DNA from: Devosia epidermidihirudinis | GTDB taxonomy: Bacteria > Pseudomonadota > Alphaproteobacteria > Rhizobiales > Devosiaceae | NCBI RefSeq assembly: GCF_000971295.1 | Contig: NZ_LANJ01000016.1 | Coordinates: 1 to 64,000 of the forward strand | Length of the DNA: 64,000 bases | Direction: 5' to 3' | Shown here: positions 1 through 64,000 of the stretch, one piece after another | How the letters are laid out: each line of letters opens with the position of its first letter | How positions within the stretch are numbered: the first letter of the stretch is position 1 | Notes under the pieces: generated by a model | Seen by the model: only the letters and a program-made list of their open reading frames with translations | Database searches by the model: none | Told to the model about the DNA's origin: nothing | Translations under genes and position numbers: made by a program

Positions 1-68
1 GATCAAGGGTGGGGGGCGGCCAAGGGCGATGAGTTCGCGGCGGGATACCCCCACCCTGCTCGATGGAC

Positions 69-88
69 GGACTTAGCAGGCTAAGTCC
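69..88. repeat. Perfect 8-bp hairpin
   Basis: GGACTTAG, 4-base loop CAGG, CTAAGTCC. There is no T tract on either side, so a rho-independent terminator is not supported. Function unknown. Confidence 0.4.
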
Positions 89-150
89 TATCTCGCTTCC
101 CTCCCCACAAGGGGGAGGGAAAGGGCCGTGGGCGTAAGTTTCCAAGTCAT

Positions 151-233
151 CGTCATTGCCCGGCTTGTCCGGGCAATCCATCGCTCACCGGGCGTAGCGG
201 CGTGGATCACCCGGACGAGCCGGGTGATGACGA
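151..233. repeat. REP-like two-hairpin element, copy 1
   Basis: Two GC-rich hairpins face each other: one with core GCCCGGCTTGTCCGGGC near 158-174 and one with core CACCCGGACGAGCCGGGTG near 208-226, each ending in GTCAT/ATGAC. The two arms are roughly inverted repeats of each other. Very similar copies occur at 40691-40773 and 40900-40976, so this is a dispersed palindromic element. No transposase is nearby. Confidence 0.8.
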
Positions 234-267
234 TGGGGGAGCGTCCGTGTCCCCAAGGGCAAAGGGC

Positions 268-618
268 CTAATACGTGCCATGCTGCGGTTGGCTGAAGAT
301 GATCTGGTTGCCGTCGGGGTCGCGGAATTTGGCGGTTTTGAAGAAATCGCCCATCGATTTGGCGACCGGCATCAGGCCCTGGAGGCTGAGGCGGCCCAGC
401 TCTTCTGACAGGTCATCGACGATCAGCGTGACCAGCGAGGCGCCGGCGCGGTCGGCGTCGGTGGCGATGTGGACCCAGCCGCCGCCGGGCAGCTTCCATT
501 CGGCCACCTCCCCCATCGGTCTTGCGTCCGCGGGGCGACCGAACAGGCGCTCGTAGAAATCGAGCGCATCCGCAAGATTGTCTACAGCTATGCCGGCCAG
601 CGCATTGGTGATGGTCAA
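268..618 (-). CDS. VOC (glyoxalase/bleomycin-resistance fold) family protein
   Basis: About 116 residues with the vicinal-oxygen-chelate pattern: an N-terminal DNLADALDFYERLFG helix after the first strand, and a C-terminal KFRDPDGNQIIFSQP that is typical of the last strands of glyoxalase-like subunits. Most such proteins are dimeric metal-dependent lyases, dioxygenases or resistance proteins; no substrate can be assigned. The TTG at 618 is preferred because AAGGA stands 8 nt before it. An ATG at 651, giving 11 more residues, has no good ribosome-binding site. The gene stands alone and is divergent from dapB. Confidence 0.75.
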   Translation of the reverse strand: MTITNALAGIAVDNLADALDFYERLFGRPADARPMGEVAEWKLPGGGWVHIATDADRAGASLVTLIVDDLSEELGRLSLQGLMPVAKSMGDFFKTAKFRDPDGNQIIFSQPQHGTY

Positions 619-738
619 ATCATTGGTCCTTTTGTTCAAACCAGTTTGCATCCTAGCATGGTGGCACCAATGGGGCACGGCTGTTGGCGTTTTGTCATGG
701 CGCTGTTATAGCCGGACCTGAGTTTTGGAGACGGATGG

Positions 739-1581
739 ATGGCAGATCTCAAGGTCGTGGTAGCGGGCGCTGGTGGGCGCATGGGGGCGGCCAATATTCG
801 GGCCGTGGTGGCGCTTTCGGGTCTGGCGCTGCATGGCGCGGTAGCCAATGCGCGCAACCTGACACTCCACGCCGCCGTCGATCGCGCAGGCACCCCGGCC
901 ATCGGGCAGGATGCGGGCCTGTTTGCCGGGATCGAAGCGCTTGGCGTTCTGATCACCGATGACATGGACGCGGCCCTAATGGGCGCCGATGCCATCATTG
1001 ATTTTACCGCACCTGCGGCCAGCGTCGCGCTGGCGCAGAAGGCAGCCTCGCTGGGCCTCGTCCATATCATCGGCACCACGGGGTGCTCGGAAGCCGATGA
1101 CGCGGCGATTGCTGCAGCTGGCAGGTCGGGCGCGCGCATCGTCAAGTCGGGCAACTTCTCGATGGGCATGGTGGTGCTGGCCAATCTTGTCGAAAAGGCC
1201 GCGGTGGCTCTGGCCGATTACGACATCGAAATCCTCGAAATGCACCACAACAAGAAGGTCGACGCGCCGTCGGGCACCGCCCTTTTGTTGGGTGAAGCTG
1301 CCGCCAAGGGGCGCGATATTGCGCTCAAGGACAATTCGGTGCGCGTCCGCGACGGTCATACCGGCCCGCGTCAAGCCGGCACGATCGGCTTTGCCACCCT
1401 GCGCGGCGGCAATGTCATCGGCGATCACATGGTTATTCTGGCCGGTCAGTCCGAGCGCATCGAGCTGACTCACCGGGCGCAGGACCGCACCATCTATGCC
1501 AATGGCGCAGCACGCGCCGCGCTGTGGGCGGCGAGCCAGCCGGCGGGGCTTTACGCTATGACCGACGTGTTGGGGCTCTAG
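739..1581 (+). CDS. dapB: 4-hydroxy-tetrahydrodipicolinate reductase
   Basis: 280 residues, the usual length. It catalyses the NAD(P)H-dependent reduction step of the diaminopimelate/lysine pathway in the cytosol, supplying peptidoglycan and lysine. The N-terminal Rossmann motif GAGGRMG is at residues 10-16, and the family signature [15 protein letters not shown] (about 168-182) carries the catalytic His/Lys region. GGAG lies upstream; an out-of-frame ATG sits 4 nt before the chosen start. It heads a tight operon: the EVE gene follows 4 nt after the stop and gpmA 2 nt after that. Confidence 0.97.
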
Positions 1582-1585
1582 CACC

Positions 1586-2032
1586 ATGGCAACGCCGAAC
1601 TGCTGGATCGGCGTTGCGGCACGCGCCCATGTGATGGGCGGCAAGGCGGGTGGCTTTGTGATGTTCGCGCATGGCAAACATTCCGCCGTCAAGCAGCTCG
1701 CGCCGGGCGACTGGTTTGCCTATTACGCGCCCGCCGAAACGCTGGGTGGCAAGGACACAGTCCGGCGCTTTGTCGCCATCGGCACCATTGCAGAGGGCGA
1801 ACCTGAGCCTTCGGCGATCATGGGGATTGAGGACGCCTGGCAGCGCCGGGCGCATTATCTCGAGGCACAGGAAGCTGACATCTACCTGTTACTGCCCCAG
1901 TTCAAATTCGTCACCGACCCCAGCCATTGGGGCATGCATTTCCGCAAATCGCTGTTCAAGGTCGGCGCGGCGGATTTTTCTCTCATCGCCGAGGCCATGG
2001 GCGTCGGCAGCCAATTCAATCTCGGAGACTGA
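1586..2032 (+). CDS. EVE domain-containing protein
   Basis: 148 residues, essentially one EVE domain (PUA/YTH-like fold). Recognisable parts are the N-terminal [12 protein letters not shown] strand, the CPGDW-like [11 protein letters not shown] segment, and the C-terminal [10 protein letters not shown] motif. The fold is a small-ligand or modified-base binding module in characterised relatives; enzymatic activity is not expected and the ligand here is unknown. It lies between dapB and gpmA with 4-nt and 2-nt gaps, so it is almost certainly co-transcribed and probably translationally coupled. Confidence 0.85.
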
Positions 2033-2034
2033 CA

Positions 2035-2649
2035 ATGACCGGCACCCTGATCCTCGTGCGCCACGGCCAGAGCGAATGGAACCTGAAGAATCTTTTCACC
2101 GGCTGGCGCAATCCGGACCTGACCGAACTCGGTCAGACCGAGGCGCGGGCCACCGGCAAGGCGCTCAAGGCCCATGGCATCGTCCCAGATCTCTATTACA
2201 CCTCGGCCCTGCGCCGCGCCCAGCACACGCTCGATCTGATGCTCGAAGAGATGGACATTCTCAATGTCACCATCACCCGCAACATCGCGCTGAACGAACG
2301 CGACTATGGCGATCTCTCGGGTCTCAACAAGGACGACGCGCGCGATAAGTGGGGTGAGGAGCAGGTGTTGGTCTGGCGCCGCTCGTTCGACGTTCCCCCT
2401 CCAGGCGGCGAGAGCCTCAAGGATACCGCAGCGCGCACCCTGCCCTATTACGACGCCGAGATCGTGCCACAGCTCAAGGCCGGCAAGACCGTGCTGATTG
2501 CCGCCCACGGCAACTCGCTGCGCGCGCTGGTGATGGCCATCGAGGGGCTGACCCCGGACGAAATCCTCAAGCGCGAAATCGGCACGGGCGAGCCCACCAT
2601 CTACAAGATCGGGGCTGACGGCGCACTGGTGGAACGCGTCGAACTCTGA
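2035..2649 (+). CDS. gpmA: 2,3-bisphosphoglycerate-dependent phosphoglycerate mutase
   Basis: 204 residues, the compact dPGM length seen in rhizobia. It interconverts 3- and 2-phosphoglycerate in glycolysis and gluconeogenesis. The phospho-acceptor motif [10 protein letters not shown] is at residues 7-16, the second catalytic His is in [10 protein letters not shown] near residue 159, and the [10 protein letters not shown] loop is conserved. The start at 2035 follows the EVE stop by two bases. A strong hairpin terminator lies just after the stop. The last 49 bp overlap antisense with the 3' end of the AI-2E family gene. Confidence 0.96.
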
Positions 2650-3683
2650 CCCTCGACCGGTCCCAACAGGACCGGTTTTTCGTCTCTCGGCTCGACATAG
2701 AGCTTGAGCACCATGGTGCGGATAACAGCGAAAATGGGTGTCGCCAGCGCGACGCCCATCAATCCGAACAGGCTCCCCAATACCGCCATGACACTGAGCG
2801 ACCAGGCTGGCGACAACTTGATGATGCGCTGCTGCAGCATGGGGGTGAGGATATAGCCCTCCAGATTCTGGATCAGGAAGAGCCCGATGGCGCCGAGCAG
2901 CAGCACCTGGGTGTCCTGGGCGGCCAGGGTTAGCAGCACCGGCACGGCCGAAAAGATCGGGCCCAGGAACGGAATGAAGTTGAGGGCGCCGGCCAGCAGC
3001 GCCAGCACGAAGGCATTGGGCACGCCCAGCGCCCAGAGCAGCAGGCCGACAAGCGTACCGATCAGCACCATCATGGCGAGCTGGGTGACGATCCAGCCGC
3101 GCAGGGCTTCGCCCGATGCGCTGAGGGCATTGAGAATACGCGGGCGCTGCGCCGTCGGCACCAGTAGCAGGAAGCCATCGCGATAGCCGACGGGGTTGAT
3201 GGCGAAGAACAGCCCGAGAAAGACGATAATCACCACATCGCCAATCACGCCGATGGTGCTGCCAAAGATCGAGCCGGCCTGATTGAGCAGGCCACCCGGA
3301 TCAGGCAGCATATTGCGCAGCATGGCTTCGAAGTCGCTGCGGTTGACCTCGTTGACCAGCTCCATATCGACCAGCTGATTGTAAAGTCGCGTCGCCTCGG
3401 CGATCAGCACGCGCCACAAATCCTGCAGGCTCCGCCACAGCCCGAACCCGCCAAATGACAAAGCGATACCGATGGCGATGAGAATGGCCAGGCTGACCAG
3501 CGTCAGCAGGACCGGGCGCGGCGCTGGCAGGATGCGCCCCAGGCCACGCACGGCCGCGTCGAGCACGCAGGCAATCAGAATGCCGGCAAAGATGACCAGC
3601 AGGATATGCGACAGGTGCCAGGCCAGAATCAGCCCGGCGACCAGGAAAATCCCGATGATGATCGAACGCGTAGTGACCGGCAT
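2601..3683 (-). CDS. AI-2E family transporter (PerM-like permease)
   Basis: 360 residues, integral inner-membrane protein. Hydrophobic segments run from the N-terminus ([23 protein letters not shown]) and more follow, with the family arrangement of a soluble middle segment (about 90-150) and the C-terminal [15 protein letters not shown] and [19 protein letters not shown] motifs. The family includes TqsA (AI-2 export) and PerM; most members have no proven substrate, and autoinducer transport should not be assumed. The last 16 codons are antisense to gpmA. Confidence 0.88.
2656..2680 (+). terminator. Rho-independent terminator of dapB-EVE-gpmA
   Basis: 8-bp stem ACCGGTCC/GGACCGGT with loop CAACA, followed by TTTTT. 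It starts 6 nt after the gpmA stop and lies within the 3' coding end of the opposite-strand permease gene. Confidence 0.85.
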
Positions 3684-3749
3684 GGACGCTCCCCCAATGA
3701 CTTACGGGGTACTAAGCCATGGGCAGAGTGATTGTTCCAGCCTTGTGCG

Positions 3750-3763
3750 GATTCACGTGAAAC
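3750..3763 (+). promoter_or_regulatory. parS-like palindrome, copy 1
   Basis: GATTCACGTGAAAC, one mismatch from the ParB-binding core GTTTCACGTGAAAC. It lies in the 152-bp space between the permease and the AraC/MGMT gene. It is one of seven identical 14-mers in this window. Confidence 0.5.
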
Positions 3764-3804
3764 TTTGCCGGGTGGCTTGGCGCCGCTGAAGCGCCGGACG
3801 GTTC

Positions 3805-3832
3805 CCTCTCCCCTCAGGAGCTAGGGAGAGGC
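3805..3832. repeat. CT/GA-rich palindromic repeat
   Basis: CCTCTCCC and GGGAGAGG arms separated by about 11 bases, directly after the stop of the minus-strand AraC/MGMT gene. It belongs to the same loosely conserved family seen near 100, 8155, 14020, 19450, 54110-54200 and 58425. Confidence 0.5.
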
Positions 3833-3835
3833 GGC

Positions 3836-4705
3836 TTAATGCGCCGCCGAGATAACCCCGGCTTCCCAACCGAGGATTGCCCGTTTACGCGGCACGCCCC
3901 AGTGGTAGCCGGTCAGCGCACCCGAGGTGCCGACGACGCGGTGGCAGGGGACGACGAAGCTGATCGGGTTTTTGCCCACGGCGGCACCCACCGCCCGCTG
4001 CGCGGTGGGGCGGCCGATATGGTTGGCCACCTTCTGATAGGTTGTTGCCTGCCCCACCGGAATCTTGAGCAGCGTCTCCCAGACCTTGACCTCGAAGTCC
4101 GTGCCGATCAGCACGACGCGCACCGGGCGGTCGGCTGACCATTTCTCGGGATCGAAGGCTTGCGCGATCATCGGAGCAACGCGGGCGTCGTCGCGGGTGA
4201 AGCGGGCATTGGGCCAGCGATTGGCGAGGTCCTCGAAGGCCTGTTCAATACTGGTTTCCGCATCGGCAAAGCCAAGGCCGGACATGCCATATTCGGTGGC
4301 GGTGACCACGGCCATGCCGAACGGCGAGGGCGCGGCGCCCCAGATCATGTCGAGCCCTTCCCCACCGGCGCGGAAAATCCCGGGGGGCATGGCCTCATAG
4401 TTGACGAACAGATCATGCAGCCGCGAGGTCGAACTCAGGCCCACCTCATAAGTGGTGTCGAGCACGCTCTCCTTGTTGCGCAGCAGGAACTTGGCATGAT
4501 CGAGCGCCACGGCCTGGGCAAAGCTTTTCGGACTCAGGCCGCACCAGCGCCGGAACAGATCGGTCAGCTGACGTTCGGTGAGGCCAAGGGCGCGCGCAAA
4601 ACCGGGCAGGTCCGCCACGTCCGGGCCGTTCTCGCTGAGGTAGCGGATTGCCGCACGAATCGTGTCGTAATCCGTCGCCGGGGTCGTTGGCATCATCTGG
4701 TTCAT
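3836..4705 (-). CDS. AraC-type HTH / methylated-DNA-protein cysteine methyltransferase fusion
   Basis: 289 residues. The N-terminal part (about 10-110) is an AraC-like HTH (ARALGLTERQLTDLFRRWCGLSPKSFAQ), and the C-terminal part is an Ogt/Ada-C alkyltransferase with FQVKVWETLLKIPVGQATTY-type sequence and the active-site VPCHRV. It transfers alkyl groups from O6-methylguanine to the Cys. It lacks the N-terminal zinc Ada domain, so the classical methyl-phosphotriester switch is not expected. The start at 4705 is chosen because upstream sequence in the long frame is low-complexity shadow. Confidence 0.9.
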   Translation of the reverse strand: MNQMMPTTPATDYDTIRAAIRYLSENGPDVADLPGFARALGLTERQLTDLFRRWCGLSPKSFAQAVALDHAKFLLRNKESVLDTTYEVGLSSTSRLHDLFVNYEAMPPGIFRAGGEGLDMIWGAAPSPFGMAVVTATEYGMSGLGFADAETSIEQAFEDLANRWPNARFTRDDARVAPMIAQAFDPEKWSADRPVRVVLIGTDFEVKVWETLLKIPVGQATTYQKVANHIGRPTAQRAVGAAVGKNPISFVVPCHRVVGTSGALTGYHWGVPRKRAILGWEAGVISAAH

Positions 4706-4781
4706 CGGAGCACCCGTCGCGTGTTTGCAGATAGCCATATTTAGGGCGTCAGGCGCGGCGCCGCGACCCGGTTTTAACCGC

Positions 4782-5264
4782 TTAGGCGCGGGCCTTGCGC
4801 AGCGCCGTGCCAAAGGCGCGGGCAAAGGTCGAGCGATCATCAAGGCTGAGGAACGACGCGATCTCGACCTGCTCGGCCTCGGCGCGCAGGTGAATGGCGG
4901 TGGTCTTTTCGTTGCTGTCGCGCTCGAGCAGCAGGCGTACCGATTTGGGATCAAAGCGGCGCAAGGTCTTTTCCCCCGCCCCGTCGGTCACCAGCACTTC
5001 AAGCCCGTCGGTCCACAGCGTCACCAGTTCGCGCTGGCGGCTTCGGCGCAGCGCGGAGAACAGCACCACGCCGATCGCCACAAGGTCGAGCGCCATGGCC
5101 CCCAGGATGAACCAGATCCCGGTCTCCAACAGCATCATGCTTGCCAGCGTCGTCAGCAATACCGTGAGCACGACAAGCAGGTTCGCGCTGCGCCGTGACA
5201 GCGAGCGATTGGGGGTCAGTTCCGCCGCAAACAGCGGCGTTGTGGTTGTGGCTTGCATTGGCAT
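4782..5264 (-). CDS. DUF2244 domain-containing membrane protein
   Basis: 160 residues. Two adjacent transmembrane helices (about 28-45 and 48-70: NLLVVLTVLLTTLASMMLL and WFILGAMALDLVAIGVVLFSAL) are followed by a soluble β-rich domain with LVTLWTDGLEVL and LRRFDPKSVRLLLER. This is the usual alphaproteobacterial DUF2244 layout; the function is unknown. It is divergent from nth (46 bp), a common neighbourhood for the family in this group. Confidence 0.85.
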   Translation of the reverse strand: MPMQATTTTPLFAAELTPNRSLSRRSANLLVVLTVLLTTLASMMLLETGIWFILGAMALDLVAIGVVLFSALRRSRQRELVTLWTDGLEVLVTDGAGEKTLRRFDPKSVRLLLERDSNEKTTAIHLRAEAEQVEIASFLSLDDRSTFARAFGTALRKARA

Positions 5265-5310
5265 CGTGACTCTTCGAGATAACTATAGGCGCAGAATCAG
5301 GGGCGAGAGA

Positions 5311-5985
5311 ATGGCCGCGAGCAAAAAAGTGAAGAGCCTGACCAAGGCCGAGGCGCAGGCGATTTTCGACCGCTTCCACCAGATGGACCCCGAGCCGACG
5401 GGCGAGCTCGATTACATCAATGCCTATACCCTGCTGGTTGCCGTGGTGCTGTCGGCGCAGGCCACCGACGTTGGCGTCAACAAGGCGACCAAGCGCCTGT
5501 TCGAACTGGCGCCCGATCCGGCTTCGATGGTGGCGCTGGGTCAGGAGCGGATCGAGGAGCTGGTCAAGACCATCGGGCTGTTCCGCACCAAGGCCAAGAA
5601 TGTCTATGCGCTCAGCCAGATGCTGATCGACCTGCATGGCGGGGAAGTCCCCGATGATCGGGACTCGCTGGAGGCCCTGCCCGGCGTGGGCCGTAAGACC
5701 GCCAATGTGGTGCTCAACATCTATTTCAAGCAGCCCACCATCGCGGTCGATACCCATTTGTTCCGCGTCGGCAATCGCACCGGCATGGCCATCGGCAAGA
5801 CGCCACTGGCGGTGGAGCAGAAGCTCGAAAAGATGGTGCCAGCCGAATATATGCTCCATGCGCATCACTGGCTGATCCTGCATGGCCGCTATATCTGCAA
5901 GGCCCGCACGCCCGAATGCTGGCGCTGCATCATTGCAGAATGGTGCCACTACGAGCCCAAATCGCCCCTGCCCCGCGGCAAGTGA
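5311..5985 (+). CDS. nth: Endonuclease III
   Basis: 224 residues. Bifunctional DNA glycosylase/AP lyase for oxidised pyrimidines in base excision repair. It shows the helix-hairpin-helix LPGVGRKTANVVL (catalytic Lys in GRKTA near 128), the catalytic Asp in VDTHLFRV, and a C-terminal [4Fe-4S] loop CKARTPECWRCIIAEWC with C-x6-C-x2-C-x5-C spacing. The ATG at 5311 follows GGCGAGAGA; a much longer upstream frame is antisense to DUF2244 and was rejected. It ends directly against the convergent DUF2214 gene. Confidence 0.96.
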   Translation: MAASKKVKSLTKAEAQAIFDRFHQMDPEPTGELDYINAYTLLVAVVLSAQATDVGVNKATKRLFELAPDPASMVALGQERIEELVKTIGLFRTKAKNVYALSQMLIDLHGGEVPDDRDSLEALPGVGRKTANVVLNIYFKQPTIAVDTHLFRVGNRTGMAIGKTPLAVEQKLEKMVPAEYMLHAHHWLILHGRYICKARTPECWRCIIAEWCHYEPKSPLPRGK

Positions 5986-6438
5986 TCAGCCGCCGTAACC
6001 GCGGGCCATGGCAGCGGCAAAAATGGGGATCAACAAAAACACGCCGGCCTGCGCATGAATGAAGCGGCGCTGGCGCTTGATATCGGCCAGCGGTGGCTCA
6101 TAGGCCGCATCAGTTGCCTGCGCCTTGTGCCAGAGGCGAAAGGCGAGCGTGGGCATGATGCTGAGCAAGCCGACCACGAGAATGGCCGCCATCTTGGCCC
6201 AGAACATCATATTGCCGACGTAATACTCCCAACCGCTGGCGCCAAAGATGACGCGCACGATGCCAACCACAATGACGATCCCGGCCATGGCGCCATAGAC
6301 GGCATCGATGTTGGCCAGCTGGCGCAGGCGCGCTCCGCCCAGCCCCGGACGCACCAGCGCGAATTCGGCAGCAAAGATCGCCACAAGGGTGAACACCGCA
6401 AGATGGTGGGCAATGGCGAGCAGCAGATCGATATCCAT
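5986..6438 (-). CDS. DUF2214 family membrane protein
   Basis: 150 residues with four predicted transmembrane helices (about 5-25, 45-65, 80-98 and 128-147). Matches the DUF2214 pattern: MDIDLLLAIAHHLAVF with paired His near the N-terminus and a C-terminal RRFIHAQAGVFLLIPIFAA. Function unknown; the conserved His pairs would allow a heme or metal ligand, but that is speculation. Divergent from the TetR gene by 59 bp. A possible -35 (TTGACA, 6504-6499) for this gene overlaps the TetR start codon, which would suit TetR-controlled expression. Confidence 0.85.
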   Translation of the reverse strand: MDIDLLLAIAHHLAVFTLVAIFAAEFALVRPGLGGARLRQLANIDAVYGAMAGIVIVVGIVRVIFGASGWEYYVGNMMFWAKMAAILVVGLLSIMPTLAFRLWHKAQATDAAYEPPLADIKRQRRFIHAQAGVFLLIPIFAAAMARGYGG

Positions 6439-6497
6439 TTGGAGCCCTCAACGCTCTATGTTATCAGCGATCACATATATTCAGCGCAAAGTTATCA

Positions 6498-7058
6498 ATG
6501 TCAACATCACTCAATTCTCCCTATCACCATGGCAATCTGCGGCAGGCTTTGCTGGAGGCGGCGCTGATCATTTTGCAACGCGACGGGGAAGCGGGCCTGG
6601 GGCTGCGCGATATCGCACGGGCGGTTGGCGTGTCGCCGGCCGCGCCCTATCGCCACTTCGATAGCCGCGCGGCCCTGCTCGAAGCTCTTGCGGTAACGGG
6701 CTTTCAGCGCTTCACCGCCGCCATGGAAGATGTTGCGGCCAGCCCCGTGCCCGACAAGATGATGCTGATGGGCAAGACCTATGTGCTGTTCGCGCTGGAA
6801 AACGCCAACCTGTTCCGGCTGATGTTCTCAGCCGAACTCAAGCGCGAGGGGCGCCCGGGCCTGCGCATGGCGGCTGACGCTGCCTTCGACACCTTACGCC
6901 ATGTCAGCGGTGGTGACGTTCAGGCCGGGCGGATCGCCGCCTTGGCCGCCTGGGCACGCGTGCACGGGCTGGCCGTGCTGCTACTCGACGGGCAGATTGC
7001 CATCCGCGCGGGCGAGGATACCGAGGCGCTGATCGCCGAAGTCATTGGGCATCTCTAG
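6498..7058 (+). CDS. TetR/AcrR family transcriptional regulator
   Basis: 186 residues. The N-terminal HTH begins at YHHGNLRQALLEAALIILQRDGEAGLGLRDIARAVGVSPAAPYRHFDSRAALLEAL (about 9-64), with a ligand-binding C-terminal domain of the TetR_C_33 kind (AAWARVHGLAVLLLDGQI). The ligand is unknown. The divergent 59-bp promoter region shared with the DUF2214 gene makes that gene the likely target. TTATCA occurs twice there (near 6461 and 6492) as a direct repeat, but no clean inverted repeat was found. Confidence 0.9.
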   Translation: MSTSLNSPYHHGNLRQALLEAALIILQRDGEAGLGLRDIARAVGVSPAAPYRHFDSRAALLEALAVTGFQRFTAAMEDVAASPVPDKMMLMGKTYVLFALENANLFRLMFSAELKREGRPGLRMAADAAFDTLRHVSGGDVQAGRIAALAAWARVHGLAVLLLDGQIAIRAGEDTEALIAEVIGHL

Positions 7059-7127
7059 CTGCGGCGTTGCGCGGGGAGGCGCGATCCTCTAAACCGGCTC
7101 ACGGTTTCCTCCCTCCGGACCCCGTTC

Positions 7128-8132
7128 ATGACCCAGACCCGCTTTGACGTCCTCACCATCGGCAATGCCATTGTCGATATCATCGCGCCGGTCGAGCCAG
7201 GCTTTATTGAAGCCGAGGGCATGAGCAAGGGCATCATGCACCTGATCGACGGCGCACGCGCCGAACATCTCTATGGCAAGATGCCGCTGAGCCGTCAGCA
7301 GATCTCGGGTGGCAGCGCCGGCAATACCGCCGCCGGTGTCGCGTCGCTGGGTGGCCGCGCGGCGTTCATCGGCAAGGTGGCCGATGATGCGTTGGGCGAT
7401 GTCTTTGCCAGCGATCTCGACGCGCTTGGCGTGCACTACTCCACCAGCCGTCTCAAGGAAGGCGCGTTGACCGCCCGCTGCATGATCTTTGTCAGCGACG
7501 ATGGCGAGCGCACCATGAACACCTATCTGGGTGCCTGCCACCAGCTGACCGAGCGGGACATTGATCCCGACGAAATCGGCGGCGCTGGCATCACCTATAT
7601 GGAAGGCTTTTTGTGGGACCCGGTCGAGGCCAAGAAGGCCTTCGTTCTGGCCGCCCACTATGCCCACAAGAACGAACGTGCCGCCGCCTTCACCCTCAGC
7701 GATCCGTTCTGCGTTGATCGCTACCGCGCCGAATTCCTCGACCTGATCCGCTCCAAGACGATCGACTACGTGTTTGCCAATGTGCATGAGCTGAAATCGC
7801 TCTACCAGACCGACGATCTCGGCGAGGCGGTGCGCGAAATCGCCAAGGACGCCGAACTGGCCGCCATCACCATGGGCGCAGATGGCGCCATGGCGATCTA
7901 TAACGGCGAGATTACTTCGGTCCCCGCCTTTCCGATCGACCGCGTGGTCGACGCCACCGGCGCCGGCGATCTGTTCGCCTCGGGCTTCCTGCTCGGCATG
8001 GCGCGCGGCCAGACGCTGGAGTCAGCACTCAAGACCGGGTGCCTGGCGGCATCGGAAATCATCAGCCACATCGGCGCCCGCCCCCATGTCGAACTGACGA
8101 CACTGGCGCAGGAACATGGGCTGGTTGGGTAG
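7128..8132 (+). CDS. PfkB-family kinase, adenosine kinase-like
   Basis: 334 residues. The ribokinase/PfkB motif 1 is visible as ISGGSAGNTAAGVASLGG (about 58-75) and motif 2 with the catalytic base as VVDATGAGDLFASGFLLG (about 271-288, Asp in GAGD). Overall length, TRFDVLTIGNAIVDIIA at the N-terminus and the NVHELKSLY segment match the rhizobial adenosine kinase subgroup, which phosphorylates adenosine to AMP in purine salvage. Sugar kinase activity cannot be excluded from sequence. Monocistronic, with a repeat-rich spacer downstream. Confidence 0.88.
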   Translation: MTQTRFDVLTIGNAIVDIIAPVEPGFIEAEGMSKGIMHLIDGARAEHLYGKMPLSRQQISGGSAGNTAAGVASLGGRAAFIGKVADDALGDVFASDLDALGVHYSTSRLKEGALTARCMIFVSDDGERTMNTYLGACHQLTERDIDPDEIGGAGITYMEGFLWDPVEAKKAFVLAAHYAHKNERAAAFTLSDPFCVDRYRAEFLDLIRSKTIDYVFANVHELKSLYQTDDLGEAVREIAKDAELAAITMGADGAMAIYNGEITSVPAFPIDRVVDATGAGDLFASGFLLGMARGQTLESALKTGCLAASEIISHIGARPHVELTTLAQEHGLVG

Positions 8133-8152
8133 GTTTTAGGGGATACCCCCAC

Positions 8153-8331
8153 CTTGCCTCCCCCTGATAGGGGGAGGAATTCTATCGCCGTTTGGCGTCG
8201 TCCACAGTCCCGCTTGGCCCTGTCGGTATCATGCGGCCTTGAGCCGGGATCCATCCTGAGATGGCCCATTGAACCACTTTGCGGATGTGGCGAGATATCG
8301 AGATGGACCCCGGCTCAAGGCCGGGGTGACC
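8153..8331. repeat. Repeat-rich spacer after the adenosine kinase-like gene
   Basis: Contains a G-rich palindrome (CCTCCCCCTGATAGGGGGAGG, about 8156-8176) and, at about 8308-8331, CCCCGGCTCAAGGCCGGGG. A related half, GAGCCGGGATCCATC, lies near 8234. These are members of the palindromic repeat families found in other spacers of this window. No coding frame is convincing. Confidence 0.5.
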
Positions 8332-8350
8332 CGGGGGTGTCAGGGGTAAC

Positions 8351-9121
8351 TTACCGTCCGAGGATCCGCACGGTCTCATCCAGTGCCGCAGCCGTGCCGC
8401 CAATCGGCTTGAACTCCAGCCCGACGAAACCATTGTAACCATTGGCGAAGAGGCAATCGAGACTTGCCTTGAGCGGCAGCTTGCCGGTGCCGGGCTGGTT
8501 GCGGCCGACATGGTCGGCAACGTGGATATGGGCCACGCGGTCAACGCGTCCGGCCAGCACGGTGGCGGTGTCTTCGCCCATCACCATGGAATGGTAGAGA
8601 TCGTAGAGGATTTTGATCTCCGGCCGGTTGACCGCGTCGACGATGTCGAGGCCTTCGGTGGTCGAGGGCAGGTAATAGCCGACGTGATCGACCAGGGTAT
8701 TGAGCGGCTCGAGCGCGAGGACCACGCCTGATCCCTTGAGCACCTCGGCCGAGCGGGCCATGGCTTCGACCAGCGCATCATGCTGCTGGTTGCGCTCGAT
8801 ACCAGCTAGGTCCGGGCCCGCCTGGGCGATCATCACCCTGGTGCCAAGGCGCTGCGCGACGACAAGGCTTTTTTCGAGGCCATCGAGAAAGCGCTGGTGA
8901 TCGCTGGTGCGGGTCAGCTCGGCGAAGGGTTCGGCGACAATGCCGGCCAGTGGCAGGCCCGTTTCGCCCAGCGCGTCTTCGATGGCATCGAGATCCTTGT
9001 TGGACCACAGCCAGAATTCCACCGCATCCATGCCCGCCGCCTTGGCGAGACGGATGCGCTGGGCCACGTCGGCGCTTTCGCCGGTGAACAGCATGTCGAC
9101 ACAGGCGGAATAGCGCATCAT
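8351..9121 (-). CDS. Hydroxypyruvate isomerase-like TIM-barrel protein
   Basis: 256 residues, AP endonuclease 2/xylose-isomerase-like TIM barrel. Probable metal ligands lie in LALEPLN (Glu near 142), [11 protein letters not shown] (Asp/His near 175-180), HIHVADH and VGLEFKP (Glu near 238), the layout seen in Hyi/OtnI sugar-acid isomerases. The specific substrate is not assignable. The start overlaps the pyrF stop (ATGA), so it is translationally coupled to pyrF. Confidence 0.8.
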
Positions 9122-9816
9122 GCGAACCTCGTGCCGCTGTTCATTTCGGCCAGAATGGCGCGGGCTGCGGCAGCCGGATCGGCTGCCTCGATGATGGGAC
9201 GGGCGACAACCAGATGGGTTGCGCCTGCGGCCAGCGCTTCGGCTGGTCCCATGATGCGCTTCTGGTCGCCTGCCGCGCTGCCCGCCGGGCGAATGCCGGG
9301 GGTAACGATGGCCATTTTGGGCCCAATGATGGTGCGCACCATTTCGGCTTCGTGAGGCGAGCTGACAATGCCGCCAATGCCCGCGTCGCGCGCCTGCTGC
9401 GCCCGCAGCGCCACAAGGCCCGCCGCGTCGCGCTCGTAGCCAGCCTCCTTGACGTCGGCATCATCCATCGAGGTGAGGACGGTGACGCCGAGCACGCACA
9501 GGCCCGACCCGGCAGCGGCCTTGGCGGCGGCGCGCATGGTTTTGGGATAGGCATGAACCGTCAGCATAGCGGCGCCGGTTTCGGCAAAGGCCGCAACGCC
9601 CTTTTCGACCGTGTTGTCGATGTCGAGCAGCTTGAGGTCGAAGAACACCTTCTTGCCTGCCGCGATCAGCGCCTTGCCCAGCGCATAGCCGTCAGCGCCA
9701 TAAAAGCACTGATAGCCGATCTTGTAGAAATCGACAGCGTCGCCCAGGGCCGCAACGATCTCTTCCGCGCGGGCGCGTGACGAAACGTCAAGGCCCACGA
9801 TCAATTGGCCAGTCAT
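9118..9816 (-). CDS. pyrF: Orotidine-5'-phosphate decarboxylase
   Basis: 232 residues. Last step of UMP synthesis. The catalytic array is visible as [15 protein letters not shown] (Lys-Asp-x-x-Asp-x-x-x pattern, about 60-73), with the substrate-binding VTPGIRP and the family end [26 protein letters not shown] lies 8 nt before the ATG at 9816; a longer upstream frame has no support. It is followed by, and overlaps, the isomerase-like gene. Confidence 0.96.
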
Positions 9817-9890
9817 GAGTTTGCCTCCAATGTCGAATGTTTGGTTGGGACTAGAGCAATTCCCGGCACACCGCAACCTGCTGGAACATC

Positions 9891-10496
9891 CTAGCCGAAC
9901 CAGCCCGGCGCGAAATCTTCCATCGCAGTCCATTCGCTGCCCAGCCGCATGGCGTCGAGATCGAAGCTAAAGTAATTGCCGCCGCCTTTATGGCCGCCGC
10001 GGTTTTGGTCTTCGGCGCGTGAAATGGAGCGCCCTGCAACATGGCATTTGAGCAGCGTACCGACGGCGCCGTGGCCGCAAAAGACCATGGGCGTGTTTGT
10101 CGGGGCGGAGGCGAGCGCTGTTACCACCGCATTGACGATCCGGATTTGTGCATCGATGGCCCGCTCCCAGCCGTCAATGCTGGCATTGGGGTCCGCGAAG
10201 AACCGGTCGGCCGTCGCCTCAAACAGGTCAGGTGGCAGAAAGCCGGTGGCGCTGCGATCGTTCTCGCCCATGGCCAAATCGGTGATGATCCGCGTTCCGG
10301 CCGCAGCGGCGAGAAACTCGGCCAGTTCAACCGCCTTGGTCTCTTCGCTGGAATGGATCACGGCCCCCTTCGGGATGATGCCGCGCCGGGCGAAGGCCTC
10401 GGCGCGGGACCGACCGGCGTCTGACAGACCCCATTGCGGCACGGGTACGCTGGGATCAACCCGCACTTGCGGATGGGTGACATAGAGCGCGCGCAT
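9891..10496 (-). CDS. Histidine phosphatase superfamily protein with altered RHG motif
   Basis: 201 residues. The overall plan is that of a branch-1 histidine phosphatase: [36 protein letters not shown], and a C-terminal second His in [13 protein letters not shown]. The N-terminal motif, normally RHG with the phospho-accepting His, reads YVTHPQV here: the His is kept but the Arg and Gly are replaced. Substrate unknown; reduced or changed activity is possible. It follows the FMN reductase gene by a single base. Confidence 0.8.
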
Positions 10497-10497
10497 C

Positions 10498-11043
10498 TTA
10501 GCCCCGGCTGAAATGGGTCAGCTCGTGCACCATCTGGCCCACCTTTGCGGTGATGGCGGGTTCGACGGGCGCCCCGGCCGCATCGAACGCGGTTTCGGCG
10601 GGGCCGATGCCGAGCAGCGTCGGGACAACCAGGGTGCCAATCTTGGTGAGGGATTCGCGCAAGTGGCTGAGCGACCAGATGGTGCCGTATTTGCCCGAGC
10701 TGACGCCCCCAATGCCAAAGACGGCGTGGCGGAATGGGCTGGGCTTTTGCCGACTAAGCCAGGCGACGGTGTTGACCACCAGCGGGGGGACGCCGCCGTT
10801 GTATTCGGGCGTGGCGATGAAGACGATGTCGTGGCTGCGAAACAGCTCGGCCAGCCGTCCCGCCGCCTCGGGAATATGGTCGGGCTCAAGGTCTTCATTG
10901 AAGATGGGCATGTCGAAATCACTGAGGTCAATCGCGGTGACCGCGACACCCGCCAGTTCCAGCTGACGCCCCATATGGGCCTGCAGCACGCGATTATAGG
11001 ACCCTTTGCGGATCGAGCCGGAGAGGGTGAGAGCTTTGGTCAT
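10498..11043 (-). CDS. NADPH-dependent FMN reductase family protein
   Basis: 181 residues, flavodoxin-like fold of the SsuE/ArsH/ChrR group. The N-terminal LSGSIRKGSYNRVL is the FMN phosphate loop, and TPEYNGGVPPLVVNTVAWLSR is the family signature loop, followed by FGIGGVSSGKYGT. Predicted to reduce flavin or quinone using NAD(P)H in the cytosol. First gene of a minus-strand pair with the phosphatase-like protein, one base apart. Confidence 0.88.
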   Translation of the reverse strand: MTKALTLSGSIRKGSYNRVLQAHMGRQLELAGVAVTAIDLSDFDMPIFNEDLEPDHIPEAAGRLAELFRSHDIVFIATPEYNGGVPPLVVNTVAWLSRQKPSPFRHAVFGIGGVSSGKYGTIWSLSHLRESLTKIGTLVVPTLLGIGPAETAFDAAGAPVEPAITAKVGQMVHELTHFSRG

Positions 11044-11172
11044 CGGGCAGTTTCCTCAGTCTGGGTCACCCGACTGTGCCGTTGCCCCCGCGCGCTGGCA
11101 AGCGGCTTGACTCCCGACCGCGCCAATCTGACACTCGCGCCATCACCTGAGCGAGACGTGTGGAGATACAGC

Positions 11173-11577
11173 ATGGCCACCAATATCTTCGTCAATCTGC
11201 CGGTTATCGATCTTGATGCCTCAAAGGCATTTTTTGAAAAGCTCGGCTTCGCCTTCAACCCGCAATTCACCGACGAAACCGCGGCGGCGATGGTGATCGA
11301 CAGCAACATCTTCGCCATGCTGCTGACCCACGACAAATTCCGTCAGTTCACCCCCAAGGCCATCGCCGACGCCAAGACCACCAGCGAAGTGCTGATTGCC
11401 CTGTCACGCGATAGTCGCGATGCGGTCAACGACCTCTTCGACAAAGCCATTGCCGCCGGCGCCACCGAAGCGCGCCCGGGCGACGACTATGGCTTTATGA
11501 TGAGCAAAGCCTTTTCTGACCTCGACGGCCATATCTGGGAAATCATGTGGATGGACCCCGCCAACGTGCAGGGGTGA
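11173..11577 (+). CDS. VOC family protein (PhnB/lactoylglutathione lyase-like)
   Basis: 134 residues in two βαβββ halves: FVNLPVIDLDASKAFFEKLGFAFNPQF at the N-terminus and a C-terminal MMSKAFSDLDGHIWEIMWMDP, the form typical of the MW1564/YaeR group of extradiol-dioxygenase-fold proteins. The metal-dependent activity and substrate are unknown. The ATG at 11173 opens the conserved MATNIFVNLPV; the longer upstream frame crosses the divergent FMN reductase gene and was rejected. Confidence 0.85.
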   Translation: MATNIFVNLPVIDLDASKAFFEKLGFAFNPQFTDETAAAMVIDSNIFAMLLTHDKFRQFTPKAIADAKTTSEVLIALSRDSRDAVNDLFDKAIAAGATEARPGDDYGFMMSKAFSDLDGHIWEIMWMDPANVQG

Positions 11578-11590
11578 GGTCTCGGCCAAG

Positions 11591-12502
11591 TCAGGCCAGG
11601 CGGAACAAGCGCTTCACGCTTCGCAGGATGCGCTCGCGGCGATATTGGTAGAAATAGGCATTGGTCATCAGATGCCGATAGGTGCGCTTGAAGGCGACGC
11701 GTGACCACACGACCCACGGTTTGTCATTGGCAGAGTAGTGCACGATGGTCGGGTTCAGAACCTCATGCGCCGGTTCGGCATTCTGCAGGTTCCAGGTGTT
11801 TTCAAGTTCGAGGATACGATGCTTGAAGCAGAAATTGATGATGTCCTGGTCGTAGTAGAACATTGCCAGTTCGGATTCCGGCAGCCCCTGGGACAGGGTC
11901 TGCAGGAAATCCATTTCACGATACTGGGCCATATCAATCAGCATGACGCCTGAATTGAAATATGGCTCGGCCATCGAGAACGCATTGCGCGTGCGCAAAT
12001 CGGTGCCCGCGACACAGTGGATCCGATCCGGCTGGACGACCGCAGCAATGGCATGACCCTGCATGTCCATGAAGAACAGCGGGTCGAGCGCTGCCCGCAC
12101 GAACACATCGCAATCGAGATAGAGTACTCTTTCGATGTCTTTATCGAGCAGGTCTGCCAGAAACAGTCGGGCGTAGATAACCTTGCTGAACCGTCGCATG
12201 CGGATTTTTGGCAGGCTGGCGATCCGCTCGTCCAACAAGGCGCGTGCATCAATATCGATGAAGTTCATCGTCGCACCATACTCGGTGCCGATGCTCTCAA
12301 GCGCTGCCCGGTGTTCTGGCGTCAGCATCCGGTGAAGAAGATGAAACCTGATCTGCCGGGGATTGTGCGTGGTGAGGCACACCGAGCGCATCGTTGCATA
12401 GCAAGGCGCCCAGAAGCCGTCGTCGAACGTCAGCGCGATCTCAATGCTGTCCGCTTTCCCCAGACTAGGCGCAGCCTCTGCCTGCAACCCATCTGAACTC
12501 AC
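11591..12502 (-). CDS. Glycosyltransferase family 8 protein
   Basis: 303 residues. Starts its GT-A fold with [21 protein letters not shown] and has the DxD nucleotide-sugar/metal motif in [15 protein letters not shown] (about 113-127), then [14 protein letters not shown] and a C-terminal [10 protein letters not shown] typical of LgtC/GspA-type retaining galactosyl- or glucosyltransferases. Probable role in LPS or surface glycan. The GTG start overlaps the dnaJ stop as GTGA, so it is coupled to dnaJ, an unusual partner. Confidence 0.88.
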
Positions 12503-13638
12503 GCCTCAAACATCTTCTTGAGTTTGGCGAAGAAGCCGTCCGAGGTCGGGTTGGTTTCTTCGGTGGTGAGGCGCTGGAATTCTTCGAGGAGTTCGCGCTG
12601 CTTGCGGCTGAGGTTTTGCGGGGTCTCGATGTCGAGCTGGACATAGAGATCGCCGACATCCTTGCTGCGCAGTACCGGCATGCCCTTGCCCTTGAGGCGA
12701 ACGCGCTGGCCGGGCTGGGTGCCAGCGGCAACCTTGACCTTGGCGCGGGCTGCGTCGAGCGTGGGCACTTCAAACTCACCACCCAGAGCCGCCGTCGCCA
12801 TGGCGATCGGCACGCGCGCATAAAGGTCGGCGCCATCGCGCTGGAACAGATCGTGCGGGCGGATGGAGATGAAAATATAGAGGTCGCCCGGAGGGCCACC
12901 GCGGAGGCCGGCTTCGCCCTCATTGGCGAGGCGAATGCGGGTGCCGTCCTCAATGCCCTTTGGGATATCGACGCTGAGCTTGCGATTTTCCTGACGGCGG
13001 CCCTGGCCACCGCAATCGGTGCAAGGCTGGTCCATCATCTGGCCACGGCCCTGGCAGACGGGGCAGGTGCGTTCGATGGTAAAGAACCCCTGCGCCGCGC
13101 GCACCTTGCCGTGACCATTGCACTGGCGGCAGGTGTGGGTGCCGGTGCCCGGCTTGGCGCCCGAGCCATCGCAGGTGTCGCAGCCGACAAGGGTCGGCAC
13201 GTCGATTTCGACGGTGCGGCCCTCAAAGCTTTCCTCGAGGCTGATTTCCAGATTATAGCGCAGATCGGCGCCACGCAGCTTGGCCGCATTGCCACCGCCG
13301 CCGCGACGGCCACCGCCGCCCATGAAATCGCCGAAGATGTCGTCGAAAATATCGGACATCGAGGAGTTGAAGTCCGAGCCAAAGCCGGATGGACCGCGGG
13401 CGCCACCGCCATTTTCGAACGCGGCGTGGCCGAACCGGTCATAGGCGGCGCGCTTCTGGCCGTCCTTGAGCGTGTCGTAGGCTTCGTTGATTTCCTTGAA
13501 GGTCGCCTCGGATTCGGCATTGCCCGGATTGCGATCGGGGTGATGCTGCATGGCGAGCTTGCGATAAGCGCTCTTTAGGGCTGCATCGTCGGAGCCCTTG
13601 GCTACGCCGAGCACCTCGTAGAAATCGCGTTTGGCCAA
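12499..13638 (-). CDS. dnaJ: Chaperone protein DnaJ
   Basis: 379 residues. J domain (about 1-70, HPD in [10 protein letters not shown]), Gly-rich linker with [10 protein letters not shown], four CxxCxGxG-type zinc repeats ([32 protein letters not shown], about 145-220), and the C-terminal substrate-binding domains. Hsp40 co-chaperone that stimulates DnaK. The start is TTG at 13638, directly before [10 protein letters not shown] and 9 nt after GGAG; no ATG or GTG fits the J domain. It is not adjacent to dnaK: a 153-residue ORF and a 434-bp spacer intervene. Confidence 0.96.
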
Positions 13639-13875
13639 GTGTCGTGTCTCCGAAACATAAAGCGTGCGACCAGTCGCGCCCAAACGGCGCGCCATTGCCG
13701 GCGCCAATTACAAAATGCCCTGCCCCTAGATGGCAATCGCCCGCCCATCTCGCAAGGGGTCTTGCGGGTCAAGGGGGCAAACCATTTGATGCCTCCTTTA
13801 GCAAGGGTGATCGGCGGCAGCAACAATGGTGTGATCATCAAGCAAAACGGCCCCGGTTTGACCCGGAGCCGCAAG

Positions 13876-13889
13876 GATTCACGTGAAAC
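13876..13889 (+). promoter_or_regulatory. parS-like palindrome, copy 2
   Basis: GATTCACGTGAAAC preceded by AAG, in the dnaJ upstream spacer. Confidence 0.5.
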
Positions 13890-13912
13890 TTCGAGCCGTG
13901 CCCAAGAGGGCA

Positions 13913-13935
13913 AAAACGCTCCGGTGGAGCGTTTT
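13913..13935. terminator. Bidirectional rho-independent terminator
   Basis: AAAACGCTCC, loop GGT, GGAGCGTTTT: a perfect 10-bp stem with A-rich and T-rich flanks. It suits the minus-strand gene ending at 14073. Confidence 0.65.
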
Positions 13936-14072
13936 GAGGCGAGAAGGCCATGAGAGCTGTGCCCGAATGGCGCGGGCCCACGCTCGGTTGGCTCCGACAG
14001 GGCCCCCTCACCCGGCCCAAGCGGGCCGACCTCTCCCCCAAAGGGAGAGGTGAAGAACAGGCCTAACCGAGT

Positions 14073-14534
14073 TTACTCAGTCAGTGCGTCGGCCATCACG
14101 ACGTTGTTGTCCATCAGCTTCTTGCGCGCGGCGTTGACGGCGTCGACGGTAAACGCGTCTTCATTGCGCAGCACGATGGCTTCGGCGGTCAGATCGCTGC
14201 GACCGTGTTCGACGAGCTTTTCAAAGCCTTCGCTGAGGTCGGCTGTCATCATCATGTCGGTCAGGACACGCACCGCGCCAACGCGCTTGTGCTTGGAGCG
14301 CACGGTCACCAGTCGCGTGGTGCGGCCTTTTTCGGCGGTGCGGAATTCTTCGACAGCGGTCAGGCCAGTGAAAAACGCGCGCTCGACGGCGTCTTTGTGG
14401 GCATTGCCCGCCAGCTCGGCGATGCGCATCTGGCAGCCGAAAGCGAGGTCGGGATAACCGAGCCGGACAGCATTGGCCATCAGCTTGCGCAGTTTCTCAG
14501 GGTCGGTGAAGGTTTGGGGGTCTGGAATGTTCAT
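14073..14534 (-). CDS. Conserved-looking hypothetical protein
   Basis: 153 residues, not recognised. Soluble, mostly helical and charged, without signal peptide, membrane segment or a motif I can name. It opens MNIPDPQTFTDPEKLRKLMANAVRLGYPDLAFGCQMRIAELAG and later has RTTRLVTVRSKHKRVGAVRVLTD. Base composition and codon use match the neighbours and the opposite strand has no better gene. It lies between dnaK and dnaJ on the same strand, with dnaK's terminator before it and its own terminator after, so it is likely a separate transcription unit. Confidence 0.6.
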   Translation of the reverse strand: MNIPDPQTFTDPEKLRKLMANAVRLGYPDLAFGCQMRIAELAGNAHKDAVERAFFTGLTAVEEFRTAEKGRTTRLVTVRSKHKRVGAVRVLTDMMMTADLSEGFEKLVEHGRSDLTAEAIVLRNEDAFTVDAVNAARKKLMDNNVVMADALTE

Positions 14535-14604
14535 GAAGCACAGTAGGCCATCCCCGCCTCAATAGCCATTGCTAACGGATTGCCGGTCAAAGCGGGCCGG
14601 CAAC

Positions 14605-14633
14605 GAAAAAGGGCCCGGCTTGCGCCGGACCCC
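14605..14633 (-). terminator. Rho-independent terminator of dnaK
   Basis: On the minus strand GGGTCCGGC, loop GCAA, GCCGGGCCC followed by TTTTT. It begins 24 nt after the dnaK stop. Confidence 0.8.
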
Positions 14634-14656
14634 TGTGGTCGTCAATTCAGAAAAGC

Positions 14657-16573
14657 TTAGGCGGACTTCTGACCGTTGTCGTCGTCCTTGACCTCTTCGA
14701 AGTCAGCGTCGACGACGTCGTCTTCGTCCTCATCATCGGTGCCATTGGCCTTGGCTTCGGCTTCTGCCTGGCTGGCCTTGTACATGGCTTCGCCAAGTTT
14801 CATCGAGGCTTCGGCCAGCGCCGAGGTCTTTTCCTTGATCACTTCGGCATTGTCACCGTCGATCACGCCCTTGAGGTCGGTGATGGCAGCTTCAATGGCC
14901 GTCTTGTCCTCGGCCGAAACCTTGTCGCCATATTCCTTGAGCGACTTTTCAGTCGAGTGGATCAGGCTTTCGCCCTGGTTCTTGGCTTCCACAGCTTCGC
15001 GCTTGGCCTTGTCGGCATCGGCGTTCTGCTCGGCTTCCTTGACCATCTTTTCGATGTCAGCGTCGCTGAGACCACCCGAAGCCTGGATGCGGATCTGCTG
15101 CTCCTTGCCGGTGCCCTTGTCCTTGGCCGACACGTTCACGATGCCGTTGGCGTCGATGTCGAACGTCACTTCGATCTGTGGCACGCCGCGTGGTGCGGGT
15201 GGAATGCCGGAGAGATCGAAATTGCCGAGCAGCTTGTTGTTGGCGGCCATTTCGCGTTCGCCCTGGAACACGCGGATGGTCACTGCCGACTGGCTGTCTT
15301 CAGCGGTCGAGAAGGTCTGGCTCTTCTTGGTCGGGATGGTCGTGTTGCGATCGATCAGACGGGTGAACACGCCACCCAGCGTTTCGATGCCGAGCGAGAG
15401 TGGGGTCACATCGAGCAGCAGCACGTCCTTGACGTCGCCCTGCAGCACGCCGGCCTGAATGGCGGCGCCCAGTGCCACGACTTCGTCAGGGTTCACGCCC
15501 TTATGGGGATCCTTGCCGAACAGCTGCTTGACCAGTTCCTGCACCTTGGGCATGCGGCTCATGCCACCAACCAGCACGACTTCGTCGATCTGGGCAGCGG
15601 TGACGCCGGCATCCTTGAGCGCGAGCTTGCAAGGGTCCAAAGTGCGCTGGATCAGGTCATCGACCAGAGTTTCCAGCTTCGAGCGGGTCAGCTTGAGCGT
15701 CAGGTGCTTTGGACCCGATGCGTCAGCGGTGATGAAGGGCAGGTTGATTTCGGTCTGGGTCGCGCTCGAAAGCTCGATCTTGGCCTTTTCAGCGGCTTCC
15801 TTCAGGCGCTGCAGCGCCAGCTTGTCGGAGCGAAGGTCGATGCCCTGCTCTTTTTTGAACTCGTCGGCCAGATAATCGACCAGGCGCATGTCAAAGTCTT
15901 CGCCGCCCAGGAACGTGTCGCCGTTCGTGGACTTCACTTCAAACACGCCGTCGCCGATTTCCAGGATCGACACGTCGAAGGTACCGCCGCCAAGGTCATA
16001 GACCGCGATGGTGCCGGTGTTCTTCTTGTCGAGGCCGTAAGCGAGAGCCGCTGCGGTTGGCTCGTTGATGATGCGCAGCACTTCAAGGCCGGCAATCTTG
16101 CCTGCGTCCTTGGTGGCCTGGCGCTGGCTGTCGTTGAAGTAAGCCGGAACCGTGATGACGGCCTGCGTGACGGTCTCGCCGAGATAGCTCTCAGCGGTTT
16201 CCTTCATCTTCTGCAGGATCATGGCCGAAACCTGCGAGGGCGAGTACTTGTCGCCCGAGGCTTCCACCCATGCGTCGCCATTGTCGGCGGGCACGATCTT
16301 GAAGGGAACGAGGTTCTTGTCCTTGGCAACGACCTTGTCGTCGTAACGGCGCCCGATCAGGCGCTTGACGGCAAACAGCGTGCCTTCCGGATTGGTCACG
16401 GCCTGGCGCTTGGCCGGCTGGCCAACCAGACGTTCCCCGTCCTTGGAGAAAGCAACCATGGATGGGGTCGTGCGTGCCCCTTCCGCGTTTTCGATGACCT
16501 TAGGGGAAGAACCGTCCATCACTGCAACGCAGCTATTGGTGGTGCCCAGATCAATACCGATGACTTTAGCCAT
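14657..16573 (-). CDS. dnaK: Chaperone protein DnaK (Hsp70)
   Basis: 638 residues, full length. ATPase domain opens [21 protein letters not shown], with the phosphate-2 loop [18 protein letters not shown] and [17 protein letters not shown]; the linker [19 protein letters not shown] leads to the β-sandwich and helical lid, ending in an acidic tail. ATP-dependent folding chaperone acting with DnaJ and GrpE, both in this window but in separate units. Upstream is a clear RpoH-type promoter. Confidence 0.99.
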
Positions 16574-16986
16574 TAACGAGCCTCTCTTTCAGCAAACCCA
16601 AGTCAGAGCCCTCCTTGCGAAGCAGCCCCGTGGCCGCGCGGGCCGGGTTCCTTGCAACTGGAATGCGCCCATCTCTGGGCCTTGGGCGTATATAGGGGGG
16701 TGGCCTTGGCGCTTCAAGCGCGCAGAGCACTGAATTGCCTCGGGGGTGTTTCATTGTGACGCCCCGCCAGGATAGCGGGCCGCTTGGCCTAAGGAATCGG
16801 CGCGGCAAACAGCCTGAGTACGGCCGTGCCGCCCCTCAAAAATGTGTCCATGCTCATACTATCCCAAATGGCGGCGCGGGGTGGTGCGTCGGGTCGGGTT
16901 TTCTGCCACGGACACTCCCGTTCGCCAATAGCTAATTGTTGGGTTGAGGCGGTGACGGCGCGCCCGAAATTGCCTAGAAGTCCGCC
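16574..16986. other. 413-bp divergent spacer dnaK / pabBC
   Basis: Holds the dnaK leader (about 110 nt) and RpoH-type promoter. The remaining 270 bp before pabBC show an imperfect GC-rich hairpin near 16762-16785 but no frame that looks coding. The pabBC promoter must lie in this part; no strong sigma-70 match was singled out. Confidence 0.5.
16688..16718 (-). promoter_or_regulatory. RpoH (sigma-32) type heat-shock promoter of dnaK
   Basis: On the minus strand CTTGAA (16718-16713), 12 nt, then CCCCCCTATATA (16700-16689). This is close to the heat-shock consensus CTTGAA-N13/14-CCCCATNT. It ends 115 nt before the dnaK start. Confidence 0.75.
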
Positions 16987-18780
16987 ATGTTCGCACCTGG
17001 CTCCGTATTGCTCCATGATACGCGCGCTCCCGGCGGGGAAAACCTGCTGTTCAGCGCGCCCCGCTCTGTGCTGGTGGCCCATGACGCCGCCGGCGTGCGC
17101 GCTGCATTGGCGGAGCTGGATGCGGCCAAAAGCCAGGGCCTGTGGGCGGCGGGATATCTGGCCTATGAAATGGGCTTTGTCTTCGAAGAGCGGCTGGCAC
17201 ATCTGCTACCCGAACGCTCGGCAACGCCCCTGCTCTGGCTTGGGCTTTATGACGCACCGCAGCGCTTGAGCGTCGATGAGGTCGATCAGCTGCTCGCCGA
17301 GACCGCTGGCACAGCAACCGGGCAAGCAGTGGATGTGGTGCCCAGCCTGGACCTGGCCGATTACACCAAGGCCTTCACGCGGGTGAAAGCGCTGATCGAG
17401 GCAGGCGATACCTATCAGGTCAATCTGACGCTCAAGGCGCGCTTTCGGCTCGACGGCGATCCAGTGGCACTCTACCGCGATCTCGTCGCCAAGCAGCCTG
17501 TCAGCTATGGCGCGCTGATCCATACCGGCAGCCAATGGATCCTGTCGCGCTCGCCCGAACTGTTTGTCGCGAGCAAGGGCGATACGCTGTCGGCCCGTCC
17601 GATGAAGGGCACGCTCAAGCGCGGACGCACCATCGCCGAAGATGCGGTCGGTCGCGCGGCATTGGCTGGCGATGAAAAGAACCGCGCCGAAAACCTGATG
17701 ATCGTCGATCTCTTGCGCAATGATCTCGGCCGTATCGCCACGATCGGCTCGGTTAAGGTGACGCACCTGTTCACCGTCGAAACCTATTCGACGCTTCACA
17801 CCATGACTTCGGGGATTGCTGCCCAGCGGCGGCCGGGGATTTCCACCACCGAGGTTTTGGCCAATCTGTTCCCCTGCGGCTCGATCACCGGCGCCCCCAA
17901 GCTGCGCGCCATGGAAATCATTCACGAGGTCGAGGCCGGACCGCGCGGCGTCTATACCGGCTCCATCGGCTATTTTGCGCCTGACGGCGATCTCACGCTC
18001 AATGTCGCCATCCGCACCGCTGTGATCGACGCAGAGGGTCGTGGCGAGATCGGCATTGGCGGCGGCATTGTCGCTGACTCCACCGCCGAGGACGAGTATC
18101 GCGAGGCCCTGCTCAAAATGGCATTCCTGACCAATTCGGCTGTTCCGGTGACGCTGATCGAAACCCTGCGCTGGGACCGGGCAACAGGCTATGACCTGCT
18201 CGACCGCCATAGTGCGCGCATGGATTTGTCGGCGCAGTATTTTGGGCTGCCCTACGCGCGAGAGGCTGTTCTCGCCCAGCTTGAACAGGCCAGCGCCGGT
18301 TTTGCTGCCGAGCAGATGCGGGTGCGCCTGACGCTCGACGCCAAGGGTCCTGCCGTCACCGCCGTCGCCCTGCCCCCCAATCCGGATGTATTCCGCTTTG
18401 CCATCGCGCCAGACCGGCTTGATTCGGCGAGCCTGTGGCTGGCGCACAAAACCACCAACCGCGCGTTTTACGATGAGCCCCGCCAGCGCGCCCATGCCGC
18501 CTGGGGCGTGGATGAAGTCGTGTTTCTCAATGAGCGCGATGAGCTGACGGAAGGCTCGATCACCAATCTCTTTGTCGAGCGCGACGGCATCCTGCTGACC
18601 CCGCCGCTCAGCTCCGGGCTGTTGCCCGGCACCTTGCGGGCCGAGCTGCTCGCCAGCGGCAAGGCCGTCGAGCAGGTTTTGCGGCTTGCCGACCTCGAAC
18701 GCGCCGATGCACTCTGGCTCGGCAATTCGGTGCGCGGCCTCTTGCCCGCCCAATGGATCAAAACCGAGGATACGCCATGA
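16987..18780 (+). CDS. pabB: Aminodeoxychorismate synthase component I fused to aminodeoxychorismate lyase-like domain
   Basis: 597 residues. The N-terminal ~385 residues are a chorismate-utilising PabB domain (PMKGTLKRGR, ENLMIVDLLRNDLGRI, LFPCGSITGAPKLRAMEII, GVYTGSIGY); the C-terminal ~200 are a PLP class-IV aminotransferase/PabC-like domain (LIETLRWD, LAHKTTNR with the probable PLP Lys, LTEGSITNLFVE, LLPGTLR). The fusion would make 4-amino-4-deoxychorismate and convert it to p-aminobenzoate for folate. The amidotransferase partner PabA is not in this window. The stop overlaps the pncA start (ATGA). Confidence 0.93.
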   Translation: MFAPGSVLLHDTRAPGGENLLFSAPRSVLVAHDAAGVRAALAELDAAKSQGLWAAGYLAYEMGFVFEERLAHLLPERSATPLLWLGLYDAPQRLSVDEVDQLLAETAGTATGQAVDVVPSLDLADYTKAFTRVKALIEAGDTYQVNLTLKARFRLDGDPVALYRDLVAKQPVSYGALIHTGSQWILSRSPELFVASKGDTLSARPMKGTLKRGRTIAEDAVGRAALAGDEKNRAENLMIVDLLRNDLGRIATIGSVKVTHLFTVETYSTLHTMTSGIAAQRRPGISTTEVLANLFPCGSITGAPKLRAMEIIHEVEAGPRGVYTGSIGYFAPDGDLTLNVAIRTAVIDAEGRGEIGIGGGIVADSTAEDEYREALLKMAFLTNSAVPVTLIETLRWDRATGYDLLDRHSARMDLSAQYFGLPYAREAVLAQLEQASAGFAAEQMRVRLTLDAKGPAVTAVALPPNPDVFRFAIAPDRLDSASLWLAHKTTNRAFYDEPRQRAHAAWGVDEVVFLNERDELTEGSITNLFVERDGILLTPPLSSGLLPGTLRAELLASGKAVEQVLRLADLERADALWLGNSVRGLLPAQWIKTEDTP

Positions 18781-19412
18781 CCACCGCCATCCGCCCCACC
18801 GACGTGCTCGTCATTGTCGATGTGCAATATGATTTCCTGCCGGGTGGTAATCTGGCGGTGGCCGGAGGCGACGAGATCGTGCCGCTGATCAATCAGTTGG
18901 CCAAGAAGTTCACCAATGTGGTGCTGACCCAGGACTGGCATCCGGCTGATCACATCTCCTTTGCCAGCCAGCATCAGGGCAAAACGCCATTCGAAACGGT
19001 GGAATTGGCCTACGGCACCCAGGTGCTGTGGCCCGATCACTGTGTCTGGAACACCCACGGCGCAGCGATCACCAGTGAACTCGATGTGCCGCACGGCCAG
19101 CTGATCATCCGCAAGGGCTATCACCGCCAGATCGACAGTTATTCCGGCTTTCAGGAAGCCGATCGCGAGACGCTGACCGGGCTGGCTGGGTATCTCAATG
19201 AGCGCGATGTCGACCGGCTCTATATCGTCGGCCTCGCGACGGATTTCTGCGTCGGCTGGACTGCCATCGATGCGGCTGCGGCGGGCTTTGACGTCACCGT
19301 CATCGAGGACGCCACTCGCGCCATCGATAATGCTGGATCGTTGGAGAAGGCCTGGGCGGATATGGAAGACGCCGGCGTGGTGCGGGCGATGAGCCGGGAG
19401 ATTTTGGGGTAG
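18777..19412 (+). CDS. pncA: Nicotinamidase (isochorismatase-like hydrolase)
   Basis: 211 residues. Catalytic triad candidates: Asp in VIVDVQYDFLPGG (near residue 14), Lys in IIRKGYHRQID, and the nucleophile Cys in GLATDFCVGWTA; metal-site residues lie in TQDWHPADH. Converts nicotinamide to nicotinate for NAD salvage; pyrazinamidase activity is usual. The ATG at 18777 overlaps the pabBC stop; an 8-codon longer start inside pabBC is less likely. Confidence 0.94.
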   Translation: MTTAIRPTDVLVIVDVQYDFLPGGNLAVAGGDEIVPLINQLAKKFTNVVLTQDWHPADHISFASQHQGKTPFETVELAYGTQVLWPDHCVWNTHGAAITSELDVPHGQLIIRKGYHRQIDSYSGFQEADRETLTGLAGYLNERDVDRLYIVGLATDFCVGWTAIDAAAAGFDVTVIEDATRAIDNAGSLEKAWADMEDAGVVRAMSREILG

Positions 19413-19436
19413 GCCGCATTCAATGCGCGGGATTCT

Positions 19437-19475
19437 CCCCCACCCTTGATCCCTCCCCACAAGGGGGAGGGAGAC
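19437..19475. repeat. G-rich palindromic repeat
   Basis: Arms CCCCCACCCTTGATCCCTCCC and GGGGGAGGGAG-like, in the pncA downstream spacer. Member of the CT/GA-rich family. Confidence 0.45.
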
Positions 19476-19535
19476 GACTGATGGGCTGGTGTTTCCCTCT
19501 TCACTGCGCTGAGTCCCGCCCCCTCACTCACCGCG

Positions 19536-19613
19536 TCACCCTCGGGCTTGACCCGAGGGTGTTTGCTGAGGCCGCAGAAAGTGCAGAGCCCTCGGGTCAG
19601 GCCCGAGTGTGAC
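19536..19613. repeat. Paired CCCTCGGG palindromes
   Basis: First hairpin CACCCTCGGG-cttga-CCCGAGGGTG (19537-19561), second CCCTCGGGTCAGGCCCGAG (about 19589-19607). Same sequence family as 58536-58566, 24786-24806 and 35582-35661. Confidence 0.6.
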
Positions 19614-19645
19614 GACCGGTGGGGGTGGACAGACCCTGTCCCAAG

Positions 19646-19659
19646 GATTCACGTGAAAC
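19646..19659 (+). promoter_or_regulatory. parS-like palindrome, copy 3
   Basis: GATTCACGTGAAAC preceded by AAG, 13 bp beyond the stop of the small minus-strand gene that follows. Confidence 0.5.
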
Positions 19660-19671
19660 CATCGTCCTCTG

Positions 19672-19890
19672 TCAGGCACCGGCCTCGAGCATAACCTTGA
19701 TCTTTTGGGCTTTTTCGAAGTGGTCGAGCTTGTGGGTCTGGATCCACCAAGTCGCCGCTTCCATCAGCAGGTCCGGATCTTCATTACGGTTGGCGAAAAA
19801 GGCGTAAAAGGACAGCCCGACCCCCTCGCCTTTTGCGGCGATCTTAGCTGTGCACACGGCGATGGCTTTGTGTCGAAGCGATGCTCTCAT
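19672..19890 (-). CDS. Small protein, probably DUF6500 family
   Basis: 72 residues from ATG 19890 (MRASLRHKAIAVC...). The block KGEGVGLSFYAFFANRNEDPDLLMEAATWWIQTHKLDHFEKA recalls the DUF6500 family known from gammaproteobacteria; that family name is from memory. Function unknown. Other in-frame starts lie at 19899, 19905 and TTG 19917; the longer ones run into the grpE terminator. It sits downstream of grpE on the same strand but beyond grpE's terminator. Confidence 0.7.
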   Translation of the reverse strand: MRASLRHKAIAVCTAKIAAKGEGVGLSFYAFFANRNEDPDLLMEAATWWIQTHKLDHFEKAQKIKVMLEAGA

Positions 19891-19915
19891 CGGGCCCATT
19901 CTCATTATGCCAAAC

Positions 19916-19943
19916 AAAAAGGACGCCCGCTGGGGCGCCCTTT
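19916..19943 (-). terminator. Rho-independent terminator of grpE
   Basis: On the minus strand GGGCGCCC, loop CAGC, GGGCGTCC then TTTTT; stem with one G-T pair, 23 nt after the grpE stop. Confidence 0.8.
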
Positions 19944-19965
19944 AATTCTTGTGGCGACAGAAGCG

Positions 19966-20553
19966 TCAGACGCTCTTGTCGATTGCTTCGTCGGCCGGAG
20001 CGTGGCTCGGGCCGCCCTTGGCAACGCCCACCATGGCAGGACGCAGCACGCGGTCGCCAATGGCAAAACCGGCCTGAACCACCTGAACCACGGTGCCTTC
20101 GGGGCGCGTGGGATCGGGTACTTCGAACATCGCCTGATGCTTGTATGGATCGAACTTCTGACCGTCGGCCTCGATTGGCGTCACGCCGTGCTTGGCCAGA
20201 AGGCGCTGCATTTCGCGCTCGGTCATTTCGATGCCTTCGATCAGGCTCTTTGTGGTTGCGTCGCCGCTTTCGCGCGCCTCGGCTGGCAGCACCATCAGCG
20301 CGCGGCTCAGCGCATCGGTGGCGCTCAGCATGTCGCGGGCAAAGCCGGCAATGGCATAGCTGCGGGTATCGGCCACGTCGCGTTCGGTGCGCTTGCGCAG
20401 GTTTTCCATCTCGGCAATGGTGCGCAGCACCCGATCTTTGAGCTCGGCGTTCTCAGCGCGCAGCGCGTCCACCGGGTCGATTTCGGGGGTAACGTCCGCC
20501 GAAATGTCGATCTCTGGGGTCTCGTCGGGCGAGGCGTTTTCGTCGCTCATCAT
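19966..20553 (-). CDS. grpE: GrpE nucleotide-exchange factor
   Basis: 195 residues. An acidic N-terminal tail ([29 protein letters not shown]) precedes a long coiled-coil helix (about 30-75, [26 protein letters not shown]) and the C-terminal β domain with [40 protein letters not shown]. Releases ADP from DnaK. Same strand as hrcA, 85 nt downstream of it; a possible own RpoH-like promoter lies in the gap. Confidence 0.97.
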
Positions 20554-20588
20554 TATCTGTTCCGCATGTCACTAGGGTTTGAACCCGC

Positions 20589-20617
20589 ATATCGGCCAAA
20601 GCGGCACGGTTTTCAAG
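20589..20617 (-). promoter_or_regulatory. Possible heat-shock promoter of grpE
   Basis: On the minus strand CTTGAA (20617-20612) is followed after 14 bases by GGCCGATAT, a partial match to the sigma-32 -10 element. Located about 40 nt before the grpE start. Confidence 0.35.
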
Positions 20618-20638
20618 CCTTGCCAAAGCCGCACCGGA

Positions 20639-21715
20639 TTAACTGCGCTTGCGCGCCATCATCGCGGTGATCACATTGGCGGTGTAGTCGACCACCGGCA
20701 CAATGCGCGCATAGTTGAGGCGCGTCGGACCGATGACGCCCAGAACGCCGACCACCTTGTCATTGGCATCCTTATAGGGCGACAGGATGACCGAGGAGCC
20801 GGAGAGCGAGAACAGCTTGTTTTCCGAGCCGATGAAAATGCGCACGCCCTGCGCCTTTTCGGCGTCGCCGAGCAGGTCGAGCAGGCCATCCTTGCTTTCG
20901 AGCTCGTCGAACAATTGCCGTATCCGCGCCAGGTCGTCCGAGGCCATGGTGTCATTGATCAGGTTTGCCCGGCCCCGCACGATGACCGTGGGCTGGCTCG
21001 AGGCTGAGGGCTGGCCGAGCGTGGCGATCCCGGCATCGACCAGCTTTTGCGTCAACTCGTCGAGTTCGGCACGTTGTTCGGCGCGCTGTTCGCTCAAAGC
21101 CTTGCGCGCTTCGGCAATGGTGCGGCCAATAACGTGATGGGCGAGGTAATTGCTGGCTTGTTGCAGGGCACTGGCGGTGAGGCCCGGTGGCAGTTCGACG
21201 ATGCGGTTTTCCACCTGTCCGTCATCGCCCACCAGAATCGCCATGGCCCGCATGGCGTCGAGCCGGACGAATTCGAGATGCTTGAGCACCATGTCGGCCT
21301 TGGTGGCGATCACAACTCCGGCACCCTGGCTGAGGCCGGATAGCATCTGGCTGGCCTCGGTCAGGAAGTCTTCGACCTGACCTTGCCCCTGCCCCTGAAT
21401 ATGCTTGGCAATCTGGCTGCGCTCGCGCTCATCGACCGAACCCACCTCGAGCATGGCATCGACGAAAAACCGCAGCCCCTCCTGGGTCGGCGCGCGACCG
21501 GCGGAGGTGTGGGGCGCCGCGATCAGCCCCAAATCTTCAAGATCTGCCATGACGTTGCGGACCGAGGCAGGCGACAGCCCGACCTGCAACATGCGGCTCA
21601 GATCGCGCGATCCCACCGGCACGCCGGTGTCGAGATAGCGCTCCACAATCTTGCGGAAAATGTCCTGGCTGCGGGTGTTGAGCACCGCAAGAAAGTCTTC
21701 TGGGGGCTTTGCCAT
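20639..21715 (-). CDS. hrcA: Heat-inducible transcription repressor HrcA
   Basis: 358 residues. N-terminal winged helix (RSQDIFRKIVERYLDTGVPVGSRDLSRMLQVGLSPASVRNVMADLEDLGLI, about 12-62), a central GAF-like domain with the dimerisation insert, and the C-terminal SSVILSPYKDANDKVVGVLGVIGPTRLNYARIVPVVDYTA. Represses groESL-type genes via CIRCE. I saw no CIRCE inverted repeat (TTAGCACTC-N9-GAGTGCTAA) in this window, so its targets are probably elsewhere. Divergent from rph by 150 bp. Confidence 0.97.
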   Translation of the reverse strand: MAKPPEDFLAVLNTRSQDIFRKIVERYLDTGVPVGSRDLSRMLQVGLSPASVRNVMADLEDLGLIAAPHTSAGRAPTQEGLRFFVDAMLEVGSVDERERSQIAKHIQGQGQGQVEDFLTEASQMLSGLSQGAGVVIATKADMVLKHLEFVRLDAMRAMAILVGDDGQVENRIVELPPGLTASALQQASNYLAHHVIGRTIAEARKALSEQRAEQRAELDELTQKLVDAGIATLGQPSASSQPTVIVRGRANLINDTMASDDLARIRQLFDELESKDGLLDLLGDAEKAQGVRIFIGSENKLFSLSGSSVILSPYKDANDKVVGVLGVIGPTRLNYARIVPVVDYTANVITAMMARKRS

Positions 21716-21865
21716 GATGTTTTTGATAAAATCGTCCGCTTTAACCCTGGTGGCTCATTTAAGCCTTATGAGCGCCCGCGCCAAGCGCCCGGCGCTTGTG
21801 AGGCGGTCCGAGGAGGGTTAAGAGGCGGTTAACAGGACTTTTTGCACTCTTAAGGTGATTTGCCC

Positions 21866-22582
21866 ATGCGGCCCTCCGGACGTGAACCCAATCAGATGCG
21901 CGCTGTGACCATCGAGCGCAACGTCTCGCAAAAGGCGGAGGGTTCGTGCCTTGTGTCGTTCGGCAATACCAAGGTGCTGGTGACGGCATCGGTTGAAACG
22001 AGCCTCCCCGGCTGGTTGCGTGGCAAAGGTCAAGGCTGGGTCACTGCCGAATACGGCATGCTGCCCCGCGCCACCGGCAGCCGGACCCGTCGTGAAGCCG
22101 CTGCTGGCAAGCAGACCGGCCGCACTCAAGAAATCCAGCGCCTGATCGGCCGCTCGCTGCGGGCGGTCGTCGACATGCAGCTTTTGGGTGAAAACCAGAT
22201 CACCGTCGACTGCGACGTGTTGGAGGCCGATGGCGGCACGCGCACCGCCTCGATCACCGGCGCCTATGTGGCGCTGGCCGACGCCATTACCTGGATGGAC
22301 CAGCGCAAGCTGACCAAGGGCAAAGCCCTGCGCGACAGCGTTGCGGCGGTCTCCTGCGGCATCTATCGCGGCACGCCCGTGCTCGATCTCGATTATCTCG
22401 AAGACGTTGAAGCCCATACCGACGCCAATTTCGTCATGACCGGCAGCGGCACATTCGTTGAAATTCAGGGTACGGCCGAACAGGTCCCCTTCTCGCGCGA
22501 TGAGCTCAACGCCCTGATGGCTCTTGCCGAAGATGGCATTGGCGAGCTTACCCTTCTGCAACAGGCGGCGCTGCAAGCATGA
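21866..22582 (+). CDS. rph: Ribonuclease PH
   Basis: 238 residues. Phosphorolytic 3'-5' exoribonuclease that trims tRNA 3' ends. N-terminal [38 protein letters not shown], the conserved [14 protein letters not shown] and [19 protein letters not shown] segments, and the [25 protein letters not shown] catalytic block are all intact. AAGGTGAT precedes the ATG at 21866. The stop overlaps the start of the following 65-codon ORF. Confidence 0.97.
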
Positions 22583-22776
22583 AACGCTTCTTCGACCTGA
22601 TCGTGAACGCGGCCAACCGCGACGGTGCCGTGCGGCGAGCAAAGCCAGCTGCCCATCACCCTGCCCATGACAAGGTCGCCCCTGACTGCGCCATCTGGAA
22701 CGACATTTCGCGCGCGCTTGACATTTCCCCGCGCGACCTGGTCGGCAAAACCAAATCCGAGGACACCCGCAAATGA
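22579..22776 (+). CDS. Small ORF coupled between rph and rdgB, unknown function
   Basis: 65 codons, [65 protein letters not shown]. Both ends use ATGA overlaps: the start with the rph stop and the stop with the rdgB start. No signal peptide or membrane helix; it is basic, with a helical C-terminal half ([18 protein letters not shown]). Not recognised. The exact interlocking with two housekeeping genes strongly suggests it is translated. Confidence 0.65.
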
Positions 22777-23420
22777 CATCGATCCCCAAACTGCGCGCTG
22801 GTGACCGTCTGGTTCTGGCCTCCCACAACAAGGGCAAGCTGGTCGAGTTCCAGGAGCTGTTCGAGCCTTTTGGCCTCGAGATTGTTTCCGCCGCAGAGCT
22901 GGGCCTGCCCGAGCCCGAGGAAACCGGCACCACCTTTGCCGAAAACGCCCGTCTCAAGGCCCATGCTGCGGCGCAGGCCTCGGGCATGCTGGCGCTGTCA
23001 GATGATTCCGGCCTCTGCGTTGACGCGCTGGGCGGCGATCCCGGCGTCTACACCGCCGACTGGGCCGGTGTGCCGCGCAATTTCGACCATGCCATGAAGC
23101 GCGTCGAAGATGCGCTGCAGGCCGCCAATGCCACCTCGCCCAGCCAGCGCCACGGCTCGTTCAATGCCACGCTGTGCCTGGCCCATCCCGATGGCCGCGA
23201 CGAGCTCTATGTCGGCAAATGCGAGGGTACGCTGGTGTGGCCGCCACGCGGCGAGCGTGGTCACGGCTATGATCCGGTGTTCATGCCCAATGGCTACGAC
23301 ATCACCTTTGGCCAGATGCCCGCTGAAATGAAGCATTCCTGGGAGCCGGGCAAAGAAGGCCTCTCTCACCGCGCCCGCGCCTTCGCCAAATTTGTCGAGG
23401 GTCAGATTGATCAGGCGTGA
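22773..23420 (+). CDS. rdgB: XTP/dITP diphosphatase (RdgB/HAM1)
   Basis: 215 residues. House-cleaning pyrophosphatase for deaminated purine nucleotides. Substrate and metal-binding motifs: [59 protein letters not shown], and the C-terminal [20 protein letters not shown] plus LSHRARAF. The ATG lies within the stop of the upstream small ORF, giving translational coupling. hemW follows after 35 nt. Confidence 0.97.
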
Positions 23421-23455
23421 CCTCACAGTGTCACGCTCAGGTCCTGGAGTAGGTC

Positions 23456-24616
23456 ATGGCCGTTAAGACTCGCAACGACCTGTTTGGCGTTTACGTGCAC
23501 TGGCCCTTCTGCGCCAGCAAATGCCCGTATTGCGACTTCAACTCGCACGTCCATCGCGGTGCGTTCGATGAAGAAGCCTATGTCGCCGCCTATGAGCGCG
23601 AAATCGCCCATGCCGCCGAGCTGACGCCCGGTCGCGTGGTGCAGTCGGTGTTCTTTGGCGGTGGCACGCCCTCGCTGATGTCGCCCTGGGCAACCGGGCG
23701 TATCATCGACGCCATTGCCAAGCATTGGACCGTCGAGCGCAATGCCGAAATTACGCTCGAAGCCAATCCGACCAGCGTCGAGGTCGATCGCTTCAAGGGC
23801 TTCCGCGCCGCTGGCGTCAATCGCGTCTCGCTGGGCGTGCAGTCGCTGCGGCCCAAGCCGCTGGCCGATCTCGGGCGGCGCCACTCGGTGGAAGAAGCCG
23901 TCGCCGCCGTGCGCATCGCGCAATCGGTGTTCGAACGCTCCAGCTTTGATCTGATTTATGCGCGTCCCCACCAGACCCTTGATGACTGGGAAGACGAGCT
24001 CAAGGAAGCGCTCTGGCTGGCCCAGGGACATCTCTCGCTTTATCAGCTGACCATCGAGCAGGGCACGCGCTACTTTGACCTGCACAAGGCGGGCAAGCTC
24101 GCCATGCCCGATGAAGATCTGGCGGCTGATTTCTACGAAATCACCCAGGAGCTGACGGCCGCAGCGGGCATGCCAGCCTATGAGATTTCCAACCACGCCC
24201 GCCCCGGTCAGGAGAGCCTGCACAACATGCTCTATTGGCGCTATGGCGAATATGCCGGCATTGGCCCGGGTGCCCATGGTCGTCTGATGATCAACAATCA
24301 GCGTCATGCGACGGCGGCTGAAAAGATGCCGTTCGACTGGCAGAAGAAGGTCATGGCCAATGGGCACGGCATGGTGGTGGACGATGTGCTGACCTGGGAA
24401 GAACAGGGCGACGAGTTCCTCGTCATGGGCCTGCGCCTCAAGGAAGGCATTTCGCCGGCCCGCTTTACCGCCATTTCCGGTCGCAAAATCAACCAGCGCC
24501 AGATCGATGATCTCAAGGGCTATGGCTTTGTCGAAACCCTGCCCAATGGCAATCTGCGCGTCACCGAGAAGGGTTTTCCTGTTCTCGACGCGGTGGTGGC
24601 TGATCTGGCGGCATAG
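23456..24616 (+). CDS. hemW: Radical SAM protein HemW (heme chaperone)
   Basis: 386 residues. Radical-SAM cluster motif CASKCPYCDFNSHVH (C-x3-C-x2-C, about 17-31), then VFFGGGTPSLM and the HemN-like TIM barrel, followed by a C-terminal HemN_C-type domain (VMGLRLKEGISPARF). HemW proteins bind heme and deliver it to respiratory enzymes rather than acting as coproporphyrinogen oxidase; the absence of a fourth N-terminal Cys spaced as in HemN supports HemW. Confidence 0.93.
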   Translation: MAVKTRNDLFGVYVHWPFCASKCPYCDFNSHVHRGAFDEEAYVAAYEREIAHAAELTPGRVVQSVFFGGGTPSLMSPWATGRIIDAIAKHWTVERNAEITLEANPTSVEVDRFKGFRAAGVNRVSLGVQSLRPKPLADLGRRHSVEEAVAAVRIAQSVFERSSFDLIYARPHQTLDDWEDELKEALWLAQGHLSLYQLTIEQGTRYFDLHKAGKLAMPDEDLAADFYEITQELTAAAGMPAYEISNHARPGQESLHNMLYWRYGEYAGIGPGAHGRLMINNQRHATAAEKMPFDWQKKVMANGHGMVVDDVLTWEEQGDEFLVMGLRLKEGISPARFTAISGRKINQRQIDDLKGYGFVETLPNGNLRVTEKGFPVLDAVVADLAA

Positions 24617-24642
24617 GGTAGCGTCCGCGCTGCCCCAGTAGA

Positions 24643-24733
24643 CCTCGTGGTGAGCCCGTCGAACCACGAGGGCGTGGCAAAGGGACCTCCACTCGCTCGA
24701 CCTCGTCCTTCGACAGGCTCAGGATGAGGTCTT
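24643..24733. repeat. Inverted pair of GACCTCGT repeats
   Basis: A block near 24640-24672 (GACCTCGTGGTGAGCCCGTC followed by GAACCACGAGG) and its inverted relative near 24700-24732 (CTCGTCCTTCGACAGGCTCA then GGATGAGGT). Sequence of this kind recurs widely in alphaproteobacterial intergenic regions. Confidence 0.6.
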
Positions 24734-24785
24734 TGAGGATTGGGGCGGTTATGGAACTGCCCAATTTCCCCACACACCGGCGCTG

Positions 24786-24806
24786 CCCTCGGACTTGATC
24801 CGAGGG
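24786..24806. repeat. CCCTCGGA palindromic repeat
   Basis: CCCTCGGACTTGATCCGAGGG, an 8-bp inverted repeat with a CTTGA centre; same family as 35582-35661 and 58536-58566. It lies just beyond the stop of the minus-strand lipoprotein gene and may help end that transcript, but lacks a T tract. Confidence 0.5.
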
Positions 24807-24842
24807 CCACTCTCCATTCGGCACTCGCGGGAAACTCCGGGC

Positions 24843-26081
24843 CTAGAGCTTGACGCCCTCGATGACCTGGCTGCCGCCGGGGGCGAGTTTTTTGAGCACG
24901 AGACCATATTCGCTGCGGCCATTGCCGAGGAACCGGAACACGCCGTCGCGGCCGTTAAAGCCGGTGGCGGCGGTGAGCAGGGTTGCATTGTAGGGCTGGC
25001 CGGCCATGGACAGCGTGTTGACGTTGGCGAGGATCGTCGCGGTATAGGCGATGGTGGCGAGGGCGTGGGGCTGGCCGCCAAAGCGGGCGGTGTAATCCCC
25101 GCGAATGGCCGCCATGCCGGCGGGGTCAACGCTGGGGTAAACCGCGCCGCTGAGTTGGGTGGCGCTGGCAATGGCGGGATCGCCCTCCCAATCGGCCGAG
25201 CCGACAATCTGCAGATCGCCTGGCGGCAGACCGGCCTGTGCCAGGAGCGTTCCGAAAGTTGGCGCGCTGGCGCGATCGGGCAGGATCAGCGTGTCGATCA
25301 TGCCGCGCTGAATGGCGGGCAGGGCCTGATCGATGATCTGCTTGGCCTCGCCGACATTGGAAAATGTATAGACCGCCTGCGGGGAAAACCCGGCGGCGAC
25401 GGCCTGCTGGCGGAACGCGGTTTCCTGCGCCTGACCGAATTCGGTGGCAGGGAACACCCCGGCAATGCCACGGCGACCCTGGGTTTTGATCCAGTCCAGT
25501 GAGCGCTTCATCTCGGCGTCCGGCAAGACGCTCAGGAGGTACACGCCGGGGCTGGCGGCGTTGGGATTGTTGGAAAAACCGATCAGGGGCAGCCCAGCCG
25601 AGCGCGCGACAGCGCCAGCGGCGGTGACCTGATCGGCGCGCAACGGCCCCAGGATCAGCTTGGCCCCATCGGCCACAGCAGCGCTGGCGGCGCTGGTTGC
25701 GCCCTGCACGGTCGCGCCGGTATCGCGCAGGGTGATGGTGATATTCTCGGCGATATTGGGATTGGCTTCGATGAACGCAATCGCCAGCCGGCTGGCATTG
25801 GCGAGCGAGGTGCCGACACTGGCAAGGCCCGCGTCGCCGCTCAACGGCAGCAGCAGCGCCACCTTGACCGGACCACGGCCAAAGCTTTGGGATGGGCCGG
25901 TGGGCATCACGGGTTGCTGGGTCGGAAAGCTCTGCTGGGGCTGGCCGCCATCGTCGCCGCCAAAGCTCAGCGTGCGCGAGCCGATCTGGATATCGCTCAT
26001 GGTGCAGGCCGACAGCACCATCAGCAGGGTGGCGCCGAGGGCAGCTCGCCTCCAGCTTTTGGCAGCGTTGAACGCGTTCAC
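24843..26081 (-). CDS. Penicillin-binding protein activator (LpoA/LppC-like) lipoprotein
   Basis: 412 residues. N-terminal signal with lipobox LSAC (the Cys is about residue 26), then a low-complexity linker and a periplasmic-binding-protein type I fold (VKVALLLPLSGDAGLASVG, ALPAIQRGMIDTLILPD). Predicted lipid-anchored regulator of peptidoglycan synthesis. The neighbourhood LpoA-rsmI-yraN is a classic conserved cluster. The GTG at 26081 is 5 nt from GGGGA; a GTG at 26102 is the alternative. Divergent from rsmI. Confidence 0.88.
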   Translation of the reverse strand: MNAFNAAKSWRRAALGATLLMVLSACTMSDIQIGSRTLSFGGDDGGQPQQSFPTQQPVMPTGPSQSFGRGPVKVALLLPLSGDAGLASVGTSLANASRLAIAFIEANPNIAENITITLRDTGATVQGATSAASAAVADGAKLILGPLRADQVTAAGAVARSAGLPLIGFSNNPNAASPGVYLLSVLPDAEMKRSLDWIKTQGRRGIAGVFPATEFGQAQETAFRQQAVAAGFSPQAVYTFSNVGEAKQIIDQALPAIQRGMIDTLILPDRASAPTFGTLLAQAGLPPGDLQIVGSADWEGDPAIASATQLSGAVYPSVDPAGMAAIRGDYTARFGGQPHALATIAYTATILANVNTLSMAGQPYNATLLTAATGFNGRDGVFRFLGNGRSEYGLVLKKLAPGGSQVIEGVKL

Positions 26082-26173
26082 CGATGTCCCCAAAGCGTGC
26101 ACATACTGTTAGCATTGAGGCTATCAATAGGTTAACCGAACGTTGAAATCTGCGAAGGCGAGACCCAAGGCGC

Positions 26174-27061
26174 ATGACTGATCCACATTCCGGCTATTTC
26201 ATCGCCGGCTCCGCCTTTACCGCCCCGCCCCTGGCGCCGGGTCTTTATGTGGTGGCGACGCCCATCGGCAACCTGCGCGACATTACCATCCGCGCGCTCG
26301 AAACCCTGGCCGCCGCCTCGGTGGTGCTGTGCGAAGATACGCGCATGTCCGCCCGCCTGCTCGATCACTATGGCATCAAGGGACGGCGTATTGCGCTGCA
26401 CGAGCACAATGAACGGCACAAGGCCGAAGAGATCGTCCGCCATGTGGCCGCTGGCGAGGCCATTGCGCTGATCTCGGACGCGGGGACCCCCCTGCTCTCC
26501 GACCCCGGCTTTCCCCTGATCCGTGCCATGGCAGAAGCGGGCCAGCCGGTATTTCCCATTCCCGGTGCCTCGGCTTTGCTCTCGGCGCTGGTGGTGGCGG
26601 GCCTGCCGACCGACGCTTTTGCTTTCCATGGCTTTCTGCCCAACAAGGCTGGCGCGCGCGCCAATGCGATCACGGCGCTGAGGGATTCACGTGAAACCTT
26701 GGTGTTTTACGAAAGCCCGCGCCGCCTTGATGATACGCTGGCAGCGATGGCCAAAATCTTTGGCGAGCGGCAGGCGGCAGTGGCGTTGGAGCTGACCAAG
26801 CGCTTCGAGCGCGTCAGTCGCGGCACGCTGGCCGAACTGGCTGCAGAATTTGCCGATAACGAAACCAAGGGTGAAGCTGTGATCGTGGTGGCTGGTGCCG
26901 ATGCGCCCACCGCACCCGATGCGGCGGACTGGCAGGCGGCTTTGGTCGAAGCGATGGCAGACCAGCCGACGCGGGCAGCGGTCGACGAAGTGACCAAAAA
27001 ATACGGGCTCAAGCGCAAGGAAGTCTATGATGCCGCCCTCGCCCTCAAGGCCCAAGAGTAA
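26174..27061 (+). CDS. rsmI: 16S rRNA (cytidine(1402)-2'-O)-methyltransferase
   Basis: 295 residues. TP-methylase fold with GLYVVATPIGNLRDITIRALETLA at the start, EDTRMSARLLDHYGI, LISDAGTPLLSDPGFPLIR and the SAM pocket PIPGASALLSALVVAGLP, then TLVFYESPRRL. Modifies C1402 in the ribosomal P site. A parS-like 14-mer lies inside the coding sequence and encodes part of RDSRETL. The last 35 bp overlap yraN. Confidence 0.96.
   Translation: MTDPHSGYFIAGSAFTAPPLAPGLYVVATPIGNLRDITIRALETLAAASVVLCEDTRMSARLLDHYGIKGRRIALHEHNERHKAEEIVRHVAAGEAIALISDAGTPLLSDPGFPLIRAMAEAGQPVFPIPGASALLSALVVAGLPTDAFAFHGFLPNKAGARANAITALRDSRETLVFYESPRRLDDTLAAMAKIFGERQAAVALELTKRFERVSRGTLAELAAEFADNETKGEAVIVVAGADAPTAPDAADWQAALVEAMADQPTRAAVDEVTKKYGLKRKEVYDAALALKAQE
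26684..26697 (+). promoter_or_regulatory. parS-like palindrome, copy 4 (inside rsmI)
   Basis: GATTCACGTGAAAC embedded in the rsmI coding sequence, just ahead of the conserved TLVFYESP block. Confidence 0.5.
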
Positions 27062-27419
27062 GGCACGCATCGCCGCCCATTCCGGTGGTCAGCGCGCCGA
27101 AGCGCTGGCTGCTTTGTTCCTGCGGTTGAAATTCTACCGCATCATCGCCCGACGCTACAAAACCCCGGTCGGCGAAATCGATCTGATTGCGCGCCGCTTT
27201 GGCGTCACCGTGTTTGTCGAGGTCAAGGCGCGCGCGCGATCCGCGGCGGAAGCCGAGGCGCTGGGGGCGGTCAACCAATCGCGCATTGTCCGCGCCGCGC
27301 AGTACTGGTTGGCCAAACACCCCCGTCTCACGGAAACGCCATTCCGCTTCGATGTTATTTTCCTTGCACCCGGTCGATGGCCGCGCCATGTCATCAACGC
27401 CTTCGACGTAAGCGCCTGA
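27027..27419 (+). CDS. YraN family (UPF0102) nuclease-fold protein
   Basis: 130 residues. GQRAEALAALFLRLKFYRIIARRYKTPVGEIDLIARR and VFVEVKARA form the restriction-endonuclease-like core: Glu in GQRAE, Asp in GEIDLIA, and ExK in EVKAR. The family is linked to recombination or competence in places, but its role is not settled. AAGGA stands 5 nt before the ATG, which lies inside the end of rsmI. Confidence 0.92.
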   Translation: MMPPSPSRPKSKARIAAHSGGQRAEALAALFLRLKFYRIIARRYKTPVGEIDLIARRFGVTVFVEVKARARSAAEAEALGAVNQSRIVRAAQYWLAKHPRLTETPFRFDVIFLAPGRWPRHVINAFDVSA

Positions 27420-27436
27420 CACGGGCTCACCCACGG

Positions 27437-27515
27437 TGTCATTCCCGCGAAAGCGGGAATCCCCTTTTGCGGGAGCGTGATGGCGAAGGGAGATTCCCGC
27501 TTTCGCGGGAATGAC
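27437..27515. repeat. Paired inverted repeats in the yraN-gshB spacer
   Basis: Two copies of a palindrome, TCATTCCCGCGAAAGCGGGA and TCCCGCTTTCGCGGGAATGA, in opposite orientation about 28 bp apart. Each can fold by itself (CCCGC/GCGGG) and the two can pair over more than 20 bp. It ends 20 nt before the gshB start, so it will lie in any transcript running from yraN into gshB. Confidence 0.75.
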
Positions 27516-27534
27516 GCAGCGCAAGAGGTCTCAT

Positions 27535-28479
27535 ATGAAACTTAAAGTCGCCGTCCAGATGGACCATGTCTCCACCATCAATCCACGCGGCGATTCCACG
27601 TTCGCGCTGATGCTGGAGGCGCAGGCGCGCGGCCATGAGCTGCTGCACTATACGCCTGATACGCTGGCGCTGCGTGGCCATGAGGTCAGCGCTCTGGCCC
27701 AGCCCATCACCGTTTTCGACAAGCCTAAGGGCGAGCATTTCGAACTGGGCGAGGCGCGTCGTGTCGATCTGTCGACCCAGGACGTGATCCATATGCGCCA
27801 GGATCCGCCCTTCGACATGAACTACATCACCATCACCCATCTGCTCGAAAAGCTGCACCCCAAGACGCTGGTGGTGAACCCGCCTGCGGCGGTACGCAAT
27901 GCGCCCGAGAAAATCCTCGTTACCGATTTCCCCGAGCTGATGCCGCCAACGCTGGTGACGCGTGACCGCGAGCAGATCCATGCCTTCCGCAAGGAGCACG
28001 GCAACATCATCGTCAAGCCGCTCTACGGCAATGGTGGCGCGGGCGTGTTCTTCATCCAGGAAGGCGACCATAACCTGGCGAGCCTGCTCGAACTGTTCGA
28101 GAGCAATTATCGCGAACCCTTCATGATCCAGCGTTACCTGCCGGACGTGCGCAAGGGCGACAAGCGCATCATCATCGTTGATGGCGAGCCGGTGGCTGGA
28201 CTCAACCGCATCCCGGCCGATGGCGAAGCGCGTTCCAACATGCATGTGGGTGGTCGCCCCGAGCTGAGCGAACTGACCCCACGCGAGCGCGAGATTTGTG
28301 CGGCGATTGGGCCAGCGCTCAAAGAACGCGGCATGATCTTTGTCGGCATTGACGTGATCGGCGACTATCTCACCGAGATCAACGTCACCTCCCCGACCGG
28401 CATTCGCGAAATCAAGCGCTTCGGCGGGCCTGATATTGCCGTGCTGATCTGGGATGCGATCGAAAAGCGTCGCGCCTAA
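27535..28479 (+). CDS. gshB: Glutathione synthase
   Basis: 314 residues. ATP-grasp enzyme joining γ-glutamylcysteine and glycine. Pre-ATP-grasp N-domain ([37 protein letters not shown]), [16 protein letters not shown], the ATP-binding [27 protein letters not shown] and the metal-site [15 protein letters not shown] are present. The ATG at 27535 is used; an earlier in-frame ATG lies in the repeat region. The last 4 bp overlap the convergent HAD gene. Confidence 0.96.
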
Positions 28480-29192
28480 ACGCCGGTAAAAAGACCTCTG
28501 AGATCGGCAATACTGTCGAGAATGATATCTGCGTGGGCGGCCAGTTCCGCCCGCGTGCTATTACCCGAGAGCACGCCGATGGCGAGCCCTGCCCCACCGG
28601 CCCGCGCCATCTCGAGATCGTGGAGGTTATCCCCCACCATGGCGATGGCGGAGGGTGGAAGCCCGGTCTTTTCGGCAAACAGATGCAACTGATCTGGATA
28701 AGGCTTGGCCCGCGCCACCGAGTCATAGCCGATGATCGCCGCCATCAGATTGGTGATGCCCGAGCTTTCGGCCATGGCGCGGGCGCCCGCCTCTGAATCA
28801 TTGGTTGCAATGCCCAGCACATAGCCCAGCGCAAGCAGCTCCTCGAGCGTTTCGGTGAGGCCGGGAATTTCGACGGCGGTGTGAGTGATCTGCGCATTGA
28901 CCAGATCCTCATAATGGGTGGCGCGCTGGCGCACCGCATCGGGCGTGAGCTCTGGATGCCAGAGCGACACCAGCTCGGCGGTGGTCCCCGCCGCAATCAC
29001 CGAGCCGCCGACAAAGCGCTCGGCGTCCCAGTCATAGCCACCCCGCGTCACCAGTTCGCGCGCCGCGTCTTCGTCGCCCTTGGCGGCGGCGCGGGCCAGA
29101 CCCATCAGAATGGAAAACCACGACTGGTTGAAGTCGATCAGCGTGCCGTCCTTGTCGAACAGAATGCCGCGAATGGCTGAAATGTCGGGCAT
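28476..29192 (-). CDS. HAD family hydrolase (phosphoglycolate phosphatase-like)
   Basis: 238 residues. Motif [11 protein letters not shown] (nucleophile Asp at about residue 13), motif II in [11 protein letters not shown], motif III Lys in [11 protein letters not shown], and motif [18 protein letters not shown]. The helical cap between about 20 and 100 is of the C1 Gph type. Probable small-phosphoester phosphatase; substrate not known. Convergent with gshB (4-bp overlap). Confidence 0.88.
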
Positions 29193-29259
29193 GAGGTTCC
29201 TTGGGAATTACTGCTGCCCCGAGGCTAGGGGGCGAAGATGTCGCTGACAAGTCACCGCG

Positions 29260-29751
29260 CTAGCCGAGGACCCGCCCCGCTACCAAGGCCACATGGAGAA
29301 CATGGGCGATGACAAAGCCCGATGCGGCAAAGAGATAGGCCCAGCTGACCCAGCGGCGAAATGTCGAGCTTAGGTCAAAACCGATCAGGCCAATGCCCGC
29401 CAGCCAGAGCGCAGGCGTATAGGCGGGCGCGGCAAGGCCGAGCAAGCTTTGGCTCCAGCCTGAGGCTGGCGCGGTAATTAGTGGCCACCAGGCGAAGCCA
29501 TAGGCGAGAAGGCCAAGCGCGTAGAGCGCGAGACCGACTTTCTGGCGGCGGGTGCGGAGGCGCAGCAACATCAGAGCCGGCAGGCCGGTGACGGCATAGC
29601 GGCAGAGATTTTCCGCCAGCGCCAGCGGCATCGGAATATCGCGCCAGAAGGTTTCGGATTGCAGCATGGGCGGCAGCGCACCGGCGAAGAGCAGGTTGAT
29701 CGCCAGCACCGGAAGCATCAGCCAGAAGCAATTGCCGAGATATGCGCGCAT
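29260..29751 (-). CDS. Hypothetical membrane protein
   Basis: 163 residues with about four to five hydrophobic helices (residues 6-26, 48-62, 72-92, 108-125 and 134-155), rich in Ala, Leu and Trp. The sequence carries no motif I recognise. GGGGG precedes the ATG at 29751. It may simply be a small conserved inner-membrane protein; a divergent partner of similar type lies 142 bp away. Confidence 0.6.
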   Translation of the reverse strand: MRAYLGNCFWLMLPVLAINLLFAGALPPMLQSETFWRDIPMPLALAENLCRYAVTGLPALMLLRLRTRRQKVGLALYALGLLAYGFAWWPLITAPASGWSQSLLGLAAPAYTPALWLAGIGLIGFDLSSTFRRWVSWAYLFAASGFVIAHVLHVALVAGRVLG

Positions 29752-29893
29752 ATGCCCCCCGACACCTTGATGCTCGTCGCCTCTTGGTAGACGAGATGGG
29801 ACGGGCTGGGCAATCGGCGTCGAACCGGCTAGGTCTCATGCGGGCCTTGGGGAGCTGCACCGTGCCATCCAGTTTTATCGCCGTCACCTGTGG

Positions 29894-30286
29894 GTGCATT
29901 GTCTGATGTGGTTGGTGGTGGCGGCACTCCTCAGTAGCGGTGGCTGGTTTCTGTTTCGGCGATGGCGCCGGACCATTCCGACCGATCCGCGCCTGACAAT
30001 GGCCTATTGGCGCAATTCCGGCCTCGTGCTCGGGGCATACCTGTTGTCCATTCTGCTCGGCGCAGGCGTGACGCGCATCATGGTGGGGTTCAATCGCGGG
30101 GGTTGGGCGGATCTCTTGATGGTCGCCTTCTTCATCGTCTGGGTGGGCTATGGCGCGGTGTGGATGCTGCGCTATCTGCCAACGACAAAGCCGCAACCGG
30201 CCTGGCTGACGCGGCCACGCGGCTGGCTTGACGCGGTGGCGCTGCTGGCATTGGCGGGGCTGGCAACCGGAGCACGGATGCTGTGA
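29894..30286 (+). CDS. Hypothetical membrane protein
   Basis: 130 residues from GTG 29894 (ATG 29906 is the alternative, giving MWLVVAALLSSGGWFLFRRWRR). Four hydrophobic segments: about 5-22, 44-63, 76-95 and 112-128. A positively charged RRWRR loop follows the first helix. No family recognised. The opposite-strand frames are lower quality. The ribosome-binding site is weak, so the exact start is uncertain. Confidence 0.5.
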   Translation: MHCLMWLVVAALLSSGGWFLFRRWRRTIPTDPRLTMAYWRNSGLVLGAYLLSILLGAGVTRIMVGFNRGGWADLLMVAFFIVWVGYGAVWMLRYLPTTKPQPAWLTRPRGWLDAVALLALAGLATGARML

Positions 30287-30363
30287 TCCCCTGTTTTTGC
30301 CGGGCTCTGGGCAAAGCAGCGCAATCGGGCTAGGTCTATGCCCAGCCTTGGGGGATCAAGACC

Positions 30364-31005
30364 ATGCCAACCACCACATTCTTTGTCGCCTTTGCGACCC
30401 TGTTTGCCACGGTTGGCGTCGCCGATATCGCCTTCATCTTTGCCGCGCTGACCAAGCACAATACGGCCAAGCAGCGCTTTGCCTTTGCCACGCGCGGCGT
30501 CATCATCGCCGGCATCATCCTGCTGCTGTTTGGCGTGCTGGGCACGCCTATCCTCGATCTCTTCGGCATCACTATCCCCGCGCTGCGCACCGCTGGTGGC
30601 CTGCTGCTGTTCCTGATCGCCATCGACATGGTGTTCGCCCGCCATTCGGGCGGCACCGGCACGACCGATGAGGAAGAGGTGGAGGCGCGCCAGCGTGATG
30701 ATATCGCCGTGTTCCCGCTCGCCATGCCCCTGCTCGCCGGTCCCGGCGCCATCAGTGCGGTGATCCTGCTGACAACCGGCACCACGACGGACCTTGAGTT
30801 CTGGGCTGTGCTGCTGGCGATCGTGGTGATCCTGTTCCTCGCCTGGCTCACCCTGCTGGTGGCCATTCCCATCCAGCGCCTGCTCGGGGTCACCGGCCTT
30901 GCGGTGGTGTCGCGCGTGGTGGGTATCCTGCTGGCGGCGCTGGCGGTGCAGTTCGTCTTTGACGGCATCAAATCGAGCGGGCTGCTGAGCGGCGTGGCGG
31001 CTTAG
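30364..31005 (+). CDS. MarC family (UPF0056) integral membrane protein
   Basis: 213 residues with six predicted helices. TFFVAFATLFATVGVADIAFIFAALTKH, the glycine-bearing helix FGITIPALRTAGGLLLFLIAIDMVFA, and AVFPLAMPLLAGPGAISAVILLTT match the MarC signature, though the first helix has VADIAFIFAALT where PIGNIPIFLALT is usual. The family was once linked to antibiotic resistance but its transport function is unproven. Probably monocistronic. Confidence 0.88.
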   Translation: MPTTTFFVAFATLFATVGVADIAFIFAALTKHNTAKQRFAFATRGVIIAGIILLLFGVLGTPILDLFGITIPALRTAGGLLLFLIAIDMVFARHSGGTGTTDEEEVEARQRDDIAVFPLAMPLLAGPGAISAVILLTTGTTTDLEFWAVLLAIVVILFLAWLTLLVAIPIQRLLGVTGLAVVSRVVGILLAALAVQFVFDGIKSSGLLSGVAA

Positions 31006-31146
31006 CCCAGAGGGGCTGGAGCCGCGCCTGATCGGTAAACTTTTCTTTAATTTACAGGGTTAATCAAAGCTTAACCTAGTCGTTGACGCGGCGCCCCAAA
31101 CAGGCCATTGCAAGGCTCAATGCTTCTCCTGGAGACAACGACAGTC

Positions 31147-31263
31147 ATGCGTATCGCGGCCGCTATCAGTCTATTCATTCTTGCGATCATGGCCGCCAGC
31201 TCGAGCGGCACCACGGCTGCGCGCTCCGAAATGCTGCTGCCCCTGACATCGACCGCCAATTAA
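31147..31263 (+). CDS. Very small ORF with signal-peptide-like sequence
   Basis: 38 codons, MRIAAAISLFILAIMAASSSGTTAARSEMLLPLTSTAN. A short basic start, hydrophobic core and AxA-like site would allow export of a very short tail, or membrane retention. GGAG lies 12 nt upstream, a little far, and a hairpin terminator follows the TAA by 4 nt, which supports a discrete transcript. Unknown function. Confidence 0.45.
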   Translation: MRIAAAISLFILAIMAASSSGTTAARSEMLLPLTSTAN

Positions 31264-31266
31264 GCA

Positions 31267-31305
31267 AAAACGGCCGGCTTGCGCCGACCGTCCAAAAGCT
31301 TTTTT
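31267..31305. terminator. Shared terminator between two very small genes
   Basis: ACGGCCGGC, loop TTGC, GCCGACCGT (one mismatch), with A-rich sequence on the left and TTTTTT after 7 bases on the right; on the minus strand the stem is followed directly by TTTTT. It can serve both convergent small ORFs. Confidence 0.65.
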
Positions 31306-31317
31306 CAAAGCCCGCAA

Positions 31318-31437
31318 TTACTTCTTGCTGTTGCCGGCGCTGCCGCTGCCCAGACCCGTGACAGGCGTATTGGCGACGACCTTGTCCTTTTTCGGTTTCT
31401 TGGCTTCTTTGTTGCTGCGCATCTGACCCTTGGCCAT
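31318..31437 (-). CDS. Small basic protein of unknown function
   Basis: 39 codons, beginning MAKGQMRSNKEAKKPKKDK and ending LGSGSAGNSKK. Lysine-rich and disordered-looking. Similar MxKGQxxxNKExKKPKK peptides are, from memory, widespread in proteobacteria and usually missed or left as hypothetical. AGGAG lies 8 nt before the ATG at 31437. Its terminator is shared with the convergent small ORF. Confidence 0.7.
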   Translation of the reverse strand: MAKGQMRSNKEAKKPKKDKVVANTPVTGLGSGSAGNSKK

Positions 31438-31813
31438 GTCCATTCTCCTCACATCGGGCGGCTCGCCCGGGAATGATGGCTAAAAGCTAGTCCTCCCCAC
31501 GGACGGTTGCAAGCCATGCCCGGTGCCGGCGCGCAGATTTGACATTCCCCCCGGTTCTGCTTTGATAGCGCCATGCACGCTTTCGATTGTTGCCATCGCC
31601 AGCATTACCGGTTCCGCCTCCTCCGAGGCGTTTGACCTGGTTCGGCCACCTGCCACGCCCTCGGGCAAGCGCAAGGGCCGTGCCAGGATTTAAGCCCCCA
31701 TACCATCAGTGATCCCTGCACCCGCTTCGCGCGGCGTGCCTGTCATCGTCCGCCGATCCATTGCCCCCAAAGCGATGGCGCGGGGCGATGCGCTTTTACG
31801 GAACAAGACGATT
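31438..31813. other. 376-bp stretch without a confident gene
   Basis: Contains a TTGACA (31539-31544) with a poor -10 (TTGATA) 17 bp on, which may drive the downstream hypothetical gene. A 43-codon TTG-initiated frame at 31562-31693 looks like a secretion signal plus basic tail, but the proposed start lies on the -10, so it is not called. A TTTAAG and low-complexity sequence fill the rest. Confidence 0.4.
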
Positions 31814-32020
31814 ATGACTTTCCCATACGGCCTGACCATCGCCATCAGCGGCAGCCACAAGCTCAAGCGTTTCACCCAGTGGGCCGAAGCCACCCTGCCC
31901 GACCTGCAATATCGTCTGCCCCCGCAAACCCCGATCAAGACCGAGACCATGACCATTCGCCTGAGCGCGGTGGAAGATCGCGCGCGGGTGCTCTCGGCCC
32001 TCTCGACCAGCAAGCTCTAG
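31814..32020 (+). CDS. Hypothetical small protein
   Basis: 68 residues from ATG 31814 (MTFPYGLTIAISGSHKLKRFTQWAEATLPDLQYRLPPQTPIKTETMTIRLSAVEDRARVLSALSTSKL). A longer frame opens at 31709 but its extra 35 residues look non-coding. No signal or membrane segment; a βα pattern is possible. The weak GGAAC at -9 and the lack of any recognised relative keep confidence low. Confidence 0.4.
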   Translation: MTFPYGLTIAISGSHKLKRFTQWAEATLPDLQYRLPPQTPIKTETMTIRLSAVEDRARVLSALSTSKL

Positions 32021-32095
32021 GTGGCCCGGGCGTCGCCATGCGTGCTCGCGGCGCCCTCTCTCCCATTTCTCTCAACACAAAAGGAAACCAAAACC

Positions 32096-32527
32096 ATGGG
32101 TGCCCCCGCCCAGTTCTTCATGACCGACCGGGACTATGCCATCCTGCGCGGGATCGCGATGGCCCGGCCGACCGGCGAACGCGGTTATTTCGATCTGCTG
32201 CGGCATAAGCTTGTCTATGCCGACATCGTGGCGCCCGACCTGATCGATCCCGATGTCGTAACCATGAACAGCCAGGTTCGCTACAAGCTCGGCGACGGCC
32301 GCTGGCTGGAGCACAAGCTGGTGATCGGGGCGGCACGCGAAGTGATCGGCCAGACCGTGTCGCTGCGCTCCATGCATGGGCTGGCGCTGCTGGGCATGCG
32401 CGAAGAACAGGTCTTTGCCTATGACGGCTCGGCCGATGCGGTTTCGGTCGAATCCGTGTTGTTCCAGCCTGAGGCAGACGCCGAAGTGCGCTCCTATGGG
32501 CAGGCCCGGATGTGGCAGGGGCGCTAA
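32096..32527 (+). CDS. GreA/GreB C-terminal domain protein, Rnk-like
   Basis: 143 residues. The C-terminal half VTMNSQVRYKLGDGRWLEHKLVIGAAREVIGQTVSLRSMHGLALLGMREEQVFAY is the FKBP-like Gre factor/Rnk domain (VVTMNS and LGxxxGD-like pattern). The N-terminal half lacks the long GreA coiled coil, which points to Rnk-type proteins that bind RNA polymerase without cleavage stimulation. AAGGAA precedes the ATG at 32096. A hairpin terminator overlaps the stop. Confidence 0.8.
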   Translation: MGAPAQFFMTDRDYAILRGIAMARPTGERGYFDLLRHKLVYADIVAPDLIDPDVVTMNSQVRYKLGDGRWLEHKLVIGAAREVIGQTVSLRSMHGLALLGMREEQVFAYDGSADAVSVESVLFQPEADAEVRSYGQARMWQGR

Positions 32528-32540
32528 AAGCGCCCCTTTA
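32518..32540 (+). terminator. Rho-independent terminator of the Rnk-like gene
   Basis: GGGGCGC, loop TAAAA, GCGCCCC then TTTA; the stem includes the stop codon, 3 bp before the convergent GH25 gene ends. Confidence 0.7.
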
Positions 32541-32542
32541 TC

Positions 32543-33382
32543 CTATTTGGCAAACTGGCAGCGGCCGGTCGGCGCGAGATAGGCAATGGCCCGCGGATCG
32601 CATCCGGTCGAGAGGAATGTCAGCCAGTCATTCTGGTTGCCATAGAAGGCATTGCGATCGACTTCGCCCTTCACGCCCGGCACCACGCCGGTCTGCGTCC
32701 ACTGCCAGAAGGTCCAGGTGCGATTGCGGTAGCGTTCATGCGGCTGGGCCGCCGTCGAGCGCAGCCAGAAGGCATTGGGGAAGCTCTCGCCTTCCAGAAT
32801 ATCGCGGTGGAAGTTCATGTCGGTGTAAATGATCGGCAGCTTGCCGGTGTGGCGCTCCATCGCGTCGAGCATCACGCGGATCTTTTCCAGCGCATCGGCG
32901 CGGTTCGGTTTGACCTTGCAGCTCGAATGGTTGTTCCATTCCAGATCGAGCACCGGTGGCAGCGCATCGGGATCATTGGGCACATTGGCCACGAACCACG
33001 CCGCCTGTTCGGACGCCAGCGAGCACCAGGTCATGAAGTGGTAGGCGCCGCGCGGCATGCCGGATTCGCGCGCCCGCACCCAGTTCACCCGGAAATTGGG
33101 GTCGATATAGTCCTTGCCCTCGGTCGCCTTCATGAACACGAAGTTGATCCCGGCGGCACGCGCACGCTGGAAATCGACGTTTTCCTGATAGCGCGCCACA
33201 TCGATCCCCTGAATGGGCATGGCGCGGGCGCGATCAACGCCCGAATGCGGCCGGTTATCGCCCTGGATCGGGCCATAGAGCCCACCCCCGCTGGAACAGG
33301 CGACCAATATGGCGGCCAGGGCAGCAGCCAGCGTGATTTTCGCAAGTCCACGGAGCGAGGGGAATGGCCGGCAGGCGGTCAT
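32543..33382 (-). CDS. GH25-family lysozyme-like lipoprotein
   Basis: 279 residues. Signal peptide ending in lipobox ILVAC (Cys about residue 29), then a glycosyl hydrolase 25 domain: IQGIDVARYQENVDFQRARAAGINFVFMKATEG, YHFMTW, PPVLDLEW (catalytic Asp/Glu in DLEW near 148), and C-terminal FWQWTQTG with VDRNAFYG. Predicted peptidoglycan hydrolase anchored in the cell envelope. Convergent with the Rnk-like gene and divergent from comM. Confidence 0.9.
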   Translation of the reverse strand: MTACRPFPSLRGLAKITLAAALAAILVACSSGGGLYGPIQGDNRPHSGVDRARAMPIQGIDVARYQENVDFQRARAAGINFVFMKATEGKDYIDPNFRVNWVRARESGMPRGAYHFMTWCSLASEQAAWFVANVPNDPDALPPVLDLEWNNHSSCKVKPNRADALEKIRVMLDAMERHTGKLPIIYTDMNFHRDILEGESFPNAFWLRSTAAQPHERYRNRTWTFWQWTQTGVVPGVKGEVDRNAFYGNQNDWLTFLSTGCDPRAIAYLAPTGRCQFAK

Positions 33383-33563
33383 GGGCAGAACTCAACGCAT
33401 TAGATTTAATTGAGCCTTTCAATCACCATGGCGCGGTTAATGGAGGATTAGGGTAACCATTGTGGCAGCGAGCATGGTTAACAAGCCGTCTTTCGTTCGC
33501 CCTACGTTCTTGTTCGCCCGGAAAGCCTCTGCTAGCCTCGTTCAGGGCTTGGGGCGTTTTGAC

Positions 33564-35087
33564 ATGGTCACGCGCGTTTCGACGGTGGCATTTCTCGGTA
33601 TCGAGGCGGTTCCGGTGGATGTGCAGGTGCAAATCGCGCCCGGCATGCCCGCCTTCGTGCTCGTCGGATTGCCCGATAAAGCCGTCAAGGAAAGCGGCGA
33701 ACGCGTCCGCGCGGCGCTGGTTGCCTCAGGGCTGGGTCTGCCGCCCAAGCGCATCACCATTAATCTCGCGCCCGCCGATCTACCCAAGGAAGGCAGCCAT
33801 TACGATCTGCCCATCGCGTTGGCGCTGATGGCCGCCATTGGCGCCATTCCGCAGGATGCGCTGGATGGCTATCTGGCGCTGGGCGAACTGGGGCTCGACG
33901 GGCGGCTGGCCCATGTCGGCGGCATCTTGCCTGCGGCGATTGCCGCGCAGGGGCGTGAGCTGGGCCTGATCTGCCCGGCACCGTCGGGCTCCGAGGCCGC
34001 CTGGGCGGGGGAAGGGCTTGATATCATTGCCGCCGAAAGCCTTCTGGCGCTGGCCAATCATCTGACCGGCCATCAACTGGCGGCGCGCCCCCTGCCCCGC
34101 AAGCATCTGAACGCGACAGGCCTGCCCGATCTCAGCGAAGTGCGCGGCCAGCAGGTGGCGCGGCGCGCGCTCGAAGTGGCGGCGGCGGGCGGGCATAACC
34201 TTTTGATGATCGGCCCTCCCGGTGCGGGTAAATCCATGTTGGCGGCGCGGTTGCCCTCCATCCTGCCGCCGCTCGATCCGCGTGAATTGCTTGATATTTC
34301 GATGATCCAGTCCATTGCCGGCGAGCTGGCGGGCGGCGCGATTTCCGATCGCCGTCCCTTCCGCGCGCCGCATCACTCGGCCTCGATGGCCGCTTTGGTG
34401 GGTGGTGGGCTCAAGGTACGCCCGGGCGAAGTCAGCCTCGCGCATAATGGCGTGCTGTTTCTCGATGAGCTGCCTGAGTTTGCGCCCAGCGTGCTCGACA
34501 GCCTGCGCCAGCCGCTTGAAGCGGGGGAAACGGTGATCGCCCGCGCCAATGCGCGGGTGAGCTATCCCAGCCGCGTGCAGCTGATCGCGGCGATGAACCC
34601 CTGCAAATGCGGGCTGGCAGGCACACCCGGGCATACCTGCAAGCGCGGTAAAGCCTGCGCCGACGACTATCAGAGCCGCGTTTCCGGGCCTTTTCTCGAT
34701 CGCATCGATATTCGCGTCGACGTGCCCGCTGTGACGGCTGCCGATATGATCGCGCCCTCCGGTGCTGCCGAAAGCTCGGCCGATGTGGCCCATCGCGTCG
34801 CCGAAGCGCGGCATCGTCAGCGCGAGCGCTATCTCGCCCATGGCGCGCCTGAGGTGTTCACCAATGCCGGGGCTGGGCCCAGCCTGATCGAGGCCGTGGT
34901 CAATCCTGATCGCGAAAGCCAGTCGCTGTTGCTGCAGGCCGCCGAGCGGTTCAATTTGTCTGCCCGCGCCTATCACCGCGTGCTCAAGGTGGCCCGGACG
35001 CTGGCCGATCTGGCCGGAGCCGACGCTGTCGGGCGCCCTCATATCGCTGAAGCGCTCAGCTATCGGCTCAATTTCGGAGTGGCTTAG
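33564..35087 (+). CDS. comM: YifB/ComM family Mg-chelatase-like AAA ATPase
   Basis: 507 residues. N-terminal Lon-protease-like fold (STVAFLGIEAVPVDVQVQIAPGMPAFVLVGLPDKAVKES), then the chelatase AAA core with Walker A GPPGAGKSMLA (about 220), Walker B VLFLDELPEF, and the zinc-loop region AAMNPCKCG. ComM is a helicase-type motor promoting branch migration during natural transformation in Vibrio; its role outside competent bacteria is unclear. The start MVTRVSTVAFLG at 33564 is preferred over a frame opening at 33462. Confidence 0.92.
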   Translation: MVTRVSTVAFLGIEAVPVDVQVQIAPGMPAFVLVGLPDKAVKESGERVRAALVASGLGLPPKRITINLAPADLPKEGSHYDLPIALALMAAIGAIPQDALDGYLALGELGLDGRLAHVGGILPAAIAAQGRELGLICPAPSGSEAAWAGEGLDIIAAESLLALANHLTGHQLAARPLPRKHLNATGLPDLSEVRGQQVARRALEVAAAGGHNLLMIGPPGAGKSMLAARLPSILPPLDPRELLDISMIQSIAGELAGGAISDRRPFRAPHHSASMAALVGGGLKVRPGEVSLAHNGVLFLDELPEFAPSVLDSLRQPLEAGETVIARANARVSYPSRVQLIAAMNPCKCGLAGTPGHTCKRGKACADDYQSRVSGPFLDRIDIRVDVPAVTAADMIAPSGAAESSADVAHRVAEARHRQRERYLAHGAPEVFTNAGAGPSLIEAVVNPDRESQSLLLQAAERFNLSARAYHRVLKVARTLADLAGADAVGRPHIAEALSYRLNFGVA

Positions 35088-35540
35088 TTGGCCCATCGTA
35101 TTTCCGCGGGCGTGCTCGCCCTGAATGAGGGCCGGATTTTGCTGGTGCGCCACTATCGCAATGACCACCACGATTTCTGGGTGGGTCCGGGCGGCGGCGT
35201 TGAAGGCGGCGAAGAGCTCCCCGCTGCGGCTGAGCGCGAATGCCTTGAGGAAACCGGCCTTACCGTGCGGGTTTCTCGCCTTGCCTATATCGACGAGCTG
35301 TGGAGCGACACCGATCGTGCGATCAAGTTCTGGTTTCTCGCCGACTATGTGTCCGGCGCGCTCGATGTGAACGCCAATCCTGCTGACGGCGAGTCCATCG
35401 TGGAGGCCGCCTGGTTTACCCGCGATGACCTGCCGGAAGGGCATGTGTTTCCCGATCCGCTCCGTACACGGTTCTGGGATGATCTGGCGACCGGGTTCCC
35501 GCATCCGATCAAACTGCCTCTGCGGCGTATGCAGTTTTGA
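35088..35540 (+). CDS. NUDIX domain-containing protein
   Basis: 150 residues. NUDIX box GGGVEGGEELPAAAERECLEETGL (about 36-59) with the REcleE-type metal ligands intact. Predicted nucleoside-diphosphate-linked hydrolase; substrate unknown. The TTG start follows the comM stop with no spacer and is preceded by GGAG at 8 nt, implying coupling to comM. Confidence 0.88.
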   Translation: MAHRISAGVLALNEGRILLVRHYRNDHHDFWVGPGGGVEGGEELPAAAERECLEETGLTVRVSRLAYIDELWSDTDRAIKFWFLADYVSGALDVNANPADGESIVEAAWFTRDDLPEGHVFPDPLRTRFWDDLATGFPHPIKLPLRRMQF

Positions 35541-35581
35541 GTGCCTGCTCTTTCCACTGAACATCTCTACACATCGGCGCT

Positions 35582-35661
35582 TCCCTTGGACTTGATCCGA
35601 GGTGTCTTCCACTTGTGCCGCGCTGAGAGTGGCACTCGGATCAAGTCCGAGGGCAGCGCCG
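35582..35661. repeat. Paired CTTGGACTTGATCCGAG repeats
   Basis: CTTGGACTTGATCCGAGG near 35585 and the inverted CTCGGATCAAGTCCGAGGGC near 35636. Same family as 24786-24806. They separate the NUDIX gene from the minus-strand kinase gene that ends at 35705. Confidence 0.55.
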
Positions 35662-35704
35662 GTGTTGGGGGCTGGGGTGGAGGATGGGAGAGGAATCTCC
35701 CTGC

Positions 35705-36280
35705 TCAAACCGCCCCGCGCCCGGCGTAGAGGAGGTCACAACGCGTCTGGGGGCGCGATTGCATGTAGAGGTCGGCGCTGGGCAGGAACAGCTGCTGCCA
35801 TTCCGTCGCCCACTCTCCGACGCCCCGCGCATAGGCTGCGGCCAGCGTGGTGGAGCGGTCGCTTTCGACAAAGATTTTGAGGCTGTAGAGCGCCGCGACA
35901 TCAGGATGGAGCGATGAAACGCCCTCAATGATCACTGATTTGTCGAGGGTCACGGTCCGCGCTTCCGGAGCGATGCTGAGCGTTGACCAGTCGAACGGCT
36001 GGTAGCTGCACCTGCCCGTCTGCGCCAAAGCCTGGATGGCGTCGAGAAATGCGTCATAGCGGATGTATTGGAACGGAAAGGCAGGCTGGGTTCGGCTGGG
36101 CCAGTCTGCCGGAGCGGCAATGAAATCATCGAGATAGATGCAGTTGAGATCAAGTCGGTCGATCAACTGGTCGGCCAGCGTGCTCTTGCCCGAGACCGGA
36201 AGACCATCAATGGCAATGAGGCCGGGTGATGCCAGATTGGTGACTGTCGTGATGATGTCGTCCAGCGTCGCGACAGTCAC
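35705..36280 (-). CDS. P-loop nucleoside/uridine kinase-like protein
   Basis: 191 residues. Walker A IDGLPVSGKSTLADQLIDRL (about 24-43) and CIYLDDFIAAPADW, FDWSTL and VIIEGVSSLHPDV segments match the uridine kinase/phosphoribulokinase-like clade. Actual substrate unknown. Downstream of, and overlapping by 4 bp, the DUF523 gene on the same strand. Confidence 0.8.
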   Translation of the reverse strand: MTVATLDDIITTVTNLASPGLIAIDGLPVSGKSTLADQLIDRLDLNCIYLDDFIAAPADWPSRTQPAFPFQYIRYDAFLDAIQALAQTGRCSYQPFDWSTLSIAPEARTVTLDKSVIIEGVSSLHPDVAALYSLKIFVESDRSTTLAAAYARGVGEWATEWQQLFLPSADLYMQSRPQTRCDLLYAGRGAV

Positions 36281-36771
36281 GCGATTAGCGCTGAAGCCAG
36301 CGCGTCGACGTCGCGCTCGGTGAAGACGGCAATGCCGTTTTGGCGCAGCAGGGCGGCGGTGACGCCGGCAGCATGATGGCGGGTGCCGTCGAATTTGCCG
36401 TCATAGATCGTGCTGCTGCCGCAGGACGGACTGCCGTCGATGAGAAGGGCATGGTGGATATCGTGCTCGCGGGCCAAGGCGAGCGCCGCTTCGGCACCAG
36501 CAAGGAACGGCGCGGTGACGTCGGCGCCGGTATTGTCGACGACGCGCCCCGAACCGGACAGCACGGCATCGCCGGAGCTGTTGTCAGCGATTTCGGCCGG
36601 TGGACGCGGCACCGAAAAACCGCCTGCGAGTTCGGGGCAAATGGCAACCAGGCGCCCCTCGTCGCGCCAATGGGCAACCAGCGGATGATCGAGCGGTTTG
36701 CCCTTGCCGTTGTAGCGCACGGGGCGACCCAAAAGGCAGGCGCTGATCAGGATTTTCGGTTTGGTGCTCAT
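36277..36771 (-). CDS. DUF523 domain-containing protein
   Basis: 164 residues. Family signatures: ILISACLLGRPVRYNGKGK at the N-terminus, AICPELAGGFSVPRPPAEI, and LLIDGSPSCGSSTIYDG. Conserved cysteines (SACLLG, CPEL, PSCGS) suggest a metal or FeS-binding site. The stop overlaps the start of the kinase-like gene, forming a two-gene operon. A parS-like site lies 52 bp upstream of its start. Confidence 0.9.
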   Translation of the reverse strand: MSTKPKILISACLLGRPVRYNGKGKPLDHPLVAHWRDEGRLVAICPELAGGFSVPRPPAEIADNSSGDAVLSGSGRVVDNTGADVTAPFLAGAEAALALAREHDIHHALLIDGSPSCGSSTIYDGKFDGTRHHAAGVTAALLRQNGIAVFTERDVDALASALIA

Positions 36772-36822
36772 CGACAGCTTTATAGGCCGGATTGGATCCG
36801 GTGGATAAGCCTGTGAATAGGT

Positions 36823-36836
36823 GTTTCACGTGAATC
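36823..36836 (-). promoter_or_regulatory. parS-like palindrome, copy 5 (reverse orientation)
   Basis: GTTTCACGTGAATC on the plus strand, the reverse complement of the other six copies. Between DUF523 and the CFA synthase stop. Confidence 0.5.
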
Positions 36837-36840
36837 CTTG

Positions 36841-37956
36841 TTACCGCACGCTGGTATAGCCGCCCGCAACGCCGTGGGGCGACAGCACGACCTGCCAGAG
36901 ATTGATGTTGCGGGCCCGGAACAATGCGGCCGACACCGACAGGTAATAGCGCCACATGCGGCGGAAGCGCTCGTCATAATGATGCGCCAGGGTCGGCCAG
37001 GCGGCATCGAAATTGGCGAGCCAGGCCATCAGTGTGCGATCATAATGGGCGCCGAAATTGTGCCAGTCTTCCATGACGAACAGGCCTTCGAGGGCTTTGC
37101 CGATCTGGGCGACCGATGGCAGCATGCCATTGGGAAATATGTATTTTTCGGTCCACGGATCGCCATGCGTGCTCGATTGATTGCCGCCAATGGTGTGCAG
37201 CAGCATCAGCCCGTCGGGCGCCAGCAGCGTTGCGGCCTTCTCGAAATAGCTGCGATAGTTTTTGTAGCCGACATGCTCGAACATGCCGATCGAGATGATG
37301 CGGTCGAATTGACCGTCCAGCGCCTCATAATCGAGCAGCAGCGTTTCGACCGGCAGGCCCGCCGTGCGGGCATTGGCCAAGGCCGCCTGTTCTTTGGAGA
37401 CAGTGACCCCAACACCGGTCACGCCATAGCGCTCGGCGGCAAATTGCAGGAAGCCGCCCCAGCCCGAACCGATGTCGAGAATGCGCATGCCGGGCTGAAG
37501 ACCGATCTTGCGGCAGATGAGGTCGAGCTTGGCCTCCTGCGCGGCATCGAGGTTGGGCGCATCCTTCCAATAGGCGCAGGAATAAATCATGCGCTTGTCG
37601 AGCATGGCCCCATAAAGGTCATTGCCGATGTCATAGTGTTTCTCGCCGACTTCCGTGACATGTCGTCGCTGCAGGTTGAGCAGTTTGGCGCGCAGCACGC
37701 TGCCGATCAGGGCGAGATCTCGGGGAAAATTATCCTGGATATGGGCGGCGGCGAACTTGAACACCATCTGGTCGAGCGCCTCGGCGTCCCACCAGCCGTC
37801 CATGTAGCTTTCCCCAAGGCCCACAGTGCCTTGGCTGAGAACCCGGCTGAACAGGGCCTCATTGTGAACTTGGATATCCCAAGGGCGATCCCCACCTATG
37901 CGAACGTCGGCGCGGGCGATTTGGGTTTCTACGAATTGCCTTGCAGTGCTGGACAT
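36841..37956 (-). CDS. Cyclopropane-fatty-acyl-phospholipid synthase family protein
   Basis: 371 residues. N-terminal QVHNEALFSRVLSQGTVGLGESYMDGWWDAEALDQ is the CFAS start, SAM-binding motif RILDIGSGWGGFLQFAAERYG (about 160-180), and ISIGMFEHVGYKNY contains the active-site Glu-His. Adds a methylene bridge to unsaturated phospholipid acyl chains, altering membrane permeability. Monocistronic; divergent from the cold-shock fusion. Confidence 0.93.
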   Translation of the reverse strand: MSSTARQFVETQIARADVRIGGDRPWDIQVHNEALFSRVLSQGTVGLGESYMDGWWDAEALDQMVFKFAAAHIQDNFPRDLALIGSVLRAKLLNLQRRHVTEVGEKHYDIGNDLYGAMLDKRMIYSCAYWKDAPNLDAAQEAKLDLICRKIGLQPGMRILDIGSGWGGFLQFAAERYGVTGVGVTVSKEQAALANARTAGLPVETLLLDYEALDGQFDRIISIGMFEHVGYKNYRSYFEKAATLLAPDGLMLLHTIGGNQSSTHGDPWTEKYIFPNGMLPSVAQIGKALEGLFVMEDWHNFGAHYDRTLMAWLANFDAAWPTLAHHYDERFRRMWRYYLSVSAALFRARNINLWQVVLSPHGVAGGYTSVR

Positions 37957-37998
37957 GATGGCAGCATGAGTTGGCTTAAGGGACGCTGAGTATGCTTC

Positions 37999-38014
37999 AT
38001 CGTCAATCGACGAT
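37999..38014. repeat. Hairpin/palindrome in the cfa-CSD spacer
   Basis: ATCGTC, loop AATC, GACGAT, with short unpaired flanks. Lies 60 bp before the CSD/DUF1294 start and 43 bp upstream of the CFA synthase start; could be an operator for either. No function assigned. Confidence 0.35.
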
Positions 38015-38073
38015 CAATAGCGCTCAGCTTTCGTTAAACGCGCCTGCGGTACGGAGGTTGCGTGGGGTGGCAT

Positions 38074-38688
38074 ATGCGACGTAGTGGCGAACTGATTCAG
38101 TGGAATAACAAGGGCGGTTACGGCTTTGTCCGTGACGAGCAGGGGCGGGAATATTACGTCCATATTTCAAAGGTTCCCGGTGACAGCCGTCCGCGCCTGG
38201 GGGATCGGCTGACGTTCGACGTCGCGACCGGGCGAAACGGGCGTCCTGCCGCGGTCGATGTGATCATTGCCCCACAGCCGACGACGCCTGCTCCCAGACC
38301 CAGCCTGCGCCCGACCTCATCCAATGTGTCGCCCTATAAACTTGGCCTGCGCACCGCGGCAGCCACCATGATGACCCTGCTGATCGTGCTGGCCATTGCC
38401 AATGGCCACATGACGCCCTGGTTCAGCCTGATCTATATTTTCATGGGAACGGCGTCGGCGCTGTTTTATCGCTTCGACAAGCTCTACGCGCTCAGCGGGC
38501 AGTATCGGGTCAGCGAGGGCTCGCTGCACATCGTCGATTTTACCTTTGGCATCATCGGCGGGCTGGCGGCGCAGGAGGTCTATCGCCACAAGACCGTCAA
38601 GCCGCGCTTTGTTGCCACCACCTGGGCAATCGCGTTGCTGCACACCGTCGCGCTGGCCTTTGTGGTCTTCGTGCCGTTCTCCGCCTAA
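38074..38688 (+). CDS. Cold-shock domain / DUF1294 fusion membrane protein
   Basis: 204 residues. N-terminal CSD (GELIQWNNKGGYGFVRDEQGREYYVHISKV, with the RNP-1-like KGGYGFV and RNP-2-like YYVHIS), a Pro-rich linker (about 75-95), then DUF1294 with two to four hydrophobic helices (LRTAAATMMTLLIVLAI, TPWFSLIYIFMGTASALFYRFDK, and a C-terminal ATTWAIALLHTVALAFVV). RNA-binding anchored at the membrane is an inference. Start may instead be GTG at 38062. Confidence 0.85.
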   Translation: MRRSGELIQWNNKGGYGFVRDEQGREYYVHISKVPGDSRPRLGDRLTFDVATGRNGRPAAVDVIIAPQPTTPAPRPSLRPTSSNVSPYKLGLRTAAATMMTLLIVLAIANGHMTPWFSLIYIFMGTASALFYRFDKLYALSGQYRVSEGSLHIVDFTFGIIGGLAAQEVYRHKTVKPRFVATTWAIALLHTVALAFVVFVPFSA

Positions 38689-39416
38689 TCCCCGGCCGGT
38701 GATTCACGTGAAACTGCCGCCTGATGGGCGCGCCATTCGGCCTCCCATTCGTCGCGCCATTCGCGTTCGAGCACGGCGCGGCGCTTGCCGTAACGCTCCT
38801 CGGTGACGGTCAGCTCGACAATGCGGTCGGTGCGGAAATTGCGGAAGGCTGTGCGCAGGCAGCACCAGGCGGCGATGATCTGCTTGCCTTCGTAATAGGC
38901 CAATTGCACCGGCCAGATGGTGCGCTCGGACGGATTGCCGCCCTCATCCTGATAGCCAATGCGCAGCGCTTTTTCGGTGCGCATGGCCTGCCGGACCTGC
39001 CCCAGCACCGGCATCGGCTTTTTCTCGCCCCAGACGGCGACGGGCCAAAGCCCGGTATCGTTGATGCGGTCGCGCAGATCTTCGGGGGATGCGGTGGCGA
39101 TCTTGGCCAGTGCGTTTTGTGCCGCGGCGCCAAGGCCGTCATCGGGCTGCGCCCCCACCCAGCGGGCCCCCAGCACCAAGGCTTCAAGCTCTTCGGGGGT
39201 GAACATCAGTGGCGGCAGGAAGAAACCGGGCTTCAGCATATAGCCAACTCCCGCCTCGCCATCGATGGGCGCGCCAAGGCCGATAAGCGTCTGCACGTCG
39301 CGATAGAGCGTGCGGACGGACACACCCTGCTCCTGGGCAAGCGCGGCTGCCGTGACCGGACGACGATGCCGCCGCAGCGCGTCCATGACGGCAAAAAGGC
39401 GCTCGGTCTTGTCCAT
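38685..39416 (-). CDS. WYL domain transcriptional regulator (YafY-like)
   Basis: 243 residues. HTH_11 domain (ERLFAVMDALRRHRRPVTAAALAQEQGVSVRTLYRDVQTLIGLG, about 5-48) and a C-terminal WYL-type ligand-sensing domain with AYYEGKQIIAAWCCLRTAFRNFRTDRIVELTV. Regulators of this family respond to nucleotides or single-stranded DNA in some systems; the ligand here is unknown. Its last codons carry a parS-like 14-mer. A 4-bp overlap with the cold-shock fusion gene. Confidence 0.88.
   Translation of the reverse strand: MDKTERLFAVMDALRRHRRPVTAAALAQEQGVSVRTLYRDVQTLIGLGAPIDGEAGVGYMLKPGFFLPPLMFTPEELEALVLGARWVGAQPDDGLGAAAQNALAKIATASPEDLRDRINDTGLWPVAVWGEKKPMPVLGQVRQAMRTEKALRIGYQDEGGNPSERTIWPVQLAYYEGKQIIAAWCCLRTAFRNFRTDRIVELTVTEERYGKRRAVLEREWRDEWEAEWRAHQAAVSRESPAGD
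38701..38714 (+). promoter_or_regulatory. parS-like palindrome, copy 6 (in the WYL gene 3' end)
   Basis: GATTCACGTGAAAC, encoding VSRES on the opposite strand near the C-terminus of the WYL regulator. Confidence 0.5.
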
Positions 39417-39470
39417 GGTTTGCTCTCCGTGCGGTGCGGGGACTGCTCGATTCTGGGCAGGCGCTGCAGT

Positions 39471-40586
39471 TTATGCGATCTGGCCGTAAAACGCCCGGAT
39501 GTCATGGGCCATCTCCTCGGGGATTTCGAGCGCAGGAAAATGGCCGCCTGCCCGCGCTTCGCTCCAGCGCACGATGTTTTGCAGGTTTCTCTCGCCCCAG
39601 GCGCGCGGCGCAGGATTATCGAAGGGCGGCAACAGCACGGCGTGCGGCACCTGATGGCGCGGCGCGGGTCCCATCAATTGGGGATCGGCAAAGGCTTCCT
39701 TATAGAGCCGCACCGAGCTGCCAATGGTCTGGCTGAACCAATAGACCGAGAGGATTGTGGCAAGATCATCGAGGGCGAAGGCATTGGCTATGTCGCCGCC
39801 ATTGTCGCTAAATACGTAATATTTCTCGAGAATCCATGCGGCGAGGCCCGCCGGGGAATCATTGAGGCCAACCGCCAGCGTGGCCGGCTTGGTGCCCTGG
39901 ATCGTCACATAGGCGCCCTCGGTAAAGGCCATATAGTCGGCGCGTTGGAGAAAGGCTGCTTCTTCCGGCGTTGGGTCACTGGGGCGGGGAAAGCCTGAAA
40001 AAACATTGACGTAATGCGCCCCGATCAACCGCTCTGGGACATCGCGCACCAGCGCCATTTCAACGCCAGTGCCCATATCCGAGCCCGAGATGAGGAATTT
40101 ATCATAGCCCAAACGCGTCATCAGCTCGGCCCAGAGCGGCGCAACGGCGCTGAGGTTCATGCCCGGCTTGTTGGGTTGGCCGGAAAAGCCAAAGCCGGGC
40201 AGCGAGGGGATGACGACGTCGAACGCCACGCCATCGACCGGCGCGGTGAGCAGAGGCACCAGCGGCAGCAATTCGACGAAATTGGAGGGCCAGCCATTGG
40301 TCAGAAGGATCGGCACATTGGTGTCGCCCTGCCCGCGCACATGGACGAAATGGACGGCCTCGCCGTCGATCTCTTCAACAAATTGGGGGAAGGCGTTGAG
40401 CCGGGCCTCGGCGCCGCGCCAGTCATATTGCTCGGCCCAATAGGTGATGAATTCGCGGAGAAACCCATCCTCGATGCCATAGTCCCAGCCGGTATGGGGC
40501 AACGTTTTGGCAAAACGGGTCTGGCCCAACCGTGCTTCAAGATCAAACAGCGCCGCGTCGGGAATAGCGATGGTAAAGGGGTGCAT
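39471..40586 (-). CDS. Epoxide hydrolase family (α/β-hydrolase) protein
   Basis: 371 residues. EHN-type N-terminal domain (about 1-100, with LEARLGQTRFAKTLPHTGWDYGIEDGFLREFITYWAEQYDWR), the oxyanion-hole region LLTNGWPSNFVELLPLVPLL, and a nucleophile elbow SGSDMGTGVEM with Asp instead of Ser, as in epoxide hydrolases. The C-terminal His is likely in GGHFPALEIPEEM. Substrate unknown. Upstream of a REP-rich spacer. Confidence 0.85.
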   Translation of the reverse strand: MHPFTIAIPDAALFDLEARLGQTRFAKTLPHTGWDYGIEDGFLREFITYWAEQYDWRGAEARLNAFPQFVEEIDGEAVHFVHVRGQGDTNVPILLTNGWPSNFVELLPLVPLLTAPVDGVAFDVVIPSLPGFGFSGQPNKPGMNLSAVAPLWAELMTRLGYDKFLISGSDMGTGVEMALVRDVPERLIGAHYVNVFSGFPRPSDPTPEEAAFLQRADYMAFTEGAYVTIQGTKPATLAVGLNDSPAGLAAWILEKYYVFSDNGGDIANAFALDDLATILSVYWFSQTIGSSVRLYKEAFADPQLMGPAPRHQVPHAVLLPPFDNPAPRAWGERNLQNIVRWSEARAGGHFPALEIPEEMAHDIRAFYGQIA

Positions 40587-40690
40587 TCCGGTGTCTCCAG
40601 GGGCGCAGCCATGGGCTGCATCGTGGAGAGAGCTATGCGCCAGCGGTGCTGACAGGGCGTGGCAGCAGAAACGCCGAGTCCCTCAGTGGC

Positions 40691-40773
40691 CGTCATTGCC
40701 CGGCTTGTCCGGGCAATCCATGCGTTGGTGCATCCGGGGGAGATGGATCACCCGGACGAGCCGGGTGATGACG
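40691..40773. repeat. REP-like two-hairpin element, copy 2
   Basis: Same order as copy 1: TCATTGCCCGGCTTGTCCGG arm, about 20 bp spacer, then ATGGATCACCCGGACGAGCC arm. Only the spacer between the hairpins differs appreciably. Confidence 0.85.
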
Positions 40774-40899
40774 GTTGTGAGGAGATCGCGGGTCACAGGG
40801 TGATCGACCAGAAAGGCTCTCGGATAAGGCCCGAGGGTAACGCTCGCTGAAGGATGCTTCACCTCGACCGGTCACTATAGCAACCGGCCACCGATCCAT

Positions 40900-40976
40900 C
40901 GTCATTGCCCGGCTCGTCCGGGCAATCCATGCGCCCGGCAGAAGATGGATCACCCGGACGAGCCGGGTGATGACGG
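40900..40976. repeat. REP-like two-hairpin element, copy 3
   Basis: Same arms as copies 1 and 2 with CTCGTCC instead of CTTGTCC in the first hairpin loop, and a shorter spacer. Its end lies 20 bp beyond the stop of the minus-strand aldose epimerase gene, so it could form the 3' end of that transcript. Confidence 0.85.
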
Positions 40977-40995
40977 TTATGGGGAGGTCGTGGTC

Positions 40996-42006
40996 TTACG
41001 CGATCTCGAATTCGCACCAGTGGCGGTAGGGGCGCTCTGGGGAATAGATGATATTGGGGAAGTGAGGATTGTGCAGCGCGTCGGCAAAGGCCTGATCTTC
41101 AAGACAGAAACCGGAATGGTTCCCATAGTGCTTGCCGCCGAGGCCGGGCGCCGCCACATCGGTGGTGACGCTGTTATAGACCTGCACGCCTGGACGATCG
41201 CTCCATAGCTTGAGCGTCAGATCCTTGTCGGGGGATATAACGGTCGCGATCGGCTCTGAGGTGGCCCGACCGGTGTCGAGCACCATGCCGATATCATAGT
41301 CCACCGGTGCGCCAGACGCGTCGCGCATGGTGCGGGCGGTCCGCAGATCATAGATCGTGCCGCGCGATGGCAGAATGGCGCCGGTTGGCGCGAGATCTTC
41401 GCCCAGCTGGGTATAGGCGCTCGAATTGACCTGGATGGAGTGGTCGAGCACATCGGCCGTGGTGCCGAGGTTGAAATACTGGTGCTGAACCAGGCTGATC
41501 GGGGTGGGCTGATCGGTGGTGGCGCTCAGCTCGAGACGCAGCTTGTTGCCGCGCAAGGTGTACGTGGCCGAGAAGTTGACGCTGCCGGGATAACCCATGG
41601 CGCCATCGGGGCTGAAATGGGTGAAGCGGACGGCATTGTTGGCCTCATCGACCTGACCATCCCACACCTGGCGGCCCAAGCCTTCATCGCCACCATGCAA
41701 CTGCAACGTGCCAGCATTGGCGGGGAGCGTGTAGTGCTTGCCGTTGAGATCAAAGCTCGCATTCTTGACGCGATTGGCCACGCGGCCAGCAAGCGAGCCG
41801 AAATGGGGGCTGTGTTCAGGATAGGCGTCGAAATTGTCGAAGCCGAGAACCACCGAGCGTTCGCCACCGGCAACCGGCACACGCCAGTCGCGCACGGCAA
41901 CGCCGTAGCCGATAATGTCGACGCTGACGCCGGTCGTGCTGACGAGGCGGAACTGGTCGACGCGCTTGCCTTTGAATTCGCCAAATGTCGAAACGTCGAT
42001 CGGCAT
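40996..42006 (-). CDS. Aldose 1-epimerase (mutarotase)
   Basis: 336 residues. Galactose mutarotase-like β-sandwich: LVSTTGVSVDIIGYGVAVRDWRVP at the N-terminus, HSPHFGSLAGRVANRVKNASF, GTLQLHGGDEGLGRQVWDG (catalytic His), VQHQYFNLG, and SGFCLEDQAFADALHNPHFPN near the end with the catalytic Glu. Interconverts α and β anomers; in this neighbourhood xylose is the likely sugar. GGAGG lies 5 nt before the ATG at 42006. Divergent from the LacI-type regulator. Confidence 0.93.
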   Translation of the reverse strand: MPIDVSTFGEFKGKRVDQFRLVSTTGVSVDIIGYGVAVRDWRVPVAGGERSVVLGFDNFDAYPEHSPHFGSLAGRVANRVKNASFDLNGKHYTLPANAGTLQLHGGDEGLGRQVWDGQVDEANNAVRFTHFSPDGAMGYPGSVNFSATYTLRGNKLRLELSATTDQPTPISLVQHQYFNLGTTADVLDHSIQVNSSAYTQLGEDLAPTGAILPSRGTIYDLRTARTMRDASGAPVDYDIGMVLDTGRATSEPIATVISPDKDLTLKLWSDRPGVQVYNSVTTDVAAPGLGGKHYGNHSGFCLEDQAFADALHNPHFPNIIYSPERPYRHWCEFEIA

Positions 42007-42039
42007 CGGTGCCTCCCCCTGTTTTATGAGCGCGGCACC

Positions 42040-42053
42040 TGTAGCGCGCTTCA
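42040..42053. promoter_or_regulatory. Candidate LacI-family operator
   Basis: TGTAGCG-CGCTTCA, 6 of 7 positions symmetric about a central CG step, as is usual for LacI-family operators. It lies in the 121-bp divergent space between the epimerase and the LacI-type regulator. Confidence 0.45.
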
Positions 42054-42127
42054 CAGGCCCCAAGCAACGCACTCTTGACGTTTTGTCGCAGCGCGCCAAA
42101 GGTGGCCGCAAAGCCGTGGGAGCCAAA

Positions 42128-43171
42128 GTGAACGAAATTGGACTGAGACGCCGTGCCACTGTCCACGATGTTGCGCGGGCAGCAGGCGTGTCCCTGGCGA
42201 CGGTCGATCGCGTGCTGAACGGGCGGCCCGGGGTGCGGGCTGCGACGGTCGAAAAGGTCGAGGCCGCCATTGCCGAGATCGGCTTTCAGCGCGATTTGTC
42301 CGCCTCGCTGCTGGCCCGGGCGCGCGATCTGCGCGTGGTGTTTATCATCCCCGACAGCTCCAATGAGTTCATGGCCAGCCTTGCCGACGCCGTGACGCGC
42401 CGCGCCGGACAGGCCCTGACCGACCGCATCTATATCGAAACCCAGCGCTTGCGCGCGCTCGATGCCGGGGCTTTGGCCAAGGCGCTCGACGGGCTCGATG
42501 CCCGCACCACCGATTGCGCCGTGATTGTGGGGGGCGAAGAACCATCGGTGCTGACGGCGGTCGATAGCGCCACCAAGCGCGGCATAGTGGTGATGACGCT
42601 GGTGTCGGACTTGCCGGCAACGCAGCGCCACCATTTCATCGGCGTCGACAATGTGGCCGCCGGACGCACGGCGGCAAGCCTGCTCGGTCGCTTCCTGCCG
42701 CAGGGCGGCAAGGTGGCTGTGATCGCCGGTTCGTTGCATTTGCGAGACCATAGCGAACGCCTGAGCGGGTTTCGCGCGACCATGGCAGCCGAGTTCCCTG
42801 CCCTCGAGCTGATCGGGCCGAGCGAGGGCCATGACGAGCGCAGCGAAACCGAGGCGATTGTCGCCGATGTGCTGGCGCGTCATCCCGATCTGGCTGGGCT
42901 ATATAATCTCGGTGCGGGCAATGCCGGGCTTGTCGCCGCCCTTGATGCCGCGCCAAGCGCCAGTGCCCTGCGCGTCATTGCCCATGAGTTGACCGAGCCC
43001 ACAAGGCGTGGGTTGCGCTCGGGGGTGATCGACGTGGTGCTGGACCAGAACCCTGATGGCGAAATCCGCGAGGCGATTGCGGCGGCGCGTACCTTGGCTT
43101 TGGGTGGACACGGCGCCCTTGTCAGCGACCCTATTGAAATCGGGATTTTCCTGCGCGACAATTTGCGCTAA
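42128..43171 (+). CDS. LacI family transcriptional regulator
   Basis: 347 residues. HTH RRRATVHDVARAAGVSLATVDRVLNGRPGVRAATVEKVEAAIAEIGF (about 6-52), then a periplasmic-binding-protein-like sensor of ribose/xylose type (RVVFIIPDSSNEFMASLADAV, HFIGVDNVAAGRTAASLLGRFL, GLYNLGAGNAGLV). The likely effector is a pentose or its phosphate. The GTG at 42128 is 5 nt from GGGAG and puts the HTH at the right place. The next genes, xylB and xylA, are the probable targets; xylB starts 92 bp later on the same strand. Confidence 0.9.
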   Translation: MNEIGLRRRATVHDVARAAGVSLATVDRVLNGRPGVRAATVEKVEAAIAEIGFQRDLSASLLARARDLRVVFIIPDSSNEFMASLADAVTRRAGQALTDRIYIETQRLRALDAGALAKALDGLDARTTDCAVIVGGEEPSVLTAVDSATKRGIVVMTLVSDLPATQRHHFIGVDNVAAGRTAASLLGRFLPQGGKVAVIAGSLHLRDHSERLSGFRATMAAEFPALELIGPSEGHDERSETEAIVADVLARHPDLAGLYNLGAGNAGLVAALDAAPSASALRVIAHELTEPTRRGLRSGVIDVVLDQNPDGEIREAIAAARTLALGGHGALVSDPIEIGIFLRDNLR

Positions 43172-43228
43172 GAGAAGCGCCATTCATCAAACCGGCGTGG
43201 CCCAAAAATGGGCCGGGAGGACGTTCAG

Positions 43229-43267
43229 ATGTTGTTTGTCACCGTAAATGAGGTACGTGCCTCATGA
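43229..43267 (+). CDS. Leader peptide ORF coupled to xylB
   Basis: 12 codons, [12 protein letters not shown], with GGAGG 8 nt before its ATG, a better site than xylB's own GAGG. Its stop codon overlaps the xylB start (ATGA), so ribosomes ending here are placed on xylB. It could set basal XylB translation or sense the translation state; no obvious codon-run for attenuation is present. Confidence 0.4.
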   Translation: MLFVTVNEVRAS

Positions 43268-44727
43268 CCTATCTTGGCATTGATATCGGCACGTCCGGCG
43301 TCAAGGTTTTGCTGATCGACGCGCATGGTCGCGCCCTCGGCGAAGCATCTGCCGCTGCCGTTGAGCCGGTCCGCCCGCATCCCGGCTGGTCCGAGCAGAA
43401 CCCCGCCGATTGGTGGACTGCGACGCTCGAAGCCATCGATAAATTGTCGAAGGCGCATCCGTCTGAGGTGGCAAAAGTGCGCGGCATTGGCCTCTCCGGT
43501 CATATGCATGGCGCGACCCTGCTCGGCAAAAACGACGAAGTCTTGCGCCCCTGCATCCTGTGGAATGACGGTCGTTCGGCTGCCGAGTGCAAGGAAATGG
43601 AAGCGGCGCTTCCAAGCCTGCGCCAAATCTCGGGCAATATCGCCATGCCCGGCTTTACCGCGCCCAAGATCGCCTGGGTGCGCAAGCATGAGCCTGAAAT
43701 CTACGCCAAGATCGCCAAGGTCCTTCTGCCCAAGGCCTATGTGCGCCTGCTGCTGACCGGCGAGCATGTCGAGGACATGTCCGACGCCGCTGGCACGCTG
43801 TGGCTCGACGTCGCCAAGCGCGACTGGTCTGACGAGCTGCTGGCCGTCACCGGCCTCAATCGCTCCCACATGCCGCGCCTTGTCGAAGGCTCGGCGCCCT
43901 CGGGCAATCTCAAGCCCGAACTGGCGTCGCGCTGGGGCATTGGTGGCACGGTTGTCGTCGCTGGTGGCGCCGGTGACAATGCCGCTGCCGCGTGCGGTAT
44001 CGGCGCGATCCGGCCCGGCGAAGGCTTTGTCTCGCTTGGCACCTCGGGCGTGCTGTTTGTCTCCAACGACAAGTTCCGCCCCAATACCGAAGCGGCGGTC
44101 CACGCCTTCTGCCACGCCATTCCCGATACCTGGCACCAGATGGGCGTCATCCTCTCGGCGACCGATAGCCTCAACTGGCTGTCGCATATCACGGGCCAGA
44201 AGCAGGCTGCCTTGTCGGGGGCTGCCGAAGCTGATTTCACCGGTCCGGGCGAGGAAATCTTCCTGCCCTACCTGTCGGGTGAGCGTACGCCGCACAATAA
44301 TGCCGGTGCGCGCGGCTCCTTCGTGGGCCTGTCGCATCGCTCCGATCCGGCCAAGCTGGCCCAGGCGGTGATGGAAGGCGTGACCTTTGCCTTCCGCGAC
44401 TGCCAGCGCGTGTTGCATGACGCGGGCACCAAAATCGATCGCCTTCTGGCGGTGGGTGGCGGCGCCAAGTCTGCGCTCTGGCTCAAGATGATCGCCACCA
44501 ATCTCGACATGGAAATCGCCCTCCCCGAGGACGGCGATTTCGGTGGCGCGCTGGGCGCCGCCCGTCTCGGCTTTTGCGCCGCGGAGGGCGCGGACCCGCA
44601 CACCATCATCACCATGCCTGATATCAAGACCGTCATCGCGCCCGATCGCGCGCTGTCATCTGCCTATGCCGACCAATATGCGCGCTATCGCGCACTCTAT
44701 CCCGCCATCGAGGAGGCTCGTAAGTGA
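43264..44727 (+). CDS. xylB: Xylulokinase
   Basis: 487 residues, FGGY kinase. [20 protein letters not shown] at the N-terminus, [28 protein letters not shown], the catalytic Asp region in [16 protein letters not shown], and C-terminal [18 protein letters not shown]. Phosphorylates D-xylulose to feed the pentose phosphate pathway. The stop overlaps the GTG start of xylA. A leader peptide ORF immediately precedes it. Confidence 0.96.
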
Positions 44728-46031
44728 CTGATTTCTTTAAGGGTATTTCGCCGGTCAAGTTTGAAGGTGCCAACAGCACCAACCCACTGGCATACCACCA
44801 CTACAACAAGGACGAGATCGTCGCCGGCAAGCGGATGGAAGATCACATCCGTCCAGCCGTCGCCTATTGGCACACCTTTGCCTGGGAAGGCGGCGACCCA
44901 TTTGGCGGCCGTACCTTCGATCGTCCATGGTACGATACCGGCATGGACGGCGCCCGCCTCAAGGCTGACGTCGCGTTCGAATTCTTCGACCTGCTCGACA
45001 TTCCCTTCTTCTGCTTCCACGACGCCGATATCGCCCCTGAAGGCGCGACGCTGGCCGAGAGCAACCGCAATGTTCGCGAAATCGGCGAGATTTTTGCGCG
45101 CAAGATGGAAACCAGCCGCACCAAGCTCCTCTGGGGCACGGCGAACCTCTTCTCCAACCGCCGCTATATGTCGGGCGCTGCCACCAATCCCGATCCAGAA
45201 GTCTTCGCCTATGCCGCTGGCCAGGTGAAGAACGTGCTCGAGCTGACCCACGAACTGGGCGGCGAGAACTACGTGCTCTGGGGCGGTCGTGAAGGCTATG
45301 AGACGCTGCTGAACACCAAGATCGGCCAGGAACAGGACCAGATGGCCCGTTTCCTGCACATGGTGATCGAGCATGCCGAAAAGATCGGCTTCAAGGGCCA
45401 GATCCTGATCGAGCCAAAGCCACAGGAGCCCAGCAAGCACCAGTACGACTTCGACGTCGCCACGGTGTATGGCTTCCTCAAGAAGTACGGCCTTGAGACC
45501 AAGGTGAAGTGCAATATCGAAGTGGGCCACGCCTTCCTCGCCAACCATACGTTCGAGCACGAGCTGGCTCTGGCCGCTTCTCTGGGCATTCTCGGCTCGG
45601 TCGACGCCAACCGCAACGACATCCAGTCCGGCTGGGATACCGACCAGTTCCCCAACTCGGTGCCTGAGACGACCCTGGCCTTCTACCAGATCCTCAAGGC
45701 CGGTGGCCTGACCACCGGTGGCTGGAACTTCGACGCCAAGGTGCGTCGCCAGTCGATCGATCCAGCAGACCTGCTGCATGGCCACATTGGTGGTCTCGAT
45801 GTCTTGGCCCGCTCGCTCAAAGCCGCTGCTGCGATCATCGCTGACGGCACCTATGACAAGGCCGTCGACGCCCGTTACGCCGGCTGGAACACAGCTGAAG
45901 GCAAGGCGATCCTCGAGGGCAAGGTGTCGCTTGCCGACCTCGCCGCCAAGGTCGAGAAGGATAACATCAACCCGCAGCCAAAGTCCGGTCAGCAGGAATA
46001 CCTCGAAAACCTGATCAACCGTTTCGTTTGA
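44724..46031 (+). CDS. xylA: Xylose isomerase
   Basis: 435 residues, TIM barrel with metal-binding residues in [39 protein letters not shown] and [18 protein letters not shown]; the catalytic His lies in [12 protein letters not shown]. Isomerises D-xylose and D-xylulose. The GTG start overlaps the xylB stop; xylB then xylA is the transcription order. A strong terminator follows. Confidence 0.97.
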
Positions 46032-46072
46032 TTTAGATTTGGGTGGGGCCAGTCGCCCTGCCCCATAAATAC

Positions 46073-46106
46073 GCACCCTCGGGCCCCGCCCGGGGGTGTT
46101 TTTGTT
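46073..46106 (+). terminator. Rho-independent terminator of xylBA
   Basis: GCACCCTCGGGC and GCCCGGGGGTG arms with a short CCC loop, then TTTTTGTTTT. The stem sequence resembles the CCCTCGGG repeat family, so a repeat may have been recruited as terminator. Confidence 0.85.
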
Positions 46107-46127
46107 TTGGCGCGAGCGCCCCGGGCA

Positions 46128-46141
46128 GATTCACGTGAAAC
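46128..46141 (+). promoter_or_regulatory. parS-like palindrome, copy 7
   Basis: GATTCACGTGAAAC followed by A, in the xylA-metY spacer, 166 bp upstream of the metY start. Confidence 0.5.
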
Positions 46142-46213
46142 AGCGGCACGATCCGTTCACCATCGCGGGCACGGATTGGCGTGGCAGGGCTGCGTGACGA
46201 AAAGACTTGTTGC

Positions 46214-46290
46214 GAGGTGGGCTTGCCCGTGGTTGACCCGAAATGGTCAAATTACGGCAAGGGCGTAGAACGCCCATCCGCACCCAGGAG
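46214..46290 (+). promoter_or_regulatory. Structured 5' leader of the metY gene
   Basis: Long-range stem CTTGCC (46222-46227) with GGCAAG (46256-46261) extended by GT/AC, enclosing hairpin TTGACC-CGAAAT-GGTCAA (46233-46250); then GGGCG-TAGAA-CGCCC (46261-46275), ending 10 nt before AGGAGG. The third stem shares one G with the first, so the two may be mutually exclusive. Not a match to SAM-II as I remember it. Confidence 0.45.
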
Positions 46291-46293
46291 GAT

Positions 46294-47568
46294 ATGTTGA
46301 AGCTCGAATCGCTCGCCCTGCACCACGGCTATACGTCGGAGGCCACCACCAAGGCGGCTGCCGTTCCGATCTATCAGACCACGTCCTACACCTTCGATGA
46401 CACCCAGCACGGCGCCGACCTGTTCGATCTCAAGGTCGCCGGCAATATCTATACCCGCATCATGAACCCGACGACCGCGGTGCTCGAAGCCCGCGTCGCC
46501 GAAATGGAAGGCGGCATTGGCGCGCTGGCCGTCGCCTCGGGCATGGCCGCGATCACCTATGCGATCCAGACCATTGCGGGTGCCGGCGACAACATCGTCT
46601 CGACCTCCCAGCTCTATGGCGGCACCTATAACCTGTTCGTGCACTCGTTCCCACGCCAGGGCATCGAGACCCGCCTGTTCAGCTACGACGATTATGATGC
46701 GCTGGAGCGCCTGATCGACGAGAACACCAAGGCGGTATTCCTTGAATCCATCGGCAATCCAGCCGGCAACGTGGTCGATATCGAGCGCATCGCCGAGATT
46801 GCCCATCGCCATGGCGTGCCTGTCATCGTCGACAACACGGTCGCGACGCCCTACCTCACCCGCCCGTTCGAGTTCGGCGCCGATATCGTGGTGCATTCGC
46901 TGACCAAATATATTGGCGGCCACGGCACCTCCATCGGCGGCATTATCGTTGATAGCGGCAAGTTCGACTGGAAGGCCAATGCCAAGCGCTTTGCCATCCT
47001 GAATGAGCCCGATCCGTCCTATCACGGCGTCGTCTATACCGAGGCGCTCGGTGCTGCGGCCTTTATCGGTCGCGCGCGCGTGGCTCCGCTCCGCAATACC
47101 GGCGCGGCGATCTCCCCGTTCAACGCCTTCCAGATCCTGCAGGGCCTTGAAACGCTTGGCCTGCGCATGGAGCGCCACACCGAAAATGCCCTCAAGGTCG
47201 CCAGGCACCTCAAGGCCCATCCAAAGGTCGAGTGGGTCAACTATGCCGGCCTGCCAGACAGCAAGTTCCACGCCCTCGCCCAGAAGATCTCCAAGGGTTC
47301 GGGCTCGGGCATCCTCAGCTTTGGCATCACCGGTGGCAAGGAAGCGGGCGGCCGTTTCATCGATGCGCTGCAGATGATCCTGCGCCTGGTCAATATCGGC
47401 GACGCAAAGTCCCTGGCCTGCCATCCGGCCTCGACCACACACCGTCAGCTCTCGCCAGAAGAGCTGGCCAAGGCAGGCGTGTCGGAAGATCTGGTCCGCA
47501 TTTCGGTCGGCATCGAGCATATCGATGACATCCTCGCCGATATCGATCAGGCCCTCGCCAAGGCCTAG
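46294..47568 (+). CDS. metY: O-acetylhomoserine aminocarboxypropyltransferase / sulfhydrylase
   Basis: 424 residues, Cys/Met-metabolism PLP enzyme. [36 protein letters not shown], the [10 protein letters not shown] glycine region, [37 protein letters not shown] with the PLP Lys in SLTKY (about 207), and the C-terminal [13 protein letters not shown]. Makes homocysteine from O-acetylhomoserine and sulfide in the cytosol. AGGAGG lies directly upstream of the ATG. Strong structured leader upstream. Confidence 0.95.
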
Positions 47569-47582
47569 CCGATCACAATTTC

Positions 47583-47614
47583 CCGATCCGGGGCGACAGC
47601 GCCTCGGGTCGGGC
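47583..47614 (+). terminator. Possible terminator hairpin after metY
   Basis: CCCGATCCGGGGCG-aca-GCGCCTCGGGTCGGG, an imperfect GC-rich stem 14 nt after the stop, but without a clear T tract. Confidence 0.35.
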
Positions 47615-47716
47615 CTACACTCTCTTCACTTGCAGACCAGCGTTCGTCCCTGACCGCTCTGTAATTGCCTTGGCCAGACGGCGGCGTTTTCCCTGCATTG
47701 CAACGGGAGTTTCGTC

Positions 47717-48508
47717 ATGGCCCATTTTCACGTCCTGTCCGGCGCGAGCGACACGCTTGATCGGCCGGCCATCCGCACCATCACCATTGCTGACCTGTTC
47801 GACGTGCTGCGGCGCGGCGCCGCTGACTTCTGGGAAAAGCCATCCCACTACGTCATGTTGACCTTGATCTATCCCATTGTCGGCATTGCGCTCGCCGTGT
47901 GGATGAACGGCTATTACACTTGGCCCATGCTCTATCCGCTGGTCGGTGGCTTTGCCCTGCTCGGGCCTTTTGCGGCGATTGGGCTCTATGAAATCTCCCG
48001 GCGTCGCGAGCTGGGCGAAGACACGTCCTGGAAACATGCCTTTGAAGTCCTTCGCTCTCCCGCCATTGGCTCGATTGCGGCCATCGCCGTGCTGCTGTTC
48101 GCCATTTTCACTTTGTGGCTGACCGCCGCGCAGGCGCTGTATGAGAGCCTTTTTGGCTCCGCCCCACCCATGGCGCTGGGCGGTCTGATCAATCAGGTGC
48201 TGACCCAGCCGGGCGGTATGACTCTGTTGATCGTTGGTAATCTGATCGGGCTGCTCTTTGCGGTGGTGACGCTGTGCATGACGGTAATTGCCTTCCCGCT
48301 GCTGCTGGATCGCGATGTCGGGGCCTATATGGCCGTTGAAACATCGTTCCGCGCCGTGATGCGCAATCCGATCCCGATGCTCGCCTGGGGCGTGATTGTT
48401 GCGGTGGGGCTGTTTGTCGGCTCGATCCCGGTCTTTGTCGGGCTGGCGGTGGTCATTCCCATCTTTGGTCATGCCACCTGGCATCTCTATCGCAAGCTGG
48501 TGGTTTAG
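47717..48508 (+). CDS. DUF2189 domain-containing membrane protein
   Basis: 263 residues with six or so transmembrane segments. RTITIADLFDVLRRGAADFWEKPSHYVMLTLIYPIVGIALAVW and YPLVGGFALLGPFAAIGLYEISRRRELGED are characteristic of the DUF2189 family, which shares some plan with cytochrome c oxidase subunit-associated proteins. Function unknown. It stands between metY and mutS on the same strand, without tight coupling. Confidence 0.85.
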   Translation: MAHFHVLSGASDTLDRPAIRTITIADLFDVLRRGAADFWEKPSHYVMLTLIYPIVGIALAVWMNGYYTWPMLYPLVGGFALLGPFAAIGLYEISRRRELGEDTSWKHAFEVLRSPAIGSIAAIAVLLFAIFTLWLTAAQALYESLFGSAPPMALGGLINQVLTQPGGMTLLIVGNLIGLLFAVVTLCMTVIAFPLLLDRDVGAYMAVETSFRAVMRNPIPMLAWGVIVAVGLFVGSIPVFVGLAVVIPIFGHATWHLYRKLVV

Positions 48509-48604
48509 CCGTCCAAACATTGGGACAAAGCCGCGCGCAGCGGTTGGAATTTATCAGCGAAGGCCTTAGGGTCTCGGCTTTCCTAGCCGAGACCAGATGA
48601 CTTG

Positions 48605-51310
48605 ATGGATCAGACGCCGCTCGAACCCGCGCAGACCCAGGCCCTGACGCCCATGATGGCGCAGTATTTCGAGATCAAATCGGTCAATCCGGGCTATCTG
48701 CTATTCTATCGCATGGGCGACTTCTACGAGCTGTTCTTTGAGGACGCCGAGATCGCCAGCGCGGCCTTGGGCATCGTGCTGACCAAGCGCGGCAAGCATC
48801 TGGGCGAAGATATCGGCATGTGCGGCGTACCCATCCACGCGGCCAATGATTATCTCAATAAACTGATCAAGCTGGGCCATCGCGTCGCCATTTGCGAGCA
48901 AGTGGAAGACCCAAAGGAAGCCAAGAAACGCGGGTCTAAATCGGTTGTAAAGCGCGACGTGGTGCGCCTGATCACCGCCGGTACGCTCACCGAGGACGAT
49001 CACCTCGATGCCCGCAAATCCAATTTCCTCGCCGCGCTGGCCATGGTGCGGCACGGCGAAACCGATTTCGCCCTTGCCTGGGCCGATGTGTCGACCGGCG
49101 AGACCTTCACCGTCGATCTCAGCGCCGATCAATTGCAGGACGAGCTTGCCCGCGTCGATCCGGCCGAACTCTTGATGGCCGACGCCACACGACAAGCTCT
49201 GGTTGAGCGACATCTGTTTGCCCCCGCCTGGGCTGGCATCACTCATGCCGCGCCCGCCGAAAGCTTTGATAGCGAAACCGCGACCGCTTCACTGCGCGCC
49301 GCCTTTCCGATTGGCATCTTTGATCCGACCGCTTTGTCGCGCGCCGCTCGCGCGGCTTTGGGGGCCGTCGTCGCCTATGTCGGGGAAAGCCAGAAGGGCG
49401 TCGGCATTGCCCTGCGCGCGCCTGTGGCTGATGGCTCCAGCCGCCATCTGGCGATTGACGCAGCCACCCGCTCGAGCCTTGAACTGCATCAGACCCAGCG
49501 CGGCCTGCAACGGGGCTCGTTGCGGCAGGTGATCGATCTGACAGTCACGGCGCCCGGATCGCGGCTGTTGTCGGCCCGCCTGGCCGCGCCCTTGGCCGAT
49601 GCTGTGGCGATCAATGAACGGCTTGATGCAGTGGGCCTGCTGGCCGAGGACACCATGCTGTCGGGACGCATCCGTTCCGATCTCAAATCGGTCCCCGATC
49701 TGGCCCGCGCTCTGACGCGTCTCGCGCTCGATCGCGGTGGCCCGCGCGATCTGGCCTCCATCGGCAAGGCCGTGGGCGCTGCCGTGGCCTTGGCGGGACA
49801 TTTTACCCGGCTCAGCGATGCGCCGACGGTTTTGGCGCGCTTGGCGAGGACCCTGGCGGAGGCCCCCGTGCAGATGGCGTCGGAACTGGCGCTGGCGCTT
49901 GATGATGAGTTGCCGTTGTTCTCGCGTGATGGCGGCTTTGTACGCCGGGGTTATGACGCAACGCTCGACGATGAGCGTGCGCTGGCCAGCGCCACCCGCG
50001 AGGTCGTGGCAGCGCTGCAGGCGCGGCTGATCGACGAGACCGACGTTCGCTCGCTCAAGATCCGGCACAATGGCGTACTCGGTTACTTCGTCGAAGTCCC
50101 GGCCGCCCATGGCACCAAGCTGCTCGAGGAGCCACATCGGCAGGTGTTCATTCACCGCCAGACCCTCGCCAATGCCATGCGCTTCACTACCACGGAGCTG
50201 GCCGAACTCGAGGGGCGTATCGCCAAGGCGCATGACGCGGCGCTGCAGATTGAACTGACCATTTTCGCCCGCCTGCGGGAAGCGGTGCTGGGCCGCACCG
50301 ATGCGTTACGGCAATTGGCAGATGCTTTGGCCGAACTCGACGTCACGGCGGCACTGGGACATCTTGCCGCGACGCGCAGCTATGCCCGCCCCGAGATTGA
50401 CACCTCGCTGGCCTTCGCCATCGAGGGCGGTCGCCACCCGGTGGTCGAGGATATGGTGCAGGCCGAGGGGCATAGTTTTGTTGCCAATGATGCTGATCTC
50501 TCCGGCGCCGAAGACATTGGCGGTGGCCGGTTGTGGCTGGTCACCGGCCCGAACATGGGCGGTAAATCGACCTTCCTCCGCCAGAACGCGCTGATCGCCA
50601 TTCTGGCGCAGATGGGTAGCTATGTGCCCGCAACCTCGGCGCATATCGGTGTGGTCGATCGCCTGTTCTCGCGCGTCGGCGCATCCGATGACATTGCCCA
50701 TGGCCGCTCGACCTTTATGGTCGAAATGGTTGAAACTGCAGCCATTCTCAACCGTGCGACGCGCCGCAGCCTTGTCGTTCTCGACGAAATCGGCCGCGGC
50801 ACGGCGACCTTTGACGGGCTGTCCATTGCGTGGGCGGCGGTCGAAGCGCTGCACGAAACCACCGGCTGCCGGGCACTGTTTGCGACGCACTTTCACGAGC
50901 TGACCAGCCTCGCCAAAACGCTCAGCCGCGTTTCCAACGTCACCATGAAGGTGCGCGAATGGGAAGGCGAAGTGGTGTTCCTGCACGAAGTCGGTCCCGG
51001 CGCGGCCGACCGCTCCTATGGTATTCAAGTGGCGCGCCTTGCCGGCCTGCCCGAACCGGTGCTGGCGCGGGCGCGGCAGGTATTGACCGTGCTGGAGCTG
51101 CGCTCGGCGGGGACCGCCTCTTCCAGCCAGAAGGCCAGCGTGCTAGACGATCTGCCGCTGTTTGCACATCAGCCTGCTCCCAAGCCGGTGGTGCACGATC
51201 CAGTTCTTGCCGCGCTCGACGCCGTTCGCCCAGACGAAATGACTCCCAAACAAGCCATTGAAGCGCTCTACGAGTTGAAGAAAATCCGCGATGACGCTCG
51301 CCGAAGCTGA
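48605..51310 (+). CDS. mutS: DNA mismatch repair protein MutS
   Basis: 901 residues. Mismatch-recognition FxE motif in RMGDFYELFFEDAE (about 36-49), lever and clamp domains, then ABC ATPase with Walker A TGPNMGGKSTFLRQ (about 645-658), the signature GRSTFMVEM, and Walker B LVVLDEIGRGTATFDG (about 720). Binds mismatched base pairs and recruits MutL. TTG at 48602 is an alternative start one codon earlier. The 3' end overlaps glnD by 20 bp, an arrangement common in Hyphomicrobiales. Confidence 0.98.
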   Translation: MDQTPLEPAQTQALTPMMAQYFEIKSVNPGYLLFYRMGDFYELFFEDAEIASAALGIVLTKRGKHLGEDIGMCGVPIHAANDYLNKLIKLGHRVAICEQVEDPKEAKKRGSKSVVKRDVVRLITAGTLTEDDHLDARKSNFLAALAMVRHGETDFALAWADVSTGETFTVDLSADQLQDELARVDPAELLMADATRQALVERHLFAPAWAGITHAAPAESFDSETATASLRAAFPIGIFDPTALSRAARAALGAVVAYVGESQKGVGIALRAPVADGSSRHLAIDAATRSSLELHQTQRGLQRGSLRQVIDLTVTAPGSRLLSARLAAPLADAVAINERLDAVGLLAEDTMLSGRIRSDLKSVPDLARALTRLALDRGGPRDLASIGKAVGAAVALAGHFTRLSDAPTVLARLARTLAEAPVQMASELALALDDELPLFSRDGGFVRRGYDATLDDERALASATREVVAALQARLIDETDVRSLKIRHNGVLGYFVEVPAAHGTKLLEEPHRQVFIHRQTLANAMRFTTTELAELEGRIAKAHDAALQIELTIFARLREAVLGRTDALRQLADALAELDVTAALGHLAATRSYARPEIDTSLAFAIEGGRHPVVEDMVQAEGHSFVANDADLSGAEDIGGGRLWLVTGPNMGGKSTFLRQNALIAILAQMGSYVPATSAHIGVVDRLFSRVGASDDIAHGRSTFMVEMVETAAILNRATRRSLVVLDEIGRGTATFDGLSIAWAAVEALHETTGCRALFATHFHELTSLAKTLSRVSNVTMKVREWEGEVVFLHEVGPGAADRSYGIQVARLAGLPEPVLARARQVLTVLELRSAGTASSSQKASVLDDLPLFAHQPAPKPVVHDPVLAALDAVRPDEMTPKQAIEALYELKKIRDDARRS

Positions 51311-54086
51311 CGCCAAACCGCGAAAACCGCAATTTGCGCTGAAATCCGCCGAGACCCTGATGGGGGAACTCGACGGCCTTGTCGGCGATCTCGATCCCAA
51401 ATCGAGCGCCGCGCGGGCTGTGGTGCTGGCCCATATGCGCCAGACCCTGGCCGATGCGCGCACCAGCGCTGAAGCCGAATTGCTGGCCACCAGCAAGGGC
51501 ACCCGCTGCGCACAGAACCTCTCCAATGCGCAGGACGAAATCATCACCGCGGTGCATCTGTTTGCCACCCGCCGCGTCTATCCGGTCGATAATCCCTCGG
51601 GCGCCGAGGCGATCGCGCTCTCCGCCGTTGGCGGTTATGGCCGGGGCACCCTCGCCCCCGGCAGCGACATCGATCTCCTGTTCATCCTGCCCTACAAGCA
51701 GACGCCCTGGGGCGAGCAGGTCACCGAATACATTCTCTATATGCTGTGGGATCTGGGCCAGAAGGTCGGCCATGCCGTCCGCTCGGTCGATGAATGTATC
51801 CGCATGGCCCGCGCTGATATGACGGTGCGCACGGCCACGCTCGAAGCCCGCTATGTCACGGGCGACAAGGGCCTGTTCGAGCAGCTGGTGCATCGCTTTG
51901 AAACCGAGATCATGCCCAAGACGGGGCCGGAATTCATCGCTGCCAAAATGGCCGAGCGCGACGAACGCCACAAGCTGATGGGCAATACGCGCTATGTGGT
52001 CGAGCCCAATATCAAGGACGGCAAGGGGGGGCTGCGAGACCTCAACACACTGTTCTGGATCGGGAAATATTTCTATCAGGTCAAATCGAGCCATGAACTG
52101 GTCGGCAAGGGCGTGCTGTCGCAGGCCGAGTATCGCCTGTTCTCCCGCGCCGAAGATTTCCTCTGGGCAGTGCGCTGCCACCTGCATTTCCTCACCGCAC
52201 GCGCCGAAGAAAAGCTGACCTTTGACGTGCAGCCCGAACTGGCGCGTCGCATGGGTTATGCCGAACGCGTCGGCATGCTGGGCGTCGAGCGCTTCATGAA
52301 GCGCTATTTTCTCGTGGCCAAGGATGTGGGCGACCTGACCCGCATCATCTGCGCGAGCCTGGAATTCAATCACGCCAAGGATATGGATCTCGTTGGGCGT
52401 GTGCTGGCGCCGTTCCGCTCCGGCAAGTCCAAAATCAAGGGCGAGACCGATTTCGTGCTCGACACCGGTCGGCTCAACATTGCCAGCCCCGATGTGTTCG
52501 AGAAAAACCCGGTCAGCCTGATCCGCATTTTCCTCGTGGCTGGGCGCGAACAGCTGCTGTTTCACCCGGACGCCATCAAGGTCATCACCCGCTCGCTGCA
52601 CCTGATCGACAACAAGCTGCGCAATGACCCCAAGGCCAACGATAATTTCCTGACCATTCTGACGGCGCCGCAATCGGTCGAGCGCATTCTGCGCCAGATG
52701 AACGAGAGCGGCGTTCTCGGCAAGTTTGTGCCGGATTTTGGCAAAATCGTCGCGCTGATGCAGTTCAACATGTACCACCACTATACGGTGGACGAGCATC
52801 TGATCCGCTCGGTCGGCGTCATGGCCGATATCGCCAATGGCGGGCTGCGCGATCAGCTGCCGCTGACCCATGAGCTCCTACCGCAACTCAACGATACGCG
52901 GCTGCTCTATGTGGCGCTGTTCCTCCACGATATCGCCAAGGGCCGCCCCGAAGACCATTCCATCGCGGGCATGAAGATTGCCAAAAAGCTCTGCCCGCGC
53001 TTTGGCCTCACCCCGGCTGAAACCGATACGGTGAGCTGGCTGATCGAGCATCACCTGCTGATGAGCGAAATCGCCCAGGCCCGCGATATTCAGGACCCCG
53101 AAACCGCCAAAGCCTTTGCCGATGTGGTGCAATCGCCGCAGCGGCTGGCCCTGCTGATGATCCTCACCGCCTGCGATATTCGCGCGGTGGGTCCCGGCGT
53201 CTGGACTGGCTGGAAGGGTAGCCTGCTGCGCGCGCTCTATTATGCCACCGAACCATTATTGTCCGGTGGCCATAGCCAGGTGACGCAATCGGATCGCATC
53301 AATGCGGCGCGTTACGCGCTGGCCAATGCGCTCGAAGCCTGGCCCCAAAGCGATATCGAGACCTATATCGCGCGGCATTACGACCATTACTGGCTGCGCG
53401 CCGAGCCCGAATTGCAGGTGGCCCATGCCAAGATGATCCGCCAGGCCGATCTGGCCGAGCAGCCTTTCGCGGGCTCGATGCGGATCAAGGCCTTCGAGGG
53501 CATTACCGAGGTCAGTTTCTATACGCCGGACCATCCCCGCCTGCTCTCGTTGATTGCTGGTGCCTGCACCATGCAGGATACCTCCATTATCGGGGCGCAG
53601 ATTTTCTCGACCCGCGATGGCCGCGCCATCGACACCTTCCGCCTGCGCCGCAGCTTTGCCTCCGATGAAGACGAAAAGGTCCGCGCCACCCGCATCATCG
53701 ACACCGTGCGCCAGCTGTTGCAGGGCCAGCGTCAGGTGCTGATCGATCTGGGCAAGGAATCGCGCCACAACAAGCGCCTCAAACCCTTTGCCCTGCCCGC
53801 GCAGGTCACGGTCTCCAATGCGTTGTCCGAAAAATTCACCGTCATCGAGGTGTCGGGGCTCGACCGCATCGGCCTGTTGCACGCCCTGACGCGCGAGATT
53901 TCCGATCTCAGCCTCACCATTGGCTCGGCCCATATCGGCACCTATGGCGAAAAGGCCGTCGACGTCTTCTACGTCACCGACCTCACCGGCCAGAAGATCA
54001 TGAGCAAGCCCCGCCAGCGCAAAATCCACGACGCGCTGATGGCCGTGTTCCACCCCAAAGCCACGGAAAAGGTGGCTAATGGGTAG
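51291..54086 (+). CDS. glnD: Bifunctional uridylyltransferase/uridylyl-removing enzyme GlnD
   Basis: 931 residues. Nucleotidyltransferase domain with GGYGRGTLAPGSDIDLLFI (about 113-131, paired Asp ligands), a central HD domain (LYVALFLHDIAKGRPEDHS, about 536-554), and two C-terminal ACT domains (about 740 and 850: TPDHPRLLSLIAGACTMQD, SGLDRIGLLHALTREISD). Modifies the PII protein in response to glutamine. Its ATG lies inside the mutS 3' end; MutS reads in another frame. Confidence 0.97.
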   Translation: MTLAEADAKPRKPQFALKSAETLMGELDGLVGDLDPKSSAARAVVLAHMRQTLADARTSAEAELLATSKGTRCAQNLSNAQDEIITAVHLFATRRVYPVDNPSGAEAIALSAVGGYGRGTLAPGSDIDLLFILPYKQTPWGEQVTEYILYMLWDLGQKVGHAVRSVDECIRMARADMTVRTATLEARYVTGDKGLFEQLVHRFETEIMPKTGPEFIAAKMAERDERHKLMGNTRYVVEPNIKDGKGGLRDLNTLFWIGKYFYQVKSSHELVGKGVLSQAEYRLFSRAEDFLWAVRCHLHFLTARAEEKLTFDVQPELARRMGYAERVGMLGVERFMKRYFLVAKDVGDLTRIICASLEFNHAKDMDLVGRVLAPFRSGKSKIKGETDFVLDTGRLNIASPDVFEKNPVSLIRIFLVAGREQLLFHPDAIKVITRSLHLIDNKLRNDPKANDNFLTILTAPQSVERILRQMNESGVLGKFVPDFGKIVALMQFNMYHHYTVDEHLIRSVGVMADIANGGLRDQLPLTHELLPQLNDTRLLYVALFLHDIAKGRPEDHSIAGMKIAKKLCPRFGLTPAETDTVSWLIEHHLLMSEIAQARDIQDPETAKAFADVVQSPQRLALLMILTACDIRAVGPGVWTGWKGSLLRALYYATEPLLSGGHSQVTQSDRINAARYALANALEAWPQSDIETYIARHYDHYWLRAEPELQVAHAKMIRQADLAEQPFAGSMRIKAFEGITEVSFYTPDHPRLLSLIAGACTMQDTSIIGAQIFSTRDGRAIDTFRLRRSFASDEDEKVRATRIIDTVRQLLQGQRQVLIDLGKESRHNKRLKPFALPAQVTVSNALSEKFTVIEVSGLDRIGLLHALTREISDLSLTIGSAHIGTYGEKAVDVFYVTDLTGQKIMSKPRQRKIHDALMAVFHPKATEKVANG

Positions 54087-54099
54087 GGCCATGCTCTTG

Positions 54100-54216
54100 G
54101 CACACCCCCACCCAACCTCCCTCTCGAAGGGGGAGGCGCTGGAGCGGTGTTTGGGGCGCGATGGTGCCATCCTTCTCCTCCCCCTATCAGGGGGAGGCCG
54201 GGAGGGGGGATCCCCT
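54100..54216. repeat. G-rich palindromic repeats forming the glnD-murJ spacer
   Basis: CCCTCTCGAAGGGGGAG near 54118-54134, CCTCCCCCTATCAGGGGGAGG near 54178-54198, and GGGGATCCCC at about 54207-54216, the last ending 6 bp before the murJ start. The spacer is nearly all repeat, so the murJ ribosome-binding sequence GGAGG lies within a foldable element. Confidence 0.6.
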
Positions 54217-54221
54217 TACCC

Positions 54222-55784
54222 ATGAGCCTTTACCGCAATTTTCTTTCTGTCGGCGGCCTGACCCTCTTGTCGCGCGTGGCCGGCTTTGCCCGCGATGCGC
54301 TGATGGCGGCTGTGCTGGGAACCGGCCCGGCGGCGGACGCGTTCAATGCGGCGTTCCGCTTTCCCAATCTATTCCGGCGCCTGTTTGCCGAGGGTGCCTT
54401 CAACACCGCCTTTGTGCCGATGTTTTCGACGGCGCTGGAAACGCAGAGCCGGGAGGAGGCCAAACTTCTCGCCAGCCGCATCATGAGCTGGCTGGTGGCG
54501 GCGATCCTTATCGTCACCATCCTCGCCGAAATCTTCATGGAACCCATCATGCGGGTTTTCGTGCCCGGGTTCGATGATCCGGAAAAGTTTGCGCTGACGG
54601 TGTTTTTGACGCGCATCATGTTCCCCTATCTCGCCTGCATGTCGCTGATGGCCGCCTATGGCGCGATCCTGAACACGCTGGGGCGGTTCTTTGCCGCTGC
54701 CTTCGCCCCGATCATCCTCAACATCGTCAATATCGCCGCCCTCGTGCCGCTGGCCATTTTCGTGCTCGATGATCGCGCCGACGCGGCCTTCTGGGTGGCC
54801 ATTGCCACCATGCTGGGCGGTATAGCGCAGCTGGCGCTGGTCTATGGCGCGGTGCGCCGGGCCGGGTTTGTGCCCCGCATCACCCTGCCCCGACCCAATG
54901 CCGAAGTGCGCCGCTTCTGGCTGCTCGCTATTCCGGCAATCCTGGCCGGTGGCATTACCCAGATCAATATTGTCGTGGGCACCATCATCGCCTCGAGTGC
55001 CGAAGGGGCCATCTCGATCCTCTCCTATGCCGACCGGCTCTATCAGCTGCCGCTGGGGATTATCGGCATTGCTATCGGTACCGTGCTGCTGCCCGAACTC
55101 AGCCGCCATCTGAGCGCCGGACGCAATGAGGCGGCCAAGCAGAGCCAGGATCAATCCCTGCTGCTCGCCATGCTGCTCTCCATGCCTGCCGCTGCCGCTT
55201 TGGCCTCGCTCTCGGTGCCCATTGTCCGCGTGCTGTTCGAGCGCGGCGCGTTTGATGCGGCGGCCACGGGCCATGTCGCCGAGGCCTTGGTGGGCTATGC
55301 CTGGGGCCTGCCGGCATTTGTGCTGATCCGCGTGCTGCAGCCGGGCTTTTTCTCGCGCAAGGACACCATCACGCCGACCGTCTTTGCCGGTATTTCGGTG
55401 GTTGCCAATATCGGGCTGTCGCTGTGGCTGTTCCCCAGCCTGCAGCATGTCGGCATCGCACTGGCGACCACGCTGTCGTCGTGGCTCAATGCCGTGATGC
55501 TGGCGCTGTTTCTGGCGTTGCGCGGTTATTTCTCGCTGCCACTGGCGTCGCTGCGCAAACACCTCTTCACCATTGCCAGCAGCCTTGTCATGGCCGGGGT
55601 GCTTTATGTGCTAGGCCTGCGCGCCCATGCGATCTTCTCGCCGGGCACCCCCATCCTGCTGCAGATCGCGGCGCTGTTTGCCATCTGCGTCTTTGGTGCG
55701 GTGCTCTATTTCACGCTGGTCCATATCACCGGGGCGCAGAAGCTGGGCATGCTGGCGAGCCGGTTGCGGCGCAAGCGGGCTTAG
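54222..55784 (+). CDS. murJ: Lipid II flippase MurJ
   Basis: 520 residues with about 14 transmembrane helices. N-terminal SLYRNFLSVGGLTLLSRVAGFARDALMAAVLGTGPAADAFNAAFRFPNLFRRLFAEGAFNTAFVPMF is the MurJ start, with the conserved Arg in VAGFARD and FNLFRRLFAEGAF; WLLAIPAILAGGITQINIVVGTIIAS follows. Exports lipid II for peptidoglycan. The start at 54222 is preferred; an in-frame upstream extension into the repeat block is not protein-like. Confidence 0.96.
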   Translation: MSLYRNFLSVGGLTLLSRVAGFARDALMAAVLGTGPAADAFNAAFRFPNLFRRLFAEGAFNTAFVPMFSTALETQSREEAKLLASRIMSWLVAAILIVTILAEIFMEPIMRVFVPGFDDPEKFALTVFLTRIMFPYLACMSLMAAYGAILNTLGRFFAAAFAPIILNIVNIAALVPLAIFVLDDRADAAFWVAIATMLGGIAQLALVYGAVRRAGFVPRITLPRPNAEVRRFWLLAIPAILAGGITQINIVVGTIIASSAEGAISILSYADRLYQLPLGIIGIAIGTVLLPELSRHLSAGRNEAAKQSQDQSLLLAMLLSMPAAAALASLSVPIVRVLFERGAFDAAATGHVAEALVGYAWGLPAFVLIRVLQPGFFSRKDTITPTVFAGISVVANIGLSLWLFPSLQHVGIALATTLSSWLNAVMLALFLALRGYFSLPLASLRKHLFTIASSLVMAGVLYVLGLRAHAIFSPGTPILLQIAALFAICVFGAVLYFTLVHITGAQKLGMLASRLRRKRA

Positions 55785-55851
55785 ACAACGCGCCATATCG
55801 GATATAAGGGTTTCACCAATAACCGCACTTTCGAACGGCTAGGCTGACTTC

Positions 55852-56883
55852 ATGGCTTTTACCTCGCGCGTCTTTTCGGGCATCCAACCCTCCGGCGATC
55901 TGCATCTCGGCAACTACCTCGGCGCCATCCGGCGCTTTGTGCCGCTGCAAGACACGCATGAGACCATCTATTGCGTGGTCGATATGCATGCGATCACCGT
56001 GTGGCAGGACCCCGATGACCTGCGCCGCGCGACGCGCGAAGTGGCCGCTGCCTTCATCGCTGCAGGCGTCGACCCCAAGCGCTCGATCGTCTTCAACCAG
56101 TCTCAGGTCATCCAGCACGCCGAGCTGGCCTGGGTGTTCAACTGCGTCGCCCGCATGGGCTGGATGCAGCGCATGACCCAGTTCAAGGACAAGGCCGGCA
56201 AGAACTCCGAAGCCGTGTCGCTGGGCTTGCTGGCCTACCCATCGCTGATGGCAGCCGATATCCTGCTCTATAAGGCCACTCAAGTGCCGGTCGGCGACGA
56301 CCAGAAGCAGCACCTTGAACTGACACGCGATATCGCCGCCAAGTTCAACAATGACTATGCCAAGTCGATTGCCGATCAGGGGCTGGACGCCGAGTTCTTC
56401 CCCATCACCGAGCCACTGATTGCCGGTCCCGCGACCCGCATCATGAGCCTGCGCGATGGCACCAAGAAAATGAGCAAATCGGACCCCTCCGATCAGTCGC
56501 GCATCTCCCTGCTCGACGACGCCGATGCGATCTCCAAAAAGATCAAGAAGGCAACGACCGATCCAGAGCCCCTGCCCGAGACCGTCGAAGGTCTGGCCGG
56601 TCGCGCCGAGGCCGACAACCTCGTCGGCATCTATGCCGCGCTGTCCGACAAGACCAAGGTTGAGGTCATTGCCGAATATGGTGGGAAGGGCTGGGGCGCG
56701 TTCAAGCCGGCTCTGGCCGATCTGGCTGTGGCCCAGTTGGCGCCCATGTCCAATGAAATGCGTCGCCTGATCGAGGACACCACTACGATCGACGCCATTC
56801 TGCGGGACGGCGCCGAGCGCGCCCGCGCCATCGCCGAAAAGACCATGGTGGACGTGCGCAATATCGTCGGCTTCATCCGCTAA
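55852..56883 (+). CDS. trpS: Tryptophan-tRNA ligase
   Basis: 343 residues, class I synthetase. HIGH-like motif [13 protein letters not shown] (about 12-24) and KMSKS motif [10 protein letters not shown] near 202-213; the [30 protein letters not shown] block is also conserved. Charges tRNA-Trp. Downstream of murJ by 67 bp and upstream of the universal stress gene by 11 bp, as in related genomes. Confidence 0.97.
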
Positions 56884-56894
56884 ACGGAGGCGCA

Positions 56895-57365
56895 ATGTAC
56901 GAGACCGAGTACAAACGCAAATTCCTCGTCGTCATTGACGAGACGCCTGAATGCGACCGGGCCCTGACCTTTGCCGCCTATCGCGTCAAGCGCACTGGCG
57001 GCACGGTTGTGCTGATGAGCGTGGTGCCCAAGCCCGAGTTTATCGGGCTGGGCGTCGAGGATGTGCTGCGCGCCGAAGCGGTCGAGGATGCCGAGCGCAA
57101 CCTCGACACGCGCCTCGCCCGCATTCGCGATATCGGTGAAGTGAAGGTTGAATCGGTCATCCGCGAAGGCGAAGCGGCCGAGGAGATCGAGCGCGTCATC
57201 GATCAGGACCGCGATATCGCCATTCTGGTGCTGGGCGCCTCGATATCATCGGAAGGCCCCGGCCCACTGGTGATGCACTTCGCCAACCGTGCCAATGCCC
57301 TGCCCATCCCGCTCACGGTCGTGCCGGGCCGGATGAGCGACGAAGAGATCGTGGCTATCTGTTAA
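56895..57365 (+). CDS. Universal stress protein family protein
   Basis: 156 residues. UspA fold with FLVVIDETPECDRALTFAAYRVKRTGGTVVLMSVV at the N-terminus and DIAILVLGASISSEGPGPLVMHFA at the C-terminus. The usual ATP-binding loop G-x2-G-x9-G-S/T is not clearly present, which suggests a non-ATP-binding type. Function is stress adaptation, not specified further. Probably co-transcribed with trpS. Confidence 0.88.
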   Translation: MYETEYKRKFLVVIDETPECDRALTFAAYRVKRTGGTVVLMSVVPKPEFIGLGVEDVLRAEAVEDAERNLDTRLARIRDIGEVKVESVIREGEAAEEIERVIDQDRDIAILVLGASISSEGPGPLVMHFANRANALPIPLTVVPGRMSDEEIVAIC

Positions 57366-57658
57366 GCGGCGGCCTTGGCGCGTTCGTGCCGGGCCAGCAT
57401 CGGATCATTGAGAAACGTACCGAACGGGAAGAACGAGGCGACAGTCGTGCGCAGCCACTGCACGGCGGTAAAGCCCGTGCCCCACAAGCACACTACCATG
57501 GCCAGCAGATAGACCACGAAGGCCACGCCATGGATCATGCCCACCGGCGGCACCAGGTGCGGATAATCGAACCAGTACTTCAGCGGCATGGCCACCAGAA
57601 ACAGGGCCAGCGTCGTAAGGCCTTCGATAAGGCCGATGGTGCGGAACAAGCGGATCAT
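57362..57658 (-). CDS. DUF3817 domain-containing membrane protein
   Basis: 98 residues. Typical DUF3817 features: FRTIGLIEGLTTLALFLVAMPLKYWFDYPHLVPPVGMIHGVAFVVYLLAMVVCLWG, two to three helices with the conserved Glu in the first and His in MIHG. Function unknown; the family is found with MFS transporters in some actinobacteria. Overlaps the universal stress gene stop by 4 bp (convergent). Confidence 0.88.
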   Translation of the reverse strand: MIRLFRTIGLIEGLTTLALFLVAMPLKYWFDYPHLVPPVGMIHGVAFVVYLLAMVVCLWGTGFTAVQWLRTTVASFFPFGTFLNDPMLARHERAKAAA

Positions 57659-57724
57659 GGCTTTGTGCTATCGCCGGGCGGGTTCGCCGTGAAGGCGGCA
57701 CATGGTCGCTATGCGCAATCGCCC

Positions 57725-57752
57725 TTGCACTCCGCGCATAAAAGTCTATTTT
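57725..57752 (+). promoter_or_regulatory. Putative sigma-70 promoter of the nifU-like gene
   Basis: TTGCAC (57725-57730), 16 bp, TATTTT (57747-57752). The -10 overlaps the Irr-type box that starts at 57750. Confidence 0.45.
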
Positions 57753-57766
57753 AGAAGCATTCTAAT
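57750..57766. promoter_or_regulatory. Irr-type iron control element (ICE box) before the nifU-like gene
   Basis: TTTAGAA-GCA-TTCTAAT, a near-perfect TTTAGAA/TTCTAA(A) inverted repeat, matching the Irr-box consensus of Rhizobiales. It lies 21 bp before the ATG and over the -10, suggesting repression by Irr under iron limitation. Confidence 0.75.
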
Positions 57767-57787
57767 CGTAAATTTCAAGGCTGCCAG

Positions 57788-58354
57788 ATGTTCATCCAGA
57801 CCGAAGCCACGCCAAATCCTGCGACGCTCAAGTTCCTGCCGGGCCGCGATGTGCTGGTGGGTGAACCCCGTGATTTCCGCAGCCCCGAAGCCGCTTCGAT
57901 CTCGCCTCTGGCGATGGGCCTGTTCGCCATTTCCGGCGTCAATGGCGTGTTCCTCGGCTCCGACTTCATTTCGGTGACGAAGGACGACACCAATTGGGCC
58001 CACATCAAGCCCGCCATTCTCGGCGTCATCATGGACCACTTCCTGTCCGGCAAGCCCGTGATCGTGGAAGGCAGCGCTGATGTCACCAATCTCGACGAGG
58101 TTGAAGAGTTCTTTGACGAAAGCGATGCCGAAACCGTCGAAGTGATCAAGGAATTGCTGGCCACCCGCGTGCGCCCGGCCGTTGCCATGGATGGCGGCGA
58201 CATCATCTTCAAGGGCTTCCGCGAAGGCCAGGTGTTCCTCCACATGCAGGGCGCCTGCTCGGGCTGCCCATCCTCGACGGCAACCCTCAAGAGCGGCATC
58301 GAAAACCTGCTCCGCCACTTCGTCCCCGGTGTTGAAGGCGTGCACCAGGTCTGA
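57788..58354 (+). CDS. NifU family Fe-S cluster scaffold (Nfu type)
   Basis: 188 residues. N-terminal Nfu_N domain (FIQTEATPNPATLKFLPGRDVL) and C-terminal NifU-like domain with the cluster-binding CxxC in MQGACSGCPSSTATLKSGIENLL (about 155). Delivers [4Fe-4S] clusters to apoproteins. The promoter region carries an Irr box, which is consistent with iron-dependent control. Followed by a rho-independent terminator. Confidence 0.95.
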   Translation: MFIQTEATPNPATLKFLPGRDVLVGEPRDFRSPEAASISPLAMGLFAISGVNGVFLGSDFISVTKDDTNWAHIKPAILGVIMDHFLSGKPVIVEGSADVTNLDEVEEFFDESDAETVEVIKELLATRVRPAVAMDGGDIIFKGFREGQVFLHMQGACSGCPSSTATLKSGIENLLRHFVPGVEGVHQV

Positions 58355-58378
58355 TCTACACCAGTTAGCAGCAAGCCG

Positions 58379-58416
58379 AGGGCCTGGGGAGTAATCCCTG
58401 GGCCCTTAGTTTTTTG
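58379..58416 (+). terminator. Rho-independent terminator of the nifU-like gene
   Basis: AGGGCCTGGGGA, loop GTAA, TCCCTGGGCCCT, with two G-T pairs, then TAGTTTTTT. 25 nt after the stop. Confidence 0.8.
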
Positions 58417-58535
58417 CCCTTACCTCTCCCCCAAGGGGAGAGGTAGGGCCACGCCGTTGGGTGTGGGGAGATTGAGGTGATGCACGGACTGTAGACTGGC
58501 GCTTTGGGCTTGGGTCGATGCCCCCAACCCCAGAT

Positions 58536-58566
58536 CGTCACCCTCGGGTCAAGCCCGAGGGTGACG
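58536..58566. repeat. CGTCACCCTCGGG palindrome
   Basis: Perfect 13-bp arms CGTCACCCTCGGG and CCCGAGGGTGACG around TCAAG. Best-preserved copy of the family also seen at 19537-19561. Located between the nifU and corC terminators. Confidence 0.7.
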
Positions 58567-58595
58567 AGCGTTGGGGGTGGCGCCAAACCAAAAGA

Positions 58596-58621
58596 AAAAG
58601 CCCGGATCACTCCGGGCTTTT
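58596..58621 (-). terminator. Rho-independent terminator of corC
   Basis: AAAAGCCCGGA, loop TCAC, TCCGGGCTTTT; on the minus strand the 11-bp stem ends in a T-rich tract. Directly beyond the corC stop. Confidence 0.8.
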
Positions 58622-58624
58622 GAC

Positions 58625-59650
58625 TTATTCCGCAGCGGCCTTCTGGGCGTCGGTGCGTTGGTCGGTGATGGCCAGCGTTTCGGCTGATCCCTCGACCTTG
58701 CGGCGGATGCGGAGGCGTTTGATGCGGCGGCTGTCGGCGGCGAGGACTTCGAATTCGAAGCCGTCGAGTTTGGTGACGCGTTCGCCGCGCTTGGGCACAT
58801 GGCCGGCCAGGTCGAAGACCAGGCCACCAATGGTGTCGACATCCTCGGCGTACTCGCCGGGATCGAATTCGGGACCCAGCATGGCGCGGACATCGCTGAG
58901 TTCGGCGCGGGCATCGGCAATATAAGTGTCCGTGCCGACCTTGCGGATCAGCGCGGCCGCGAGTTCGTCATGCTCGTCCTCGATCTCGCCGACAACGGCT
59001 TCGAGCAGATCCTCGATGGTCACCAGACCATCGGTGCCACCATATTCGTCGACCACGATAGCCATATGCACGCGGGAGGCGCGCATCGACTGCAACAGGT
59101 CGCCCACGGGCATGAAGGTGGGCACGAACATGGCGTCGCGGATGATGTCGAGCTTGCCCAGCTTCTGCTTAAGCACGGTCGAGACCAATTTGACCGGCAC
59201 TTCCTTTTCGGGATCGGTCACCGGCTCGGTGATCTTGGCCAGGGCATCCTTGACGTGGATGAAGCCCAGGATGTTGTCGAGGCCATCATCGTAAACCGGC
59301 AGGCGCGAATGGCGCACATCGCGGAAACGGGCAATCAAGCTGCCCAGGTTGATGTCGGATTCAACGGCCTGAATGTCGGAGCGTTCGACCATGACGTCGC
59401 CCACAGACACAGTCCCCAGTTTGAGGACGTTGGTGAGGATCGTGCGTTCGCTCTCGGAGAAATCGGCCTCCGCACTCCCCTGCTCTTCCAGCGCGACCTG
59501 AAGGTCATCGCGGAGGGAAACCGTGCGAAGGGCCATGAGGGCCCGGATACGGTTCCAGATCGACGGCCTCCGTGCAGGCACGGAGGCGGGACTAGAAGGA
59601 GGCTCGGGGTTGGCGGGCGTCTGAGGGCCCAAACTGTCGCTGTCGTTCAT
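58625..59650 (-). CDS. CorC/HlyC family CBS-domain protein (YbeX-like)
   Basis: 341 residues. Paired CBS domains (about 90-205: VGDVMVERSDIQAVESDINLGSLIARFRDVRHSRLPVYDDGLDNILGFIHVKDAL and DAMFVPTFMPVGDLLQSMRASRVHMAIVVDEYGGTDGLVTIEDLLEAVVGEIEDEHD), then a CorC_HlyC FAD-like domain. No N-terminal DUF21 membrane domain, so it is cytosolic. Implicated in ribosome or magnesium physiology with YbeY and YbeZ. Downstream of ybeY by 75 bp, last gene of phoH-ybeY-corC. Confidence 0.92.
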   Translation of the reverse strand: MNDSDSLGPQTPANPEPPSSPASVPARRPSIWNRIRALMALRTVSLRDDLQVALEEQGSAEADFSESERTILTNVLKLGTVSVGDVMVERSDIQAVESDINLGSLIARFRDVRHSRLPVYDDGLDNILGFIHVKDALAKITEPVTDPEKEVPVKLVSTVLKQKLGKLDIIRDAMFVPTFMPVGDLLQSMRASRVHMAIVVDEYGGTDGLVTIEDLLEAVVGEIEDEHDELAAALIRKVGTDTYIADARAELSDVRAMLGPEFDPGEYAEDVDTIGGLVFDLAGHVPKRGERVTKLDGFEFEVLAADSRRIKRLRIRRKVEGSAETLAITDQRTDAQKAAAE

Positions 59651-59703
59651 CGTTTGCTGCCGTCGGGTGACGGCTTTCTGACCTTTAAAAAGGAAAACTG
59701 CAC

Positions 59704-59721
59704 CGCCGATTATACGGCGGG
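59704..59721. repeat. Hairpin in the ybeY-corC spacer
   Basis: CCGCCG, loop ATTATA, CGGCGG. On the minus strand it is followed by a T-rich stretch (TTTTCCTTTTT), so partial termination before corC is possible; TATAAT in its loop could alternatively act as a -10. Confidence 0.4.
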
Positions 59722-59725
59722 CACA

Positions 59726-60199
59726 TCAATCGGCATAGGGGTCGTCTATTCCCAATGTAGCCAATATCTGGGTCTCAAGGCTCTCCATTTGAAGGGCCTC
59801 TGTGTCAGTGATGTGATCATAACCCAGAATATGGAGGAATCCATGCACGATCAGGTGCGTGAAATGATCGTTAAAGCTCTTGCCGAGGTCGAGCGCTTCG
59901 GCCTCCAGCGTCTCACGCGCCAGCGTGATATCGCCCAGAATGCCCACGACCGGCCCAAAGGGCTCGATCTGGGGGAAGCTCAGCACATTGGTTGAGCTGT
60001 CCTTGCCGCGCCACTGCTTGTTGAGCTCATGCTGCTCCTCGTCATCGGTCAAAAGGATCGACAGCTCTGCCGCCCCCCTCACCTTGGCCTTGGATTGCTT
60101 GAGCGCTTCGAGCACGGCACGTTCGGCCAGAGGATCGAGATCCTCCGGCCAGGCTTCGTCGTTGCGGATAATGGCGATGTCGAGCGGCGAGACGGTCAG
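59726..60199 (-). CDS. ybeY: Endoribonuclease YbeY (rRNA maturation factor)
   Basis: 157 residues if started at CTG 60199. C-terminal zinc motif HLIVHGFLHILGYDH (three His) is intact, as is the RGKDSSTNVLSFP block. Upstream of GTG 60115 the frame stays open and reads TVSPLDIAIIRNDEAWPEDLDPLAERAVLEALK, the usual YbeY N-terminus, but contains no ATG, GTG or TTG. A CTG overlapping the phoH stop (CTGA), 8 nt after AAGGA, gives a full-length protein; a GTG start would lose about 28 residues including the first strand. Confidence 0.9.
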   Translation of the reverse strand: MTVSPLDIAIIRNDEAWPEDLDPLAERAVLEALKQSKAKVRGAAELSILLTDDEEQHELNKQWRGKDSSTNVLSFPQIEPFGPVVGILGDITLARETLEAEALDLGKSFNDHFTHLIVHGFLHILGYDHITDTEALQMESLETQILATLGIDDPYAD

Positions 60200-61239
60200 C
60201 GCGGTATTCCTTCGGTGGCTTTTTCGGCCAGCTTCTTGGCGGTATCGGCCTCGTAGGCACGCACGATGCGGCCCACCAGAGCGTGGCGAACCACGTCCTT
60301 ATCGTTGAAGCGCGAAATATGCACGCCCTCAACGCCGTCCAACAGGCCAATGGCCTCCACCAGCCCCGATTTTTCGCCGCGCGGCAGATCGACCTGTGTC
60401 GGATCGCCGGTGACGATCATCTTGGAGTTCTCGCCAAGACGAGTCAGGAACATCTTCATCTGCATCGATGTGGTGTTCTGGGCTTCGTCCAGGATCACCA
60501 CGGCATTCGCCAAGGTGCGGCCACGCATGAAGGCCAGAGGCGCGACTTCGATGATCCCGGACGTGATGCAGCGCTCGACGTTTTCAGGCTTCATCATGTC
60601 GTAGAGCGCGTCATAGAGCGGACGCAGATAGGGATCGACCTTTTCCTTCATGTCGCCGGGCAGAAAGCCGAGGCGTTCGCCCGCTTCCACGGCGGGACGC
60701 GACAGGATGATGCGGTTGATATCGCCGCGTTCCAGCAAGGATGCGGCATGCGCGACGGCGAGATAGGTCTTGCCGGTACCGGCCGGGCCGACACCAAACA
60801 CCAGCTCGCTCCGTTCCATGGCGCGCATATAGGCATCCTGGGCAGGTGTGCGGGCGACGATAGTGGATTTGCGCGTGGCGATCTGGGCCATGCGCACCTT
60901 GCCCTTGCGCTCAAGGGTCGGCAGGGTCAGCTGGCTGTCTTCGGTCTCGATCATGCGGATGACGCCATCGACATCAGAAATGTCGACAGTGCGGCCTTCC
61001 TCAAGCGAGCCATAAAGGGATTCCAGCACGCGCCGGGCCTGATCGACCTGGCTGGATGCGCCTTTGAGCAAGACATGGTTGCCACGCGGCGTAGCCGTGA
61101 CCTTGAGCCGCTGTTCGATCAGCGCGAGATTTTGATCAAAATCGCCATAGAGCTGTGCGGCCAGGCGGTTGTCTTCAAAAGCAAGTTCGAGTTGCGATGC
61201 GAGTGCGTTGTCGGCGGTCGGGGCCAAATGCCTGCTCAA
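60196..61239 (-). CDS. phoH: PhoH-like ATPase (YbeZ)
   Basis: 347 residues from TTG 61239 (GGAG 10 nt upstream). Residues about 1-110 form the KH-like N-domain (LKVTATPRGNHVLLKGASSQVDQARRVLESLY), and the ATPase has Walker A FGVGPAGTGKTYLAVAHA and Walker B FVILDEAQNTTSMQMKMFLTRLG. Acts with YbeY in rRNA processing. An ATG at 61422 in the same frame gives a 61-residue extension that does not look like YbeZ. Confidence 0.93.
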   Translation of the reverse strand: MSRHLAPTADNALASQLELAFEDNRLAAQLYGDFDQNLALIEQRLKVTATPRGNHVLLKGASSQVDQARRVLESLYGSLEEGRTVDISDVDGVIRMIETEDSQLTLPTLERKGKVRMAQIATRKSTIVARTPAQDAYMRAMERSELVFGVGPAGTGKTYLAVAHAASLLERGDINRIILSRPAVEAGERLGFLPGDMKEKVDPYLRPLYDALYDMMKPENVERCITSGIIEVAPLAFMRGRTLANAVVILDEAQNTTSMQMKMFLTRLGENSKMIVTGDPTQVDLPRGEKSGLVEAIGLLDGVEGVHISRFNDKDVVRHALVGRIVRAYEADTAKKLAEKATEGIPR

Positions 61240-61541
61240 ACTGGTGTTGCTCCACGTGCATACGCGGCGCGGGAGTGCTCCGCGAGAATAGAAGGACGCT
61301 AGGCCGTTTTGCCAGCGATGTCTGTAGCAATATTGTGACGATACGTCGCCGCGACAAGGGTTTGGGTTCGGGCGGATTGCCTGTTCGGGTATCGTATACC
61401 CTAAAACGATCGCCATACGCAAAAAATACCCAAGATGATGCAGCTATACAGAACGCCATGCCCGTGGTAGTCTAATTTGTAGAATGGAATGCGATGGCCG
61501 CGTCTTGGGCGACGCGCCGTTGGACGGCATGGAGATGAGCG
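61240..61541. other. 302-bp divergent spacer phoH / cysteine synthase-like
   Basis: Holds the promoters of the phoH operon and the cysteine synthase-like gene. Its most notable element is the palindrome GGGTATCGTATACCC (61387-61401), with an extra ATACCC at about 61426-61431. No coding frame seen. Confidence 0.5.
61387..61401. promoter_or_regulatory. Palindrome GGGTAT-CGT-ATACCC, candidate operator
   Basis: Perfect 6-bp arms about a 3-bp centre; a third ATACCC half lies 30 bp on. Located about 140 bp before the cysteine synthase-like start and 150 bp before the phoH start. No regulator identified. Confidence 0.5.
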
Positions 61542-62690
61542 ATGATGCGGGCGGACCGGAACTGGGTCAATCAGGCGGCAGCACAGCTGGCCGAGGACGC
61601 CAGCTGTTGTTCGGAAACCAGCCTGATCCGTATCGAAACGCCTCTGGGCTATCCGACCATCTATATGAAGGACGAATCCACCCACGCCACCGGTAGCCTC
61701 AAGCACCGGCTGGCCCGCTCGCTGTTCAGCTATGGGCTGTGCAATGGCTGGATCGATGCCGACACCCATATCATCGAATGCTCCTCGGGCTCGACCGCCG
61801 TGTCGGAAGCCTATTTTGCCAAGATGCTGGGTCTGCGCTTCACGGCCGTGATGACCAAGAAGACCTCGGCCGAAAAGATTGCGCTGATCGAGGCGCATGG
61901 CGGCACCTGCATGCTGGTGGATACCGAGGCCGAGGCCAAGCAGACCTGCGTGGACCTGGCGCGCGAACCCGGCACCCATTTCATGGACCAGTTCACCTAT
62001 GCCGAGCGCGCCGTCGACTGGCAGGCGCGTTCCAGCATGGCCAATGTGAGCTTTGAGCAATTGGCGGGCGAGCCGAACGCCATCCCCGATTGGATCGTGG
62101 TCGGTGCCGGGACCGGTGGCACGGCGACGTCGTTTGGCCGCTTTATCCGCGCGCGCGGCCACGCCACTCAGCTTTGCCTCGCCGATCCCGAGGGGTCGGC
62201 CTATCACTATGCCATCAACAATCCCGGCGGCGCCGAGCGCGTCCCGGCTGGTTCGCTGGTGGAAGGCATTGGCCGCAAGCAATGCGAAGCCTCGTTCCTG
62301 CCCATGCTGATCGATCGCGCCATTGCCGTGGCCGATGCGTCGAGCATTGGTGCGGCCCATGCGCTGTCCCATCGTCTGGGCAAGCTGGTTGGCGGCTCAT
62401 CGGGCACCAATTTGTGGGTGAGCATACTGCTGGCGCAGGAGATGCACCGGCAGGGCCACTCCGGCAGTATCCTGACGCTGATCTGCGACACCGGCGAACG
62501 CTATCGCAGCACCATGTATGACCCGGCCTGGCTCGCTGCCAAGGATGTCGATTATCTGTCCGCCATGGAAAAGGTTGGCGCCTTTATCGGTCGGGCGGAA
62601 ATTGTGCGGCGTGATGCCGGATGCGACGACGCGCAGGCCATGTCGCTGGCCAAGGAAGCCGGCGCCAGCAGCGTCGGCCTCCACGCGTAG
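61542..62690 (+). CDS. PLP-dependent cysteine synthase family protein
   Basis: 382 residues. Fold type II β-family: PLP Lys in STHATGSLKHRLARS (about 54), IIECSSGSTAVSEAYFAKMLGL substrate loop, phosphate-binding VGAGTGGTATSFGRFIRA, and SSGTNLW near the C-terminus, followed by a ~40-residue extension. Resembles cysteine or cystathionine synthase-type enzymes, but the SSGSTAVS loop is not the typical cysteine synthase TSGNTGI, so the reaction is uncertain. Confidence 0.82.
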   Translation: MMRADRNWVNQAAAQLAEDASCCSETSLIRIETPLGYPTIYMKDESTHATGSLKHRLARSLFSYGLCNGWIDADTHIIECSSGSTAVSEAYFAKMLGLRFTAVMTKKTSAEKIALIEAHGGTCMLVDTEAEAKQTCVDLAREPGTHFMDQFTYAERAVDWQARSSMANVSFEQLAGEPNAIPDWIVVGAGTGGTATSFGRFIRARGHATQLCLADPEGSAYHYAINNPGGAERVPAGSLVEGIGRKQCEASFLPMLIDRAIAVADASSIGAAHALSHRLGKLVGGSSGTNLWVSILLAQEMHRQGHSGSILTLICDTGERYRSTMYDPAWLAAKDVDYLSAMEKVGAFIGRAEIVRRDAGCDDAQAMSLAKEAGASSVGLHA

Positions 62691-62711
62691 GAGCCTTTGG
62701 GGGCACGTTCA

Positions 62712-63560
62712 CTAGAACACATAAACCAGCAGTGCGTTGTCACTCTGGACCACGCCGAGCACGTGGCCGGGCTGATAGCGCGTGCGCGACAGAGCAGCAT
62801 GGATCAGGGCGTCGTCCGCCACCGCCCGCACCAGCGTATGATAGGCGCGATTGGCGGCAAGATAAGCGGCCAACTGTCCGCGAATATTGGGGCAGAGCTT
62901 GATCGGGATCAGCTGGATCGACTTGGCTCGGCTCCAGCCCCGTAGGCTGGTATTCTCAAAGATCTGCAGTAGTTGGGCCGAGCTGGTCCCTGCGCAGGCT
63001 ACACCCATTGGCGGCGCCATGGTGACGCCGCCATAGCTGGACCCACCGGAATACCCGGGCCCACTAGGGCCGCCGGGGCCCCCAGGCCCACTGGGTCCGC
63101 CGGGATTGCCCGGGCCACCGGGGCCTCCAGGTCCGCCGGGGCCGCCAGGATTGCCGGGACCTCCGGGGCCGCCTGGGCCGCCTGGCGTGCCTGGTCCGCC
63201 AATGCCGACCTTGACGTCGACGAGACTGCCGCCCCCGCCGACATTGACATTTGTTGTGACGAGCCCGCCGCCCACATTGGCTTTGACATCGACCAGCCCC
63301 GATGCACCACCAACGTTTACATTGGCATTGGCCAGCGGCGCGCTGCCGCCCCCGACATTGGCGTTGACCACATTGCCGCCACCCCCGCCGAGCCCGAGAT
63401 TGACCAGGCCCGAAGTCCCGGCCGAGCCTTTGTCGATGGTGATCAGGGCCCCGCTATCGCCATTGCCGATAATGCCGAGCAGACCGCCCGCATGGCTGGC
63501 GGCCGTGCTGGCCAGGGCGAAGGCGAGGATGGAAATCGTCAGTCCGATGCACTGTTTCAT
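62712..63560 (-). CDS. Secreted protein with β-like NVGGG repeats and collagen-like GGP tract
   Basis: 282 residues. Signal peptide ([24 protein letters not shown]). Residues about 50-120 carry Gly/Asn/Val repeats (ANVGGG, NVNVGG, VNVGGGG); about 120-175 is a [10 protein letters not shown]-type Gly/Pro tract close to collagen triplets; the C-terminal ~100 residues form a small globular domain ([34 protein letters not shown]). The protein may be exported and surface-linked. The opposite-strand PGPPG frame is a mirror of this tract. Confidence 0.75.
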
Positions 63561-63704
63561 GACGTCCCTCTCTGTGCCGACAAATCGCGCGGCATGGTGG
63601 GTCCATCATCTCTCCAGGGGGGAGCGTGCAGAATTCGATGCTCTACGTAGATTTTAGTCAAACCGTTGGCGCGGTTAATAATTCCTCAACAGTCAGCTCG
63701 CGGC

Positions 63705-64000
63705 TCAGCTCGAACGGAAGTCGGGCGGCACCCAGCTGTGATAGAGCGGGTGATCGGGGGCGATGGGGAGCGCCACATCCTTGTGTGTCGACGATGAGTG
63801 ATAGAACGCGGTCACCAGCTCGAGCGAACGACGGGAGTCAGCGCTGGTGATCGGCAGCGGACCCGTTCCCATCAGGGCGGCATGGAAACGGGCCATCTGC
63901 GTCGCATAGCCGGGGGGAACATGTACCCAATCCTTGAGCAGGGCATCGATTCTGGCTTTGGTTTCCCCATTGCGCGGTTCGATGGTCCAGAGCTTGTCGC
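63705..64000 (-). CDS. Gfo/Idh/MocA family oxidoreductase, 3' part only
   Basis: At least 97 residues, cut by the window end. The C-terminal segment SADSRRSLELVTAFYHSSSTHKDVALPIAPDHPLYHSW is characteristic of Gfo/Idh/MocA NAD(P)-dependent sugar dehydrogenases (end of the α/β catalytic domain). The N-terminal Rossmann domain lies beyond 64000. Substrate not known. Confidence 0.8.
   Translation of the reverse strand, partial: DKLWTIEPRNGETKARIDALLKDWVHVPPGYATQMARFHAALMGTGPLPITSADSRRSLELVTAFYHSSSTHKDVALPIAPDHPLYHSWVPPDFRSS

Follow-up and report, generated by a model that had tools for sequence, protein, structure and literature searches.

The infC gene of Escherichia coli has an AUU start codon and is under IF3 autoregulation, and it is not known to have a comparable overlap with an upstream stop codon. 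YbeY, which helps to mature the 3' end of 16S rRNA, likewise belongs to the translation machinery, and the CTG start that we propose for its gene in Devosia epidermidihirudinis would likewise be weak and noncanonical. It differs from that of E. coli infC in overlapping the stop codon of the upstream gene, phoH, and feedback is only a candidate feature of ybeY. Bacterial genes are rarely credited with CUG as their start codon. Among 61,358 ancestral AUG starts, 2 switches to CUG were counted in PMC5622118; like those rare cases ybeY would be a native gene with a CUG start, and unlike them its CTG is common to many Devosia species and to related genera and stands in a housekeeping gene.

In geometry, the nearest counterparts of this locus are ATGA and GTGA reinitiation overlaps. 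Termination-reinitiation at overlaps of -4 nt is documented and falls off steeply when the genes are spaced ~13 to 38 nt apart (PMC10666635); among intergenic distances, -4 nt is reportedly the most frequent (PMC10666635; PMC6728339). The ybeY junction shares the -4-nt geometry described in these two reports and adds a Shine-Dalgarno (SD)-like sequence within the upstream gene; unlike the ATGA and GTGA overlaps it has CTG as the start, and neither CUG nor CTG occurs in the main text of PMC10666635. At Caulobacter dnaA, a CUG with an SD sequence and a toeprint is not used in vivo (PMC8443254). That gene has a downstream AUG, whereas the strict CTG-only ybeY genes described below have none near the N-terminus (PMC8443254 for dnaA). 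A stable mRNA structure past a stop codon, considered together with reinitiation, is known as a ribosome termination structure, or RTS (PMC7518266); the hairpin reported here is similar in kind, except that RTS is centered ~5 nt past the stop whereas the ybeY hairpin starts 47 nt past it, within the next gene. No CUG start of ybeY appears in the titles and abstract openings among the listed matches on ybeY or on CTG/CUG start codons, no autoregulation of ybeY in the parts covered of PMC7327168 or PMC10582724, and a search for literature joining IF3 discrimination, the infC AUU, and CUG start codons found none.

The phoH-ybeY junction

The window, a 64,000-nt stretch of D. epidermidihirudinis DNA, carries phoH and ybeY on the minus strand, with the following features.

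59726..60199, minus strand: ybeY (rRNA maturation endoribonuclease YbeY); with CTG as the start it has 157 codons and a stop; identified by translation, PF02130, and TIGR00043
60197..60199, minus strand: proposed CTG start codon, sharing CTGA with the phoH stop
60208..60212, minus strand: AAGGA, SD-like, 8 nt before the CTG
60196..61422, minus strand: phoH open reading frame (ORF), listed from a TTG (candidate start), with its stop TGA at 60198-60196; PF02562, 314.5 bits
60113..60115, minus strand: GTG, codon 29 of ybeY and first canonical start in frame; rejected as a conserved start
60128..60130, minus strand: internal CTG +68, codon 24, after GGAGGA in the hairpin; unlikely alternative start
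60124..60151, minus strand: 12-bp intragenic hairpin with a 4-nt loop, ybeY codons 17 to 25 plus one base; synonymous conservation in 20 Devosia CTG species

The 3' end of phoH reads GGA ATA CCG CGC TGA on the minus strand, and ybeY lies in the -1 frame relative to it; the -4-nt overlap of stop and start takes the form CTGA. An earlier sequence-only reading of this DNA had placed the ybeY start at this CTG (60199), overlapping TGA and with AAGGA 8 nt upstream, and its coordinates were borne out. It had also described the ybeY frame as open above GTG 60115, with no ATG, GTG, or TTG before the phoH stop; this is seen in the sequence, and the whole interval from the upstream in-frame stop to GTG 60115 lacks these codons. 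Translation from the CTG gives 157 residues, as that reading had stated, and an ORF caller limited to ATG, GTG, and TTG returns 129 codons from GTG 60115, 28 fewer.

The product matches PF02130 (121.8 bits; cutoff, 25) and TIGR00043 (134.1 bits; cutoff, 45). The three histidines of what we take to be the YbeY metal motif, H-x3-H-x5-H, are invariant (H119, H123, and H129) in 26 aligned sequences. An AlphaFold model of the protein (mean pLDDT, 86.6) has a strand at residues 6 to 12 and a helix at residues 19 to 36, and it superimposes on E. coli YbeY (1xm5_A) with TM scores of 0.82/0.84 over 153 columns. According to this model, the N-terminus of the CTG-started protein belongs to the YbeY fold. 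Within phoH, a match to Rfam RF02855 (a Yersinia small RNA, antisense) at 60252-60445 of the window, plus strand, scores 35.5 bits, well short of the gathering score (100), and probably reflects conserved phoH coding sequence.

The ybeY start site in Devosia and its relatives

The Devosia set comprised 75 genomes, 73 of them with a ybeY match, and the start could be classified at 71 loci; L067, where phoH lies beyond the contig end, and L074, where ybeY is broken in two frames, were dropped. The split in L074, whose genome (G002) is one contig and 91% complete, is probably an assembly indel. Thirty loci had CTG at -1 without a nearby ATG, 37 had a downstream ATG, 3 had TTG, and 1 had GTG. No Devosia locus (n = 71) was classed as using an overlapping ATG, GTG, or TTG as the ybeY start; L037 and L051 have TTG at -1, yet they have ATG at +14 too. 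The recurrence of the CTG start across the genus, like the hairpin described further on, goes beyond what the sequence-only reading had proposed.

Twenty of the 30 CTG loci are strictly CTG-only, with no ATG, GTG, or TTG from -45 through codon 24, and 10 carry some such codon within 24 codons. At L008 and L026, a GTG two codons past the CTG has an equally good SD (-9.2 kcal/mol), so that CTG is not the sole plausible start there. A canonical codon far upstream, in open frame inside phoH, is present at 2/30 loci (L003 at -373 and L018 at -73). Just four codons, no usual start among them, separate the CTG from an in-frame stop upstream of it in L016, L017, and L019, which makes a start further upstream impossible in these species. 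SD duplex energies were calculated against the anti-SD tail, whose sequence was taken from general knowledge; the duplex at the CTG averages -8.2 kcal/mol over the 30 loci, and an SD-like pentamer precedes the CTG at 28 of them. Sequencing error was ruled out as the source of the CTG, the overlap being identical in 30 Devosia loci.

The relatives with other start codons point to the same place. In all 37 ATG-type Devosia loci, an ATG lies 0 to 3 codons upstream of the CTG-aligned residue, an outcome of the comparison of N-termini with start codons that the sequence-only reading had suggested. Homologues without the N-terminal 28 residues, which it had named as evidence against its start, were looked for as well, and the homologues do not lack them. 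Outside Devosia, 61 genomes of the family yielded 57 fetched loci, 54 of which were classified after L078, L104, and L131 were dropped. Among these 54 rows, 10 have TTG as the overlap start, 8 CTG, 2 ATG, and 1 GTG; L128 has ATG at -1 as well, though the script put it in another class. Five of the 8 CTG loci have a canonical codon within 24 codons, and 3/8 are strictly CTG-only. For the rest of the order we hand-picked 40 loci, taking between one and four from each of the other families among those listed out of 292 matching genomes. At -1, 17/40 have ATG (10 loci) or GTG (7 loci), some with a second candidate, and 3/40 have CTG, each with ATG at +2; these counts include at least three loci at which the script misplaced the phoH stop (L161, L177, and L181) and one without phoH (L180). 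The presence of ATG, GTG, or TTG at the same overlap in the family and the order indicates that the site is homologous and that the first base alone differs. Judged from these loci, the NTGA overlap is a widespread ybeY start site at which the base N varies by lineage.

One locus of another genus, L100 (G109), stands apart. Its in-frame TAA is followed by ACC GAC CTG, with AAGGA ahead of the TAA; this CTG does not overlap the phoH stop, and the next NTG codons, CTG and TTG, lie 22 and 25 codons further in. The TAA and the single NTG at the N-terminus make it an independent CTG candidate.

By itself, the CTGA overlap is weak proof and its conservation is partly cheap, since phoH ends in C|TGA in 26 of the 41 classified Devosia loci with another ybeY start. 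Three things stand above chance: many species lack alternative starts, the feature is conserved, and relatives have ATG, GTG, or TTG at the same site. CTGA is invariant in the 27 gap-free CTG loci. Across these loci, the mean pairwise difference at codon positions 1/2/3 is 0.18/0.12/0.44 for codons 2 to 28 of ybeY and 0.53/0.36/0.31 for the ybeY frame upstream of the CTG, which indicates that a protein-constrained frame opens at the CTG or shortly after it.

The base before TGA is C in 30/30 CTG species, loci that were chosen for having CTG, and the last PhoH codon is CGC in 25, AAC in 4, and AGC in 1. For a CGN arginine codon, replacing the third base by any of the others would leave PhoH unchanged and would yield ATG, GTG, or TTG. 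Retention of C in the 25/30 species with these silent options, where PhoH ends in Arg CGC, suggests that weak initiation may itself be selectable. Elsewhere in phoH, 0/36 four-fold columns are invariant in the 30 CTG species, and C is the third base throughout in 2/137 full codon columns (30 species). In the species with longer loci, phoH ends in CGC|TGA in 22/22, and the ybeY and corC ends vary in codon and stop; over the three genes, 11/173 four-fold columns are invariant in this 22-species set. Given 11/173 and 2/137 invariant columns, one invariant base is not extreme alone. We consider it likely, though not proven, from these column counts that the CTG is kept by selection.

Competing starts and a probable route to the CTG

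Taken together, the lack of other starts, the conservation, the homology of the site, and the N-terminal fold make CTG 60199 very probably the real start of ybeY in D. epidermidihirudinis, and from them we infer actual initiation at CUG. The obvious competitor, a downstream canonical codon (here GTG 60115) giving a YbeY 28 residues shorter, is very unlikely. This GTG is the first ATG, GTG, or TTG in frame, as a standard ORF caller lists it, and a GTG at +83 is found in 19/30 CTG loci, but its SD is weak (mean, -3.1 kcal/mol), codons 2 to 28 are under protein-level constraint, and a start there would cost the protein strand 1 together with the first ten helix 1 residues. Nor does the next canonical codon have a fixed place: of the 23 strict CTG-only loci (20 from Devosia and 3 from other genera), 12 have it 28 codons in, and in the other 11 its distance ranges from 29 to 72 codons; GTG 60115 is not conserved as a start. 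Gene callers limited to ATG, GTG, and TTG would trim YbeY by 28 to 72 residues at these loci. Within the trimmed segment, the CTG at +68 (60130) behind GGAGGA might serve as an internal start, alone or for a second isoform. The codon is present in 23/30 loci and the SD-like match there is strong (mean, -9.7 kcal/mol); however, both SD and codon are buried in the 12-bp stem, the product would be without strand 1, and GGAGGA occurs at the same place without a hairpin in L061 and L101, all of which leaves this start exceedingly improbable.

Some other noncanonical codon near the N-terminus could be used instead, either ATC or ATT at +20 to +29 or CTG at +8 or +14. ATC or ATT codons are found at +20 to +29 in most of the 30 CTG loci, and infC of the same genome has an apparent ATT start with AAGGA 9 nt upstream, resembling the AUU start of E. 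coli infC. Yet the common ATC and ATT codons of ybeY have weak SDs (means of about -1.6 to -2.5 kcal/mol) and encode strand 1 residues, the ATG of ATG-type congeners is located upstream of these codons, and CTG at +8 and CTG at +14 occur in 4/30 loci each; we hold such a start to be highly doubtful. Finally, ybeY might have no independent start, with a -1 slip near the phoH end producing a PhoH-YbeY fusion. The gene is in the -1 frame, and in most of the 30 CTG loci this frame stays open for a stretch upstream, but in three species the in-frame stop leaves four codons before the CTG for a slip, and by inspection the X-XXY-YYZ heptamer is absent there in L002 and L016. By the general distance rule for frameshift stimulators, the hairpin, beginning 47 nt past the phoH stop, is too distant to act as one, and 37/71 Devosia loci have a separate ATG start of ybeY. 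A fusion therefore has next to no chance of being the explanation. As an aside on infC of the same genome (around 128700-129250, minus strand, contig C8; locus L158), an ATG lies four codons past its ATT.

With CTG 60199 as the start, the geometry of the junction suggests that reinitiation after phoH is probably the route to it. A ribosome would terminate phoH at UGA, be held there by AAGGA 8 nt upstream, and reinitiate with initiator tRNA at the overlapping CUG, yielding full-length YbeY of 157 residues with fMet as the first residue. The weak codon and the coupling together would hold YbeY low and tied to PhoH, and low dosage may be the purpose of the weak start.

A conserved hairpin inside ybeY

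Codons 17 to 25 of ybeY plus one base form a hairpin, TGGCCGGAGGAT-CTCG-ATCCTCTGGCCG, of 12 bp and about -21 kcal/mol, in whose stem GAGGAU, which is SD-like, is paired with AUCCUC, which resembles an anti-SD. An energy of -21 kcal/mol is reached in 16/20 species, with L014, L017, L019, and L035 at -17 to -18. When the peptide was redrawn with synonymous codons (three versions, 20,000 draws each), -21.0 was reached in a fraction of 0.00015 to 0.0004. The mean third-position difference is 0.06 in codons 17 to 25, 0.49 in codons 2 to 16, and 0.33 in codons 26 to 40; single conserved third positions also occur outside the hairpin (codons 12 and 38), and the loop bases vary. Of the hairpin cells, 94.2% are paired (shuffles, 3/500). 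Covariation is weak, with one pair changed on both sides, in the otherwise broken L043 (shuffles, 44/500). As judged from these figures, it is synonymous conservation that carries the case for the hairpin.

Predicted accessibility of the SD and CTG did not differ with and without the hairpin (0.45 versus 0.46), the folding of 161 nt around the start was not more stable than that of shuffles (z, 0.81), and Rfam searched over 59500-60700 gave three matches, all under their gathering scores and none on the hairpin.

Several origins of the hairpin were rejected. It is not a repeat or mobile palindrome: in the 75 Devosia genomes, the pattern with 0 or 1 mismatch occurs at ybeY only (19 genomes). 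G017 is the 20th genome with the palindrome at ybeY, with 2 mismatches; every other palindrome hit carries 2 mismatches, these hits being spread over 16 places, and a reversed control gave 5 hits. Its distance is wrong for an RTS, the stem starting at +44 to +47 against an RTS minimum at 5 nt past the stop as given in PMC7518266. A hairpin position set by the phoH stop in all Devosia was discarded too, since another hairpin, present from about codon 9 in many non-CTG Devosia, tracks ybeY codons instead; it lies between +36 and +69, but in L052 and L053, which have a longer spacer, it lies at +75 to +99. Nor were CTG species more structured overall: the mean minimum is -15.4 kcal/mol in the 10 CTG loci without the palindrome versus -17.0 kcal/mol in the others. 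These others, 41 non-CTG Devosia loci with a mean local minimum of -17.0 and a lowest value of -21.6 kcal/mol (codons about 8 to 40), show that strong local hairpins are per se common in ybeY.

We placed the start codon and the hairpin on a tree of 50 species built from phoH, ybeY from codon 32, and corC. In one clade of 33 Devosia species, the hairpin is present in 20/21 CTG species and 0/12 ATG species. On the best tree, the ATG state requires 3 changes and hairpin absence requires 4. Three of the four hairpin changes coincide with those of the ATG state (L023; L028 with L036; and a group of nine), and the fourth absence is L043, which has the CTG start and a broken hairpin. The chance of such coincidence is ~4e-5 by branch length and 1e-4 with equal branches; an independent-pairs sign test has 3 pairs only, with a median p of 0.25. 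The nine-species group is nested in the hairpin clade on unstarred branches (84/76), and because of this it may never have had the hairpin. On this tree, CTG start and hairpin look coupled in the clade, although three contrasts cannot prove it. The hairpin is absent from the 10 CTG Devosia loci outside the hairpin set and from the 8 CTG loci of other genera, so it is not required for the CTG start. The joint presence of CTG start and hairpin in one species group hints at a tuned signal for translation, of a kind that can escape gene finders.

More speculatively, and with a low probability in our estimate, the CUG start and the hairpin could form one autoregulatory device through which YbeY, or the quality of the 30S subunit, sets YbeY synthesis. 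Mature, IF3-bound 30S subunits would reject the weak CUG, and poor 30S maturation would lead to more use of it; the hairpin would be a candidate target on the mRNA for binding or cleavage by YbeY or immature 30S. Such a device predicts the joint loss of both elements once ybeY gains a spacer and an ATG. The ATG lineages of the clade have a phoH-ybeY spacer of about 50 to 165 nt. A hairpin that comes and goes with CTG in one clade makes selected weak initiation testable at one locus.

Two further observations concern structures elsewhere in the genus. Spacers of roughly 50 to 165 nt separate phoH from ybeY in several Devosia lineages (L023, L028, L029, L033, L034, L045, and L057), and several of these spacers contain palindromes themselves. 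A different hairpin, made by the VIRNADG codons, is common in the other Devosia branch, with its stem at +41 to +68 in L048 and +42 to +66 in L072; its position goes with the ybeY codons and not with the phoH stop.
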